Shown here one piece after another: positions 1-64,000 of a stretch of 64,000 nucleotides of DNA. A program made the position numbers and the translations under genes. The notes under the pieces are model-generated. The model did not search any database and was not told the DNA's origin. It saw nothing but the letters and a program-made list of their open reading frames with translations. The DNA is taken from contig CM026433.1 in assembly GCA_014871385.1 (NCBI GenBank), positions 5,467,585 to 5,531,584 on the forward strand, given 5' to 3'. This stretch comes from Ceratodon purpureus. Taxonomy: Eukaryota > Streptophyta > Bryopsida > Pseudoditrichales > Ditrichaceae. Each line of letters begins with the position of its first letter. Position 1 is the first letter of the stretch.

Positions 1-484
1 TGGTTCTTTGGAGGTGGATAACCCCCTAGGATCTACAAATAATGTGAACACGTTTATGAAGAAGAATATATATCCTATTGAATGGAAAGAACCGTAAACA
101 TTGTGGGTACACTAAAACAGTTTTTACCAATTGTCATTTAAAGAAACGAAGTTACTCATGTTTTAGCATACGGTAATGAATTAACATTTTATACTAACGA
201 ATCAAAAGAGTAAATGTCAACAACGAGATGATAAGAGGAACATCGCGGAGAGAATGCACTAGAAGTAATTCAACGCATAAATTGATGTACACACTTGGTT
301 TTTCATGCGGTGCACCTTACGTTTAAATGGTTAAGAGATTTGCATTTATATTTCACCGGTTTACGGTTTCATAAATCTCTTAGAAATATAGATCCAATTT
401 CTTCTCGAATAGTGGTATACAATGAAAATATTTATATAGATTCTTTGACTCTAATTTTTAATGGAATGATTTACCCCAGTTTTA

Positions 485-1010
485 TTTCTTTAATTTTACA
501 TACTCTCGTTCTTTAGTATTATGGTAGAATCAAAAATAAAAACATAAATAGTAGTTTAGATTATGAGAGAAACTGGAGATAATAATAAATTGAAAAAAAC
601 CAAAACAAACATTCAATTCTCTTGGGATTATGCAATTCATGGAAGGAATAAAACTCAAATCATTGTTTTCATAACAAATGGTCCAATTCTAATTTCTCAT
701 GCCTGGTTTAGAGTTATATGAAATATAAAAACTCTCCTTGCACTTTAATGTCTTTTATTTTACACACTTCCATACCGTAGTAGTATAGTACTGTGTTATA
801 ATTAAAAATAAATAAAAATCACTAGCTCACATTATGAGATGAGGAAGGGATAATAGTAAAAAACAAAACAAAAACACAAAACATTCAATCGTCACTGAAT
901 AACGCCAATTTGTGAACGACTAAAATTGAAATCATTGTTTTTATAAACAATTCTAGTTTCCCACGCCCAGAATTGAGTTGTAACTTATATGAAATAAAAT
1001 AAATAAATTA
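485..1010. repeat. Degenerate tandem duplication, about 270-bp period
   Basis: Two consecutive copies can be aligned by eye with an offset of about 271 bases. Shared landmarks are TTTTATTT..TTTTACA, AATCAAAAATAAA, TTATGAGA, AAAACATTCAAT, AAATCATTGTTTT and TATATGAAAT. The copies carry many substitutions and small indels, so the duplication is old. No coding capacity. Confidence 0.55.
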
Positions 1011-1687
1011 GGTAAGACATTTACATTATATACTATACGAATATATGTTTATTCATATACACTTTAACGTAAATATAAATATGGAATTGGATTCTAACTT
1101 GTACAATGTATAGTATATACGTACAAAAGTAATCACTTACTAATGACACAATGAGAGAATTTAACAAACACGATAATTCATAGAGACACATAGACTATAC
1201 TGTACCAAGGAAAAATTAAAAAGTCACGACGTGAAATACTTGGAGCTACAAGTACAGAAATAAAATTATTACACGAAAACGTATATTGACGGGACATAAT
1301 TTTAGAAATATATATATATTATTGGAATACTAAAAATACTGATGAAAGATGTTTGGTAGGGTGGTATTGTTTCGGAATAGTAATTAATTAAATTAATGAA
1401 CAACACAAAGAACACGAGGTTTGAGGACGGATATGAATATTAGAACTATAACGACGACGGGTGTAATATTAAGAAATAACGTATCGATACACTTGGGGAA
1501 AGCTGTGAAGTAGAAGTATATTCATAAGTAAACAAATGAGTGAATCATCAAAATAATAGACGAAAAAAAAATAGTTTGAGAGGGAAAGTATCTAAATTAT
1601 AATTATTAAGAGAAATAGACGACGGCCATGATGTAGTGATACATGGAGAGTTCAAAACGTATATATGAAAGAGGGGTACAGTACTCA

Positions 1688-1790
1688 ATAAAAACTAAAG
1701 CAGTAGGGTACATCTAGTAGAATATAATTCAAAACTAAAGCAGTAGGGTAGAATTAGTAAAATGGTGGAATAGTGGTCGAATTAGTAAAA
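1688..1790. repeat. Short tandem repeat (AAAACTAAAGCAGTAGGGTA)
   Basis: The block AAAACTAAAGCAGTAGGGTA occurs twice about 43 bases apart. A related GAATTAGTAAAAT block is also repeated next to it. It is a local tandem duplication in AT-rich DNA. Confidence 0.6.
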
Positions 1791-2678
1791 TATACTTTAA
1801 CATGGGTCATGGAGGAAATAAATCGAAATACGAACGTTCGAAACGATATGAAAGGAAGAAATTCACGAAATGACATTTACGGAGCTTCGAGGGTTGGAGT
1901 TGTAAATTAGACAAATTAGACGTTAAAAAAAGGGCATAAACTAGGGGGGAATAAACATAGAGGAAAATAAAGAAGAAGTAAATGAAAACCATATTCGAAA
2001 GTGGAAATTGTATAGAGGGAGGAACGTTAAAAGTACATAAAGAGATGGTAACTCGAATTAAATTGAGAATATGAAGCCGTTTAATGAAAGTATAATAGAA
2101 GTACTTATGTATTTAAAAAAACAAAAATTCAAAGCGGAGAATAAGAAGACGGAGAACTATTTAGATTACAATTTCTGAAACAAGTTTAGATGAGTTCGAT
2201 TTCTGCAAGGAACTTCTGGAGTGCGATGGTAGACAGCATGAAATGCGTACGACAGAAACAACAGAAATAATGATTCGAATAAATGACACATACATTAACT
2301 GTGGAAAGTGATTTCCACGGTTGACACACCGGAATACTAATTCCGGTAGGAAAATGATAAAAATTTAAAAATTTTGTGTTAGGAATACGGAAGTACTACT
2401 TAGATAAGTGAAACAACCGGATAAGACGGTTGGTCGAATAAATAAGAGAACCGGAAGGTCAGCCGGGTGAGATCCGGTCGTCTGCGGTGAAGGAGAGGGA
2501 GCACCGTCCGTATGACAGAACCCTGACACCGCAGACTTAAGGATAACCACCGAAAGGAACAACGCACGCGGGAAGAATGGCTGCAACCATTAAAGCGCCG
2601 CCGGTCGCGACCGTCCAATGATGAAAGGCTACGACCGTCCGTCATGATGAGCTATGAACGGGTGGGCGTGAGGGCAGG

Positions 2679-2687
2679 TATAAAAGG
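2679..2687 (+). promoter_or_regulatory. TATA box upstream of the broken coiled-coil ORF
   Basis: TATAAAAGG lies about 200 bases before the ATG at 2888, in otherwise GC-rich DNA. That spacing suits a Pol II core promoter with a leader of about 170-180 bases. It is the best promoter candidate for the ORF at 2888. Confidence 0.5.
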
Positions 2688-2887
2688 AGGAAGAACAGCC
2701 GTGCTCCTCCTTTCTTTTTGTCATTTTGTGGCGCGCTGGGTCCTTGGGTTCCACGGCGAAGGGCGCAGTTAGGGTTGGACGGTAGGAGAGAGACGGTGAG
2801 ACGGAAGTGTTTCCGTTAGGTGAGGGATTGTGGTGAGGATCGTGCGTGCAGGTGTTACCGGAGCGGAGGTGAGGAGGACTTAGCAGA

Positions 2888-4753
2888 ATGGGTAGAAAGG
2901 GGAAGGAACCGGCGGAGGAAGGACAGTTGTTCAGGGTACAACGGGTCATGCCGTTGATGCCGGCAGACGACGACGAGCAGGAGCTCCTCCGGACCGCTTT
3001 AGAAGCCATGGGCTGTGAACTCCTACTGGACAAGGCATGGGGGTGGAAACATGCCCTTCTGGCCCAGGAGATCCTCGTCAAGAATCCCGAGAATCGAGGA
3101 ACCATCCGGGGAGAGCCGGATAAGTGGACGGCACAACTCTGGAGGGAGACGTATGGTTTCAAGAACTCTAGAGAGATCTCGACACCGGAGACCCGGGAGT
3201 TTGTGTGGGGGTATATCAATGGGCCCGGAGATTGGAGAGAAGGATGGGAGCTGGATGACATCACGAATCCGGAGGCCCGGAGGGTCGTAGGGTTTATGAA
3301 CCCTATTTTCCATCCGGAAAAGCCCAAACGGATAACCATCAAGTGGGCATCCGTTTTCATTGGGGCCATGATCGGTGAATTCACGGTAGACTGGGGCCTC
3401 ATGATTAAGACGATAGTCGACCGGCAGGTAGCCAATCTCCGGAAGACCAAGAAGCAGACCACCTGCCTTCCGTCTTTCCTCATTCACCTCTACCGTCACA
3501 GGGGGCTGTTGAGCCCTAAGGAAATCCGGGAGTACGATGAAATCAAGAGCATACAGCAGTACGCCGAACCGGAAGAAGTGTCCGATCAAGACGATGATGA
3601 TGATGTTAGCGAGGTCTCTCCCACGCCGGCTAAAAGACCTCGTCCCAGCCCGGAGAAGGGACAGCCGTCCGGATCATCTCGGACTCCCACCCCGACCAAG
3701 AGAACCTTGAACACGGAAGTCCAAAAACCCACCGGACCACCGGAGCACACCGGGGACCCGTGCCAGGACTTAGTTAACCTTTCGGAGCAGGTGTCGACGT
3801 ATGCTCGGTTCCTACAGTCGACTAGGCAGACGGAGGGCCGGTTGGCTAAGGAGGTAATTGCCATTACGGAAACGGACGGGTTGGAGGAATGCCTGAATAT
3901 TCTTCGCAAGCACCGGGACTTGGCCAGTCTCCAGAACAAGCACATGGACCGGCTAGAGAAGTACCGGGAGAAGATTCTGAAGCTCGAGTAGGAGGTGCTT
4001 GATGCCCGGAAGGATTACAGTGACGCCCGTGACCGGGCAGCCGAGGCCATCTAGTCGGTCGTCGAGATCAAGGCCACCTTAGCACTTCCGGTGGATGTGG
4101 CCAATCAGTGCGCCGTTTACCAAGCCTTCTTGACCCGTCAGCCGGATCCGACTGTCAAGAAGATTGTGAAGTTCATGCACGACCGGACGCAGGTGATGAA
4201 GGACACTTGGGTGCAGATGAAGAACATGGTGGAGATCATCAGTTCCGCAAAGGCCGGCCCGTCATCAGAGCCACCGGCAGAACGGGAGGAGCCCAGACCA
4301 CCGTCCCCACCAAGGGAACCGGCGCCGGTGCCACCTCTAGCCTCTCCGATACGGTCGACCATCCGGTCAGTCCAACAGGAGATAGGACATCCGCTGGAGG
4401 ATCCTCTCCCGGATACCTTGAGCAGTCTGCACACTCTGCCCAATTTGGCTGGAGTCGAGACTGTTAACCCCGGAAACATCCCTTTGGAACCGGACCAAGG
4501 ACCACCACCGAAAGACTTTATGCCGGTACAGGGATCTCCGGAACAGCTCCAGGTGGATCTCAGCGCAGTGCCGGTGGCGGCACGATCTCCATCCCCGGCG
4601 GTTCAAGCCGGACGATCCCGGAAGGCCAGCGACCCGTCGGCAGCTGATGCTCCGGAAGAAGGCCCCTCGCTGAAGAAGCTGAAGAGGGTACAGAAGAAGG
4701 AATGGATGGATGGAACCCGGCACAGTCCCCGGTTAGATAAGCACAAGGAGTAG
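2888..4753 (+). pseudogene. Transposon-associated coiled-coil protein with two in-frame stops
   Basis: One reading frame of 622 codons runs from ATG 2888 to TAG 4751-4753. It is broken only by TAG at 3989-3991 and TAG at 4052-4054. Codon use, charge pattern and coiled-coil character continue across both stops. The N-terminal 210 residues are globular and Trp-rich. They include a hydrophobic block ending in TVDWG, then CLPSFLIHLYRHRGLLSPKE, which loosely resembles the plant 'putative transposon protein' domain family; that is inference. Next come an acidic stretch, a Pro/Ser/Thr-rich linker, a coiled coil containing both stops, and a Pro-rich basic tail. Both stops would be CAG (Gln) before a single C-to-T change. 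No reverse transcriptase or transposase is adjacent, and I could not define element ends. It is either a decayed element gene or, less likely, two shorter proteins. Confidence 0.55.
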
Positions 4754-4756
4754 AAG

Positions 4757-5990
4757 TTAGGATAAGGACCGGATAAAATGGCAGCGACTAACGATGGGGC
4801 TCAAGTGCACCCGGCTGCCAATCCGGATAGATAGCGGCAGTAACTAGGAATAGAAGGCGGCCACCGGTCCAGGATTTCCGGATCCAAGATCCGGAAATTC
4901 TGGATCTCGTTGGGCCACTTGGTCGCTTTAGGAATCGATAGGTTTTAGTATTTAAGCTGGACGTTTTTCCAAGGCCGGGGCCTTGTTTTGTACGCCGTTT
5001 TGTTGTTGCAATTGAGAATATACTTTTGGATTTGTTGTGTCAACCGGCTGCTGACGGGTCCGTTGCCGTATGGTTTGTTGGTACTATTGTCTTCAGTAGT
5101 GTTCCGGAGGAGTGTTGAACAGTGGGATAATCTGGAGAGCGCCCGGAGAGACTAGGGAGGTGTCAAGCGTCGAGTGTTGACGGTTTCCAGTCCCGGAAGG
5201 AGCCCGGAGGGGAGGAGAGACGTACTGCAGCAGGGCTGGTAGTCTCAAGGACACGGAGAGTCGTGTGTACACCGGGATCCGGAAACGGACCGGTCGCTTC
5301 TTGTAGATGGGATAAAAGCCGGATGTCCTACTGCGAACCAATCCGGAATGGAGATAGTATAGTAGAATACCGTGCAGCCGTAAGGTGATGTCATTGTAGT
5401 ATGATTTCCGTATCCATAACCGGCACTGAGTAGCTACTCGGACCGGTACCTAGCCATACGGAAGGATTATTACTCCACTTCTCGGGTGGTAGATAGGAAC
5501 AGTGGGGTGTCCAGCCACTTTAAGTCACGGGACGGTGGAAAATCCAGCCACTTGAAAGGATAGACGGATCAGTGGGAACCGGCCACTAGTCTAAAAAGCC
5601 GGAAAATAGGAACGAGGCAAAAACTACCGGATTAGGCCAACCGGTCGAAAGACGGAATACGGTTGGATCTGGGTGGTGATTTCCGTTATGATCTAAAAGG
5701 AAGAAAACTATAGGTCTTCGTGGGAACGAACACGGAGTGGTTTACTTTGGAGGGTATTTAGTGTGAATTAAGTGCCTTCCGGAGGAATACGGATACCACA
5801 TCGTGCTACATTAACTTCGGTGGAGCGTACGGAATAATGACTCGTTGAAGAATTTAGATGCTTTGCATACCATGAAGTATTTTAATTCATGTTTACATTA
5901 ACTGCTGTTCTCATTTTAATTGGTGAAAGAAATTAACAGGTTTAGTGTAATATGTGGTCGGAAGATGTAGCATTATATGTTTTTATCATT
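4757..5990. other. Non-coding tail of the first element
   Basis: This stretch is rich in CCGG and CCGGAT words, like the ORF before it, so it probably belongs to the same element as a 3' non-coding part. Related words (GGAATACGGA, GATTTCCRYGG) appear near 2310-2390 and near 5660-5790, but I could not align long terminal repeats. Composition becomes AT-rich after about 5840. Confidence 0.4.
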
Positions 5991-6009
5991 TGTATTTAAA
6001 AAAAGGGGG

Positions 6010-6545
6010 GGGAGGGAAATTTCCCGCGGCTGCGACGGCCTCGTCCCCACGGTCGGGGGCCGTCTCCACGGCCGTGGGCCGTCTCCGCGAGGGGCCGTCC
6101 GCGGGGACGGCCCTTCGACCGCGGCCGTAATCGAACGGCCGTCGCCTTGGAGACGGCCCCGATCGGACGGCCGCGGGCTGTCGCCGACGGTGCCGTCTCC
6201 AAGGCCGTCTACGCGGCCGTCCCCGCGCGGTCGGCCGCCATCGGACGGCGACGGCCGCGGGGACGGCCGCGATCGGAGGGCCGCAAGCCGCCCCCTCGGG
6301 GGCCGTCTCCAAGGCCGTCCCCTCGGCGACGGCCTTCATCGGACGGCCGTCGCCGAGGAGACGGCCGCGGAGGCACGGGCCTCCGCGGCCGTCACCGTGG
6401 CCCCCGAGCCGACGGCCCCCAACGGCCGTCGTCAGGTTTGGGACGACGGCCATTGGCCGCGGCCGTAGGATCGGGGGGCGACGGCCCTAGGCTCGGGGGG
6501 ACGGCCCTAGGGTTGGGGGCCGTCGCTATATATGGCGACGGCCGT
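6010..6545. repeat. Left subterminal GGCCGTC / GACGGCC array
   Basis: More than 20 copies of ACGGCC or its complement GGCCGT are packed into about 530 bases of very GC-rich DNA, many inside the palindrome ACGGCCGT. hAT and other cut-and-paste elements often carry clustered short subterminal motifs that bind transposase. The array sits just upstream of the TATA box at 6526. Long open frames on both strands here are by-products of the composition. Confidence 0.65.
6526..6535 (+). promoter_or_regulatory. TATA box of the RING-H2 ORF
   Basis: CTATATATGG sits at the inner edge of the GC-rich array, about 250 bases before ATG 6780. It is followed by a pyrimidine-rich CACTTCCTCACTTCACTCTC stretch typical of plant transcription starts. 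Confidence 0.5.
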
Positions 6546-6779
6546 CCCCCACTTCCTCACTTCACTCTCCTCAATAGTCCCTCTCCTATTGCTACAGTTT
6601 CCCAATTCACTTGGGAGCTTGTTGGTACGTGGGGGTGAGGAGATGGGGGTCCCTTTTTATTGTGGGGGGGGGGGGAGTTTTTGAATTTTCTGTATTCGTT
6701 ATTTTGTAAACCGTCATTTATCAACTCCTTGTTTTCTTTAAAACAAAACCATTACGTTTTTGTTTAAAACGAGGTTACT

Positions 6780-9700
6780 ATGGCGGATCCGGAACATGAT
6801 GAGATTGGAGGAACCGGGAAGAGGAACAGGCCGAAGGGAACGTGCCACAACTTTTCTTGGGAGATCCTAGACAACAAAAACATTGTAGCAGAAGAAGGCT
6901 GGGAATCTGTAGGGGAGATTTTCTGGACTTTCAAGGAGTGCAAGAAGTATGTGAAGATGTATCACATTGACAAGTTGTGGCCCCGAGAAGAACACGAGAT
7001 GAACACACGGACTTTTACTTGCAAGCCCTGGTCATGCATGGATGACCATTTCTTGCATCGGGCATATGAAGTCTGGACTACTATGTTTGGGCAACGGAAG
7101 CCCAACAAAGGCCATTTCAATTATACCATTTGCAGTATGGTATATGCGGAGCTAATATTGAAGCGGAAGATTAGTTGGTGTACGTACCCCACTACGAAAG
7201 ACAGGCCGTTGCAAATTGGATGGATGGTAAGAGACATTCCGGATTTATATCTGATCGATCCTTTGCAAGCAAAGAAGGTTGTAGCGGAGTTCCGAAAGCG
7301 GCAGTGGCCACATCTAAAGAGCTTTCCGAAGAATGAAGTAAAAAAATTACAGAATGAAACTCCGCATCGTCCAGAGGAAAAGAAGCCCGTTGCCATTGCC
7401 AATGTGATCGCTACGATGTTCCCCGTTGCCACAGAAACTAATGTCCCTACTATTCCTAGAGCAGACCTGGGAATCACGGTGAAATCTTCCAACGATACAA
7501 AGGGCAAGGCAGCCGTAGATGAGGTGGAAGTGGAGGTGGACAATGACTGCTCAACACATCTTACGGCTGCGGAAGCCTGATGCTCCAACCCTCGTTCAGT
7601 GGATGATGGTCCAAGTTCCTTGGCAATAGTACAAGTGCCTACCAAAGAGGATAGCACAAAGGATGCAGTTCATTCCATTTCGGAGATTATGGAGCTGGTG
7701 AAGTCGATGCCAAACAACGAATCATTGAAGGAGTTACTAGATTTTAGCATCAAATTGACGGAGGTGTCCTCTGATGAACAGCGTGGGGGCTTAGAGAATA
7801 CCACAGAGGGAGACGCTGCAGGAAAAACCACGGAGGAAGTGCAACAAATTCATAATGTGTTGAAGATTGCACACACCCTGAAAGATGGGGCTTCCGTATT
7901 AGGCGCTATGGCACCAGATCTCATAAATATGGCTCATGCATTTGGAACTATCACTCCGGGCATGATACAGGGTGCCCTCCGCTTTGAGACTTTGGCATCT
8001 TCCATTAAGCCTCTTCTGGAAGACCGTGTGAAATTAGGCGAAGAGAACGTGGCCCTGAGTAAGGATTTAATGGATGCAACGGAACAAATCAAGAGTTTGA
8101 CAAGAAGGTTGGACCATGTGAAGATGAATTTTTATGCACAATTGGAAGAGTGCAAAATCTACCACCCGGTAGATAAGGAGAAAAACAAAACAAAAGAAGT
8201 GAAGCCTACGGTGAAGAAGGAAGTGGTGAAGGTGGAAGGAAAGGATCGTATTATTGAAGTACTGAGCGATGGTGAGGATTCCGATGACCTTGGCCTTTCT
8301 AAATTTTCAAATAAAAGTGGAGAGGGGGCCACACAAGGGATGGCGTCTCAGAAGTCTAAAATGACATCTGGTCCAGTTCCATTGGACATTGGCTCTAGCC
8401 AAGCAACACCAGGACATGAGGATAGAGGAAAAGGGCCAATGGATGATTCAATAGAATTAGACATTCTTTTACGGGATTTGGAGGTGGCTAGAAGGGAAAG
8501 AGACGAGGCCCGTACGGAACTGGAAAGGCTGAAGACCACCATACAGATGGTAGATGATACACCATCTTCCATAAGGGCATTATCATGGCTTGGTTGGGTC
8601 CACAAACTACGAGATAAGGAGACAATAGTCTCTAGAGCACAACAGGATATGAAGAAATGTGCAATTACTTCTATGGATGTCGAAGAAGCTATCCAATCAT
8701 CTTTACAGAAGTATAACGAGGCAGCAGCCAAGGGCGGCGAGGATGCTACAAAAATCACGATATGGCGCGATGTAGGAGAAATGATGGAGCGCACATTACA
8801 TAGTTCCAAAAATAAAGAAGGGGTCATTGACTGGGCGCTAGAGGTCGAGGAGGGGTGGATGCCGTACGATGTACTATCATCTCATTTGGATGAATCGAAA
8901 CGTGTGGTTATCCATACCCGCAAACCGTCGTAGGAATATTCGAAGGAGACGTGTCCCATCTGTCAACAATACTTTGGGCCGGAAGGGGCCTTTGAGATGG
9001 GAAATTGTAATCACAAGTTCCACATAACCTGCATCGCGAAGGCTGCTTTAAACAACAAACAGTGTGTTATGTGTCGCTCCTCAATTAGTTCACGTTTTTA
9101 CGAGATGCTGGGACTACAACACGTGATGCCGCCTGGGCATGAGTTTGATCGGTGGAATTTACCACTAGACCAACTACCTAAGAAAGAGCTGAATTATTAT
9201 GAATGGGGCAAATCACTGGCTTGGAACCCGGAGACAATGACTCACCAACTATCTACGGCTAACGATGCCGGAATGGACGATCTTTCATGGATGACACATG
9301 ACTATGAGGTGGAGATGAGGGCACGTGAAATTCCGGATGCCAAGGACCGAGAATTTTTTTGTAGGAACTTCGGTGGACATTGGAGTATACATGGCAATCG
9401 CTTCTTCCGGTTTCCAAAACCGGAAGTTGTGGTAGATGCCGACGGTAAGAGAAGAGAAGTAGAACGGGACTATGGCCAACTTGATGAGTACAAGATGTAT
9501 GACAGAACCCCGGTTGGGAGGGCACTTGTATTGGCCAAACTAGAAGAAGCCATTCAGCATCGTCGCACTTTTACAGAGGAATCCTTCAAATATTCGGACC
9601 TAGACTACTGGGTGATCATTAAGAAGTCTGACGATGCTCTTCAGAAAATAGTTTGCGACTGGAGAAGGGCACTTCGTGCGGAGGATAATTCCTCTCGTTG

Positions 9701-9950
9701 GTCACGCAATAGGATTGAGAAGATTGTGCAAGAAATAGTAGCCAAGATTGAGAAGGCAAAGGAGTTGTGGAACGGGAAGAATTCCAAGAAGCGCAATCGA
9801 GACAACCCTTATGAAGATGATCCCGAATGGGGGGAAGATAATCGTTGTTCTTTGGATCGCGTGGAAGAAGAATATCGATCGGGGGGTACGATTACACATC
9901 CAAGCCAGCGACGCCAAACTCGGAGGTCAAATGCAAACAATGGACGTTGA
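6780..9950 (+). pseudogene. Coiled-coil RING-H2 protein of the hAT-like element, two in-frame stops
   Basis: A single 1057-codon frame from ATG 6780 to TGA 9948-9950 is broken only by TGA 7578-7580 and TAG 8931-8933. The first segment is a Trp-rich globular domain with a hydrophobic block ending in RKISWC. The second is mostly charged coiled coil, about 7850-8700. Directly after the TAG the same frame gives a full RING-H2 finger, at about 8952-9074. Its ligand spacing is C-x2-C-x14-C-x-H-x2-H-x2-C-x10-C-x2-C. A charged C-terminal region with KKRNRD follows. RING-H2 domains usually recruit E2 enzymes in ubiquitin ligases, so an E3-like role is plausible but unproven. An ATG after the TAG (8997) would omit the CPIC half of the finger, which argues the stops are secondary mutations. 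CGA and CAG are the likely ancestral codons. Confidence 0.6.
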
Positions 9951-10032
9951 GTACAATATTTTCGTTGGACATGGTACCCGCATTACTACGGTTAATGTGA
10001 CAATACACTGGGTGATAGTCGTATTTAGAGCA

Positions 10033-10053
10033 GTATATATATATATATATATT
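10033..10053. repeat. (TA)n microsatellite
   Basis: An uninterrupted TA run lies in the short convergent spacer between the 3' ends of the RING-H2 ORF and the transposase. The rest of 9951-10416 shows no gene. Confidence 0.8.
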
Positions 10054-10416
10054 GGTTGCGGAGCCGGGTGTATGGACTTTACACTACTTCTATATGTACT
10101 TGCAAAAATTACCTCTGGTTTTAATACAATTTCATTTATGTTTTCTCGGAGTTGCATTTGTGTTGAAAGAATTGTTAGTACTTAGATGCATCGAACTTCA
10201 TATGTAGATTTTGTACATTCATTACGAGAAAGAAATTGCGAGAAGTACAATCAAAGTAAAAACAAGTACACAACGTGGAGGACAATATTGAAGAGGCAAG
10301 CACCACCGCTTAAATGAGATATGATATGATAATGGTTTCTAGAAATGGACATTCATAAAAGAGTGGCATTCTAGGGTGGTGCACTGGAAATGCCGCCTTC
10401 TAACTATCGTGCCCAA

Positions 10417-13394
10417 TCAGGCCACGTAATCGCTGTCGTCCTTCACTTCGGCCCCACTAGGACCGGAAGAATCGTATTCGTCATCGCCATCGCTCTCGCG
10501 TACCTTCTTCACCCTCGCCTTAGTCTTCTTCTTTGACTCGAATGGATTCAGGAATTTCTTTGGGCCATTCGGGTCATCCAAAGGAGTTTTTGGCTTTCCA
10601 GGATTGAAAGCCAACACCTTCTGAGTCTTGTCTACAGCCTTTCGCTTGGACGTGGCTCTAGCAGGGGGTTTCTCAGGAAATATGTCCGGTTTTCCCAAAG
10701 CCAACTTCGGCCCAAAGAGATGCCCAATTGGAAGTCCGTCATCAGTAGAGAGGATGCCCGGGTCCGCTTGTCGGGTTCGGACCAATCTCTTCCTACATTT
10801 CTCCGCTACTTCAGCAGCCTTAGCATCTGCCTTCATTTTTTTAGACAACTCAACCAACCTCGTGGACGATTCGAACCCACCAACTTGGACCCTAGTCTTT
10901 GCAGTTCCAAACAATGTCCGAGATGCACCCGATACGGGTACGGGCACATCCTCCTTTGTAGTGGGTGGAACACTGGAACCATATCGTCCTTCAGGCGGTT
11001 GAAGTTTGGAGAAACAACCTTACAAGTATCAATGGTGGGGTCTCCCTCTTTCTTTGGTACGACCAAATCCACGGTAGTATGAGAGGATCCTCCCCGGAGA
11101 ATCTTATCACTGTTTAATAAACCGTCTCCATTCAAAAAAGAAGCAAGATGAATCGTATCCTCCTCGTTGGTACCTTCTTCTTCGACATCATCATACTCGA
11201 AAGCACGCTCCATCGGCGCAGGAGAACAACGGGATTTTCCTTTCGGAGACACCTCGAGGTCGTCGACTGGGGCCTCAATGGGGGGGTCCATTGATAGATC
11301 GTCGAAGGGTAGATCAACATCAGACTCACTAGAGTAGTCAACGTCCTCGGTTTCCACGGCCTTCGGATCCTCCTTCCCCTCCAACTCCCCGTAGAACCTG
11401 CCTAAGGCACTCAACTTGGACTGGGAAATTATCTTGGAATTTGTATACACAAACACGAGGTCATTAGCCCTCTCCGGAAGTAAACGGTTTCGCTTCCTAT
11501 CGTGGACAAAGGAGTAGCTACTCCAATTCCGCTCGCATGAAGAAGAAGACAGGGGCTGAGCTAAAATCCTTTTTGCAATTGGGGAAATGAATTTACCAGC
11601 GGATCCGTATATATTCCACCAACCAGAAGGCGGCAGTTGTGACTTAGAGGAGTCACGTACGTCACGAAACGGAGGATAAGCTTCACGAAATGCAAAGAAC
11701 TCTTCTATGACCACTTCCTTCAGTGTCGGAGGAGCCATCGACAACAAGACCTCCTTCGCCGATGCCATCGCATCAGTATCATTGTGAAGGTCCTCATCGT
11801 CAATAAGATAAGGGTTTAGAAGCGCAGCAGCACACTGTAAGGGTGATTTAATCATGGCTTTACGCTCATAAAATGAGTCCTCGCAATATCAGCATTGTCA
11901 GAGTCTAATTTGAAGGGCTCATGGCGTAAAGAGAGGACATGCTTCTCAAGGTTGCGGAGAACGACGTAGGCTTTACCCAATGCCGATTCCTTCGCATCAA
12001 ACTCTCGTAGGGCATATACAATGGGACTCGTCATCCACTTGAAGTTTGCACATTGCTCCCAGAAAACGTCATCCAAGACAACCCTCTTAACATCGCGTGA
12101 GATCTTCGCTTTGTCACGGGCAGATAAGGTCTTCTTCGTTTCGTAGTTTCTCCAGTCAGGATCCACAACGCTCTGCTCCAATGCTCCTCGAACCTTCAAT
12201 AAACGCGAAATCATAATGTAGTGCGATGCAAACCTAGTCTGACCAGGCATCAGCAAGCTAAGTTTTGCCTCGTGCTTTCGAAATACCGAGAGTGGCATTT
12301 GCCTTATCTTTATGAACTTAACCAAGTTCTTAGCCCGATCTAGGAGCTCCTTCACCCACTTCATCTTACTCCAATCCTCCAACAAAAGGTCCATCGCATG
12401 GGCAGCACATCCTTGGACAAATATGGATGGATAGAGTGCTTGGACCAACTTTCCGGCATTAAGCATCACCGGAGCATTATCGTAGCATACTTGAATGATG
12501 TTCTGTTCTCCAACTTGTTGGATAAACTTCTCAATGACGGTCGCTACGAAAACGGCATCCTTCTCTTTCCCACTCGTGTCAACAGCTCCCAAGAATAACT
12601 CACCAGCAGGAGTTTATTAGAGGGCGACTGCTTACAGAAGTCCACCCATCCAGGGCCAACGTTCCCCCGTACTTCCTAACACTTGAAAAAATCCTATCAT
12701 TCAAGGAAGTCTCCAAATCAGTCCTTGCTTGGGCTAGTAAATTTGTTCGGAGATGGTGGAAAGATGGAGGTGTGTATGATCTCTTCATGTTGGACGTCTT
12801 CAACACCGCGTCCTTGAAAGAGGCACTCCGAGCCACGTTAAACGAGATACTGTTCTCGTAAAAACATGTGGCCCATGCTTTGTCGCATTCCCGCCTCTGA
12901 GTCTCTTCGAAGCCCTCTTGAAGGGTAGATTGCCTCTTTGCCTTCAAAGGAGGAAACGGTCCACTACCTTCCCCCGGAAGAGTGGAAATGAAAGGTACAC
13001 CCTCACCAAATAAAACGGGTTCATTCTTCGGAGTTGATACCCGGGATCCAGCACATGAGTCCACATCCATGGGAGTGTTCACTCTCGGGGATATATTGCC
13101 ACGAGTCACGGGGGAAGTACTCTGCTCCGACATGAATATTCTGGAATCGTTGGGGAATTTTCCACCGCAATTCTTGAACAAGGACAGTATAGCCGGTGAC
13201 AAATTAGTGCAACGACCTACTCCACTAGTCCGTAGCCCTAGAACTTTGTCATAGCCCAAATGACTGAGCATCCGCTCAATCCTCTTTGCGAAAGTGTTCT
13301 TGCATAGCATACATTGAACCATCTCAGTCTTCTTCTTCTCCGCATCGATCATATGGACTTCGGTATACCATGGGGAGTAACTTTTAGACGCCAT
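10417..13394 (-). pseudogene. hAT-family transposase with three frameshifts
   Basis: Four overlapping minus-strand frames (13394-12600, 12592-11852, 11855-10833, 10947-10417) together make one protein of about 990 residues. Order: a BED-like finger (CMLC..H) near the N terminus; the DUF659 start LDGWTSVSSRPLIN; CYDNAPVML; GCAAHAMDLLL; then the hAT dimerisation block with SGWWNIYG and CERNWSSYSF. The D, D and E catalytic residues of hAT enzymes are thus visible. Frameshifts lie near 12620 (RPLIN to TPAGELF), near 11880 (ADI to SFYERKAM) and near 11000. About 300 residues continue past the dimerisation domain as acidic then basic sequence, longer than usual. Start chosen at MASKSY because upstream in-frame sequence has no ATG before a stop. 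TATA at 13599-13606. Confidence 0.8.
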
Positions 13395-13598
13395 TGGTGC
13401 ACTTGATAGATCGCCCGGAAAAACTTCAAAAAATCGGGGTACCACGTCCTCAAGAGAACTAGAGCCTCCGAAGAAGCTCCAATTCAACGCACTTTTGAAC
13501 GCCGCCGTTCACCATGCAACAGATACACACGTATATTAGTGGAACTAGTAGCACATGGAGTACAATTCAGAAGTGTAATGCCAACTTTCAGGAGGGGT

Positions 13599-13606
13599 CT
13601 TTTATA
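13599..13606 (-). promoter_or_regulatory. TATA box of the hAT transposase
   Basis: On the minus strand TATAAAAG lies about 205 bases upstream of the chosen ATG (13394). It sits just inside the right GC-rich array, mirroring the left side of the element. Confidence 0.5.
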
Positions 13607-13649
13607 CTCAACCCATGAAATGCCAAGGGGTAAGCCCTAAAAATCAAGG

Positions 13650-13930
13650 GAGGACGGCCGTCGAGGCCGTAAGTCAAGCGAGGGGCCGTCCGATCATGGA
13701 TTGTCACGGCCGTCGAAGGGGCCGTCGCCGGGGACGGCCCCCCCCTCCGCGGCGACGGCAAGGGGCCGTCGCCGGGGACGGCCCCCCCCCCACCGCGGCG
13801 ACGGCAAGGGGCCGAAGCCGGGGACGGCCCCCCCCTCCGCCGGGACGGCCCCTTCCCGACGCGGCCGACGGCCCCCCCCCCCCCCGCTCCGCGGCGACGG
13901 CCGCACCCTCCCCCGCAACCCCTCCCCCGC
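13650..13930. repeat. Right subterminal GGCCGTC / GGGGACGGCC array
   Basis: Repeated ACGGCC, GGCCGTCGCCGGGGACGG and poly-C runs form a second array matching the left one in word content. Open frames here on both strands are compositional artefacts. The word GGATTGTCACGGCCGTC at about 13694 resembles the element's terminal sequence. Confidence 0.65.
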
Positions 13931-13941
13931 GTAGAAGGTGT

Positions 13942-13963
13942 GGTTTCACCCCGGGGTGAAACC
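13942..13963. repeat. 22-bp perfect palindrome
   Basis: GGTTTCACC CCGG GGTGAAACC reads the same on both strands. It lies between the GC array and the right terminus. GGACGTCC palindromes occur three times just outside it (about 13995-14035). Confidence 0.75.
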
Positions 13964-14044
13964 TATGCGGGTGATTTTTTTTTTCTAAGTCACAGGACGT
14001 CCTCTGGCGCTGGCGGACGTCCGCGGACGTCCCCACGTCCCGAG

Positions 14045-14070
14045 CGTCCCGGACGACCGTGACAACCCTG
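14045..14070 (-). mobile_element. Right terminal inverted repeat candidate of the hAT-like element
   Basis: Read on the minus strand the edge is CAGGGTTGTCACGGTCGTCC, fitting the hAT pattern (CAGGG followed by TGTC). Everything beyond 14070 changes to ordinary base composition. The adjacent octamer GGGTCAGG would be the target duplication, but I could not find it at the left side. Confidence 0.5.
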
Positions 14071-16353
14071 GGGTCAGGTAACGGTATCAATAGCACCATC
14101 ACCAGTTCAGTCGCTCGAAAGATGGCTAAACGGAAGCGCAGCAACCGAAACAGAGCTCTGCTCGGGAGCTTGATGCTTCTGCATCGTCTACTTGCGTAAT
14201 GTCTCTCCACCAAGCAGTTCCCTCGAGAGCTCGAAGCATATTCTGAGAAACACTGTGCTTTAGAAAGGAATCGGTGGAGACACTCTTGGCTCCTTTGCTG
14301 CAAATGAGGAGAAGGTATTTAGACTCTGTCATCATCAGCACGTAAGAGAACAAGAGAAAATACAAGCTAAGGTTGAGGTACCTTAACCCCTAAAGGTGAG
14401 TGAAGCCCAAACCGGGTCAATTTGACTTTGGTCAGGTTCTGAATCACTGTATATAAATTGGATGAAGTTGAATGTTTTTGGCTCATCGCAGAGTTTTTTA
14501 ATACCTTTCTAATGACACCATTCACGCTTCAAAATTCCTCATACTTTGGGAGATATTCATGGTCAAAGTTTAGAAACACTACACGTATGATGCTGAAATG
14601 TGTCCAAAATTGCAGTGTATGCTCATTTATTCCCAAAATCTACCCGAAATAATTCTTTCCCATTTTACAAAGAGATTTTTTTTTTTTTTTTTCAACTTTG
14701 AACATTACGATCTCACAAATGGTGAAGAATACGACCCTAAGATTTGGTACACACATACATGGACAAGTTAGGTACAAGATCTTACGGCTGTACATACTTA
14801 AGTAAGAGTGACTTCTCCATATACAGTTTATGAGGAAAAAAAATTAAGTAAAAATAAAGGAGTTGGTACATTGATGAAGATTGGAGTATACATGCTACTA
14901 GAACGTGAACAAGAGAACACAATTCCAAAAAAAACAAGATTAATATGTACCTCATTTGTATGTAGCCCTTCAAGGTCTTGAAGTACTTTGCACTTTGAAA
15001 AATTGTACAAATTTCAACATCGGCAAATAATTCATGGAAAAATTTGCATTCTCAACCAAAACTAACTTATAAGTTCCCGGGTAAAATATCACCCTATCAA
15101 TGGCCGGTCCAGAAATAGTGTAGGTAGCTTAAGTTCACGGGGTTTAAGATAGACTGTGGAATATCAGTGCGTAAGACAACAAGAGAAAATACAAGAGTTA
15201 CGAGAAGTCTTTGTTGCTGGATCAAGCATGCAGTATTTTATATATGGACCAAGAGAGTGGCAAATGGCAATGCGTTTATTTTCAAATTAAAATAAAGTAG
15301 TTGTGAATCTTTCTAATTAAGCTATATCTAGAACCAGTAATACACCCCCTCTACAGTTAATCTCTTACTAATCACAGGGCACGTGCGGATTGAACAGTTC
15401 CGTAGTAAGTACAGTACCGACACAGGTGTCGCGTACCAGACCATGAATTGAGAATCATGCAGATTCCAGACGCTCGAAAGGCAGAAGTTCGTTCTAATTT
15501 GGAAGGGGCGGAGAGCTGGGTGTGTAGGCTGGCAAGCTCTCATCTACAAGCGTATCTCAGTAGGCTTCCAAGGAATGATTCTTGAATTCTCGCACATCGT
15601 GATGTTAATTTTGCTGCGGGATGATGGATCTATAAGTTTAGTGAAGCCCAATCCCGCCAACTCATCATTTCCAGCTTCCAGAATGCACGAGTCGAAAGCC
15701 ACCAGGAAGCGAATCCCGCCAGTGGCGAAGCCAGGGGGCCCTGCAGTTAAGAACATCGGCAATCCTTTTCCTCTACTACGCATTCTCGGTGTTGGTCCAA
15801 AATTAAGGCTTTTACAAACCCGCTTTTGCATGACAATCAAATTTAGCTGAGGGTTCAAGCTTACATACTTCGGTGACATCGATGCAGTCGAGCGGCAGAT
15901 CGTAAACATAGAGCATTCACAGTACCGTACCGGTATAAGTCCAAATCATCATTTCCTCTATCGAAAAATTTAAACTTCTAGCGAGATCACACACTTGGGT
16001 GGAAACCACTAGTCGATGTTCACTGGTTAAATTCTTTCTCTTTTATTCTAAGAAGGGTTCTGCATCACTAGTTAAATTCTTTCTCTATTGTTCCCGCACA
16101 TTAGGTCGGTGATAAGTGGTCAACCACTATATCTGGATCTGGAACTCGGCGATGCGAGACCTAGCTGCGGGGGAAATATGGAAGCGAATCCAGCGAATTC
16201 TGCCTTAACAATGTATTTTCTTGCACGTGATTAATACATTAATCCATTGACTTCAAGAAAAATATGGTACCAGCGGGGATCGATATGATAGGAAAAAAAC
16301 GTGTCAATTGCAAAGAAGGAAACAACGTGCTCGAAGGTTTTTTTAGCTGATCA
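14071..16353. other. Intergenic region with old repeat fragments
   Basis: No convincing gene. About 14690-14790 matches, in inverse orientation, a repeat at about 35465-35565 (shared words ACGATCTCACAAATGGT and CAACTTTGAAC). About 14935-15062 is a diverged inverse copy of the MITE seen at 29705 and 30519. TTAACCCCTAAAG, also the end motif of the element at 52778, occurs at 14381. CACTnGTTAAATTCTTTCTCT is duplicated at about 16020 and 16065. Confidence 0.5.
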
Positions 16354-16360
16354 GACATTT

Positions 16361-16370
16361 GTATATAAAC
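16361..16370 (+). promoter_or_regulatory. TATA box of the Stig1-repeat gene
   Basis: GTATATAAAC lies about 90 bases upstream of ATG 16454, leaving a leader of about 60 bases. Confidence 0.6.
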
Positions 16371-16453
16371 CCTAAAACTAGTGTAATTCAATACCACTAC
16401 ATTGGTCACTCTCGCTTGTAGTACTGTATTGTCAAGCGATTGAAGCCACAGTC

Positions 16454-18323
16454 ATGGCTTTCTCTCCTTCTCCAGCAGTGCAGCTTCTTCTCTTACTTTC
16501 GAGCCTGGCCCTAGCTGGTAAGTGTTACACACTCACACCGTGTACAGGGTCATGCATGAACAACTGTTACTCTCTCATTTGTTGAATGCTACATACAATG
16601 ACAAAATATCATGATCTTGCCTGGACTGACATTCCTAGATTCATACTGAGCTCAGCTCTCATGAACTTACGGGAGTATAACCTGGAGTGCGTGTTTAACG
16701 ATCATTGATTGATTGCATGGCACAGGACTAGCAGAAGGCTCGATTGCTTCAAATGGGGTGTGCAGTGCTTTCACCAAGAAGAATACCTGCGGTGCCCAGA
16801 GCAGCTGTTGTTGGAGGGCCGGGTACGGGCCATGTCGAAGTGTGAGCAAGGCAACCGATAAGTTCAACTGCGGGAGCTGCGGGAAGGTGTGCAAAGCGAA
16901 AGAATATTGCTGCAACGGTCTGTGCACAACCGCTCTCTACGACAACAACAACTGCGGTAATTGCGGCAACAAGTGCACGGGTGGACAGGTCTGCATTGCC
17001 CGATCTTGCAAGTGCTCGTGCGAGAAAGGAAAGTATCAGTGCTGGACCGGCACTAAGTGCGTGAAATGGAGTGGAGACCATTCCAGCGACAGGAACAACT
17101 GTGGTACCTGCGGTCACGTTTGCGCTGCCGGACTTACATGTTGCAGTGGCAGGTGCATCGACACCACCAGTGACCTGAACAACTGCGGTTCCTGTGGAAA
17201 GAAGGTCCCATCGGGATCCACCTGCTGCAAGGGAGTCGCTTCTTACACCTCCAGCGATGCCAAGAACTGCGCCGCTTGTGGAAACAAATGCCCTGCAGGA
17301 ACAATATGCTGCGGTGGGAGCTGCACCGACACCTCCAGCGACGTGAAGAACTGCGGTTCCTGTGGCAACGATCTTGCTTTGGGGTCCAGCTGTTGCACAG
17401 GAATCTCCGCTGACACCTCTAGCGATGTGAACAACTGCGGCACTTGTGGAAACAAATGCTCTGCAGGATCAACGTGCTGCAGTGGGAGCTGCGTCGACAC
17501 CTCAAGGGATGTGGAGAACTGCGGCTCTTGTGGCAACCAGCTTGCTTTGGGATCCAGCTGCTGTACGGGAATCTCCAGTGACACCTCTAGCGATGTGAAC
17601 AACTGCGGCTCCTGTGGAAACAAATGCTCTGCAGGATCAACATGCTGCAGTGGGAACTGCATCGACACCTCCAGCGATGTGAACAACTGCGGCGCCTGTG
17701 GAAACCAATGCTCGGCAGGATCAAAATGCTGCAGTGGGAGCTGCACCGACACGGCATCGGATTCGAAGAATTGCGGTTCTTGTGGCAACCAGTGCCCGTC
17801 GCCTCTGGACTGCGTGAACGGAGGAAATGATTGTGGCCTATTCTTTCCAGCTGTTGATACGCCTCAACCTCTTTCTTGGAAGTCGGTCTTTGAGCTTCCA
17901 GAGCCTGGTCGTGGCTACATTCAGTGCACAGCAAAAGCCATCACCGATGTGCACGTTCACTTCAGTCCAGTGCCCCGTGATCCAACAGATCAACCTTGGT
18001 TGGGAATTTACGTTGGCGGAAACTCAAATCGGGAATCCGCCATCGTTCATGTCAGAGCCGATCAGAGTTGGTATCGAGACTACCACTGGGGGTTGCAGTT
18101 GGAGAATTCTGGCGGTCTGAACGATCTGTGGTTCTCGGTGGACAGGTGGACAAAGACAGTGCAGGCCGGGACAGGAGTGCGAGGGACTCCGAGCTCGAGG
18201 ATCATCATGAGCTGGGTCGACCCAGATTTCGTTGCCAACATTCAGTACATTGCACTCGGGAGTTTCTTATTTGATACAACTTACACTAACATAGCTGTGC
18301 ACCCCTTGGAAGCTGTTGATTGA
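16454..18323 (+). CDS. Secreted Stig1-repeat protein with C-terminal FAMeT-like domain
   Basis: Two exons, 16454-16517 and 16726-18323, joined at GT/AG with matching phase, give 553 residues. Exon 1 is essentially a signal peptide with a Leu-rich core ending near ALAGLAEG. The middle holds eleven NCGxCG motifs in about 25-35-residue repeats of the type CC-x-G-x-C-x-D-TSSD-x-NNCG-x-CG, the hallmark of Stig1-family extracellular proteins. Some units (NDLALGSS, NQLALGSS) lack one cysteine pair and alternate with full units, pointing to duplication of a two-unit block. From about residue 406 a 148-residue domain with IYVGGNSNRES and a Trp-rich strand pattern resembles the farnesoic-acid-O-methyltransferase (FAMeT) domain, better viewed as a ligand-binding beta domain than an enzyme. 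Likely apoplastic. Neighbours are unrelated. High confidence as a gene, moderate for FAMeT. Confidence 0.88.
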
Positions 18324-19790
18324 TACAACTTAGAGCATCCCCAGTGGTGCCTGAACTGTAAGCCTTTAAATGAACAGTAATGAACGGTTACAGTAGGGTT
18401 CCAGCTTGAGTCGAATTCTGATCGACCTGTAATGTAAACCTGTAACTGATTTCTTTATTTCCTGTTCTGTATATCTTTCCGGTGTCCCAACGACCTGTTC
18501 TTGTTGTTCTTGTTGTCCGGAATTCGGCGTTGAACAATGTCGGTTTTCACGGGATGGGACGATTTACGAGCATAAACTGCTCAACGACGACGCAAGCCCC
18601 GCATTGCCCGACTACATCATCACTATGCGGGACGTCTAGGCTCGTGATGGCGTGTTGGTGCTCGCAAAACAACCGCCTCATGACATCATGTCCACTGCTT
18701 CTGTTTGTTAATAACCTGACAAGGGTTTAGCTTCGTTGGGTTGCTGTGCTCGAGTGTTGGACAGACTGATTACGTGAATTAGTTGCTGTAATCCAATCGA
18801 GTCTAGCACCCAATTGGAGGCCTTCCAAGTCAGCGGCGAAGACGCTTGCAAGCCCTGAAAACGAATCTTCAGAAGAACATTCACTACATGTTCTATCATG
18901 AAGATAAGATGTAACGATTGAAATGAAGCGTGTATCTGCTTGCAATGAGAGCGAAGACAGACCTGGATCACTGCTGAGCTCACGATGAATAAGATCATGC
19001 GAGCCTAACGAGCAGCACTCGACACATTCACATGTCCAACAAAGCATTCAGTATGACTCGAAGCTAGTGCCAAAACAACCAAGTTACGGCATCGCCTCAC
19101 AAATCAATTGAAGGCAGAGTTCCTGACATGCAGAAATCTCAGCCAATGGGCGGATGTTCCACAGATGCAGTGATCAACTGATCCAAGCTTCTAAGAATAG
19201 TTGGTAATATACATTCCATGATTGTTCATGTAACCTTAAATTCTAATCACCCTTTCTGTGCACGCATCTGTCGATGGTTGACTGGTGAAGGTCACTATGA
19301 TCTCTCTACTGTGACCTCGGAAGAAATCCTTGTAGCTCATCTACTTCGATATCTCACTATATGGAGAATGGTTTGAAGTTCTATCCTCGAATGTACATAC
19401 CCTGGATTCGACGACTGGGTCACTTGGATCGCAGAATTGCACATGGATGCACCACCAGCGTCTGTGGAGGAAATTGTTAGTACCGACTCTACATTGGAAG
19501 CATTGTCATTGGTTGTCATAAGTTGATTCTTGCTCAGGATGGCGCTTGTCATGAAGAATAGCGATAATGATGCATCTCTGATCATGTTGCAAATGTATGT
19601 GCAGTTACGGCAATCGGAGGGGTCTGGCATGATCAACCTCTCAGAGATGACCATGCATCAATTACTCTACAAAGAATTTGCGGTATGGTTAGTGCCGAAA
19701 GGGAGCTTGTCAAAGAATGAATGGTGTGTAAGAGAAACCGCACCTCCTTATGAAAGGACGAGGTTACGGATTGTTCACTTAAAACTTAAA
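18324..19790. other. Intergenic, MITE-like end after the Stig1 gene
   Basis: Right after the stop, GAGCATCCCCAGTGG at about 18333 matches the end motif of the small repeat at 27838-28014 and is a common MITE terminus. Short open frames on both strands beyond it show no recognisable domain or splice pattern. Confidence 0.4.
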
Positions 19791-19794
19791 AGGT

Positions 19795-20112
19795 GGCATT
19801 CCAAAAAGTCGATTGCAACAAGAATGGGGAGCCCTCCTGTTGTTGCAGCTGCATTCCTGTATTCACGTGAGAGAACTCAACCTTGACGGGCTGGATCGGC
19901 TCCGTCATCTAGAGCTCATCGAGCTGAAGAATCTAGAACAACTTCTCTTCTCACGAGAGAATGATTCCTTACGTTTTATGTGGCTGTTGGGTCTGGATTC
20001 TCTGAAGCAGCTGCCTGATTTCAGATCCACTTGCATCTTCCTGCAAGCAATTGTCGTCACAAGCTGCTTCAATTTGACAGCGCCGCTCAGAGTCGAGGGG
20101 TGCTCGGATTAG
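19795..20112 (+). pseudogene. LRR fragment of an NLR-type resistance gene
   Basis: Translation of the frame ending at TAG 20110-20112 gives leucine-rich-repeat-like lines: HVRELNLDGLDRLRHLELIE, then LKNLEQL, then LDSLKQLPDF. The spacing is typical of the C-terminal LRRs of plant NB-LRR (NLR) proteins. The frame opens without a start; upstream sequence (19530-19790) is in a different frame and shows no NB-ARC motif (no P-loop, no GLPL). It is therefore a truncated, frameshifted relic. An LRR from another receptor class cannot be excluded. Confidence 0.45.
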
Positions 20113-20756
20113 CCCACAAGAATATTTTAACTGCTGCAATAAATACTTCGAAATATCTAAAAGAACAAGGATTTATTTTATGACACGACTCCTGTTAGGT
20201 AACTCTTGTTTAACATTGATTTCTGTACCTCAATTTCAAAACTTAGAATCAATTTCTTCATTCGTGCTTTTGCAAATATGTTGAGAAAGTTATGAAACTT
20301 CTGACTCATGCTTCATTGAGAATTTACAAGAGCTGAGCGATTCAAATACTCAATAAGAAATCGAATCATATATAGCTGCTGCATTTTGTTCTCGCAACTC
20401 CCTCTCAGACGTGATGTGGAACCTGACCTGCGGAGTTGAACCTGACCTGAAATTTGATGTTACAGATGTTCTTGCCGTATTCCCGTTTATACGCTCGAAT
20501 ATAGCCAGATCCCTAATGAGCTCTGGATGTCTCTAGCTGTCTTGGGAGTTGATGCACTTCCATAAAACCCCAAAATGCACGCTTGATGGCCAGCAAAGCA
20601 CAAAATCTGTGAGGATGACTGCACATGGTGGCATCTCAGTAGTGGAGAGTCCTTTCTAAAGCCACGAATCCAAAGCATTGCTTCTTATCCAGAATGAGAA
20701 CCAGTGGCTCAGGGCAATGAGAACACAGTTTAAGAGTGGATAGGCAAGTACCTGTT
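20113..20756. other. Intergenic, nothing recognised
   Basis: AT-rich spacer; a minus-strand open frame at 20487-20678 has no recognisable motif. Confidence 0.4.
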
Positions 20757-21610
20757 CATGGCCACCAGCTCTGTGCCCAATATCCGATCTCTGTGTGAAA
20801 TTCACTGCTTGCCCAGCATCAGTTGTTTGTGCAATTTGAGAACCTCCCGCCCCTTCTGTCAAGGTAACGTTACCCAACCGCGTGTTCAAATCGGCATGCA
20901 TCATTCCATTTGCTTCTTCCAGCAACCGTTGAATCTCCTCCACAACTGCGCGTGCTGGATTCAGAACAAGAAGGGGCAAGTCAAGGAAAGGCTTGTATGA
21001 GTTCACATATCCGAAAAGCCTCTTTCCAGGTAAACCCTAAAAATGGATTACAGTAGTATTATACTTGATTTCTTCAGTAGCCATTTCAAATCATTGTCGC
21101 AGTTGCTCAAAAAAGCAGGATGTTGGTCATCGCCATCCACCAATTTGACGATAGCAGGTTGCATTTACAACAATTTCTTAAGAGAATGCTATACAGTAGA
21201 ATCACATTTCACAGTGACTGGGAAAGAGGGAACCGGAGCATACCTTGCTGGACATGGGTTTGGAGGTCCTTAAGTGCATTGTCCACTGTCGGTTCTTCAC
21301 AGCACAAGCAGCAAAGACTCATCAATACAAGGTGTACGTGAAGCAAACAAGCCGAAAGCAAACCTAGAAAGTTAGCATGCGCAAGTGCTGAAGAAACGTC
21401 AGCAAGTAAAGCTGAGATGAGCACTTACACTTGACGACCACTGCGTGATCGGTGTGAGAATGACGATATCCTGCCTCTTGATATGTTATCAGGCGGTCGC
21501 TAGGATCACTTGCCAGTATTTGTGCCAACACGGTTGAGTTGCTAAGAGGCGATCTACGAAACATTTCTGCACCCAACAATCAGCATTGTTTTCTCCATAA
21601 GACTTAGAAA
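20757..21610 (-). other. Exon-like blocks of an unrecognised minus-strand gene
   Basis: Three blocks have coding character and plausible splice signals on the minus strand. They are about 21562-21425 (MFRRSPLSNSTVLAQ.., donor GTAAGT), about 21285-21232 (DNALKDLQTHVQQ, donor GTATGC) and about 21020-20757 (NSYKPFLDLPLLVLNPARAV.., donor GTACTT). I could not make the phase of the last junction agree, so the model is incomplete or the gene is broken. It may be a downstream part of the minus-strand gene starting at 25103, or separate. Function unknown. Confidence 0.3.
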
Positions 21611-22378
21611 GAAACGACCACTAGTAGCAAACCTGACGTCCATCACTCCGGCGTTGACGGAACTTGACGTTTTTCACTCGCCGGAGCACGTAAGGGCCCT
21701 GTCCAAGCTCTTGAGGGAACCGACCCTGCTTTTTGACGACTGTTACGTGACTTCGACCAATGGGATACAGGTGGTAAATTCATTTTTCGTCAGTGTAATC
21801 CACCGTGTCCTTCTTGTACATTTTCTCGGCCACGTAACTGAATTGAGGTTTTTACATCATTGTCCTGTCATATATTTGTTCTCAGGGCGAGCTGGAGATT
21901 TTAAGACTTGTTTTGGGACCCCGTATTGGCACATTGGAAAGCATTACTGTATTTAACTTTTACTTACCTCGGTTCCGTGGTACTTTTGGCGCTGTGGTTA
22001 GTCCGACGTTTCTAACCTTACAGTGAATTCCATACATGTAAACGATGCCTACCCAAAGCTCTGGACATTAGCTACGTAGGCCATTCCTCTCTTTTAATAC
22101 GTACTGTTTTTGCATATAATGTAGCAACTTAGCAAGTAGCATACATGGAGTTGTAAAGTGAAATGCTTCTGTCCAAATCGATCTTTCAATTAGGCATCGT
22201 TTATCCGAACTTCCGCACCATTCCATATGCATAGCAGGATGGGATTTCTCTGTTAGAACAGACCTATTCATTAGGGGAAAAATCAGGTCTCCAACGGGCC
22301 TTGTAAGACAGCCCGGATTAGGTGAGCTTCCTTCCCGCTGACACTTCTCTTCGAAATCTCATTGGTCGATATCCTGCC

Positions 22379-22450
22379 CGCTGACAACAAAATTCGCCTC
22401 GCTGACAGCAGGATTCGCTGACAACAGGATCCGCTGACAACAGGATCCGG
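22379..22450. repeat. GCTGACAACAGGATCC short tandem repeat
   Basis: CGCTGACAACAGGATC-like units of 16 bases (first unit longer) occur four times in a row inside the MITE; another GCTGACA copy lies at about 22338. Confidence 0.75.
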
Positions 22451-22521
22451 TATTGTCCAATGGGGTGATAGCAGTGGGCACACGGTCGGTGACAGTGTCA
22501 TTACTGCTTATATTGTCCAAT

Positions 22522-22553
22522 GGGGGGGTGGGGTGGGGTGGGGTGGGGTGGGG
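22522..22553. repeat. (GGGGT)n run, potential G-quadruplex
   Basis: GGGGT units repeat about five to six times without interruption inside the MITE. Such a run can form a G-quadruplex; the unit is not the plant telomere repeat. Confidence 0.75.
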
Positions 22554-22617
22554 AAGGGAAGCGATTGGCTGGACCCCCCAAATGCCAACTGCTGTCACTG
22601 CTGGCAGCATTTGGCGA

Positions 22618-22644
22618 CCTGCTGGCACAGTTGGTGCCAGCAGG
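22618..22644. repeat. 11-bp perfect hairpin within the MITE
   Basis: CCTGCTGGCAC, five-base loop AGTTG, then GTGCCAGCAGG. A second weaker hairpin (CCAAATGC..GCATTTGG) lies just upstream. Confidence 0.75.
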
Positions 22645-23550
22645 TAAAGTGCACGGGCACGGCAAAAATTTTGGCACAGAAAACATGGAAAAGGCCCGTT
22701 GGAGACCCCAAACTTCTCCTAATGGTTTCCTCCTAGTCTAGCGTAAAACTGGAGGACAAGGAATCCTACGATGGAGAATATACAAAACTGGTTGCCGGCA
22801 ACTGGTAATACATGTAGAAGGTCTATCACGGAACTACTCTTCCCCAGAAAACTTATGTACTTATCACTCAGCAATCCATATCTATGAGATGTCCTTAATC
22901 CAAAATGTCGAATGTTTTCCTGCAGCTATAAAAGGAATCGGAATGTCGTAATGATACTACCATTGTTGACCTCCACGGGGTATGTAAGTTCCTGGAACAG
23001 CAATTCATATTGTTGTTTGAGGGCGCAACGAGGTCGGTGCTGCCATAGATACACGAAGCTTCTAAAGAACACGTTGATGACAACTTCTCCGGCAGCCCCA
23101 TTCTATTCCTCACTGTCTGATAGTACCAAGGTTCGGCTCCTACTGGATTCTGTTTCTGTAGCATTCACATAGAGGTCTGTTATTGTCAAACTACAAAGTA
23201 GCAAACGTAACATAGTAAATTCGAATGTTAACTGATTTTGGAGGGTATTCACAATTGCAGAATCAAATGGCATGAATTTGTGATGTACCTTTCGGGAGGT
23301 TCGGGGGGAGAGATTTGAATCGGAGAGGTGAAAACGGGTTGTTTCCTTTCCGAATATGTGGAATCGCCTCGTCTTCGTAGTCATAGCTTTCAGTTATTGT
23401 GGCCATGGTCCGTGTAGGTGAAGCAAAATACTCTGCAGTAATTAAATCACTAATGTCAAAGATCATATCAACGACAATCCCAATTATTAAATGTTGTCAT
23501 GTTGCGCACAAATGTGAATACAAATATGCAATAAATTACCGTAGTCGGAA

Positions 23551-25103
23551 TCATGTTCTGCTTTGGCTTGAGATGGGCTTGGTTCGTGTTTTTGGCTGGA
23601 ACGCATCTATTCCACATTGCACTGCCTTTGCACGTTCACTCTGTAGCCATTCCTCCTGTAAGTCTTCAATCGCCACCCGTTTCCGCCTCTCCTCGTCTAG
23701 CTCTTCACCACGATCGTAGAGGTAATGGAGCTTCTCAAAGCTCGTCATTTTCTGGTAGCCGTCAATCTTTGCACGTTTTTTCACTGCATTGATAGACGAA
23801 ATCACAGGTTAATGGAGACACAATGGCTATTTGAACAAAACACATTCCTGTAAGGGAAGTTTGCAGACGCTTACTCTGTTCGACTATAGAGATGTCCTCA
23901 GCTTGCTGACGTTTCCCGTTCCTCATTAATGTCGTTTCATCGTGGTCCGAAACATAGCGGGCATTGTCGTTGCTGAAATCTTCCCCTCCATCATTTGGTG
24001 TGGTCTCGGTATTGCCTGTGTATGTGAATGTGAAAATGGTTAGTCGAACTGTCGAGTACGGCAATTTTGTTATGACCGTGAGACATATCGCAGGATTCAC
24101 TGGTGCTTTCATAAAACATGAAAGAACACGTAAGCTCATTTGCACTTTCAGTTTATGATCTGTGTACCTTGTTGCGTTTTAAGGGAGATGCGGTCGTCGT
24201 CGGTGGCATCGCTCTCCTTCTTAGTCTCGCTAGATTTGGCTGCACAGAAGAACCCAAGTAGTGACAAATGACATTGGGGGATTGTATGTTCAAATGCAGC
24301 GTGCTGGCAAATTACATCAAATAGCAACTGTAATTACCTGGTCTTACTCTGAAAGAGCAATAGAGAGGGCGGCTGACAGTGTTGGGCGGAACCTCCGGCA
24401 GCGCCAACTTTAGATCAAAGCCTTGAAGAAGGTTACGATCCAGTAGGTTTGGGTTGCGGTTTACCATCCAATCATCGGGTGCACCAGTCAGAGTATCATC
24501 GTCCAAGTCGAGATTCTTAATTTCGTTTGGTGGAAACGGCTCACTAGTCTCGCGACAATGTCGTCTTAGTTCCTCGAGTGTCTTGAACTCCTTCTTCCCG
24601 CGGACACATATCTTCGCAGCGAACGTGGCCCAGTCTACAGCGTACCCTCATTTCTCTGCGATTAACCCCCTTGCAAATCCTAGACCAATGCATTTGTATC
24701 TCCCAATTGGTCGTTGGTGTGTAATCTGATAGAATCGTTCAATTCTGTAAATCTGCCGAGGGCTCTCACTTGGGCCCGGCTTTGCGTATCAGAACCTGCC
24801 GCCCTTCATGAGTCCCCACCGCGCCTCACACATGGATTTCGAGGCAATTGTCGTCGGCATCGAGAACCTCTCTAGCGCAGCCGCACCCGACACATAACCT
24901 CTGTTGTTCAGTCCTTTGTCTTCATGGAACCATCTAGCGTCCCCCTTCGCTGAAGCTGTAGGACATCGCGAACGGGAAGGAGACATCTGCTCATCCAGAA
25001 ACTCCACGACATATAGTGAGAGACCTCGGACACTACTATCATCACTCGAATTTATTGAGAGACTATTAACCTGGTCTATGGCGACGATGTCTAAGGACTC
25101 CAT
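23551..25103 (-). pseudogene. Spliced transposon-associated ORF with two in-frame TGA codons
   Basis: Minus-strand exons 25103-24338, 24239-24168, 24015-23875 and 23783-23551 join at GT/AG sites, and every junction keeps phase (all phase 1). Exon 1 holds TGA at 24791-24789 and TGA at 24650-24648; translation before and after both is coherent. Both would be CGA (Arg) before one C-to-T change. Exon 1 contains DARWFHEDKGLNNRGY and a block with CIGLGFARGLI..YAVDWATF, resembling blocks in the ORFs at 2888 and 6780. Later exons are acidic, then a charged helix (YDRGEELDEERRKRV..LQEEW). The end at 23551 is also a TGA; further exon-like sequence (23445-23290) suggests the gene once continued. Function unknown. 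Confidence 0.5.
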
Positions 25104-25476
25104 CGAGACAAATAACAGACGAGAATGCCAAAGAGAACAGTAGTCTCAGCAATAGTGGCGGACCCATATCAAAGACATACTCTGATGGACATGCTCTCAC
25201 GATTACTTTGGCAACGTTTCCCGAAGACGAGGGGTCCCGTTTTGCGCCAGTAATCTATCAACATGGAGTGAGGACAGACCTTGACCTAAACCATAGCGAA
25301 ATTCAGGGTTGTAGAAACAGAGCGCAAAATGAAGGTTTAGAAACTCGACAATATTATCTCGTCCTCGGTCTCTACGTCTTATAATTAAGTGGAACGGGAT
25401 GAACAAAAGATGCATACCTTGGGGAATGAAGGAAGAAACGCGAGCACCGCCCGGGCGCCTCGGGGATGCGAGAAAT

Positions 25477-25925
25477 GCTGATACTCCTCGGAATAAAGTC
25501 CCAGCTGAGGATGTCCAGAACCACCTGCGGGTGTATACCAAGGAATGGATGGGATAAGAACAACTCGATTGTGAAGCACCCCGAGACGAAATCAGACTGT
25601 GAATACGGGGTAATAAGAGACAACGACAATAGTTTATAATTCTCTTCCCCTTCTCTCTAGCGATACCGGGTGAGAACTGGAGAATGGAAAAGCTGATGCG
25701 ATAGACCCAGAAGCTCCTTGGAATAGAGTCGCAGCTCCGTAAGCCCCAGAACACTTGCAGAGGGGGTAAGACGAAAGAATGGATGGGATCAGAACATTGT
25801 GCTTGTAACGCATGGAGAGACGAAATCAGACTGTAAGGACGGGCTAATTCGAGACACAGTCATAGTTTCTTATTCTCTTCCCCTTATCTCTAGCGATATC
25901 GGGTGAGAACTAGAGAATGACGAGG
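25477..25925. repeat. Tandem duplication, about 215-230-bp units
   Basis: Two consecutive units start with GCTGATRC at 25477 and 25692. Shared landmarks are CTTGGAATAGAGTC/CTCGGAATAAAGTC, GAATGGATGGGAT, GACGAAATCAGACTGT, TATTCTCTTCCCCTT, CTCTAGCGATA and GGGTGAGAACT. No coding evidence. Confidence 0.7.
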
Positions 25926-25929
25926 CTGA

Positions 25930-27413
25930 TGGGGGAGAGATGGCAGATTAATGTTTAGGGGATTAGGGTTACCTGGTGACGTGATTGCCACATTGGTGGT
26001 GTCTCCACTCCATCCCTAAACCACCGCATCAGCCGACACATGCCACACCATTAGAGGCCACGTCAATGGAGATCAATCACTTCGCCAGCCCACCTTCAAA
26101 GTCGCATCAGTGTTACCTGTCTGAAGTGATTGCTCCATCTCCAACTTCGTCTTGTCAGGCCTCGAACCTCTCGTCGTGGGTAGTGAACATCTACTCTAAA
26201 AAGTTAGTAAGTTCTAGTCACCACGTAATCCAGTCACAAGTAACTACCACTTCGAGAAAGGATTGACAACTCAAGCAACATACACACATTGAATCCACAA
26301 TTGAGTATCTCCTGGGTTCATGTGACTCTAGTTCAGTATTATGAATTAAAAATTTAATCATCTTTGTTTGACCATTTAAAAGCATATTCAATCTAATTTA
26401 CAGCCAGTCTATTTCCTCTTCTAGTAATGAAGGATCTAGGCAACTCATATGGGAAAACTAATTGGATGTGGTTAAGATTGACAGGTTCTGCCTAAGGCAT
26501 ACTGGAGAGGTAAAACAGGAAAATGTCAAAGGAAACCCTATGCATTGTAGTCCGAGGTGGGAGTTTTCAAAGCATTCGCCCTACATTGATTCATAGATGT
26601 TACTCTTTCAGGTATACAGCATTGCGTGACCAAACTGTGGATTTTAAATTCAATCACTTTTAAAGAGCATATACTTTCGCCAAAACCCATCGAGGATCTG
26701 CGTAATTCCTCATGTAAATGGCATTGAATGTCGGTTCACACATGGATATTGCTTTTAAAATTGGAAACCTATATCCACTGATTTTCGGAAGATTAGGGTT
26801 CACACCGCTAAATCCCATGGCCATAATTGACTAATCATACCCCTAATAAACCGTAACGAGCCAGCTTTTGATTGGGCCACATGTCAAACCGGCGATCAAC
26901 TCCGGAGCGGCGATGTGAATCCCCGAACCCAGGTCCCTCGACACTGTCACTTCGATTGCCCAGTCAAATTGCGAGGATTAACTGAAATCGAACGGTCACC
27001 TTCGGCAGCAAGACGGGCTGCACCTAGATCGGAGGGGGGTAATTGTATCAGCGAAGTATTTCACCAGGCTCCGAATCCACAATTCCTCCAATCATCCACG
27101 TCAGACAGCCCACGTCCACGTCGACATCGAGCAACTAGGGTCGACTATCGGTGAACCATCTCGCAGGCAGGTCCATTGGATTTCTCGAATACCGACGTGG
27201 CCCTCGTTTGTCTTACGTGACTCTATGCACTGAGAAACTTGCGGAGTCGCCCCCCGTCGCTGAACCTAAGCGGGGAGTGAAAAACCTGTCGCCGAGGCAT
27301 ACTTTATACTATTTCAAGACGTAACGGGCGTCAGGTTTGCTGCTAGTCGACTTGGATGCCTTCTGAATTACAAATTCGGAATTCAAAGAAACACGCGCTG
27401 AAAAGTAAATTAC
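25930..27413. other. Intergenic, nothing recognised
   Basis: A few short open frames only (25985-26266, 26915-27154) with no motif or splice context. The 26900-27300 part is CG-rich. Confidence 0.4.
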
Positions 27414-27514
27414 CAAGCTCTTGTTGAAAGACCGCCAAATTCTGGCCGCTTAGCTTCGCCATATCCTCCAGAGCCACAACTCTGATCCCAGCCCATCCAA
27501 CATCCAGCAAAATT
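27414..27514 (-). other. Single exon-like block, minus strand
   Basis: On the minus strand an acceptor-like TTTGTAAG precedes, and a donor GGTAATTT follows, a 101-base block. It encodes ILLDVGWAGIRVVALEDMAK followed by LSGQNLAVFQQELG. It looks like a real exon, but no partner exon was found. Gene unknown. Confidence 0.3.
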
Positions 27515-27837
27515 CTTACAAAAGCTAACACATACTCATATCAACCATGCAATCAAAATTTTGACATAAGAAACATATCAGTCATGCATACGCTGAATCC
27601 AAACAATAGTACCCCTCTCAATGTCAAACGAACAAAAGAAAACGCGCCAACAGATTCGAATCCATATCATAACCTTAGAAATCCAAACCATGAGTAGACT
27701 CAGATACAATCCATTTGTTCATCCAGGAAGACACAAATGCAATGCTCTAAATGCACATCGGATTCGAAGAAAGAAAGAAGAAACCTCGGAAAGAAGAAAG
27801 AAAGGGACTCCAACACATGCTATTTTTGGACATTTAT

Positions 27838-28014
27838 AGACGTCCAAAAGGGTCCAAAACTTAATACAAGTCGCCAGGCCTTTATAGGTCGCGGCCTAGA
27901 TGAAAACTTCGTTTACATGTCGCCACTAGGAGATCCAAGGACCCGTAAGCCTGTAACCAGGATGAAATGGTTGGAGGTTTACGGGCTTACGAGTCCACTG
28001 GGGATGCTGTTACA
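27838..28014. repeat. Small dispersed repeat, MITE-like
   Basis: The right end read on the minus strand gives AGCATCCCCAGTGG, as at 18333. The body (AAGCCTGTAACCAGGATGAA, TCGCCACTAGGAG, GGTCGCGGCCTAGATGAAAA) matches about 37313-37440 with many changes, so it is a dispersed family. Confidence 0.55.
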
Positions 28015-28019
28015 CTAAC

Positions 28020-29700
28020 ATAGTTGTGCACGCCTTGCACTAGCATTGATTTCGTCAATAATTACTCACTGATTCATTGAATGATAGCTTTAGTAGAAGC
28101 TGATATTGTCTAGCTACATACTAAGGGTTCCTGCTATTCTAATTATTTTGATAGGCAACTTGTAAGATTTTGTAGCACCATCCCAAAATCTTGTATGGAT
28201 TCTTGGAATATTATTCATTGGTTTCTTTATTTAACCATTTGTCTTGGGCTTAAGTTTTCACATAGCTAAGAATTCATTGCTTCAGTCAAGAAATGTGGAT
28301 TTGGAATTTTTTGGTTTTGTGAAATAGTTACTATATGGATTGAAGATTAATATTGTGGGGTTTGAGTATTTGTGCAAATTCAACAAATGAACCCTTGATG
28401 TTTTTTCTATCTAGCCAACATCGTGCACATCTAAGTCTCTAATTAGAGCATCCAATGGATTCAACAATTTATTGCAAAGTCACTTGGAAATGGAAATCAC
28501 AAGTAGAATTTGATCGTTATTTTGGGTAGAAAGATTACTGTATTAACACTGACTATTTGATTGGGCTCTTGGGGGTTAAAATACCAGACGACAATCAAAC
28601 ACCAGACAATCTAACACACAATTTGAGTTTTGAGGAGATGTACACGATTAATAATAAATAAGACAAAGATTAAACAGATTTGTTTTTTTTTTTTTCACTT
28701 TCCAGGAGATTGGTGAGTTGAAAATAACATCCAATTTATGGAACCTCATTCCGAGACATACTTAGATCGTTCACACGGTCAAGGTGTCTGTAAGCTAATT
28801 GACATATATGCTTCTCTTCCACTTCGCAAAGAGATAGAAACTGGGCTGAGAATAGAATGGTGTTTGATTGTCTTCTATGATAGCTTGACTCATTCGGAAA
28901 CCCATGACTCAATACGCAATACATTCAACGCGGCTCACATGTACACGTGAGTACATCCATAGCCGGGGTATCAAATGAGTCATTCTACCCCCTTCGTTCA
29001 TTCCACACAAACTGGGTGGAAGACCATTGTTTAATTGCAGCGATCAAAGCAGGTGATACTCACTACTCCCTCATCTAGCTCATTACCTTTCAATCATCAG
29101 CACTCAGTTCCTTTCTTGAGCACTTTGAGTTCTATTAACAAGTGAATGCATATATGTTTGTTTGTAGGCCATCGTTGGACAACTATATGGATATGACATG
29201 CTACCAGAGCTTCGTTCCGCTTTCTTCTTACCACCAAATACACTTGTTGGTGTTTGAGCAATTGTTATGATTCTTAAGCACTCAATCTTGTAGATTGAAG
29301 AAGAAGAACTCTAGTCTTGTAAAAAGTTGGCAGGAAAAGAGTGTAGCAAAAGGCATGACTTTTCAGTTTGTGGAGAGATAAATCTAGGTGAGTCATGAGT
29401 AGCAATGATTAAACAAAAATCTAGGATATTGTTTTAGCGATCAAATGTTGTTTCCGCAAAATCACGACATTGTTCATTTTGAACCCGAGTGTGAGTGTTT
29501 TTTTTTGAAGGTACCGCTATTCAACAAAATCCAGGCACACTAGAAGGAAATATGTTGTTATTAATTGGTCCCTACTGGAAGAGAACTTATTGTTTTCTGT
29601 TCTTATTAGTAGCAATAAAGTGCAAGTGGCAATACAGTTCTAACCTAGAAGCTCGATCTCTGCAAGGATAGTGAACATTGTTGGTCATTGTTGGTTGGAC
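28020..29700. other. Intergenic, nothing recognised
   Basis: AT-rich. Overlapping opposite frames at 28736-28950 have no recognisable domain. GAGCATCCAATGG at about 28446 is a further MITE-end-like word. Confidence 0.4.
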
Positions 29701-29704
29701 GTAC

Positions 29705-29992
29705 TAAGGTAGAAACACCTATAACCGACAACTTAAAGCAGTTTAGCATATCAAAGCTTGGGTTATCCACAAGGAGATATTTTTGGTTCATAGGAAAATA
29801 AGGTTCATGAAGAATGCACATTTTTTCATGAATTATCTCCCAACATTGAAATTTGTACAATTTTTCAAAGTGAAAAGTACTTCCGAACCAATAGCCGATA
29901 TATACAAATGAGGTACATCTGTTCTTTCATAATCTAGGAATTAGAAGATATCGGCTATTGGTCATTTGTCGACTATGGGTGTCTCAACCTTA
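29705..29992. mobile_element. 288-bp MITE, copy 1
   Basis: The ends are imperfect inverted repeats of about 30 bases: AAGGTAGAAACACCTATAAC at the left and, on the minus strand, AAGGTTGAGACACCCATAGT at the right. Copy 2 lies at 30519 in the same orientation and same length, roughly 93% identical by eye. Size and ends fit a DNA-transposon MITE. The superfamily is not fixed because flanks show only TA/TAA-like duplications. Confidence 0.7.
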
Positions 29993-30518
29993 TATGTATG
30001 TATACACAAATTGTGGCACCGTCCACAAAGTCAGAGAGATGATTAATAAAAAAGATCTCCTCCCAAGTGGCAATTGGTTGGACTATGGGAGAGTGCTCAA
30101 TAATGGCCCAGTGCCAAAAATGGAGGTCTAGTAATCTTCACTCAAAGGCACATAATAGTAATAATACCTTCCCACTCCAACAATACGATGTCATGAGCGC
30201 AAACAATATAGGGTGTCATTTTAGGGCACCATTTTAGAAACACTTTTGAAGAGCTTGGAAAACTTTGAAGATTTGATAGCTCCACTAAAGCACGGCAATT
30301 CTAAATGGCTAATAGCCGTAGCGCTGGTAATTGGCCCAATTTTCTGAGATTCCTTAGTGTGCTGCAATTTATCAATCTATGATGTGCAATGTTTTCAAGG
30401 CTTTCCAATAACATCTATTTTCAGTTGACACCTAGACTGATCTCCACCAAATTCTTAGCAACAATTTTGACTGCAAATTTTGAAGGGATTTGCAGCTTTG
30501 AAGATCTCGCAGCTCATA

Positions 30519-30806
30519 TAAGGTACAAACACCTATAACCGACAACTTAAAGCATTTCAGCATATCAGAGCTTGGGTTATCGATAAGGAGATAATTTTCG
30601 TTCGTAGGAAAATAAGGTTCATGAAGAATGAGCATTTTTCCATGAATTATCTCCCAATATTGAAATTTGTACAATTTTTCAAAGTGAAAAGTACTTCCGA
30701 CCCAATAACCGATATGTACAAATGAGGTACATCTGTTCTTTCATAATCTAGGAATTAGAATATATCGGCTATTGGTCACTTGTCGGCTATGGGTGTCTCA
30801 ACCTTA
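30519..30806. mobile_element. 288-bp MITE, copy 2
   Basis: Same structure as the copy at 29705, starting AAGGTACAAACACCTATAAC and ending GGGTGTCTCAACCTT. It sits directly next to the end of the broken strictosidine-synthase-like gene (30832). A third, diverged inverse fragment is at about 14935-15062. Confidence 0.7.
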
Positions 30807-30831
30807 AAGCAGGGCAATTCTCTATGGTCAA

Positions 30832-31974
30832 TTAATCAAGATCTTTACAGAATTTGAATAGATGTCTGTTGATCTCAGTCTCGTCCAGCCCTCCTTGTGT
30901 CCCAACTTTCGAAATCCCATAGCAAGCATCCGCAATGCAAAGCTCCCCAATCCTCATGTGCTCATGATCCAGCTTCTGTCCCGGCGTATTATTGTGCTCA
31001 CACATGGCTGACCTGATACAACAGATCCACAGGAGTTTTAAATACCTCACCTTAGGAGCAGCTTCGGCAAAAAATACTTCTAAATAAAAATGTTGGATTT
31101 AAGAAAAATTATGTTGCCTATTTGCCATAAAATTAGATGAATGATGAAGTGTCTTGAATTAGAATACATAAACTAAAAATAAAATAGATTAAAAATGTAA
31201 AGAGTGATCACACAAAATCCACTAAAAAATCAAACATTCAATAAAATTTCATCAATAATGGATGAAAGTCGAACTTAATGTTATTTATTTCCTGAAAAAT
31301 CAAATTACAAAAAAACTACTTTTTTTTAAGTGCCAAGCACCAAAATTTGAAATAAATAAATTATTTGACAAAGGAGTGCCGAAGCTGCCCCTAAGGTACA
31401 GCAACTACAAGTTTACATATACAGTAAGCTGAACTAGAATTCCAATCACATACCATCATAATAATCAATTGCCTTATGTGAATGATATTGTTTATTAGTA
31501 ATAAATCAAACATTTTGTTTGATGGAGAACAGAAATCAAAGTCAAGCAGATTGAAAGAAAACTGATCAATTCAACCATGTTTAAGTTCCCTGAAACGAAG
31601 ATGTACACTACACTGAGTACAAATATTGCATATTGTGAGCACATTAAAGGCACAAAACATAGTGTTTACAGTGTGATGTACCGATTGTTGGTGGTGATGG
31701 CAGAAGTGGCCCGCCCGGCATCGTTGAGTCCGACAGGAGGAGTTTTAGGTTCAAAGAGTGCACCGTTTCCGACGATCTCCGAAGAAGCTTGCAATGATCT
31801 GCTCTCGGAATCATGCGTTGTAGTGGGGAGGATGTTGTGGACCTTAGGTGCAGCTACGTATTGCGCTCGAAAATCTTCCAGGCCTGATAAAGAAGACAGT
31901 TCTAGGGGATCCGATGTGAAGAACCATGAAAGCACCGCCACAATCAAGAGCCATATTGCACAAGAAGCTCCCAT
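30832..31974 (-). pseudogene. Strictosidine-synthase-like protein, broken
   Basis: Minus strand. The first block (31974-31666) starts MGASCAIWLLIVAVLSWFF, a signal anchor. GLEDFRAQYVAAPKVHNILP and DSESRSLQASSEIVGNG follow, as at the start of plant strictosidine-synthase-like / adipocyte plasma-membrane-associated-like proteins. The second block (31050-30832) contains CEHNNTPGQKLDHEH and GELCIADACYGISKVGTQGG, matching the propeller segment usually reading GELYIADAYFG..VGPEGG. The region between LDHEH and GELC lacks the expected GRPLGLRF stretch, the frame ends at FCKDLD, and no later exons follow. A MITE lies just beyond. These proteins are ER/vacuolar six-bladed propellers; most plant members do not make alkaloids. 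This copy is truncated. Confidence 0.6.
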
Positions 31975-31979
31975 CTAGA

Positions 31980-33109
31980 ACCGGCTACACGAAACGATCT
32001 CTTCCAAGTTCCAACCTGCGAGCTATCACCACAACCTATCCAAGGAGCATGAGAGATGTGTTGTTCTTGGTTGCAATAGATCGCTATATTGTTGTCTAGG
32101 TTGGGTGCAGCAATAGGTGGGAGATGATGGACATTGGCATGAGAGTGGTGGCCATTGTGTGAAATTCACGAGCTAAGTAGTACAAGAGGGAAGGAAAAAG
32201 TGGCATTCCTGAGTCCTAGCTTGATGATGCGACAAGGGCTTCTGTACATTGATGACGAGGTTTAGGTGCCCACCTACCAAGCAGCTGGGTTTATGAGGCC
32301 TCCTGTAAGTCTGATAGTACCAGCCAGCCTTGAAGGACTTCATTTCGCTCTCAGAAAGCGAGGTCATCATCTTCTCACTCGAGATCTGCAGACGCATGGG
32401 ATTTAATTCAACGCAAGAAGTAGTACGACCAGAGTGGTACAGTGCCGGACATGGTGACAAAACCTTCAAGGTAACAGAAGCATGAATCACATTGCATTCA
32501 CTTCATGTTAGTTGGGCCATCAGGTATGGCCCATCGAGAAAAGCAACTGGTAGGCATTAGTGCAGGTTTCAAACCTGAAAACCTAAAACTCCCTGATAAC
32601 CTCAAATGTCAAAAAATCTCGCAGGCACTGCAGTGCAGATGACAGTGAGCTTCACATTCACTACCAACTCTTCAAGGCACTAAAGTCATGCAGACGCAAA
32701 CACACATAATCGTCTCTGTGACTCAAATCGACATGCTCAGACGCAACAATTGATTATAATATTATGATGGACTGGGTCTTTTTCCATGGGACGGCGTGAC
32801 GATCGATGGTGCGTCATGACACAAAGCTCACAGATAAACTCTAAACTTTTACTTTCCGGAAATTTGGGGCCACCAGGCAAAGCCACAAGCATCCACTTGT
32901 TGAGATGCTAGCACAGGGGACTGGAAGGCGAAGCAATAGAACTGCCGCCTCCAACTTCCAGTTCGCAGTCAATTGTCCTCAGCTATCACAAAATTCAATC
33001 TCTCCCTTCTTCCACAAATTTTTAGACGCGCCTCTAGGTTTGTAACAGTGTTGTCTTACATTTTGGTTTAGTTGCTGCAGTTGTGGTAGTGTTATTTTGG
33101 GTTAGGATC
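31980..33109. other. Intergenic upstream of the LEA-like gene
   Basis: No gene recognised; a minus-strand open frame at 32173-32490 has no motif. The last few hundred bases should hold the promoter of the + gene at 33110, though I see no clear TATA box. Confidence 0.4.
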
Positions 33110-33955
33110 ATGGCGCAAGTGCCTCAGAATGCAGGGACTGGCGATTATGTGAAAGCGCCGGAGCAATATCAGGTCAGTGGGTGCTGCTCAAGCATCTCTT
33201 TTAATTCCTTAGTGAAATAGTTCAAGAAGAGTTGCATGTTGGGCTGTGGAAGTGTTGTAGATTGCTTGTTTTTTTTTTCCAGTTGGCTATGATTGAAACC
33301 TAACCTAATTCGTCTGTGCTTGTTCACCGTTTCAGCGTGAGATGCCCATCGGGGAGCAATTGGTCCAGCTCAAAGACACCGTAAAGGGCAACATCAACCA
33401 GTTCGCTGACCAGGCGAACATCCACTACGACCAGGCCTCGAACGATCCTGCCAACCCGTAAGCTCTTCCCCTAACCCAACTCCGCCTCTAACATAACAGG
33501 GCTTTAGGAAACCAACCCAGATCACGAATTCCTCCATGTTCACTTCCATTATACTCACCATCTTCGACTCATTTCGCAGAGCATCGGATGACCGCCTAGC
33601 GCGCGACCTGGACACCACCGCTCAGCACGCTGCCACGAGCGTCGAGACGGCCAAGGGCCAAGTGGCCAGAGCTGTGGATGCCGCTGCTCAGACCGCGCAG
33701 TCGATGAAGGGTGCCTTTGTGGCGACCAAGAACCAAGGCACCGCGACCCCAACCTCCCCGAATCTCCCTCAACAGCCACCTGCTGCCCCAGCTGCGCAGT
33801 CCGTGTCCGAGAGCCTCGGCCAGACTGCCGCCACTGTCACGGACGCTGTGAAGAACTTCTTCACTCCTCGACAAACCACTCCTGGCACGCAACCAGGCAT
33901 GGACAACATCACCACCAACATGCCCCAGGACGTTCCTCGCAGTGCTCCTCAGTAA
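33110..33955 (+). CDS. Small LEA-like hydrophilic helical protein
   Basis: Exons 33110-33172, 33336-33457 and 33580-33955 join with correct GT/AG signals and phase to give 186 residues. It starts MAQVPQNAGTGDYVK. The protein has no hydrophobic segment. The middle is rich in Ala, Gln, Asp, Lys and Thr with an amphipathic 11-residue-like rhythm (DTTAQHAATSVETAKGQVAR, AVDAAAQTAQSM), as in group 3 LEA proteins. The tail is Pro/Thr/Gln-rich and probably disordered. Such proteins protect membranes and enzymes during drying, which suits a desiccation-prone plant. The LEA label rests on composition, not a diagnostic motif. Good splice and codon pattern make the gene itself secure. Confidence 0.75.
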
Positions 33956-34239
33956 TCAAACCATCCTCTCAAACCATGATTCAGCTTCTAGTTAGCATCA
34001 TCAGTTCCTCATCGTCTTTCATAGTTGCATACCGGTATTGCACTCATGTTGATTTCTAGTATTCTGCAGATTACACAGGGATCTCATGAGCAATCTGATG
34101 CATTATTTCCTTGCTAGTCTCGCAATTCCCACCTGAACATACTTTGTCATCTGTGAAGTTTAAGTTCCGTTTTAGGCAGGTGATTGTACAGATGTCTAGT
34201 TTTGAAGATTGGAAGGAAAACTGAGATTCAGAGACTCAG

Positions 34240-34361
34240 GGATTGCATACAAAACTCTTGTGTTTGGTGACCATTTGCTTTTGTGAATATAAAATGAGAT
34301 TGCATATAAAATTCTTGTGTTTGGTGACCATTTTGTGTTTGCCGTGAATATACATAAAATG
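34240..34361. repeat. 58-bp tandem duplication downstream of the LEA-like gene
   Basis: GATTGCATAnAAAAnTCTTGT followed by GTTTGGTGACCATTT occurs twice, starting at about 34240 and 34298, with related GTGAATATA..AAAATG tails. Confidence 0.75.
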
Positions 34362-36361
34362 GAAAGTCTGTCGTGATTATTGTTCTCTGTTGAGTGTACA
34401 CTTCCTGTCTGTTACGGAAGGGAAATAGTTTTTTTTGTGAGCTGAACTGAGTTGATAACTCGATTTTGTACTCAGCGTATCCAATCAAAGTTATGCTAGA
34501 TTTGTGTTTCAATGAGGTTGAGTGGGAGGAGATTGTGGATTGGAGTATGAGGGCTTCAGCAGGTCTGCAACTATTGTATTACATTGTTAGCATGGTTTTA
34601 TTTCAGCAATGAAATGAAAGATTATGAAGTTTACAAAAAGTGTCCACAAAGTTTCCTCAAATACTTGCCCAAATATAATGTCAACAACTTGTAGTTTCGC
34701 TTATGCTGTACTATTGTGGAGTGACTCGGTACGAAACTCACTCTTTTCAATAGTGTCTCATGGCTATTTTCCATGTAGCTATTCCAACTAACACAATGTT
34801 GTTGCTTTGTCCATGAACTGATCTTGGCCCATTGAGAAAAATATATCCATGAATTTAACTTCAACCATTAATAAATGATTTCTTTTTCCTATAAAAAAAC
34901 CGACATGAATGTAATTTTGAGTCTCATTTTATAATTTTTGGTAACTAAGGACCTCTTTGCATTGGTGTTCCAATACCTTCAATGCAAGAGGAATGGATGG
35001 ATGATATTTTGCTTCCAGCTTCTCAACATGGTCAATACACGGGAAAAAACACCTTTCAACCAAATTTTCTTATACAAAAGTTTATTGTTCATTAATTAAG
35101 TTGGATGCATCTAGACCTTCGGTTTTCAAAATCAACTAAATTTCATTCAAGTACTACCATGTATCGTACTATACCTGTTACCACCGCATGATTTGTATCA
35201 AAAATTAGAAGCATTTGTCATCTTTGTATTTCCATCATTATCTCATCCTAGTTGCACCAAAATTTTAGCCTACAGTCACAATTCTTACATCCATTGTCTT
35301 TATAATATTTAAAACTTGATTGTAATATGTTTATAATTTAACCCCTAAAGATTCAAGCCGTTTTTGGACCTCCAAAACCAAAAACTGGGATTATTGACAA
35401 CCTTGTAGAAGTTGGAGTACGATTCTTAATTTTTTATTTTTTGGTACATCCAACCGTAAAATCTTGAACCTAACTACTTGCACTAATACCATGTCAAATT
35501 TCAACCGTTGGATCTTTACCATTTGTGAGATTATAACGTTCAAAGTTTACTGTTTTTTTTTTTTTTGGCTTTTGGCAAAAGGCATACTCTAAACGGTGCC
35601 ATGGGAGACTTGATTATTGTTACCCTAAACATTTTGCTCATATTTTTTTCCACATAAGTAACTAAGTTGAGCACGTCCATGCAAAATTTTAGAGTCTCAT
35701 TACACTTTTTTGGCCTTCATGCAAATTACTTTCTAGAAGAAGGTACAAAAACCATAATATGGTAAAACTTAAATAACGTTAAATGTTTTTGGTTTTTTAA
35801 AAAAGTGAACGGTTAAAATATACGTCCATGAGTTTTTGAATGACTGGAAAAAAAATATTTTTGAAAGATTCCTAAATCTCAAATTTTGACAGATTTTGAA
35901 AGAAAAAATTATAAAATTACCAGAAACTGTGAAGGTTGTTTTTGTGATTTTTGGAGGCTGCCCTTGTAAAATTGGTAAGCTTTTTGACTTAGGCCACTTT
36001 GGAAAACACCAACCTTTTGGTTCCAATTTGAGTTTGGAAGAGTAGGTGTCATTTATGGTTGGTGTTTTGTTTTAGAAGCTAAATGAAGCCTTCTTTTCCT
36101 AGTATTTATATCCGTAAATGTTTGAATTTATATGCATAGGATAAAAATCGGTGTGCAATCTGAGTATGTTGCTGGCTATGATAGTATTCAATTCCTTGTA
36201 TTGATAATGGTATTTATAAGATACTAATCTATCTAATGAGACATGCTTTAGATTCTTATTTCAATAAGAAAATTCTATTTTGATATCTTAGTAACCACTA
36301 AATGTTCTAGAAATCCGAAATGGCTCTCGGTTGTTCGGGTGTTTCTAAATCTTGGTTCCAA

Positions 36362-36416
36362 TTTTGAAGCTCTAGAAGATTTTCTATGGGAGGTTGGTGT
36401 TTCTAGAGCTTCAAAA
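36362..36416. repeat. 16-bp perfect inverted repeat (hairpin)
   Basis: TTTTGAAGCTCTAGAA at 36362-36377 is exactly complementary to TTCTAGAGCTTCAAAA at 36401-36416, with a 23-base spacer. It may be the head of a foldback element or a small hairpin transcript. Confidence 0.75.
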
Positions 36417-37312
36417 AGACCCTTCAAACTTATACAAGATTTTTTTCGCTAATTACTAACTTCACTAAATCAAATCCAAAATTTCAACGTCTTCTCATTT
36501 CTTATCCTAATTAAATGCCTGATTTTCACCTCTTGGAGCTCTCATCCAACACATGTCCAATCAATCAACTTTTGACATATAAATGTAGCAATTCTGGAAT
36601 AAATCATGTCTTCATCCCAAACTTCTCCTGTAAACCTCTACTATGACTATTTAAACCGAGAAATCAACATTAAACCCATGAATTCCATTAAACCTGCAGT
36701 CAAGATGTCTACCTCCGATTTAGAGGGTGGAGTAGAGATATGGACAAGCATGCATCAAGTTTTGATTCAAACCCCTCCAACAACCTTCGAGTCACAAGAT
36801 GATACAATGCGCTGATGCCACCAAGCTTTGAACCCCATACACTTGTCCCTCTCTATTATGACATGTTTGAGAAGCCATAACTTCAAGGTGGCAAGCATGG
36901 ATTAATCACATAAATGACTTGTCCCATGTGTATTGCTTGAAACAATAATATCGTCATATTATAGAGTGTCATAATATGGAAGTTAGACTATACCTTGGAA
37001 ATGACATTTTTTTTTATTCCAAGAAGTCTTATAATCTCAAATGGCAGCTTTTGATTACGTGTCAATTGTTTCCACACCACTAAAGTAGACACACCTAAAA
37101 TCAATCACTTAAGGATTTTAGCATATATATTTGAGGTGTATTTGGTCCTCCCTTAAAGGTAACCTGTAAACAATTTCTTTACTTGGTTGTTGTGAAATTC
37201 TTTAACAATTTGTGAAAGAAATTCAAACCCAAGTGTAGTAGAAAGAAGATAGAAAGTGAAAGCTTGAAATTTTCTACTTCCGTCGATTTAAGGTTGGCCT
37301 TTAATGGGCTAT

Positions 37313-37640
37313 AATTTAGAGGTCGACAGCCCTTTAGAAGTCGCGGCTTGGATGAAAAGGGTGTTTAGAGGTCACCACTAGGAGCTTAGAGGACCCTTAA
37401 GCCTCTAACCCGAATGAAGCTGGATGGAGGTTTAAACCAGGTGTCCGGGTATATAAGGTGGAGACAGACTCTCACCATTTGGAACCCTATTACTGTGAGG
37501 CCTCTCCACCTCTCTCCGAGCTCTCAAGGAATTAGACCAGTAGTTCAAGATATTTTGACTCCGAAGTTAGAAAGGGGGAGGTAACCTGGGGAGTGAGTGG
37601 GGACTACCGGTTTAAAGGTTTAGGGGTCAACTTGGATGCT
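37313..37640. repeat. Dispersed repeat with embedded TATATAAGG, copy A
   Basis: The first part (37313-37440) is related to the repeat at 27838. The second part (about 37430-37620) contains CAGGTGTCCGGGTATATAAG, CTCTCCGAGCTCTCAAG and GAGTGAGTGGGGACTACCGG. It recurs in inverse orientation at about 43725-43920. The internal TATA-like motif and polarity resemble an LTR or promoter-carrying repeat. Confidence 0.6.
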
Positions 37641-38008
37641 CTAAAACAAACCTGAAATTTGCACGGTTTCTGGGACCTCTACCTTATATACCCATTGCGG
37701 TGATTTAACATGACCATCAAAACTCAAAATCCTCATCAGAAACACAAAAAAAATAGAGAAAAAAAGGAAAGAACGAAACCTCGACGTCACCGTCGAAGCA
37801 CTCCCCGGAAGGCCTTGATGCAACTGCAACTCTGCTTGTTTTCTGGCCATCATGGAGCCTGCCCAACTGGGTGCCATCTCCCCACTCCCACCACGCCCCT
37901 CACCACGCCCACTCTCATGCTCACTCTGGCGCTAGATCATGCCCATTCCACTTGGGTAGTGACGTAGTGACTGGGAGGAGGCAATTCAAGGACCACCAGT
38001 CTGCTAGA

Positions 38009-40468
38009 ATGGGCGCTCTCCACATGGGTTGGGCATCTGCAGGGTGTGCATGGAGCTTCTGGCTGCTTCTGCTGGCTGCGGTGGGGAGCATCAGCCTGTC
38101 TGGAGCTCAGGATTTGCCTCCTCTTCGGTTCAACAGCGAGGGGACGTTTAAGATTCTTCAGGTACTGTAAGGGTAGGGTAGGGAATGGATTTTTTTCAAG
38201 CTTGGTTTTTTGGGATGGGATGACGAGTTTTTAGGTCGTTTTTGGTGTGTTGGAGGATGTGAATGAGGATGTGGTTTTTGTATGAGTCGGGGTTTTGAAA
38301 AGGAGCATGAATCTAGTAGCTAGGTTTGTTGGCAGGGTTTTGGATTTGTCAAATGTGTTTATTTTTTTAATTTTTTTTAAGATGGTTTTTTGTGTAATGG
38401 TAGAGTTGTTTGTTTGTTTTGTTTGTTGATGTTTACATGAGGTAGGGATGTGTGTTTTTGGTTGAGTTTAGGATGTTCTGTGCTCTGTTTTTTTTGACAT
38501 GGGGTGATGTGGGGAGTAATTTTGAGAAATGGTTTTGAGAGTGCAGATTGCTGACATGCACTATGGGAATGGAGTCAAGACGCCGTGTCGGGATTTGGAG
38601 GCCAAGGAGCTCCGGACATGCTCGGATCGTAATACCACTCTCTTTGTTCAACGTCTGCTAGCTGCTGAGAAGCCAGATCTCGTTGTCTTTACAGGTGCGT
38701 TTGACTAGGTTTTAGGTAACAATAGATTTGAAATAGGACAGGTTGTTTTTGACCTGATTGTCTTCAGGGAGATGTGTCTTGAATTTAGACTTGACAACTG
38801 GTGGCTTACATACGATTTAACGTTTTGGTGGATCTGAATTGTATGATCAGGAGACAACATTGACTTCGATGCCAGCAACGCCACAGGATCTATGGATGAA
38901 GCATTCAAACCTGTAATTGATGCCAAAATACCTTGGGCTGCAGTTTTAGGGAACCATGACCACGAATCTAACCTTCCCAGAGAAGACGTGATGAAGTACT
39001 TGACCAAAATGGATTACTCCCTTTCACAACTCCTGAATCCTAGCGTGGAGGCTCTTCTGGGTCAAGAGGCAAGCCAAACCCCCATTCAGGTCAATGGTGT
39101 TGGGAACTACTACCTCCAGGTGTTTGGTCCGGCAGGGTCAGACTCTGCCAACACAAGTTTATTGAACCTTTACTTTCTTGACACCGGGGAGTACTCTAAA
39201 TTCTCCCGTGTGGGTGGTTACGACTGGATACGAGCAAGTCAAATATTGTGGTATCAACTCCTAGCAGCCAAGCTTCGGGTGAGAAAATTTTGAGTTGTGA
39301 GCGTTTTAGAATTAGAACCTGCACTCAGATTCCTTGCTCATAGCTTCTACTGGAGGAATAACATCCTATGCTTGTGAAATTTTGGAGTGTATTCTTTGCT
39401 GTTGTGACGATCTAATGCTCAATTCCTTGTGATCGTAGGGGTCAGCACCTGAGGCATCAACTCCAACCCCAGCGCTAGCTTACTTTCATATTCCAATTCC
39501 CGAATATGAGTCCGTGCTTAAGGATTCATCGATGGTTCTTGGTGATAAACATGAAGCTGTTCTCTCTCCTTTGTTAAATTCAGGCTTCTTCACAGCACTT
39601 TTGCAAGGTGGAGATGTTAGGGCTACATTTGCTGGGCATGATCACACCAATGACTATTGTGGGGAACTGATGGGTATCCATCTCTGCTACGGCGGTGGTG
39701 TAGGTTACCATGCTTATGGGTAAGCCATAAATTACTGTTGCTTTTAATGGACATGGATATTTCTTATCATTTCTGTCTTTAATTCAGAGTAATTTTCTGG
39801 GACATTAGATTTCTTCCTAATTTAATAGCTGTGTTTAGAAGTTACTATGCACTTATCATGGTAGCTGTATTGATTATGCCGAGTTAATGTCTTAATGCTG
39901 GCTCTTAGGCACACTATAAAGTCTTAATGCTGGCTCTTAGGCACACTATATTGAGGCACGGGTAGTTTCTTTGGATTTGAACACACAGCATCTTGCGGTT
40001 CTCTATGCTGTGCTTGCTTATCATCTTTCCAGATTCAAAGTTTTCAAGGTTTCAAGGTTGCCACTAATTTTTCTGTTGCTTACCTGGTGCAGGAAAGTGG
40101 GATGGCCTCGGCGAGCTCGAGTGGTGGGGGCCTCCCTTCGGAGCAAGAAAGGAGTCGCAAAAACCACTCAGGAATTAGTCACGTGGAAGCGGCTGGATGA
40201 CTCGAAAATGAGTAAAATAGATCCGCAAGTTCTTTGGGATACAAATGCGCGGAGATGGACCTTTGGGATGAAGACTGGTGCTGTAATGAGCCCCTTGTTG
40301 CTTATCTTATTGACGTTGGTCATCACAGCATGCTCATCATGCCTGTTCAACACTTTGTATGCAAAGTATAGGAGAAAAGTGGGAATCGATGAGTATTCCC
40401 GTGTTACTGAGGACATTCCTTTAGAGAGCAATTATCCTATTGATTCTGATAATTCTGATGATGACTGA
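38009..40468 (+). CDS. Class III purple acid phosphatase (PAP27/28/29-type), C-terminal membrane anchor
   Basis: Five exons, 38009-38161, 38547-38694, 38851-39278, 39439-39719 and 40093-40468, all GT/AG with consistent phase, give 461 residues. An N-terminal hydrophobic signal (WSFWLLLLAAVGSISLSGAQ) precedes the calcineurin-like phosphoesterase fold. Metal-site motifs seen: ADMHYG (about 53-58), GDN (101-103), GNHDHE (134-139), FHIPIPEY (259-266) and GHDH (309-312). Small plant PAPs of this group hydrolyse phosphomonoesters, though some are labelled probably inactive. A second hydrophobic segment (PLLLILLTLVITACSSCLF) near the C terminus is followed by basic YAKYRRK and an acidic tail, suggesting a type I membrane protein. 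It converges with the Rieske gene. A 32-bp tandem duplication sits in intron 4. Confidence 0.9.
39889..39950. repeat. 32-bp perfect tandem duplication in phosphatase intron 4
   Basis: GTCTTAATGCTGGCTCTTAG followed by GCACACTATA is repeated twice in a row with a two-base spacer and no differences, so it is recent. Confidence 0.9.
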
Positions 40469-41653
40469 CTGGCTTCTCAGTTAATCTATTTGTATATTGC
40501 GAATTTGAAGCCAGAGCCGTGGAACTTGAATGGACTTTGTATGAAGTGAATGCAACTTACTCGTAATTCCTGGCCCCTCTTGTATACCAATATATGTGCT
40601 TCAACTAGACACAAGAATCAATAACCATCACTTGGCAAATCTAAAAACTACTTAGCAATAAAATTTAAGATTGAATTAAAGTCTAGATTGTGAAGTTCAT
40701 GTTATAACAAGAACCATGGAATACTCACTAGAATAGTGCAAGTGCACAGTAGAGAAAGCAAATTGAAGAAAGAGTACTGTAAATATAATATGTTGTTAAG
40801 AGCCTGACCGTGACGACAAGGTAAGTTCACCAACAAGGTGCCGAACCATGTTACTTAAGGTAGGAATACCGGTGAAAATAAGGTGATTCGACCAGAAGAG
40901 ATGGAGTTAGAAATTATGTGAAATTTTTTTGAGATGAAGAAGAAATGATGAAGAATGCAGCTTGTTTTGTATTTTTATTTCCTGTAAATAATTCTCCAGA
41001 ATTTCTCAAAGTGGGAAGTTCATCAAACCCCCTTCTTGTATACTAGACTCTTCCTAAGCCAAACGTGATGGTGTGCTAAAATAGTTAACACCATGGAAAA
41101 GTGGACATAAGAAAACCACAATTGACATTATGTAGCAGAACCTCATTGGTCCACCAAAACTTGGTTGCTCATACAGAAATTCTCCGTTCCAATCCGCCAT
41201 GCCTCTACTGCACACCTTGTGGGCATTAACGGTTTATGGTATTCCTTACTCTGCAGGACACAATTCTTTAGTTACACTAGTGAAGGGAGCACTCTCCGAA
41301 ACTCCCGCAATCACATACACGATAAAATCAAAAGACAGCGTATGTCAAATTTTGGTACTTGGAGAAGATCAACCGATTGCCATGTCTCACGTTTATTTCA
41401 AAATTGACTAACTCTACTAAAATTTTCAGAAGTAAAATTCTCCTCAATCATGAAGGGAGAAAGCTTGGAACAGAGAAACTCCTAGATTTCCTATTCATTA
41501 GGAGTCAGTTATTTCGTATTCATCATCGCCCCTACAAGCCTATCAAAAAGATGCTGCTACCTTCACAGTGTCTACCCGACTACCGTACCACAATCTCTTC
41601 GAAGACAAAAACAGATCATTACCTTTCCTCAGGTACCTCGCATTCCTACCCAC
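40469..41653. other. Convergent intergenic region, phosphatase to Rieske
   Basis: Holds the 3' ends of both genes. No further gene recognised; the open frames at 41165-41685 overlap the Rieske 3' UTR side and have no motif. Confidence 0.5.
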
Positions 41654-43474
41654 TCAACCGATCAAAAGCTTCGTCTCTTCTGTAAACTTGTACTGCGGGA
41701 CTTCTAGGTTGTATGGTGCAGGACCCTTCCTGATTCGTCCAGAAATGTCGTAGTGAGAACCGTGGCAAGGACAGAACCAGCCCCCGTAATCACCTGCATT
41801 CGGCAGAGGCACGCATCCCAAGTGGGTGCACACGCCCACGACTACCAGCCACTCTGGGTTAATAACCCTTGCGGAGTCTGTCTCGGGATCTCGAAGTTCG
41901 TTCAAGGGGGTAGAGTTCGCCAGCTTAATATCAGCCTCGGTACGGTGTCGCACAAACACGGGCTTACCACGCCACTTCACCGTCACTGTCGAGCCTGGTT
42001 CAATGCTGCCAATGTCAACCTCCAAGGATGCCAGAGCGAGAACGTCTCGACTGGCGGACATCGACAGAATCACCTTCAACGCCAGGATACGAAGAGCTGA
42101 TGCATAGATGAAACGTCCACCTGCAGCGAAGTGTAACATGTGAGAAAATAAACTCTGTGCTGGACGAATACTACACAATGGATGGGAGATTACACGAGCA
42201 AATTTTTCACCTCATGCCACCGCAAGTTATGGAAACCAGCAAAGGAGCTGTTCCGGAATTCAATTCAATAATCGTAATGTACCTGTAAGGACTAAGTAAG
42301 TAAAAGCCTTCTTGGTGGGATCTCCTGGAGCAAGTCGGTCATGAGTGTGGTCGTCGTATGTAATCTCATTCGTGATGTTCTTCAATGCTTGCGCTGTGGC
42401 TGGCATGGTCATCGTGCCTGATGCAATCCCTGCCAGTGCGTCTGAGGCAAATCCTGAAAAACGGCAGCAAAGGTCTTGATACGTTAGCTTCAGCGAGTTG
42501 ATATTATCAACCCTACTCTGCGTTTCTAGCTTTGGGTATCTAGAATCCGAAAGAACAACTCCTGTGACTGAATTCCGAGAGCACCACATCATAGCCAAAA
42601 CAATTTTGTACCATCTCCGTGTAAAATACGTTCCACAACATCGCCTAGCAACGCTCCTACCTAATGAATCACTCCACTACATCCCAATGATGTGCTCCTC
42701 GTCACATACAATAAGGTTCCGACAAAAGACTCAGAAACAGACCTAAAGTCCAAAGCTTAAACCCTACCAACTCCATAAGACTTCTATGTAGAAAACAACA
42801 CATTGACTTACGACAACACACTTCCAGACAACCACTTCCCCAACCTCACTCTAATCAACAACTATACGCAATCCAAGCTGACTTAGTTTCTTAATCTAAC
42901 CCGCTTCCAACCCAAAACCCTAAATTCAGTTCCACTCAGACATAATTCACGCCACCGCACTAGCTTATGGAAACCCTCATCAAACATCACATTCCCAAAG
43001 CTCTTCCAGACTAAACAACCGCAAACGACACAACACTATTCCACGTCAAAGCCATAACCAAAGTGACCAAACCCAGTACTGAAAAAAGAGATTCAGACAA
43101 AATCCAACAGTCCATGCGGTACATTATTCCTTCACTTCATCCTACCATACGCCGATTGCCAATGTACCCCAAAATCCAACACCATCTACTCTTTAACCTC
43201 CAAAAATTACCTTAAACCCCGAGGGAGCACTAAACCCAAACCAACATAAAAAGAATGGAATCACACATGGGCAAGGTTTCTGTGTGAAGACGGTTTCTGT
43301 AGAAGACATACCACGCGAGAAGTGCCATGATCGGGCGAGCGGGCTCGGCACCACGCATGAGTCGTCCTCTCTGGCGAAGCTGCTGCCATCCCGAAGCGCA
43401 GCGGGAGCGCCCTGGGAGGACTGCACAATGCGCGCAAGCGCTGGGAGCCTGCGCCCCAACCCTCTGGCCAACAT
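41654..43474 (-). CDS. Mitochondrial Rieske iron-sulfur subunit of the cytochrome bc1 complex
   Basis: Minus strand, exons 43474-43312, 42453-42283 and 42120-41654, all with GT/AG and matching phase; 266 residues. The N terminus ([16 protein letters not shown], then many Arg/Ser) is a mitochondrial presequence. The anchor and hinge follow in [20 protein letters not shown] then [15 protein letters not shown]. The 2Fe-2S cluster site is complete: CTHLGC (209-214) and CPCHGS (228-233), each with its Cys and His ligand. The product passes electrons from ubiquinol to cytochrome c1 in complex III. I chose the exon 1 donor G|GTATGT at 43312 because it keeps phase and gives SRG-FASDAL; reading on to the later TGT|GTGATT would break the frame. 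Full-length, no defect. Confidence 0.94.
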
Positions 43475-43699
43475 GGTGCCCTGCAAACCTTCGCAGCGGC
43501 GGCAAATCCTTGGGCAAGTGCGACAGGAATTCCGAGTTGGGCACCGCAACCAGGCGACTCATGCTCTGCCTCGCCTGCCGGTGCCCCTCCCACGGCGACG
43601 GCGACGGCGACGGCGCACCGTCGTCGTCGTGGGGATGAACTTCGTGACGCCGCGGTTGCCGGTGCACTATTGATATCCGCCGTATCCGGCGCTTGGGTG

Positions 43700-43920
43700 A
43701 TATCTTACCTAGGAGGAGGGATATATGTAATTAAACCGGTACTCCCCCACTCACTCCCGAGGTTACCTCCCCTTTTTAACTTCGGAGTGAAAATATCTTG
43801 AATTATTGTTTTGATTGCTTGAGAGCTCCGAGAGAGGTGGAGAGACCTCATAGGAATAGGGTTCCAAATGGTGCAGAGTCTGTCCCCACCTTATATACCC
43901 GGACACCTGGTTTAAAGCAT
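43700..43920. repeat. Dispersed repeat with embedded TATATAAGG, copy B (inverted)
   Basis: The reverse complement matches 37430-37620 closely (GGTGTCCGGGTATATAAGGT, GAGTGAGTGGGGGAGTACCG, TTTGGAACCCTATT). The two copies face each other across the phosphatase and Rieske genes, about 6 kb apart. Copy B starts about 230 bases upstream of the Rieske ATG. Confidence 0.65.
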
Positions 43921-43924
43921 AGTT

Positions 43925-44516
43925 GTGATACATTGTGGTTGATGATTGAAAGATTTCAAGTAATGATCATTGGAGGACACACATGTTTGCATAAAATAAT
44001 AATACCACTTCCCTGTACATCTCAAACTTCAACAAGTCAAGTCTTGGCAACGTTGCACACACATTTTTTTTATAGATGTGATAGGAAGTACAACAAACAT
44101 GCAATAACAATATGTTTATTTTAGAAACAGTGTCCGAATGATGTCCAACAAACATACGATTTTCATTCAAAAACTACTACATGTTTGTCCAAAAAGCATT
44201 GCATATAGAAAGAGAATAAATCACCGACAATCACAACCACAAAAAAAACGTTTATCATCAGTAACCATCCAATAACAAATGATCAGCGTTCCACTTGTAA
44301 GAGATCTGCCCATAATCCATAATCATCGGTATCACACACCTCTAAAACTTCAAACTCAGTTATCCAACTTAAAACATAACCCAAATCGTCTCAGCTATAG
44401 AAATGAAGTCACTCAAATATTGAACAACATCACCCAACTCTCCCGAACTAAACAGAAACACATTCAGTTGATGATAACAAAAACGCAATGTCTACAAAAA
44501 CCAACACTTCACACAT
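43925..44516. other. Intergenic, nothing recognised
   Basis: AT-rich spacer between the promoter-side repeat of the Rieske gene and the thioredoxin 3' repeat array. Confidence 0.4.
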
Positions 44517-45380
44517 CCATAGAACTCGCTGTCTGGACTCCGAAGACATCAGAGAATGAGAGAAAATCGATACATTAATGAAAACATAATAGTACAATAT
44601 TATTGCAGCTCAAGGTTAATTGCCTTAAGCCGAATGCAAATTTTCGACAAGTGATAACAATCAAGACAAAGCCGGTAGCGATCCAGAAGAATCAATAAAT
44701 TGATGAAAATAGTACAGTACAGTGGTTGCAGCTCAAGGTTTGTCTAAAGAATTTTCGAAAAGAGATGGCACTCATCAAGACAAAGCCGGTTCGTAGCAAT
44801 CCAGAAGAATCGAATGATATCCATAGAACTCCAGACATCCATAGAACTCACTGTCTGGACTCCGAAGATGGAAGAGAATAGGAGAAAGTTGATACATAAA
44901 TGAGAACATAAGATTACAGTGATTGCAGCTCAAGGTATGTCGCAACAATTTTCTCAAAACAACGAGTTCCAGACATCCATAGAACTCACTGTCTGGACTC
45001 CGAAGATGTCAGAGAATGGGAGAAAGTGATCGATACATTAATGAGAACATAATACTACGGTGGTTGCAGCTCAAGGTTAATTGCCTCAAGCCGAATGCAA
45101 ATTTTCAACAAGTGATAGCAATCCAGAAGAATCAATACATTGATAAAAACAGTACAGTACAGTAGTTGCAGCTCAAGGTTTGTCGCAACAAATTTCTCAA
45201 AACAAAACTCCGAACATCCATAGAACTCACTGTCTGGACTCCGAAGGCGTCAGAGAATGGGAGAAAATCAATAGACTAATGAGAACAAAATAGTACAGTG
45301 GTTGCAGCTCGAGGATTGTCTCAAGCCGAATGCAAATTTTCGACAAGTAATGGCAATCAAGACAGAATTAGAATTGATAA
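44517..45380. repeat. Tandem array derived from the thioredoxin 3' flank
   Basis: CCATAGAACTCACTGTCTGG followed by ACTCCGAAG occurs four times (about 44517, 44837, 44974, 45215). Each is followed by AGAGAATGRGAGAAA, GAnAACATAA and TTGCAGCTCAAGG. GCCGAATGCAAATTTTCRACAAG recurs as well. The last unit runs into the sequence just after the thioredoxin stop, so the array seems to have grown by unequal duplication of that gene's 3' UTR. Confidence 0.8.
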
Positions 45381-45394
45381 CCAGAAGAGAGTAC

Positions 45395-45889
45395 CTAAGC
45401 GGCGGCGAGAGAGGGAAGAGCTTCCGTGAGCAAGGCCTCCAGCTTGTGAAGAGAAATGGCGCCCTCGTAGCGGCCGCCCTCGACGACCTCCCCGTCGCGG
45501 AACATGACCAAGGTCGGGAGGCCGTAGACGCTGTACATCTGCACCAACGTCGGATTAGGGTCGGTCTCGACCTTCACCACCTTCAGCTTCCCGGAGTACT
45601 TCTTGTCTATAACGTCCATGCTCTTCGCCACCAGCGAGCATGGCCCACACCATGTCGCCCAGAAGTCCACCAGCACCGGCACCTCCGACATCAGCACCTC
45701 CCGCTCGAAATTGCTCTCGTCCACTGTCATCACCTCGCACCGCACTCCCCCCATCGACTTCCTAACCCCCGCCACCTTCAAACTCTTCCCCCATCTGCAC
45801 GACACCTTCAATCCTCCGCTGCTCAAGAGCGGATTCCCACCCTTCACAACCCCATATCCTGCCGCCCTGCTCACCACCGCGTGACTCAT
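45395..45889 (-). CDS. Plastid thioredoxin (x/m-like), intronless
   Basis: A single minus-strand exon encodes 164 residues. Residues 1 to about 50 are Ser/Gly/Lys/Arg-rich without acids, typical of a chloroplast transit peptide. The thioredoxin fold follows: VLVDFWATWCGPC with the redox pair C81/C84, then YGLPTLVMFRDG with the cis-Pro. The stretch KLKVVKVETDPNPTLVQMYS and the YEGAISLHKLEALL end resemble type x more than type m, but I would not separate them firmly. It reduces disulfides of target enzymes using ferredoxin-thioredoxin reductase, or supplies 2-Cys peroxiredoxin. Its 3' UTR is the end unit of a tandem array. Divergent from the gene at 47213. Confidence 0.9.
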   Translation of the reverse strand: MSHAVVSRAAGYGVVKGGNPLLSSGGLKVSCRWGKSLKVAGVRKSMGGVRCEVMTVDESNFEREVLMSEVPVLVDFWATWCGPCSLVAKSMDVIDKKYSGKLKVVKVETDPNPTLVQMYSVYGLPTLVMFRDGEVVEGGRYEGAISLHKLEALLTEALPSLAAA

Positions 45890-47212
45890 CGCTCCTCACT
45901 TCAACAATGCGAGCTCGTGAAGAGAGATTGCAACAGGTGATAACTTAAGTTAGCTGCATTCCGATCGAGCATTAGCGGCTTCTAGTCCAAGCAGCAACAT
46001 CGCCAATCCAGACCATTACTTTCCCACCGGGCATGAAAACTGTGGAATCATGATGTTCGTTACCCATGATGCCTTGTTATCCGCTTCTTACCCGCTGCTC
46101 CTCCTCCTGCCCAGGTCGGAGAGCCCTAAACATATACAACTGCCTTTCACCATCGTCTTCGTCATCTGTTTGTTTATCGTGATCACATCTGCAGGTTCGA
46201 ATTTGGGTCGTCTGTTTTGTGAATTTTTCTGGAAGTTAGGGTTTTTTTTTCAAGGTTTGTTGGGATGGTTATGGAGTGAATTAGTGGAATTTGTTTGTGT
46301 TGATGAAATTGGGTTGATTTCTGTTGTTGTTTTGGAAGTTGTGATGATTTGGGAATAGGGTTTTGTGTTGGAGGATTGTGTTGTGGTCGGTTTGGGTGTA
46401 GGGTTAGGTTAGTGTGGAGAGTTGTGGGTTTGTGTATGAGGGGAGGTGTTGTAACTGTATTATTTTTTGTGGTGGTGTGATCGGATCGAATGCGCTGGTA
46501 GGGGTTTCTGGAGCGAGTGGATTGGGGGTTGCTAGGCTAGTTTTTGATTTATGTGTTGATCTGTTGGAATTATGGGTATGTTGGTTTGGTTTGGTGCTTG
46601 AGATGGCATGGCGAGGATTTAGTGGCAAAAATTTGCTCGGGTGTAGTTTCGAATAGGTGAACTGGGTGGAAGGGATTAATGGGTCTAATGTTGTTTAGTC
46701 TGCTCATTGTTGCTCTTCTTTGAGCCTCGGTTTCATTATGGCTGGGCGCTCGTGCAGGGCTTGAGAATGATTGTTGAATCGAGTAGAGGAGTCCGGGAGG
46801 AACAGCCTTTGCCGGCCAAACGAAAGGTATGTTTCATTCTCTGTATTTGGGTTCTGCTTCTGATTTTGAGCGTTGTGTGATCTGAGACTCATGCATTGTA
46901 GTCCTGTGTAGTAGACTTTGAGTATCGGCGGCATGGGGGGTTTTAGGTGATCAGTCTTTAATGGTAATTGTATTCAGCAGTGTATCACGCTAGGCAGGAC
47001 AATAGGTTAACAAGGGCTACTACTACCAGGAAATTGCAAATAACAATACGTCAGTGCCCATTTTGTGAGTAATTTTGAACGTAGTTCGTCTCTGCAGTGA
47101 GATTGGTTGGTTTGGACAAGCTTTGGCGTTAACGTGAAGATAGAGACTCGAACATTGAAAACTGTGAGAAGGGAGTTTCGAAGGACGGCATTGAGGGGGA
47201 CATTTTGTGGTT
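45890..47212. other. Divergent promoter region
   Basis: About 1.3 kb separate the thioredoxin start from the ATG at 47213. It should hold both promoters. On the + strand a possible 5' UTR exon ends at about 46828 with donor AAG|GTATGT and contains its own ATG (46767), a possible upstream ORF. Confidence 0.4.
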
Positions 47213-48843
47213 ATGGAGGAGGAGCAGTTCCAACGTTTGCTGGAGCTGTTCCCAGTTGTTAGAACAAGCTCCTATTGCGTATGATTCTGACTTGCACCAA
47301 CTGAAGCTACTGTTCGATTTCAATGTCCAGTAATTCTATCGATTTCCCACGATGTTCTGTCACAAACCCCATGCTGCTATATATGCCTTTGAATCATCAT
47401 ATTGTGCCTGGCATGGATTGGCGTGTTGGGGCTTTGCTGGACTCGTTTACGATATTTCCTTCTAAGAGTGTTATTTGTGCGAACTGCCAGGCAGATGAAG
47501 TCAATGGTATGAACAGGCGGGTTCCATCGGGATTGCCTTCGTCAACCGTGCAGTTGCAACCGGTACATGCCTTTGAATGTTATTATTACACCTAATAATC
47601 TGCTTTCTTCCTGTCTTATCACATCACACTGTGTCCACGATTATAGATTTTCACCCCTGTTTTGGAGATTAAGTAGATGATCAAGCAGACTAAGGGTTCT
47701 TGGTTAGATTAGGAAGATAAGTTGATGGCAGCACTAATCTTCTTCAAGCTGCATTTTGAATTATCCACCTATCTCTCATCTGTTAACTTTGGGGTCCGGA
47801 CAGGTAGACACTGGGAGCCCCAGTCAAGAAATTGACACAGGCAAGGGTATTCAGTCTCCACCAACGTCAGTTGCATCCTTGGGTGATGAAGGTACTGCTC
47901 ACATGTATACAACAAAGCTATGGGTAGATCTGGTCGTGCCATCAGATTGTGTTCTCGTGTGAAGCAATGCTGGCATTTTTTATGTTGGGATCTTATTAGA
48001 AGATACCCTTCAAAAGCATTTTATGGTTTCTTGTCCAGAATTCTGGATGAGATTATGATGCTGGCAAATGTATTGGTTTTTGATGGTCAGTGATTGCAAG
48101 TGGGATGAAATCTGCATCTCAACTTTGGAGAATCCTCAGAATGGAGAGTACTTTACTTGACATGTTTGTTTTTGCGAAATGTGTAGCAAACTTTTGGGAC
48201 CTCCTAAAGACAGCAGCAGAAAAGCAGGTATGCCATTTTTATATTAAGTCCTTACCTGTGGACTTTGGGGTCGGGACATAAACTAATGAAAGTAGATTGC
48301 TCCTTTGAGGTTCTTGTGTCTGGGAAAGGCTTACAATTCTCTGCTGTATCGAAGTATACACAAAAAATGCTGCGACATAATCTTAGGCTTGTTTCAGAGG
48401 TTTTCCTTTACCATGTATCATGTTGTCATAATCTGTACTTGTGCGCTGTTCATTGTAATTTGCTAATTATGTTTCTGAAGAGGGGTTTACAAAGAATCGT
48501 ATTTTGAGATGGATCCATCTCAACCAACTGGTTTTCTTATGTACACCAATTACGGTCATGTATGTGCGCATTGGATAACATTCATGTGGGGTGAACTGGG
48601 CCAGTTATCGCCAGAAAATGCTCAACGATTCTGTGATACTTTCAAAGCCCGTCACAACGACCTAGTGAGTTTTTCCTCATCCACCCAGGCCTGTACATGT
48701 TGAATAGTACATTTGTATTCTAGTCACTGTTTGACAGCTGGATTCCATCTAATTGTGGACATTTTGAAATTCAGGTGAACAACACTTTGTCTTTGGATGC
48801 AATAGAGCGCATAGCGAAGCACTGGCCACTTCCCACGAAATGA
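47213..48843 (+). CDS. Conserved small plant protein of unknown function
   Basis: Exons 47213-47278, 47491-47562, 47804-47891, 48187-48227, 48605-48664 and 48775-48843 join at GT/AG sites. Phase is kept throughout, giving 131 residues. The N terminus MEEEQFQRLLELFPVVRTSS and the C-terminal pattern FWDLLKTAAEK, then LSPENAQRFCDTFKARHNDL, then VNNTLSLDAI recall a short plant protein family that I know only as uncharacterised. That recognition comes from memory of the pattern, not a search. No signal peptide or membrane segment. The middle (24-74) is polar and probably disordered; the ends are helical. The tail ends KHWPLPTK. The ATG at 47213 is preceded by an in-frame-free 5' leader. Exon 5's acceptor is the least certain site. 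Confidence 0.7.
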
Positions 48844-48849
48844 TCTTTA

Positions 48850-49700
48850 TCAGAACCGTCAGTATCTTTTTAGTCGCCAGAGTGCTGCAATGCAAATGTG
48901 TATAGACCTTCTGAATTCTACATAGCCTGGAGACATTTTTCCATGAGCTAGAACACACCTTCATTCCTATGGCATTTCTAGAGTTTATCATGATATTTAT
49001 ACAAACACAAGTTCTGTTTAACCTGCACGAAATCCCAGATTTTGCAATCTCATCCACGTCTCTTTTAATTCTGGTCCTGTTTCCATGTGTCAAAAGTTGA
49101 CAAAGATTCAGTTAACTTTGTTCTTGTAGGCACCAATGATATTTCGTTGGTTTCTTGATTTCCTGGCATTAAGAGCTGAGACACGAATTCTCGTGCGGGC
49201 CCAAGAATAAAATTTGCAGCGGTCAAATTTGCAACTCCGGACCACTACTGAATCATTACACTAAAACTATCAGGATTAAGCACTATGACTTGTGCAAGAA
49301 TTTAGTCAATTCCGCTTGAGAAAGTGAAGTTCTGCCAAAGGTAGAAACACTCAAGTCTGAGGCATCTTCATGAACTACCGGTAGTATCTAGATCTGAGCA
49401 ATCGCCTTTGTTCAGGAGTACAAAAGAATACTTGGAGTTCCTCTGTGAAGGTGAGAGTGGAATGCTAGGTTATAAAAAGCGCTTGAAATCAAGAGGTAAT
49501 GTTTATCAATTGGAGACGCTCGTAGCAACGTTGCATGGATGGGTCATAAACCATGAGGTAGAGATTCATTAATTGCGGATCTTGTGTCGACGGCTTGAGC
49601 CGGTGGCCAGCAACACGTTGGCTGCAGCACCACAAGATGGGATAGACCGACAGAACCTTTGCTTGGACGTTGAACGGCTTGAAGCAAGATGTGTTTAGCT
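48850..49700. other. Intergenic, nothing recognised
   Basis: 3' flank of the small protein gene, then unremarkable spacer; the minus-strand frame 48749-49093 overlaps the last exon and is a shadow. Confidence 0.4.
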
Positions 49701-49701
49701 T

Positions 49702-50100
49702 GGAGGTGCTCTAGCCCGCCCTCGTCACTAAGGGCGGGACTATGGAGGGGACCGCCTCCGCAGCAGGCAGCCTTGCCTGCTGGATCCATGTATTTTAGTG
49801 CTACGAGCGTTTTTAGAAGCCACTCCTATTGATTGGTTTTTTTCTTCCAGAACCCTAAAATTTTCAATTTGGACCCCCCAAGGCTATTTTTGGTAATTTT
49901 AAATTCAAAAATGGAGCCTATGGCCTCAAATTACTCTAGGAGGACACCCTTAGGGCTCATCAAAAATAAAAAACCAAAAAGTAAGGGCTCATCAACCTTG
50001 CCCCTAAAAAAACCATGCAGGGCTGCTCGCTGCGGAGGCGGTCCCCCTCCACAGTCTCGCCGTTAGTGACGAGGCTAGCCCGCAGCGAGCACAACACCCA
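49702..50100. mobile_element. Long-TIR MITE, about 400 bp
   Basis: Left arm about 49702-49790 and right arm about 50010-50100 are imperfect inverted repeats of roughly 70-80 bases, sharing CTAGCC, CTCGTCACTAA, GGACCGCCTCCGCAGC and GCAGCC/TGCC. The inner 220 bases are AT-rich. The arms are GC-rich against AT-rich surroundings. A snap-back structure is expected. Confidence 0.7.
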
Positions 50101-53100
50101 TGCACCCTAAAATATTGGTGTATTAGGATTTACATTATAATTCTTCACAGTTCACTTATTATTATACAACATCCACAATTGATATTGCATCAAGGTGTAT
50201 AATTGATATGGTTATTAAGACACATACACAATGTGGAAATTTCAAGGTTATTGAAGAATATGCTATTCAAGTAGGATTGTCAATCTTATCACAACTAAGA
50301 GTAAGAATTCATGAGGCAATTTATGATAAGAGAACAATTGATTACATTCTCTTGCAACTTGGCACCATGTTCTAAGAGAATCTTTAGCTCATAGCAAACA
50401 TGTTGTTGGTGAGCAAGTTTTCAGATGATTTGCAAAAAAATTAGGTCATGGTTTATACATGTTGTAAAGAAAAACCATTATTGCATTTAGATATTTTAGA
50501 GAGGCTTGTAAAAGACAATTAGAAACTCTACAGCACATTTGGAAAGAGATTATTTAATTTGTGTACAATCAAATATAAAAAAGATTGTGTTTCCAAAAAG
50601 TAGCTACTACATTGTTCTTACTATCATTGTGGAGGACATGCCCATCTTGCATTTCAAGCATGTTCATCAAAACACATCACCAGAGCAAAACTAGATTTCT
50701 ACACTTGGCGCTTGAAAAATCATGTGAGTGAAACGTAGATAGCATAACAAATGAGTGTGCTTTAAGCAAAATTTATTGGAATACCTGTCATTGTGTTAAA
50801 TTTCGTTGTATTTCTAAATACTAAAATGAAAACATGAAGAGGAGTTAGGTGAAGGTGGTAGATCTCTATTGTAGTGTAAGTTTGGTGACGATGAGTGACA
50901 AGTCCAATATATTAGCACCATGTTCTTCACTTATTGCAAAAAAAATTATAGAATTTTGTTCATCATGTTTGTCATCTTGTTACAAAAACATTTTATAGAA
51001 ATTGTTACATTAAACCATTAGCTTCTTGACTTTATCCAATTAGAAATATTCCGAAGCACCCAATTCTAAAGCCAGAATTGAAAAAACCAAAGAATAAATA
51101 AATTCACAAAGTCAATGGAATGATTGAGTATAAGGTAATAAAAAGATCATGTATAAAAAAATTCATTAACTTGAGCAACAAATTACGAGATTATCAAATT
51201 TGAAGTAGAGAAATCATTTCTTTTGATGCTATTCAGACAACATCAATAGACTTTGACTTCTCTTGGTGTCAAATTTTTGTATTGTAATAGGTCTAAATTT
51301 TATACTTATGTTGTGTACATGTTGTTAGTTTCTTGTACACAAAATTTTAACAGGTTGTATAGGAACGTAGTACTATAGAAAAATCTAATAAGAACACAGA
51401 TTCACAATAGGTTTATGTATATTTTCAGAGTTGGAAGAAAAGACAATTTTTCAATTTTAGAAAATTAAAATTAATTCCTAAAGGACTGAGATTGTTTTTC
51501 CTTCAAAATTGTCATTGAGTACCTCTTGGTAAAGCAAGCTAATTCTTTCAATATTGTGTCATTTTTTTATAAATTCAACCGTGGGATCATACGGTCAATA
51601 TAGTAAAAAGCTCCCTCTCTAAAACGTGGGGTTTGAATCAAAACACATTGCAAAATCTTAGTTCCTAAACACCAAGAAAACATTATTTCCAATTCCCACT
51701 AAAGCTAAAAATTCAGATTTCCAATTTTCCAAAATATAGCTTTATATTATAAATTTAAAAAATTTGTATTGTGATAAGAAAATGACTTGAAGATTCAAAA
51801 AAAGAAATTAAAATAAGAAACCTCAATAATTGCCTTCCAGAAGAAAATAAGGAAGATAGAGGTATAATATGATAATTAAACCAAAATCACTAATTTTGTT
51901 GACATAAAATAAAATAATGCTAATTCCAAAAATGAGAGTGTTGCAAAAACAATTTTTGACATTTTCTATTTATTTATATTTTTAAATTGTTAAAAATGAA
52001 TTCAAGATGAGATTTTTCAAAGTTATTTTTGTTCAGATTTTTGGCAAGTGTCTACAAAACATGGTTTTTGTATCATTTGGTTGGCTTTTCAAAATGCAAT
52101 TAATGAAGCTTCCTACATTTATAAAAACCTACACAATATGATTTATTTTTAAAGAGTTTAAAAAAAAATTAGAGAATTTGTTTAGTCGTGCTCTTGTTGC
52201 CCTAATTTGTGCTGAAAACTTCAAAACCTTATAACTTTCTCAATGTTTTTTAAAATTTGATGAGAATTGATTTTTTGTTTGGTTTTTTATTTTTAAAGGT
52301 CTTACAATTATCTACCTTTACCAAAAAATTCAGAAATAAATAATAGGTTTGTAGCAGTACATGCCCAAAATCTGCTAACGATCGTTTTGACCTTGTGAAA
52401 TAAAAAAGAATCTATGTTTTTATATAATAGCTTTTAGCATCATAATTGAAAAGGATGAAATCACTTTCACTTCTTGCAGAATAAAAAATTTGGACTATGT
52501 CCTTTTGGACAAAATAAATGGTGATCATGGTAAATACTTGTTTTTAAAATTCCAAAAGCAGGAGAAGGATGTAACAAAAATACATGAAGTTGTTATTTGT
52601 TGAAGGATAACAATTTATAAGAACCCAACTTCTTTTCTCAAGACCCATTGATAAAATTAGAACTATATTTACCCAAAGTAAATGTAATCTGTGACACTCA
52701 CAATTGACATCACAAGAACTTGCTCAAAATCTCAATTGTCTTTGAAATGCTCAAACGCACAATCAATCCTTCAAGAATTAACCCCTAAAGAACAATCTTC
52801 CACATTTGGCTTTTTTAGAATTTGAGCACGACATACCTGTGAATTCAATTTAAGTCAAAAAATTTTGAAACTTTTTGTGAATGTTTGCCGTAGCAGGGAC
52901 TTTGAGGGAATCTTTTTTTCTTTTTCAATCAGACATTTTAAAAAATAGTTATGGTACCCAAAGTGAAATTTGGTGCTCGGCGGGCACTTTGGTTACCTCT
53001 GAGATTTTTTCTATAAATACTTACAGTACAAAAGGTTCACTCTACAAAATATCAAAGTTTCTCACCGTTTTGGACAGTGTACTAAATAAACTTCTTCTTT

Positions 53101-55079
53101 CCATCATAAAAGTTATAAAATTTGTTTTTTAGGTTTTTTCTTTTTTTCAAGTAAAGGATGGACATCAATCTTTACTTTGACCATTTGTATTGGAACTTTA
53201 TAACATAATGGAATTTCTAGGAAAAAAAAGTTAAATAACATTCTTTTGTATTCAACTTAATTAAAACATTGTTTTCAACATGCTACACTTGTTTTTTGTG
53301 TGTAATTGTTTTTGTACAATTAGTTGACATAGTCATTTTTGTCATGCACCAAAACTGCCAAAATCCATAATGTAAAAAACCTAATTAAAAAATAGTTAGA
53401 GTATGTCGACCTAGTCAAAAATTGTGTCAAAAAAGTTTGTTTTTTAATTTCAATCGTTATAATCTTCTAATCTCTAGGGTCAATTATGATGAAATATATT
53501 GTGTTATTTACAAAATAATCTATTTAAAGATCCCACCGTTATAATTAGAAAATAATGTTTTTTTAGTCATTTATGCTTTATACTTTGGAAATGGCAGTTT
53601 TGAATCGTTTTTTTGGTGAAACATACTCAAAGAACTTTAGGGGTTAAAAGGGAGGCACAAAAGTCTATTTGTGTGCACAAATACGTATTCCAAACCTTAA
53701 TCAACTATAGTGTTTTAAAGAGATCAATATTGGAATATTAATTGTAAGTTTCATCCCAACAAACTACAACATAGTCAATTTACCAATCACCTCCAAAATT
53801 ACATCTTCCCGAGAATATTCCAGAATATTTTTTGTGAAGATAACGACAGCTGTTAAAAATTTCACTTTAATAGGAGTTAAAATTACATACACCTTATGAA
53901 AAACTGGGCACCTCAAAAGAATCCAAAAAACACACCAGTAATTGTTAATTATTCACTGTTTAAAGATTTTATAAAAAACAATACTTCCCTCTTCAATAAA
54001 TTGACCTGGACAAATATTAAATGGATAAAAGCGGTTGTACTTAGGGAATAACAGTACCTGTAAATATTAATGTATGACAAAAGTTTGTCCAAAAATACCA
54101 TAACCCAAAAATAACAACATGTGGTCACAGAATACACGCAGCCATTGACCTGACCTCAAGTAGCTCAACATGAACAGGTCCCAACCTAGTCACAAGCAAG
54201 TCAGCCTTTGAGTCAAAAACATTTGCAATAAACTAAAAAAATGGGTCAAACCTTGCAATCACGTTTCTTCATTTATTTTAATTTAAAATATTACAAAACT
54301 ATAAATTAATATAAAAATGGGTCAATCTTTTGGTGGCTTGCTCCCCACCTTCAAAATAACCACCCAAACTGTGCCCCACATGCAGGAAACTGGAAAAAAA
54401 TACTACCCACCATTCAGCATATGGTAACGCCCTAGTTTAGTTGTTCAATAGTGCTAGTTGTAGCTAATTTGGTAAATTGGTACACTAAAATAACCTAATG
54501 GGTGATTCTACCAAAAACATTTCTAGCATGAGAATAATTTGTAGGCTCACCTACTTCGTCAAACAAAATGGTACATATGGTATTGTTTTTTTTTTGTTTA
54601 TGATCTTTATGATTGAAGCATATGCTTCTTGATCATAATATGTTTAATACATGGCATAATGTATTGAATACATATTTGATTAAATCACATAATTCAATGC
54701 AAGCATCTTTACTCACTCACTCATCCACTCTTTATTAGACATATATAGAATGAAGTGTATCAATAAACTCATTACATAAGTATCATTAAGCTGCCACAAT
54801 TTATCACAAAAATATTGTCCATAACACGAGGGATAGGAAAATATCTTGATGATATACTTTTTTTTGGTCAATAATCATAATTCTAACAATATACTATTCT
54901 TCATGACATAGTACTTTAGAATTCATGCAATAAACTTAGTATTGTCTCAAAGATTATAATCTTTTTTTCCCTAAACTTTTTTATATCCTTTGCTTCAAGA
55001 AACACTAGAGAACAAAAACTACACTTGCGGCTCAAAATACAAAGTTGATGGTCCCGAATAACCTTAAATTAACAAATGA
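50101..55079. other. AT-rich repeat desert
   Basis: Five kilobases with no open frame over about 85 codons. A degraded reading around 50280-50740 (IHEAIYDKRTIDYILLQLGT, later CSYYHCGGHAHLAF) suggests a dead transposon gene with many stops. A MITE-like element is at 52778-53647. The rest is homopolymer-rich. Confidence 0.5.
52778..53647. mobile_element. Non-autonomous element with TTAACCCCTAAAG inverted ends
   Basis: TTAACCCCTAAAG at 52778-52790 and its exact complement CTTTAGGGGTTAA at 53635-53647 bound 870 bases. The same 13-base word also occurs at 14381 and 35339, beside other repeat relics, so it is likely a family end motif. Confidence 0.5.
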
Positions 55080-55248
55080 TGGAGAGGGGTAACCTTGGAT
55101 TGCCAAAGGGTATACGGTTCGATTCCGATCGGTTGTAAATTCTCACCTTTACCAGATAGAAATCCCGGGGATGAGTTTTGAAAAGCAATACGTCAGCTTC
55201 ACCACGATCCCCAAAAGCAATCCGTGTGCTTTAACATAAAAAAAAAAC
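55080..55248 (+). mobile_element. Candidate tRNA-derived SINE
   Basis: GGTTCGATTCC at 55116-55126 is a perfect Pol III B box. A GGTAACCTTGGATTGCC stretch about 25-30 bases upstream could be a weak A box. The unit ends in A-rich ATAAAAAAAAAACC at 55236-55248. These features fit a SINE; no second copy is visible here. Confidence 0.45.
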
Positions 55249-55261
55249 CAACAACAAAAAT

Positions 55262-56804
55262 TTACAAAAAGCCTAGGCGGAAGGAAATGAAGGAAAAAGA
55301 AATAGAGGTGCTAACCCAAACGATAAACAAAGCCATTAAGAAAGCACCCACCAGTAATCCACAGAATCCAAGCAACGTGAACACCGAGCGCGCGAATAAC
55401 TTAACTTCCCCTAAAAACGAATGGCACCATTCCAACTGGCACTTCCCCCCACGCTGATTGGCCCCCACCCGATATAGCCCCCTAACAGTGGCGGGCCCCA
55501 AGGCCTGTGATGGCGGGCCCCGCACGCATTCAAAGCCCAGCGCCGGAACAGCGGAGCTCGTGATGCAACGGGCGCGCCATCGCCGGTTCCGCTCGCCGGA
55601 ATCACCCCCCCACTGGGATGCCCCGTTTTTAGCTCCCTCCTTTGGCAGCCTCGGCGACGATTCCGCCCCGGAACAGAACCCCCTCACCTCACCCCCCTAT
55701 TTTAAATCTACCATTGCGGTACATTTCATCTAGTAACGCATTTACATATCCCCCTCTCCCCCTGAGTTACCGCCCCATCACCTGCGTCAGTTGGTTACAA
55801 ACCCAAACCCGTCATCACGATCAGCATCTCCAGTCTCGTACATCGCGTCCAACAAAATCCACGCGAGACACAGATATCGTCGGCAAACAGATTTGCGCAG
55901 CGCCATTGTGAATGGTACCTAAAACCGTTATCTTTCTTAAAACCGTGGACATCTAGGAAGTGGTAGAAACAACCGATACGAGATCTAGATAGTTACAAGA
56001 GAGTGTTGGGTTTTGGGCCACTGTGTTGGGTTTTGGGCTCGAGTGGTGGGAATGCGGCCTTTCAAGTGACTGTGAAGTTACCGCTGCGACGGGAAGCATG
56101 CCTGCTGTTGCGGCTCGCGAGCGGGAGGATTGTTGTAGAATTGCGCAGCCGAGGCTAACTCCTTACGCCGCGAGCTCCGAGTGCCGCCTCTGCCCGCTGG
56201 GTTTTGCTCGTCTAGCCTCCCAAATCCTGGGTTTGCCACAAAACTTTCTGGGTGTTTACTGAATTCGAGATCAGTCGAGGCTTCGTCCGGACCTGATCTA
56301 TCTACCGCATTGCGGCGAATTCATCCGCAATCTCGGACAGGCTCGTGAATGCGTGTCTCGTGTTTACTCCGAATGGTTGCGCCGAATTCGCTCCGTCGCG
56401 TAGTGTGTAGTTCGTCTTACGGATTCGCCGCCAAGTGAAAATTCACTTGGATTCGTGCGCTGACAGAATCGCAATCCAGGCGTTTGGGATTTTGGTCTGG
56501 GATTGAGATGCGTTTCGAACTGGAAAGCAGAAGTGATGCGGAAGTGAAGGAGAGGTGAAGCGGAAGTGATGCGGAAGGCAGGGCGTTTCGTGGTTGAATT
56601 GCGAGGTGGGAGTTGGCATTGCAGGAGTTGAAGGTGGAGAGGCAGGGGGAGGGACAGGTTGCTTGAGGTGATACAGGGGAGAGAGAGGGGGCGAGATCTG
56701 GAGCTGGGATGGAGGGGTGAATTGGTGGAGAGCAGGTGGAGATGGGGAGCGGAGGAGGGGATGAGAGATAGGATGGAGAGGACTCAAGCTCGCGTCGTGC
56801 TCTG
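55262..56804. other. Upstream region and 5' leader of the fucosyltransferase
   Basis: GC-rich 55400-55700, then likely promoter and 5' UTR. Purine-rich repeats GCGGAAGTGATGCGGAAG at 56530-56580 lie in the probable leader. A minus-strand 141-codon frame (55687-55262) contains a hydrophobic stretch but no other support. Confidence 0.4.
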
Positions 56805-59800
56805 ATGCAACCCCCCGGGAAGGAGGCTCAGATGCACACGTTCGGGCGCTCACCCGCAGCGCTGCACAACGGGCACAGCCATGTCGTGGCGCACATCACC
56901 ACCAGCTCGCCGCCCGTGTCGCCGGCGAATTCCCCGCGCCTCCGGAGCGGCCGAAACGTGCTGCGAGGGGGGAGCAGTACCATGCCGAGTCGTGATTCCA
57001 AAGGGAAGTATGGGTCCCCGGGGACTGGCAAGCCCAACTATCCCCGGCACCCGACCGTCGCGCCTGCGCTTCTGCAGAAGCTGAGCCAGCTTCTAGTTTC
57101 CTTCTTCTTCCGCCGCCACCGCATGCTGCTGCTCATCCCGTTCGTATACATCACTGGCACTCTCCTCTACATGGGCGGCGACATGTCCATGCCCGAGAAT
57201 TTCCCCTTCCCCGGCCGCTACCGCCCCGGGTCCGTCTACCGCAGCGACCTCGTGTTCGAGCATCTGTGGCCCGAGATGGAGAAAGCTGACGCTGAGTTCG
57301 ATGGAGTGAGCTTCCAACACTATTCATTTGAGAAGCCAATGCAGTTACTTCATTGCAGAGCCTGGGTTTAAGCATTTGTGATTAATCCGAGGTTTAAGAA
57401 CTCGGGAGGTTTTGCATTCAACTGGTCGTATGGCAAGTTCTTACTCTTGGGAGCACATTAAATTTTTGTGTAGGTTGCATCTGGGGTGTTGAATGATGCG
57501 TTCGGAGGAAGTCATGGACGGCAGGTGTTATCTGTTTGGGAGTATCCCAAAGAGGGTGGTGGATTCACGCCGTGTATAAATAATATCAATCATGATCCAG
57601 GTACTGACTTGGCTTAGAAGATGAACTCGGTAAACTAGAATATGTTGCTGGAAGCTCTGTTTTTGAGTGGAACTACTGGGTAGCAATGATATGTGTTGGG
57701 AATTGCACGAAGGGGTTGTTTAGAATTTTTAGTTTGTGCCTGTACTGAAACGGTTCAAACGTGCGAATGCTGTAGATCTGCCGGAATCGAATGGGTATAT
57801 TCTTGTTGAGGCAAACGGTGGCCTTAACCAACAGCGCTCCACAGTATGTATTACTCTATTTTTCGTGTTGTTCGTTTTGAAGTAGATGAGGAGGTTATCT
57901 ACTAGAGTGAAATTCATGTTGGTTATGTTTGCGAGGAGTGGTAGTGTCTTCTTCCTCTGAACTTCAATTTCACTGCTGGCTTGAATGCAGATATGTAATG
58001 CTGTTGCAGTTGCAAAGCTCCTTAATGCCACCCTTATTATTCCTCATTTCCACCTCAACGCTGTGTGGAAAGACCCTAGGTGAGGAATGTTGCAGTTTAG
58101 AGAAGGCTGATTTTACAGGCATTGTTCATGAAAATTCAGGACTGAATGAATAGGGTACGACATCTGTGCATTTTCTTCAAGTGTTTGTAGAATGTAGTAA
58201 GTCCCGCTGTCATTTTTTCTAATGTACATCCTGTTCACCTGTGTCAGCACCTTTGGAGATATCTTCGATGAGGCTTACTTCATTAAATCTCTCTCTCAGC
58301 AAGTGAGAATACTGCACGAGTTGCCTAAAGAAGTGCTGGAGATATATGGAAATGCTAGCATGATATACAAGATTCCCAAAGTGCAGGCGTGGTCACTTCC
58401 CCGGTTCTACTTGGAAACCGCTCTTCCTGAACTTCTACAACGAGGGTACGTTCCTACAATTGCACCAATATGAATCATAAATCTTTCTGCTTTGTTTCCT
58501 GTGGTGGGGATGGGAATTACATTTAAACAACAAGATCCTATCATCTGAAATTTTTTGGTGCTTACTGAATTGCAGAGTCATCAGATTCACTCCCTTTGCT
58601 AACCGATTGGCTTACGACGGTGTTCCCAAGAGGCTTCAGAAATTGAGGTGCTACTCAAATTTCGTGGCCCTGCGCTTTGCCCAGCCAATTGCTGATTTAG
58701 GCAACAACTTAGTAAAGCGAATGAAAGATAAGAGTGCCAAAACCAACGGGAATTACGTCTCTATACACCTGCGTTTTGAAGAGGTATTTAGTCACATATC
58801 TTTCACCTACTTTTCATTCATCAACTTGAAATGTTTGATCTGAACGAACCATGTGCTTCAGATGTGGTGCTCATTTTCTATTCTCATGTGTTCACACAAC
58901 AGGACATGGTAGCATTTTCTCAATGCGCCTACGATGGTGGCAAAGAAGAAACTTCTCGGCTTGATAGCTTTCGGGAACATTCATGGCGTGGCAAATTCAC
59001 TAGAATAGGCCGTGTGAACTCATCACCGGAGGAAATCAGAAGGAATGGCAAGTGTCCACTGACGCCTGTTGAGGTACTCAGGTGACCTTACTCTTTGGCG
59101 CTTTGAAGTTTTTATTACATTTAGTACAACTAGACATATTAATATGCATTGAAACAATGATCTTGGAGGTAAGCGAAGAATCCTAATTCTGTACAAATGG
59201 TTTACTTGGAGGCCCGACTCCATCAGAATAGATAAATAATGGTTTCTTGGCTCACAAGAACTCTGATTCTGTTACTGGTTCTGATACCGACCTGAGATAC
59301 GCACAATGTGATCGTGCCTCGTATGCTGTTGAATTTAGGCAACCTAAGAGTAAGCTTTTGCTGGCAGGTGGGAATGATGCTCCGTGGAATGGGTTTTCGA
59401 AAATCTACGCCTATCTTTTTAGCGGCCGGCACGATCTATAAAGGAGAGGAGAGCATGGAGCCGCTACGAAGAATGTTTCCTTATCTTCAAACGAAAGAAA
59501 CGCTGATGTCTCCAGAAGAGTTCGATCGCTTCAAGGTGAACTTCTTGAATCAGCTTACACGTACTGTTCACTAGTCGAGGCTTGCTCTCGAGGTTAAACG
59601 TCAACATATTGAGACTTACTGAAGATTGGATTTCCACCTGTGCAGGGGTTCTCATCGCGGCTAGCAGCCATCGACTACACTGTGTGCCTTCACAGTGAGG
59701 TGTTCGTGACCACACAGGGTGGCAACTTTCCTCAAATATTAATGGGACATCGCCGATTCCTCAACAAGGGCCACTCTAAGACCATCAACCCTGACAAACG

Positions 59801-60177
59801 ACGCCTTGTCTTGTTGCTGGACAATCCACACATCGGGTAAGCCTTCTTTGTCAGCATGTTAAGTCACAGAAATTCCTATCAAGCAAATTTGTGTGATATT
59901 CAGTTTACCACCTTAGATTAACCAAATAAATATCACAACAGGTGTCTGATAAGTCGTTTTTCTTCTGCTCAGGTGGGATGTTTTCAGGAAGAGTCTGATA
60001 GACATGCGGAGACATAGCGATTTTAAGGGCTTGCAAACCAGGAAATCACTGCCTGTGAAGAAAACTGCGTTGTTTACCAATCCGCCCAAAGCATCGCTCT
60101 ACACATTTCCTGCTCCAGACTGCATGTGTGCAGAAACACAAGAAACATCCGAGGCAACATTTGTTGCCCAAGATTAA
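56805..60177 (+). CDS. Plant GDP-fucose protein O-fucosyltransferase family (GT106-type), membrane anchored
   Basis: Ten exons: 56805-57305, 57474-57600, 57776-57843, 57991-58079, 58248-58445, 58576-58783, 58903-59073, 59368-59535, 59646-59836 and 59973-60177. All junctions are GT/AG and in phase; 641 residues. A cytosolic N terminus of about 100 residues ends in FFRRHR, followed by one membrane anchor ([16 protein letters not shown]), as in Golgi type II enzymes. Family motifs appear in order: [94 protein letters not shown] and [14 protein letters not shown]. Relatives transfer sugars to cell-wall glycans or proteins in the Golgi; the exact acceptor is not predictable. The start gives the only full N terminus. 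Intact. Confidence 0.93.
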
Positions 60178-60823
60178 GATTTTACCCTGCGAGGGCTTAG
60201 TTGCCCTCCTTATTTTTGCTGTGAGCTCACTTAGTTAGCCATAGAAACGCTCATCAATTCTTCTGTGGGCAAACAGCCCCCTTTTACTGTAATTTATTGA
60301 ATCGAAGTCCTACTCTTTTTCTGTAAGTACATGACCCAAGAGTTTGCCGCTGATAGCTTCTTGGGTTCTAAGGTTTCAAAAAATCTTGAAAGCTAGAATA
60401 ATTAGCTGTCTCCAGCATTGACCAAGGTACGAGTATTGTGGAATGTGGATGCAGTCGGTGAAGATCATTGATGGATTGCTGAGTTGAAATTTAAGTTGCA
60501 CACTGTAGTAATGAAACTGCATTTATGATTTGGAGGAGTTAATGAAGCCTGGTACATGATATTTCAGACTTCTAGAATGTTCCATATATGTACTTAAATA
60601 ATCAGGTTACAGGTAGCGAATCTGCGATCCGAGGCGGCCCGAGAAGATCATGCAGGTTGAAGGTACTTCCGACTTACGGACGTTTCTCATTTATGAGTTT
60701 TGTCAATACGTATGTCGATATTATTGTATAATAATGAATATTGATACCTCGTTGATGTTGCCACGTGAGCAGGATAACCGCCTTGGGCATTTCCCTGAAG
60801 GACGGGTATCAACTTGTGACGCC
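60178..60823. other. 3' flank of the fucosyltransferase
   Basis: Contains the 3' UTR and spacer; no gene recognised. Confidence 0.4.
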
Positions 60824-60895
60824 GGGTATCTGGTCTAGTGGTATGATTCTTGCTTAGGGTGCAAGAGGTCGGGAGTTCGATTCTCCCGATACCCC
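60824..60895 (+). tRNA. tRNA-Pro (anticodon AGG)
   Basis: A full cloverleaf can be drawn: acceptor GGGTATC paired with GATACCC, D arm TGGTCTAGTGGTATGA, anticodon stem CTTGC/GCAAG around loop TTAGGGT (anticodon AGG, reading CCU), and T arm with GTTCGAT. The A box (TGGTCTAGTGG) and B box (GTTCGATTC) are internal Pol III promoters. No intron and no encoded CCA, as in nuclear genes. A TATTTT terminator follows. Confidence 0.95.
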
Positions 60896-62476
60896 TATTT
60901 TGGCACTTTTAAAATCACAAACTATCTGAATCTCATAATTTTTATTGTAATTACTTTGGTCTAGAATAGAAAAAAACTCCTCAACATGATATGACAATGA
61001 TCTCGCTCCGCATGGTATCATATTGCTAGTAGCTATCATAGTATCTATTTTTCCACTCTAAAAGCCGGAGAGATGTAAGTGGATACTACTAGTTTCTACC
61101 TTAAAAACTAATATGCTATGATTTCTCTTGAGAAAATAAGCTTATAGTCGTTTTCCTTTACTTTAATGGCTCACGTGAAGAAACTTCTCTTAAAAGCTTG
61201 ATTTGAAGAAGACATAACCATGCCTTTCCTTTGCATGAAAGGGAAGCATCCATTAGATTGTGAAGATGACTTCATAGGGTACAAACCTTCTTCAACAAAA
61301 TCTCTGAGTTTCACTATGAATGAGAATAATTGATATGGTGATTGCCTCATGGAACATCGACACCCTAGGACAAAGTGTCTTGGCGATTAGAAAAAGATGC
61401 GACACCGGTATTTGTTTTTTCAAAAAGTAGTATTTCACTTATGGATTCTTGTCTTCTAGAGAGATCATCTCCCCATAGAGGATTATCTTTACCAATGTTT
61501 CAACTACAATTTAAAAGTGGCTTTAGTATTTGGAACAACGCGTTGTATAACACTAAAGTTATTAGATATTATGGTGGATAGTAAATTAAATGATTGTCAA
61601 AGGCGGGTTATAGTACGTTATCCTCAATCTTAAGGGAGTCCATATAGGTGTTTTTGATATCTAGCGCCAAATAGTGCCACATAAAATATATTGAAGTTTT
61701 GGTCCTACCTTAGTATAAAGCCCTTCAGCCTGATTTTGTAAAACTGAACGATCCTATTGGTTGAAATTTGAAGAATTTAGGTCAACCTTCAATCCGGTCC
61801 CAAGTATAAACCAACCCTTACTTAATCGTCAAATACACCATCCCCTTCAAAAAACTAAAATTTTCACTCTCCTTTTTCCCCCATTTTTACTAAAACACCC
61901 CCCTTCTGACTGTACCAAGTAATGCATCCATTGCAGTAAATGACTTGCACCTAGTCTCGACCAAGTGGAATGAATCATAACCAACTCAAGCTTCCCAACA
62001 CGAAGCTTCCTCCCCAAATATCTCCCGCTAATTTCTCCTTGCAGATTCATGCACGTTACAGAACCCAACACCCCCAAAACCGTCACTATCTCCGCCTCCA
62101 CTAGATTCCAACCAACAAAATATACTCCTTCCGTACATAGAACCAGTAACGGTTTTCAACACGAACCCTCAACCCCGGACGGTGCATCTTCGTCTCTTCC
62201 TCATCCCGTTACTCGGCTTATACCTACTCGATACCCCCCAAAAATATATACCCGCCTCCACCCCGGTCACACGAGCTAGATACTGCTCTAATACCCTGTA
62301 CTGTTATCAGATACCCGTGTGATGCCATTGTGATACCTGTTCGATACTGAGGTGATCGTCGCGGTGATTGAAGAAGAAGACACCGTCGCAGAGGCGTTGC
62401 GAGTCATTGTGAAGCTCGTCACTGTAGCGTTGCGTAGCATCGAGAGAGCTGAAGCCGGGCTGCTGCGTCGATCATC
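60896..62476. other. Intergenic, nothing recognised
   Basis: AT-rich to 61900, then pyrimidine-rich and probably the promoter and leader of the HIG1 gene, with scattered GATACC words at 62280-62350. Confidence 0.4.
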
Positions 62477-63981
62477 ATGGACATGGAGGCTGCTCGCAAC
62501 TGGATCCTGGAGCACAAGCTGCGCGCCGTTGGTAAGTCTGCACTTTATCCTCGTCCTTTTGATCCTGGAATGGTCGAATGCGGTCTCGTTTTGGTAGCGG
62601 AGAGAGGTTGATCAGAACGCTGGCGGAAATGTGTCCGTCATTTGCAAGTTGCAGTAATTTAGAGAGCGCAGAAATTGCAGCCGTGGAAAACGCATTATTG
62701 GAAACGCTGTTCTGTAGGCAACTACGTTGTCCTCCGGAATACTTCGTTTCAGTCACCTGTTGTTGTTTCTGCAGTTGATTTTTGAGATTCTTTTTTGAAG
62801 CGTAAGTTTATCTGGTTTCGGTAGGTTTTTGTTGGACGTGGTGATGATGTATTGGTCTGTGTTTATGCGCTTGATGGTGATGTTCTTTTGAATTTCTCTT
62901 TAAATTAGGGCACATCTGCGTGTTCTGTCTGGGATTTGTGGTGCTGTGATTTGACTGAGGTTGTATGATTATTGTGAATTTTCGAAGATTCTTTTTATCC
63001 TTCTGTAGTTCGTAAATGAGAAGGGGATCTTCTTGGTTTATGACTGTGATAGAATTCTTTCTTGGAACTCAAGAGCTTTTATTCGGTAGGATTTGGAATT
63101 ATTTCTATGAGATTGAAGTGTGTCAATGAGGACGCTGTCGTCTTCTGTTACGCGTGGGAGCTGGATGTCCAGAACATAAATTTTATTTGTCAAGGCTCTA
63201 CTGTTTCTTGCATCCAAAACCCTAAAAGGAAGAATGGTTGTAAGAAGGGGATACCGTTACGGTTTTGGCCTTATTCTCTATTACAAAGCCTTATGCCCTT
63301 TTCAGTGTTAAATTTTGTCAAGTTGTGTTAGTCTTCGCATGCTTACAGAGGTTTTCGGGTTGGCAGGCACTCTTTGGGCGTCCTCGTTGTTAGGTTCATT
63401 GGCATACAACTTTGCTAGGCCCGGTATGAAGATGAGTGTGAAATTGATACATGCCAGGTATGTTTTCAAGATCAAGAGTGTAAGGGCAATGTTTAGTTGA
63501 ATATTTTGCGTGACGTAATTTCAAGATTTTAAATCACTCCTGCGGTCTTTTATCTGTTCTGAAGCATTATAGTGATTGTCTAGAGAGGTGTGCTTCACAT
63601 GGTCGTTGACGCAGACGAGCACACCTTGCGCTGAGAGTGCGTGGGCAAATTGTCTGCTGTAATTTGATGATAGATTACTGCAGTACCAGAGCAATTCAAT
63701 AACTATTTTGGTGAATTCTTTCTCTAGACTTTTTGTTCTAGGAGAGTGAGAATCTGATCTTCGGAATGTTTGATATATTTTTTTGGCTCCTTAGCAAGAG
63801 CTCATTGGCTTGTTCAAGCTTTCTCAGTTCGTGAGAATCTGATCCGGTTAATGTGTTAATTTACAGGTTACATGCCCAATTTTTGACTCTGGGAGCACTC
63901 GGTGGAAGTGCTGTAGTGGAGGCTTATGATCAATCAGCGGGAGATAAAGCTAAGCGGTATGAGGAGCAATTCCAGGTTTGA
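62477..63981 (+). CDS. HIG1-domain mitochondrial inner-membrane protein
   Basis: Exons 62477-62531, 63367-63457 and 63867-63981 join with GT/AG and phase 1 then 2, giving 86 residues. The sequence begins MDMEAARNWILEHKLRAVGT and carries two hydrophobic helices (LWASSLLGSLAYNFA; LTLGALGGSAVVEAY) around ARPGMKMSVKLIHARLHAQ, the conserved HIG1 core. Family members sit in the inner mitochondrial membrane and help assemble or stabilise respiratory complexes III-IV. The last exon ends CAG GTT TGA; I read this as the stop because the length then matches plant homologues, but a GTTTGA splice site at 63976 cannot be excluded since the window ends 19 bases later. Confidence 0.85.
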
Positions 63982-64000
63982 GAGTTATAATATTGGGTGC

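Follow-up and report, generated by a model that had tools for sequence, protein, structure and literature searches.

The moss Ceratodon purpureus carries a 16.8-kb hAT-superfamily transposon (16.3–17.1 kb across intact copies) whose four genes form two convergent pairs; the right half of one copy lies in the 64,000-nucleotide stretch of DNA analysed here (the window). The RING-H2 gene in this half is no passenger but a part of the transposon that is co-inherited and under selection. We know of few plant DNA transposons that encode accessory proteins, and the material as a whole is best explained, at about even odds (probability around 0.5), by a four-gene hAT unit with self-targeted regulation through promoter-directed ubiquitination, by which it would escape silencing. 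The copy comprises the following features, at window positions unless a contig is named.

C13:5434035–5434042: left target-site duplication GGGTCAGC, directly before the left end
1–1173, + strand: AT-rich spacer separating the gene 2 promoter from that of the RING gene, 94.6% identical to the intact C11 copy
1174–1755: stretch without counterpart in the C11 copy
1756–2299, + strand: spacer, continued, 94.5% identical to the C11 copy
2300–5810: later insertion, read as a solo LTR, with TG..CA ends and a 5-bp duplication, TTAAC
5811–6009: transposon sequence left of 6010, same unit as the RING gene
6010–6560: GGCCGTC/GACGGCC array upstream of the RING gene, 27 motifs on both strands
6780–9950, + strand: RING-H2 gene, one frame with two in-frame stops (7578, 8931)
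6870–7247, + strand: N-terminal domain common to the RING protein and gene 2, 33% identity
8952–9077, + strand: RING-H2 finger, PF13639
10417–13394, − strand: hAT transposase gene, frameshifted here, 994 aa in the intact C11 copy
13641–13930: GGCCGTC/GACGGCC array upstream of the transposase gene, 12 motifs, TATA box nearby
13990–14056: GACGTCC-type subterminal repeats, read from the sequence
14057–14070, − strand: right terminus, CCGTGACAACCCTG exact, CAGGGTTGTCACGG on the − strand; homology to another copy stops there
14071–14078: right target-site duplication GGGTCAGG, directly after the right end

The window copy is an older one that later insertions have split, and only its right half lies in the window. 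The left end falls 33.5 kb before the window start, at C13:5434043, and the flanking duplications, GGGTCAGC and GGGTCAGG, match at 7 of 8 positions; this left end with its duplication rules out a left-truncated copy. A preliminary description made from the letters of the window had set an element edge at 6010, which cannot be kept: homology runs on leftwards through 5811–6009, 1756–2299 and 1–1173 and past the window start, beginning for the spacer 247 bp left of the window. The hAT end that it had read at the right edge is borne out by the exact terminus and by the stop of homology at 14070. For the insertion at 2300–5810, a duplication of 9–10 bp was considered and replaced by the TTAAC that its ends give; relatives of its protein (2873–3988) occur in pairs 9,377 bp apart, and kinship of that protein with the RING N terminus was rejected on comparison.

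Intact copies elsewhere in the genome run from CAGGG to CCCTG, with the CAGGG-type terminal inverted repeat CAGGGTTGT at both ends, and encode in order a kinase-like protein (gene 1), gene 2, the RING-H2 protein (gene 3) and the transposase (gene 4). An exact-pattern search of the genome returned 153 right and 190 left ends and, for the reversed-pattern control, none. Fifteen units with both ends, picked from the first 100 of the right and the first 100 of the left ends, have 8-bp target-site duplications that match at 8 of 8 positions in 11 units, 7 of 8 in two and 2 of 8 in two, which argues against ends from unrelated insertions, a case that the preliminary description had raised; its model of one hAT unit with both genes and defined ends survives in a unit twice as long and with four genes. 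The two units with 2 of 8 matches look recombined. All four genes stand in order in at least 38 units, at least 11 of them with four open frames (C2:24266137, one of 12 returned by script, was dropped for a stop in its kinase-like frame). Intactness was first scored by frame length alone; once frames interrupted by a stop within the match had been removed by hand, intact RING genes fell from 42 to 37, transposase genes from 35 to 31 and copies with both from 24 to 21. These protein searches covered the best 119 of 1015 RING and the best 82 of 1120 gene 2 matches, which makes the counts lower bounds; others covered the best 150 of 1024 and the best 141 of 1022 matches. All of these counts may miss distant relatives, and one genome listing gives at least 100 places (100 of 108).

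Within 12 kb upstream, a kinase-like match accompanies only 68 of the 119 RING matches listed, and a convergent one is absent from 8 of the 82 gene 2 matches listed. In the leading alignment, the right halves of 19 other copies, chosen as intact, share 97.4–99.5% identity with the C11 copy, and the unit was probably active recently. As left end of the C11 copy, a CAGGG end at X4723 was discarded for that at X7946, which gives an 8/8 duplication; around it lies DNA matching a short related unit, the apparent insertion target of the C11 copy. One 110.5-Mb contig holds 83 of the 119 RING matches listed, of which 16 are intact RING copies, versus 21 of the 36 listed elsewhere. On this contig, copies accumulate and decay.

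The window transposase, with frameshifts near 12.61, 11.86 and 10.95 kb, retains DUF659 (E = 1.5e-24) and Dimer_Tnp_hAT (E = 1.4e-10), and its C11 counterpart scores 39.3 bits against 21.4 for PF05699, the hAT dimerization region, and 123.7 against 34.7 for DUF659. Its C-terminal part gives a weak alignment with Hermes transposase (E = 0.09), placing SCERNWS on ASERTFS; the stretch with the E contributes 11 bits and that with the first D 0.6 bits, which is not significant, so that the aligned residues would be no more than candidates for the catalytic D, D and E of an RNase-H fold. Gene 1 is termed kinase-like only, as it reaches 23.7 bits with Pkinase, below the cut-off of 31.7, and has in NCBIfam weak kinase-like matches only, far below cut-off; inspection by eye picks out HND..N and DWG motifs, which could have the corresponding kinase roles.

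The RING protein of the window copy is 96.2% identical to the intact C11 protein of 1056 aa. Its finger scores 33.4 bits with PF13639 (zf-RING_2; E = 5.5e-8) and that of the C11 copy 31.7 bits, against a cut-off of 27.3, which identifies a RING finger; the RING-H2 model zf-rbx1 gave 28.8 bits, below its cut-off of 31. The finger might instead be structural, a zinc fold for assembly of the transposition complex with no ligase activity, and strong conservation of a finger alone does not establish such activity; we consider this improbable, as its best matches among solved structures are the ubiquitin-ligase RING fingers of Arkadia, RNF126 and RNF38 (E = 2e-4 to 1e-3). The coiled coil previously assigned to this protein was not sustained (best Pfam E = 0.022, below the cut-off and not significant). 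The N-terminal domain in common with gene 2 aligns over 132 positions (E = 3e-10 in a single comparison), and NCBIfam returned nothing for either protein. Since this domain has no match in Pfam or NCBIfam, DNA binding by it is a guess.

As the preliminary description had proposed, the RING-H2 gene (+, 6780–9950) and the transposase gene (−, 13394–10417) converge inside one mobile unit. A convergent transposase gene lies beside 93 of the 119 RING matches listed, across a gap of 1.85–2.54 kb; taking protein matches together with the exact RING-finger word, the two genes stand next to each other in convergent orientation at 109 of 137 RING places listed. For the remaining 28 places the listings show no transposase, whatever its orientation, closer than 6 kb; 53 of 162 transposase places lack a RING partner among those listed. 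Later insertions have split some units, which bears on these unpaired counts. To the earlier question of whether the two frames always occur together, the places listed answer yes in most cases but not in all, and their independent occurrence, which was to speak against the unit, is largely not seen. Two unrelated insertions side by side, a reading to which the broken state of the window copy might lend itself, are refuted by the 93 pairs with identical convergent layout and the 15 units with both ends.

Two relict copies, the sole diverged copies examined, with RING proteins 39–70% identical, retain the convergent RING–transposase pair in the same position; searching the genome with part of a relict transposase returned mostly the copies already listed. 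In neither relict did a kinase-like gene or gene 2 turn up in the roughly 11 kb to the left of the RING gene, so that only the RING–transposase pair is shown to be old. In the relict comparisons, dN/dS is 0.36 and 0.33 for the RING protein, with its most constrained part in the finger segment (residues 701–790; 0.14 and 0.15), and 0.25 and 0.29 for the transposase, at similar dS for RING and transposase (0.87 versus 0.89; 0.60 versus 0.54). In a nucleotide-alignment control, true frames gave 0.25–0.35 and shifted frames 0.92–1.19. Co-inheritance and low dN/dS at dS 0.54–0.89 indicate that the RING gene is not a passenger, and the label ‘composite’ given to the element is not apt. Plant transposons do capture pieces of host genes, according to one report (PMC13317346), and host relatives outside the units are possible, given that the matches listed are the closest copies first; yet chance capture of the RING gene and its neighbours by transduplication is highly improbable in view of the purifying selection, the similar dS and the constant position in the relicts.

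The GGCCGTC-rich array and the TATA box described earlier beside each window gene were both confirmed. The RING array holds 27 motifs (shuffle mean 0.4, maximum 3) and the transposase array 12 (mean 0.2, maximum 2); in the C11 copy, arrays of 22–34 motifs stand upstream of all four genes (shuffle means 0.4–0.7), and relict D1 has no motif in the 261 bp examined upstream of its transposase. In the window copy, TATATATG precedes the RING gene inside an inverted repeat at 6518–6543 (arms of 9 bp), and TTTTATA, which is TATAAAA on the − strand, precedes the transposase; a consensus scan of the C11 copy found TATAAAA for the transposase but no TATA box before the RING gene, which has ATATAT at that place. 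The C11 unit contains 47 perfect inverted repeats against 5.0 in shuffles (arms of at least 8, loops of 0–9, both strands), 18 of them within the array of gene 4, and 30 against 2.3 at other settings.

Such repeats allow a further reading, in which the RING protein, with gene 2, is a self-repressor or dosage controller at promoter inverted repeats that holds transcription down or targets the transposase for degradation and so prevents over-jumping; control of transposase level was the second idea of the preliminary description. Four perfect inverted repeats centred on ATA or TAT lie upstream of genes 1, 2 and 3 of the C11 unit (mean 0.50 in 100 shuffles), one is present in the window copy at 6518–6543, and another has been retained ahead of the RING gene in relict D1. 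However, at least one of the 100 shuffles reached as many (maximum 5), and the recount with both strands and loops from 0 weakened the claim of TATA-centred repeats; moreover, the transposase consensus TATA has no such repeat, the gene 2 TATA (−110) lies outside its own, and many recent copies argue against strong restraint of the unit. We regard this reading as possible but doubtful.

For the preferred reading, self-targeted regulation or anti-silencing by ubiquitination is our best guess. The transposase would cut and paste CAGGG-ended units, including derivatives of 4–7 kb. The common N-terminal domain of gene 2 and the RING protein may read the inverted GGCCGTC pairs that precede each gene; both proteins would then sit on the element’s own DNA. 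There the RING finger would recruit a host E2, and the RING protein would ubiquitinate promoter-bound proteins, most likely host silencing factors, perhaps assisted in this step by the kinase-like protein; the unit would stay expressed where the host would silence it. A narrower version, sequence-addressed proteolytic anti-silencing in which the N-terminal domain reads the GGCCGTC pairs, the finger ubiquitinates silencing proteins and the kinase-like protein prepares them, seems to us rather unlikely.

hAT elements are usually a few kilobases long with one transposase gene. The moss unit has in common with hAT families bearing DUF659 transposases the DUF659 and Dimer_Tnp_hAT domains, the CAGGG..CCCTG ends and the 8-bp duplications, and differs in its length and four genes. 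Lanisha was considered as a name for the moss element and rejected; its description calls it EnSpm-like. The Arabidopsis MULE VANDAL21 is reported to encode a protein, VANC, that binds short-motif arrays in the transposon, with loss of DNA methylation; like the moss unit, this DNA transposon has several genes and, in its own non-coding parts, dense arrays of short motifs (PMC5735166). VANDAL is, however, a MULE, whereas the moss unit is a hAT element without the MULE transposase, and binding to the moss arrays, like any anti-silencing by it, is putative. VANC is not known to be a RING protein. Non-TIR MULEs with KIU are reported to be plant DNA transposons carrying a gene of a ubiquitin-like pathway (Ulp1, a SUMO protease domain) as one of three genes (PMC13317346); they combine a protease domain with a MULE, the moss unit a RING-H2 finger with a hAT element. 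Accessory enzymes in hAT elements have a parallel in fungal transposons with a TET/JBP dioxygenase, one hAT lineage among them, whose enzyme is thought to counter silencing (PMC12730594); there it is a dioxygenase in rust fungi, and the words RING and ubiquitin are absent from that paper’s main text. Titles and abstract openings in the literature yielded no hAT element carrying a RING or kinase gene; an earlier hAT annotation of the element is possible.

With a RING-H2 protein selected for as long as the transposase, intact recent copies and dense motif arrays, the resistance of DNA transposons to silencing becomes directly testable in a moss, and the shorter derivatives can serve as ready reporters. 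If the 110.5-Mb contig is a sex chromosome, the pile-up of copies on it bears on the way transposons build up on large sex chromosomes. We know of no earlier transposon that defends itself by targeted protein destruction; proteolytic anti-silencing, if true, would make this the first.

Within the window, which corresponds to C13:5467585-5531584, the RING-H2 gene and the opposing hAT transposase were found as the preliminary description had them, and its reading of the right edge as a hAT end was borne out (bare positions refer to the window):

6780-9950, plus strand, RING-H2 frame with two in-frame stops
13394-10417, minus strand, hAT transposase, frameshifted
14057-14070, right terminus CAGGGTTGTCACGG, exact match

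Judged by the features tested, the unit to which these belong is a hAT transposon. Its full extent was seen in an intact copy on contig C11, which on reading leftward proved to span 16,783 bp, from CAGGGTTGTTCAAATAGACGTCC at the start to ..CCGTGACAACCCTG at the end, flanked on both sides by ATTTTTTT. Exact patterns of the unit ends occur 190 (left) and 153 (right) times in the genome, with zero matches genome-wide for the reversed-pattern controls. On C1 to C5, the contigs with complete lists of left and right ends, 65 left ends yield 13 full units (16.3-17.1 kb) and 21 short ones (4.0-7.1 kb), with 31 fitting neither class. Among 15 full units checked, the target-site duplication agrees at 8/8 positions in 11, 7/8 in two and 2/8 in two. 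Two full units have differing flanks, as recombination between copies would give: at C4:18204332-18221092, one flank is the duplication of a C5 copy; at C4:21828244-21844709, one is the duplication of C4:21792929 and the other a flank of a C8 copy (L020). One short unit is bordered on both sides by CCATCTAC. A short unit of 4.6 kb (L051; C1:8111084-8115697) has the same ends as full units and its own 8/8 duplication; perhaps the same transposase moves units of this type.

The C11 copy encodes, from left to right, a kinase-like protein (gene 1, plus strand, 491 aa; Pkinase E 3.8e-5, yet its 23.7 bits fall short of the 31.7 cut-off), a 500-aa protein for which a family search found no family (gene 2, minus), a 1056-aa RING finger protein (gene 3, plus) and a 994-aa hAT transposase (gene 4, minus). 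The gene 2 and gene 3 proteins have an N-terminal domain in common (33% identity, E 3e-10). Genome searches returned at least 119 RING, 150 transposase, 141 kinase-like (lowest identity among those listed, 74%) and 82 gene-2 matches. Among the matches listed, a convergent kinase-like match lies beside 74 of the 82 gene-2 matches, a kinase-like match lies within 12 kb upstream of 68 of the 119 RING matches, and a transposase is convergent with RING in 93 of the 119, at a gap of 1.85-2.54 kb, mostly about 1.91 kb. All four genes occur in order in at least 38 units, with all frames open in at least 11, a count that omits one unit with a stop in gene 1. An exact search with a RING-finger word gave 108 matches. 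Pooling the earlier matches with 100 listed from these 108 and 12 additional transposase places gave at least 137 RING and 162 transposase places; 109 of each are paired, the rest being unpaired among the matches listed.

The window copy is an older one, 96.9% identical to the C11 copy across 8.1 kb. Its left end is at C13:5434043, with GGGTCAGC directly before, and its right end, at 14070, is followed by GGGTCAGG. It has a stop-free kinase-like match (C13:5435702) and a gene-2 match with one stop (C13:5437472). The kinase-like-to-RING spacing exceeds that of the C11 copy by about 31 kb. About 4 kb of this is explained by a 3.5-kb insert (2300-5810) together with a 582-bp stretch (1174-1755), so we infer about 27 kb of additional insertion left of the window. 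The 3.5-kb insert, with TG..CA ends, a TTAAC duplication and a gene inside, reads as a solo LTR. Its protein has no Pfam match and at least 110 genome matches, often with a frame of 626-628 aa, including several same-strand pairs spaced 9,377 bp:

C6:46457250 and 46466627, same strand, insert-protein pair
C8:17743736 and 17753113, same strand, insert-protein pair
C3:3459962 and 3469339, same strand, insert-protein pair

The family may be a retrotransposon in which a conserved protein is encoded by the LTRs themselves. Separately, a 536-aa frame at 16713-18323 lies over 84-bp tandem repeats; it contains seven stretches of Stig1 and also matches Methyltransf_FA.

Whether the RING gene is a passenger was assessed in two relict copies on C6, D1 and D2, the sole diverged copies compared, both of which retain the convergent RING-transposase pair. 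By stretch, identity to the C11 proteins is 39-61% (RING) and 49-73% (transposase) for D1, and 61-70% and 57-75% for D2. With pieces kept apart, the RING protein shows a dN/dS against C11 of 0.36 (D1) and 0.33 (D2), falling to 0.14 and 0.15 in residues 701-790, which include the finger; the transposase shows 0.25 and 0.29, at similar dS (RING versus transposase, 0.87 versus 0.89 and 0.60 versus 0.54). Nucleotide alignments give 0.25-0.35 in true frames against 0.92-1.19 in shifted frames, the D2 transposase rising to 0.35 from 0.29. Both relicts are broken and their RING fingers partly decayed, which should raise dN/dS, not lower it. Among recent copies (the 18 of 20 fetched with a frame of common length), RING has a pN/pS of 0.54 and the transposase one of 0.35. 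Judged by these ratios, the RING gene is no passenger. It is less sure that the four-gene set is as old as the pair, because in D1 and D2 the stretch to the left of the RING gene yielded neither gene 1 nor gene 2.

Each C11-copy gene is preceded by a GGCCGTC/GACGGCC array (34, 23, 22 and 26 motifs for genes 1-4; shuffle means 0.4-0.7). Six motifs lie upstream of the RING gene in each relict, against 0.1 in shuffles; ahead of the D1 transposase, the 261 bp examined contain none. The C11 unit contains 47 perfect inverted repeats (arms of 8 or more, loop 0-9), where block shuffles give 5.0; the gene 4 array accounts for 18. Four of the 47 are centred on ATA/TAT (positions X; C11 = X + 13964573):

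X8867, upstream of gene 1
X13260, upstream of gene 2
X13416, upstream of gene 2
X16882, upstream of gene 3

This excess over a shuffle mean of 0.50 is only suggestive, since the maximum of 100 shuffles was 5. The arm sequences of these repeats, including one at window 6518-6543, differ. A consensus TATA scan of the C11 copy found TATATAA within such a repeat (gene 1), TATATA outside one (gene 2), TATAAAA without one (gene 4) and no match for gene 3; in the window copy, TATATATG lies inside the 6518-6543 repeat. An inverted repeat, AAACAAAA..TTTTGTTT, lies directly 5′ of the RING start codon (6741-6765). At least 16 of the 20 copies fetched have it at the equivalent position, and D2 has a similar one; it may form a hairpin in the 5′ leader.

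Cut-and-paste movement by the transposase has strong support in the unit's ends, its duplications and the near-identity of its copies. From the arrays and the shared N-terminal domain, we infer that the accessory proteins may act on the unit's own promoters, by analogy with VANC proteins, which bind motif arrays of VANDAL21 (PMC5735166); in the moss unit the arrays are present and binding is putative. That the RING finger might ubiquitinate silencing factors, or else the transposase, is a guess. The main rival is that the RING protein, along with gene 2, would repress the unit. The nearest precedents for accessory genes include KIU of non-TIR MULEs (PMC13317346) and TET/JBP of fungal transposons, hAT included (PMC12730594); no hAT with four genes including RING and kinase-like ones was evident among the papers listed by literature searches, judged by their titles and the opening of their abstracts.

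The genome of Ceratodon purpureus is described as 360 Mb in size, its U and V chromosomes each exceeding 100 Mb (PMC8000587). In the assembly searched (362.5 Mb, 151 contigs), C6 measures 110.5 Mb (30.5%) and carries 83 of the 119 RING matches listed, among which RING is intact in 16 of the 83 on C6 versus 21 of the 36 on the remaining contigs (Fisher p 6.5e-5). If C6 is a sex chromosome, it would be a graveyard for copies that remain intact on other contigs.
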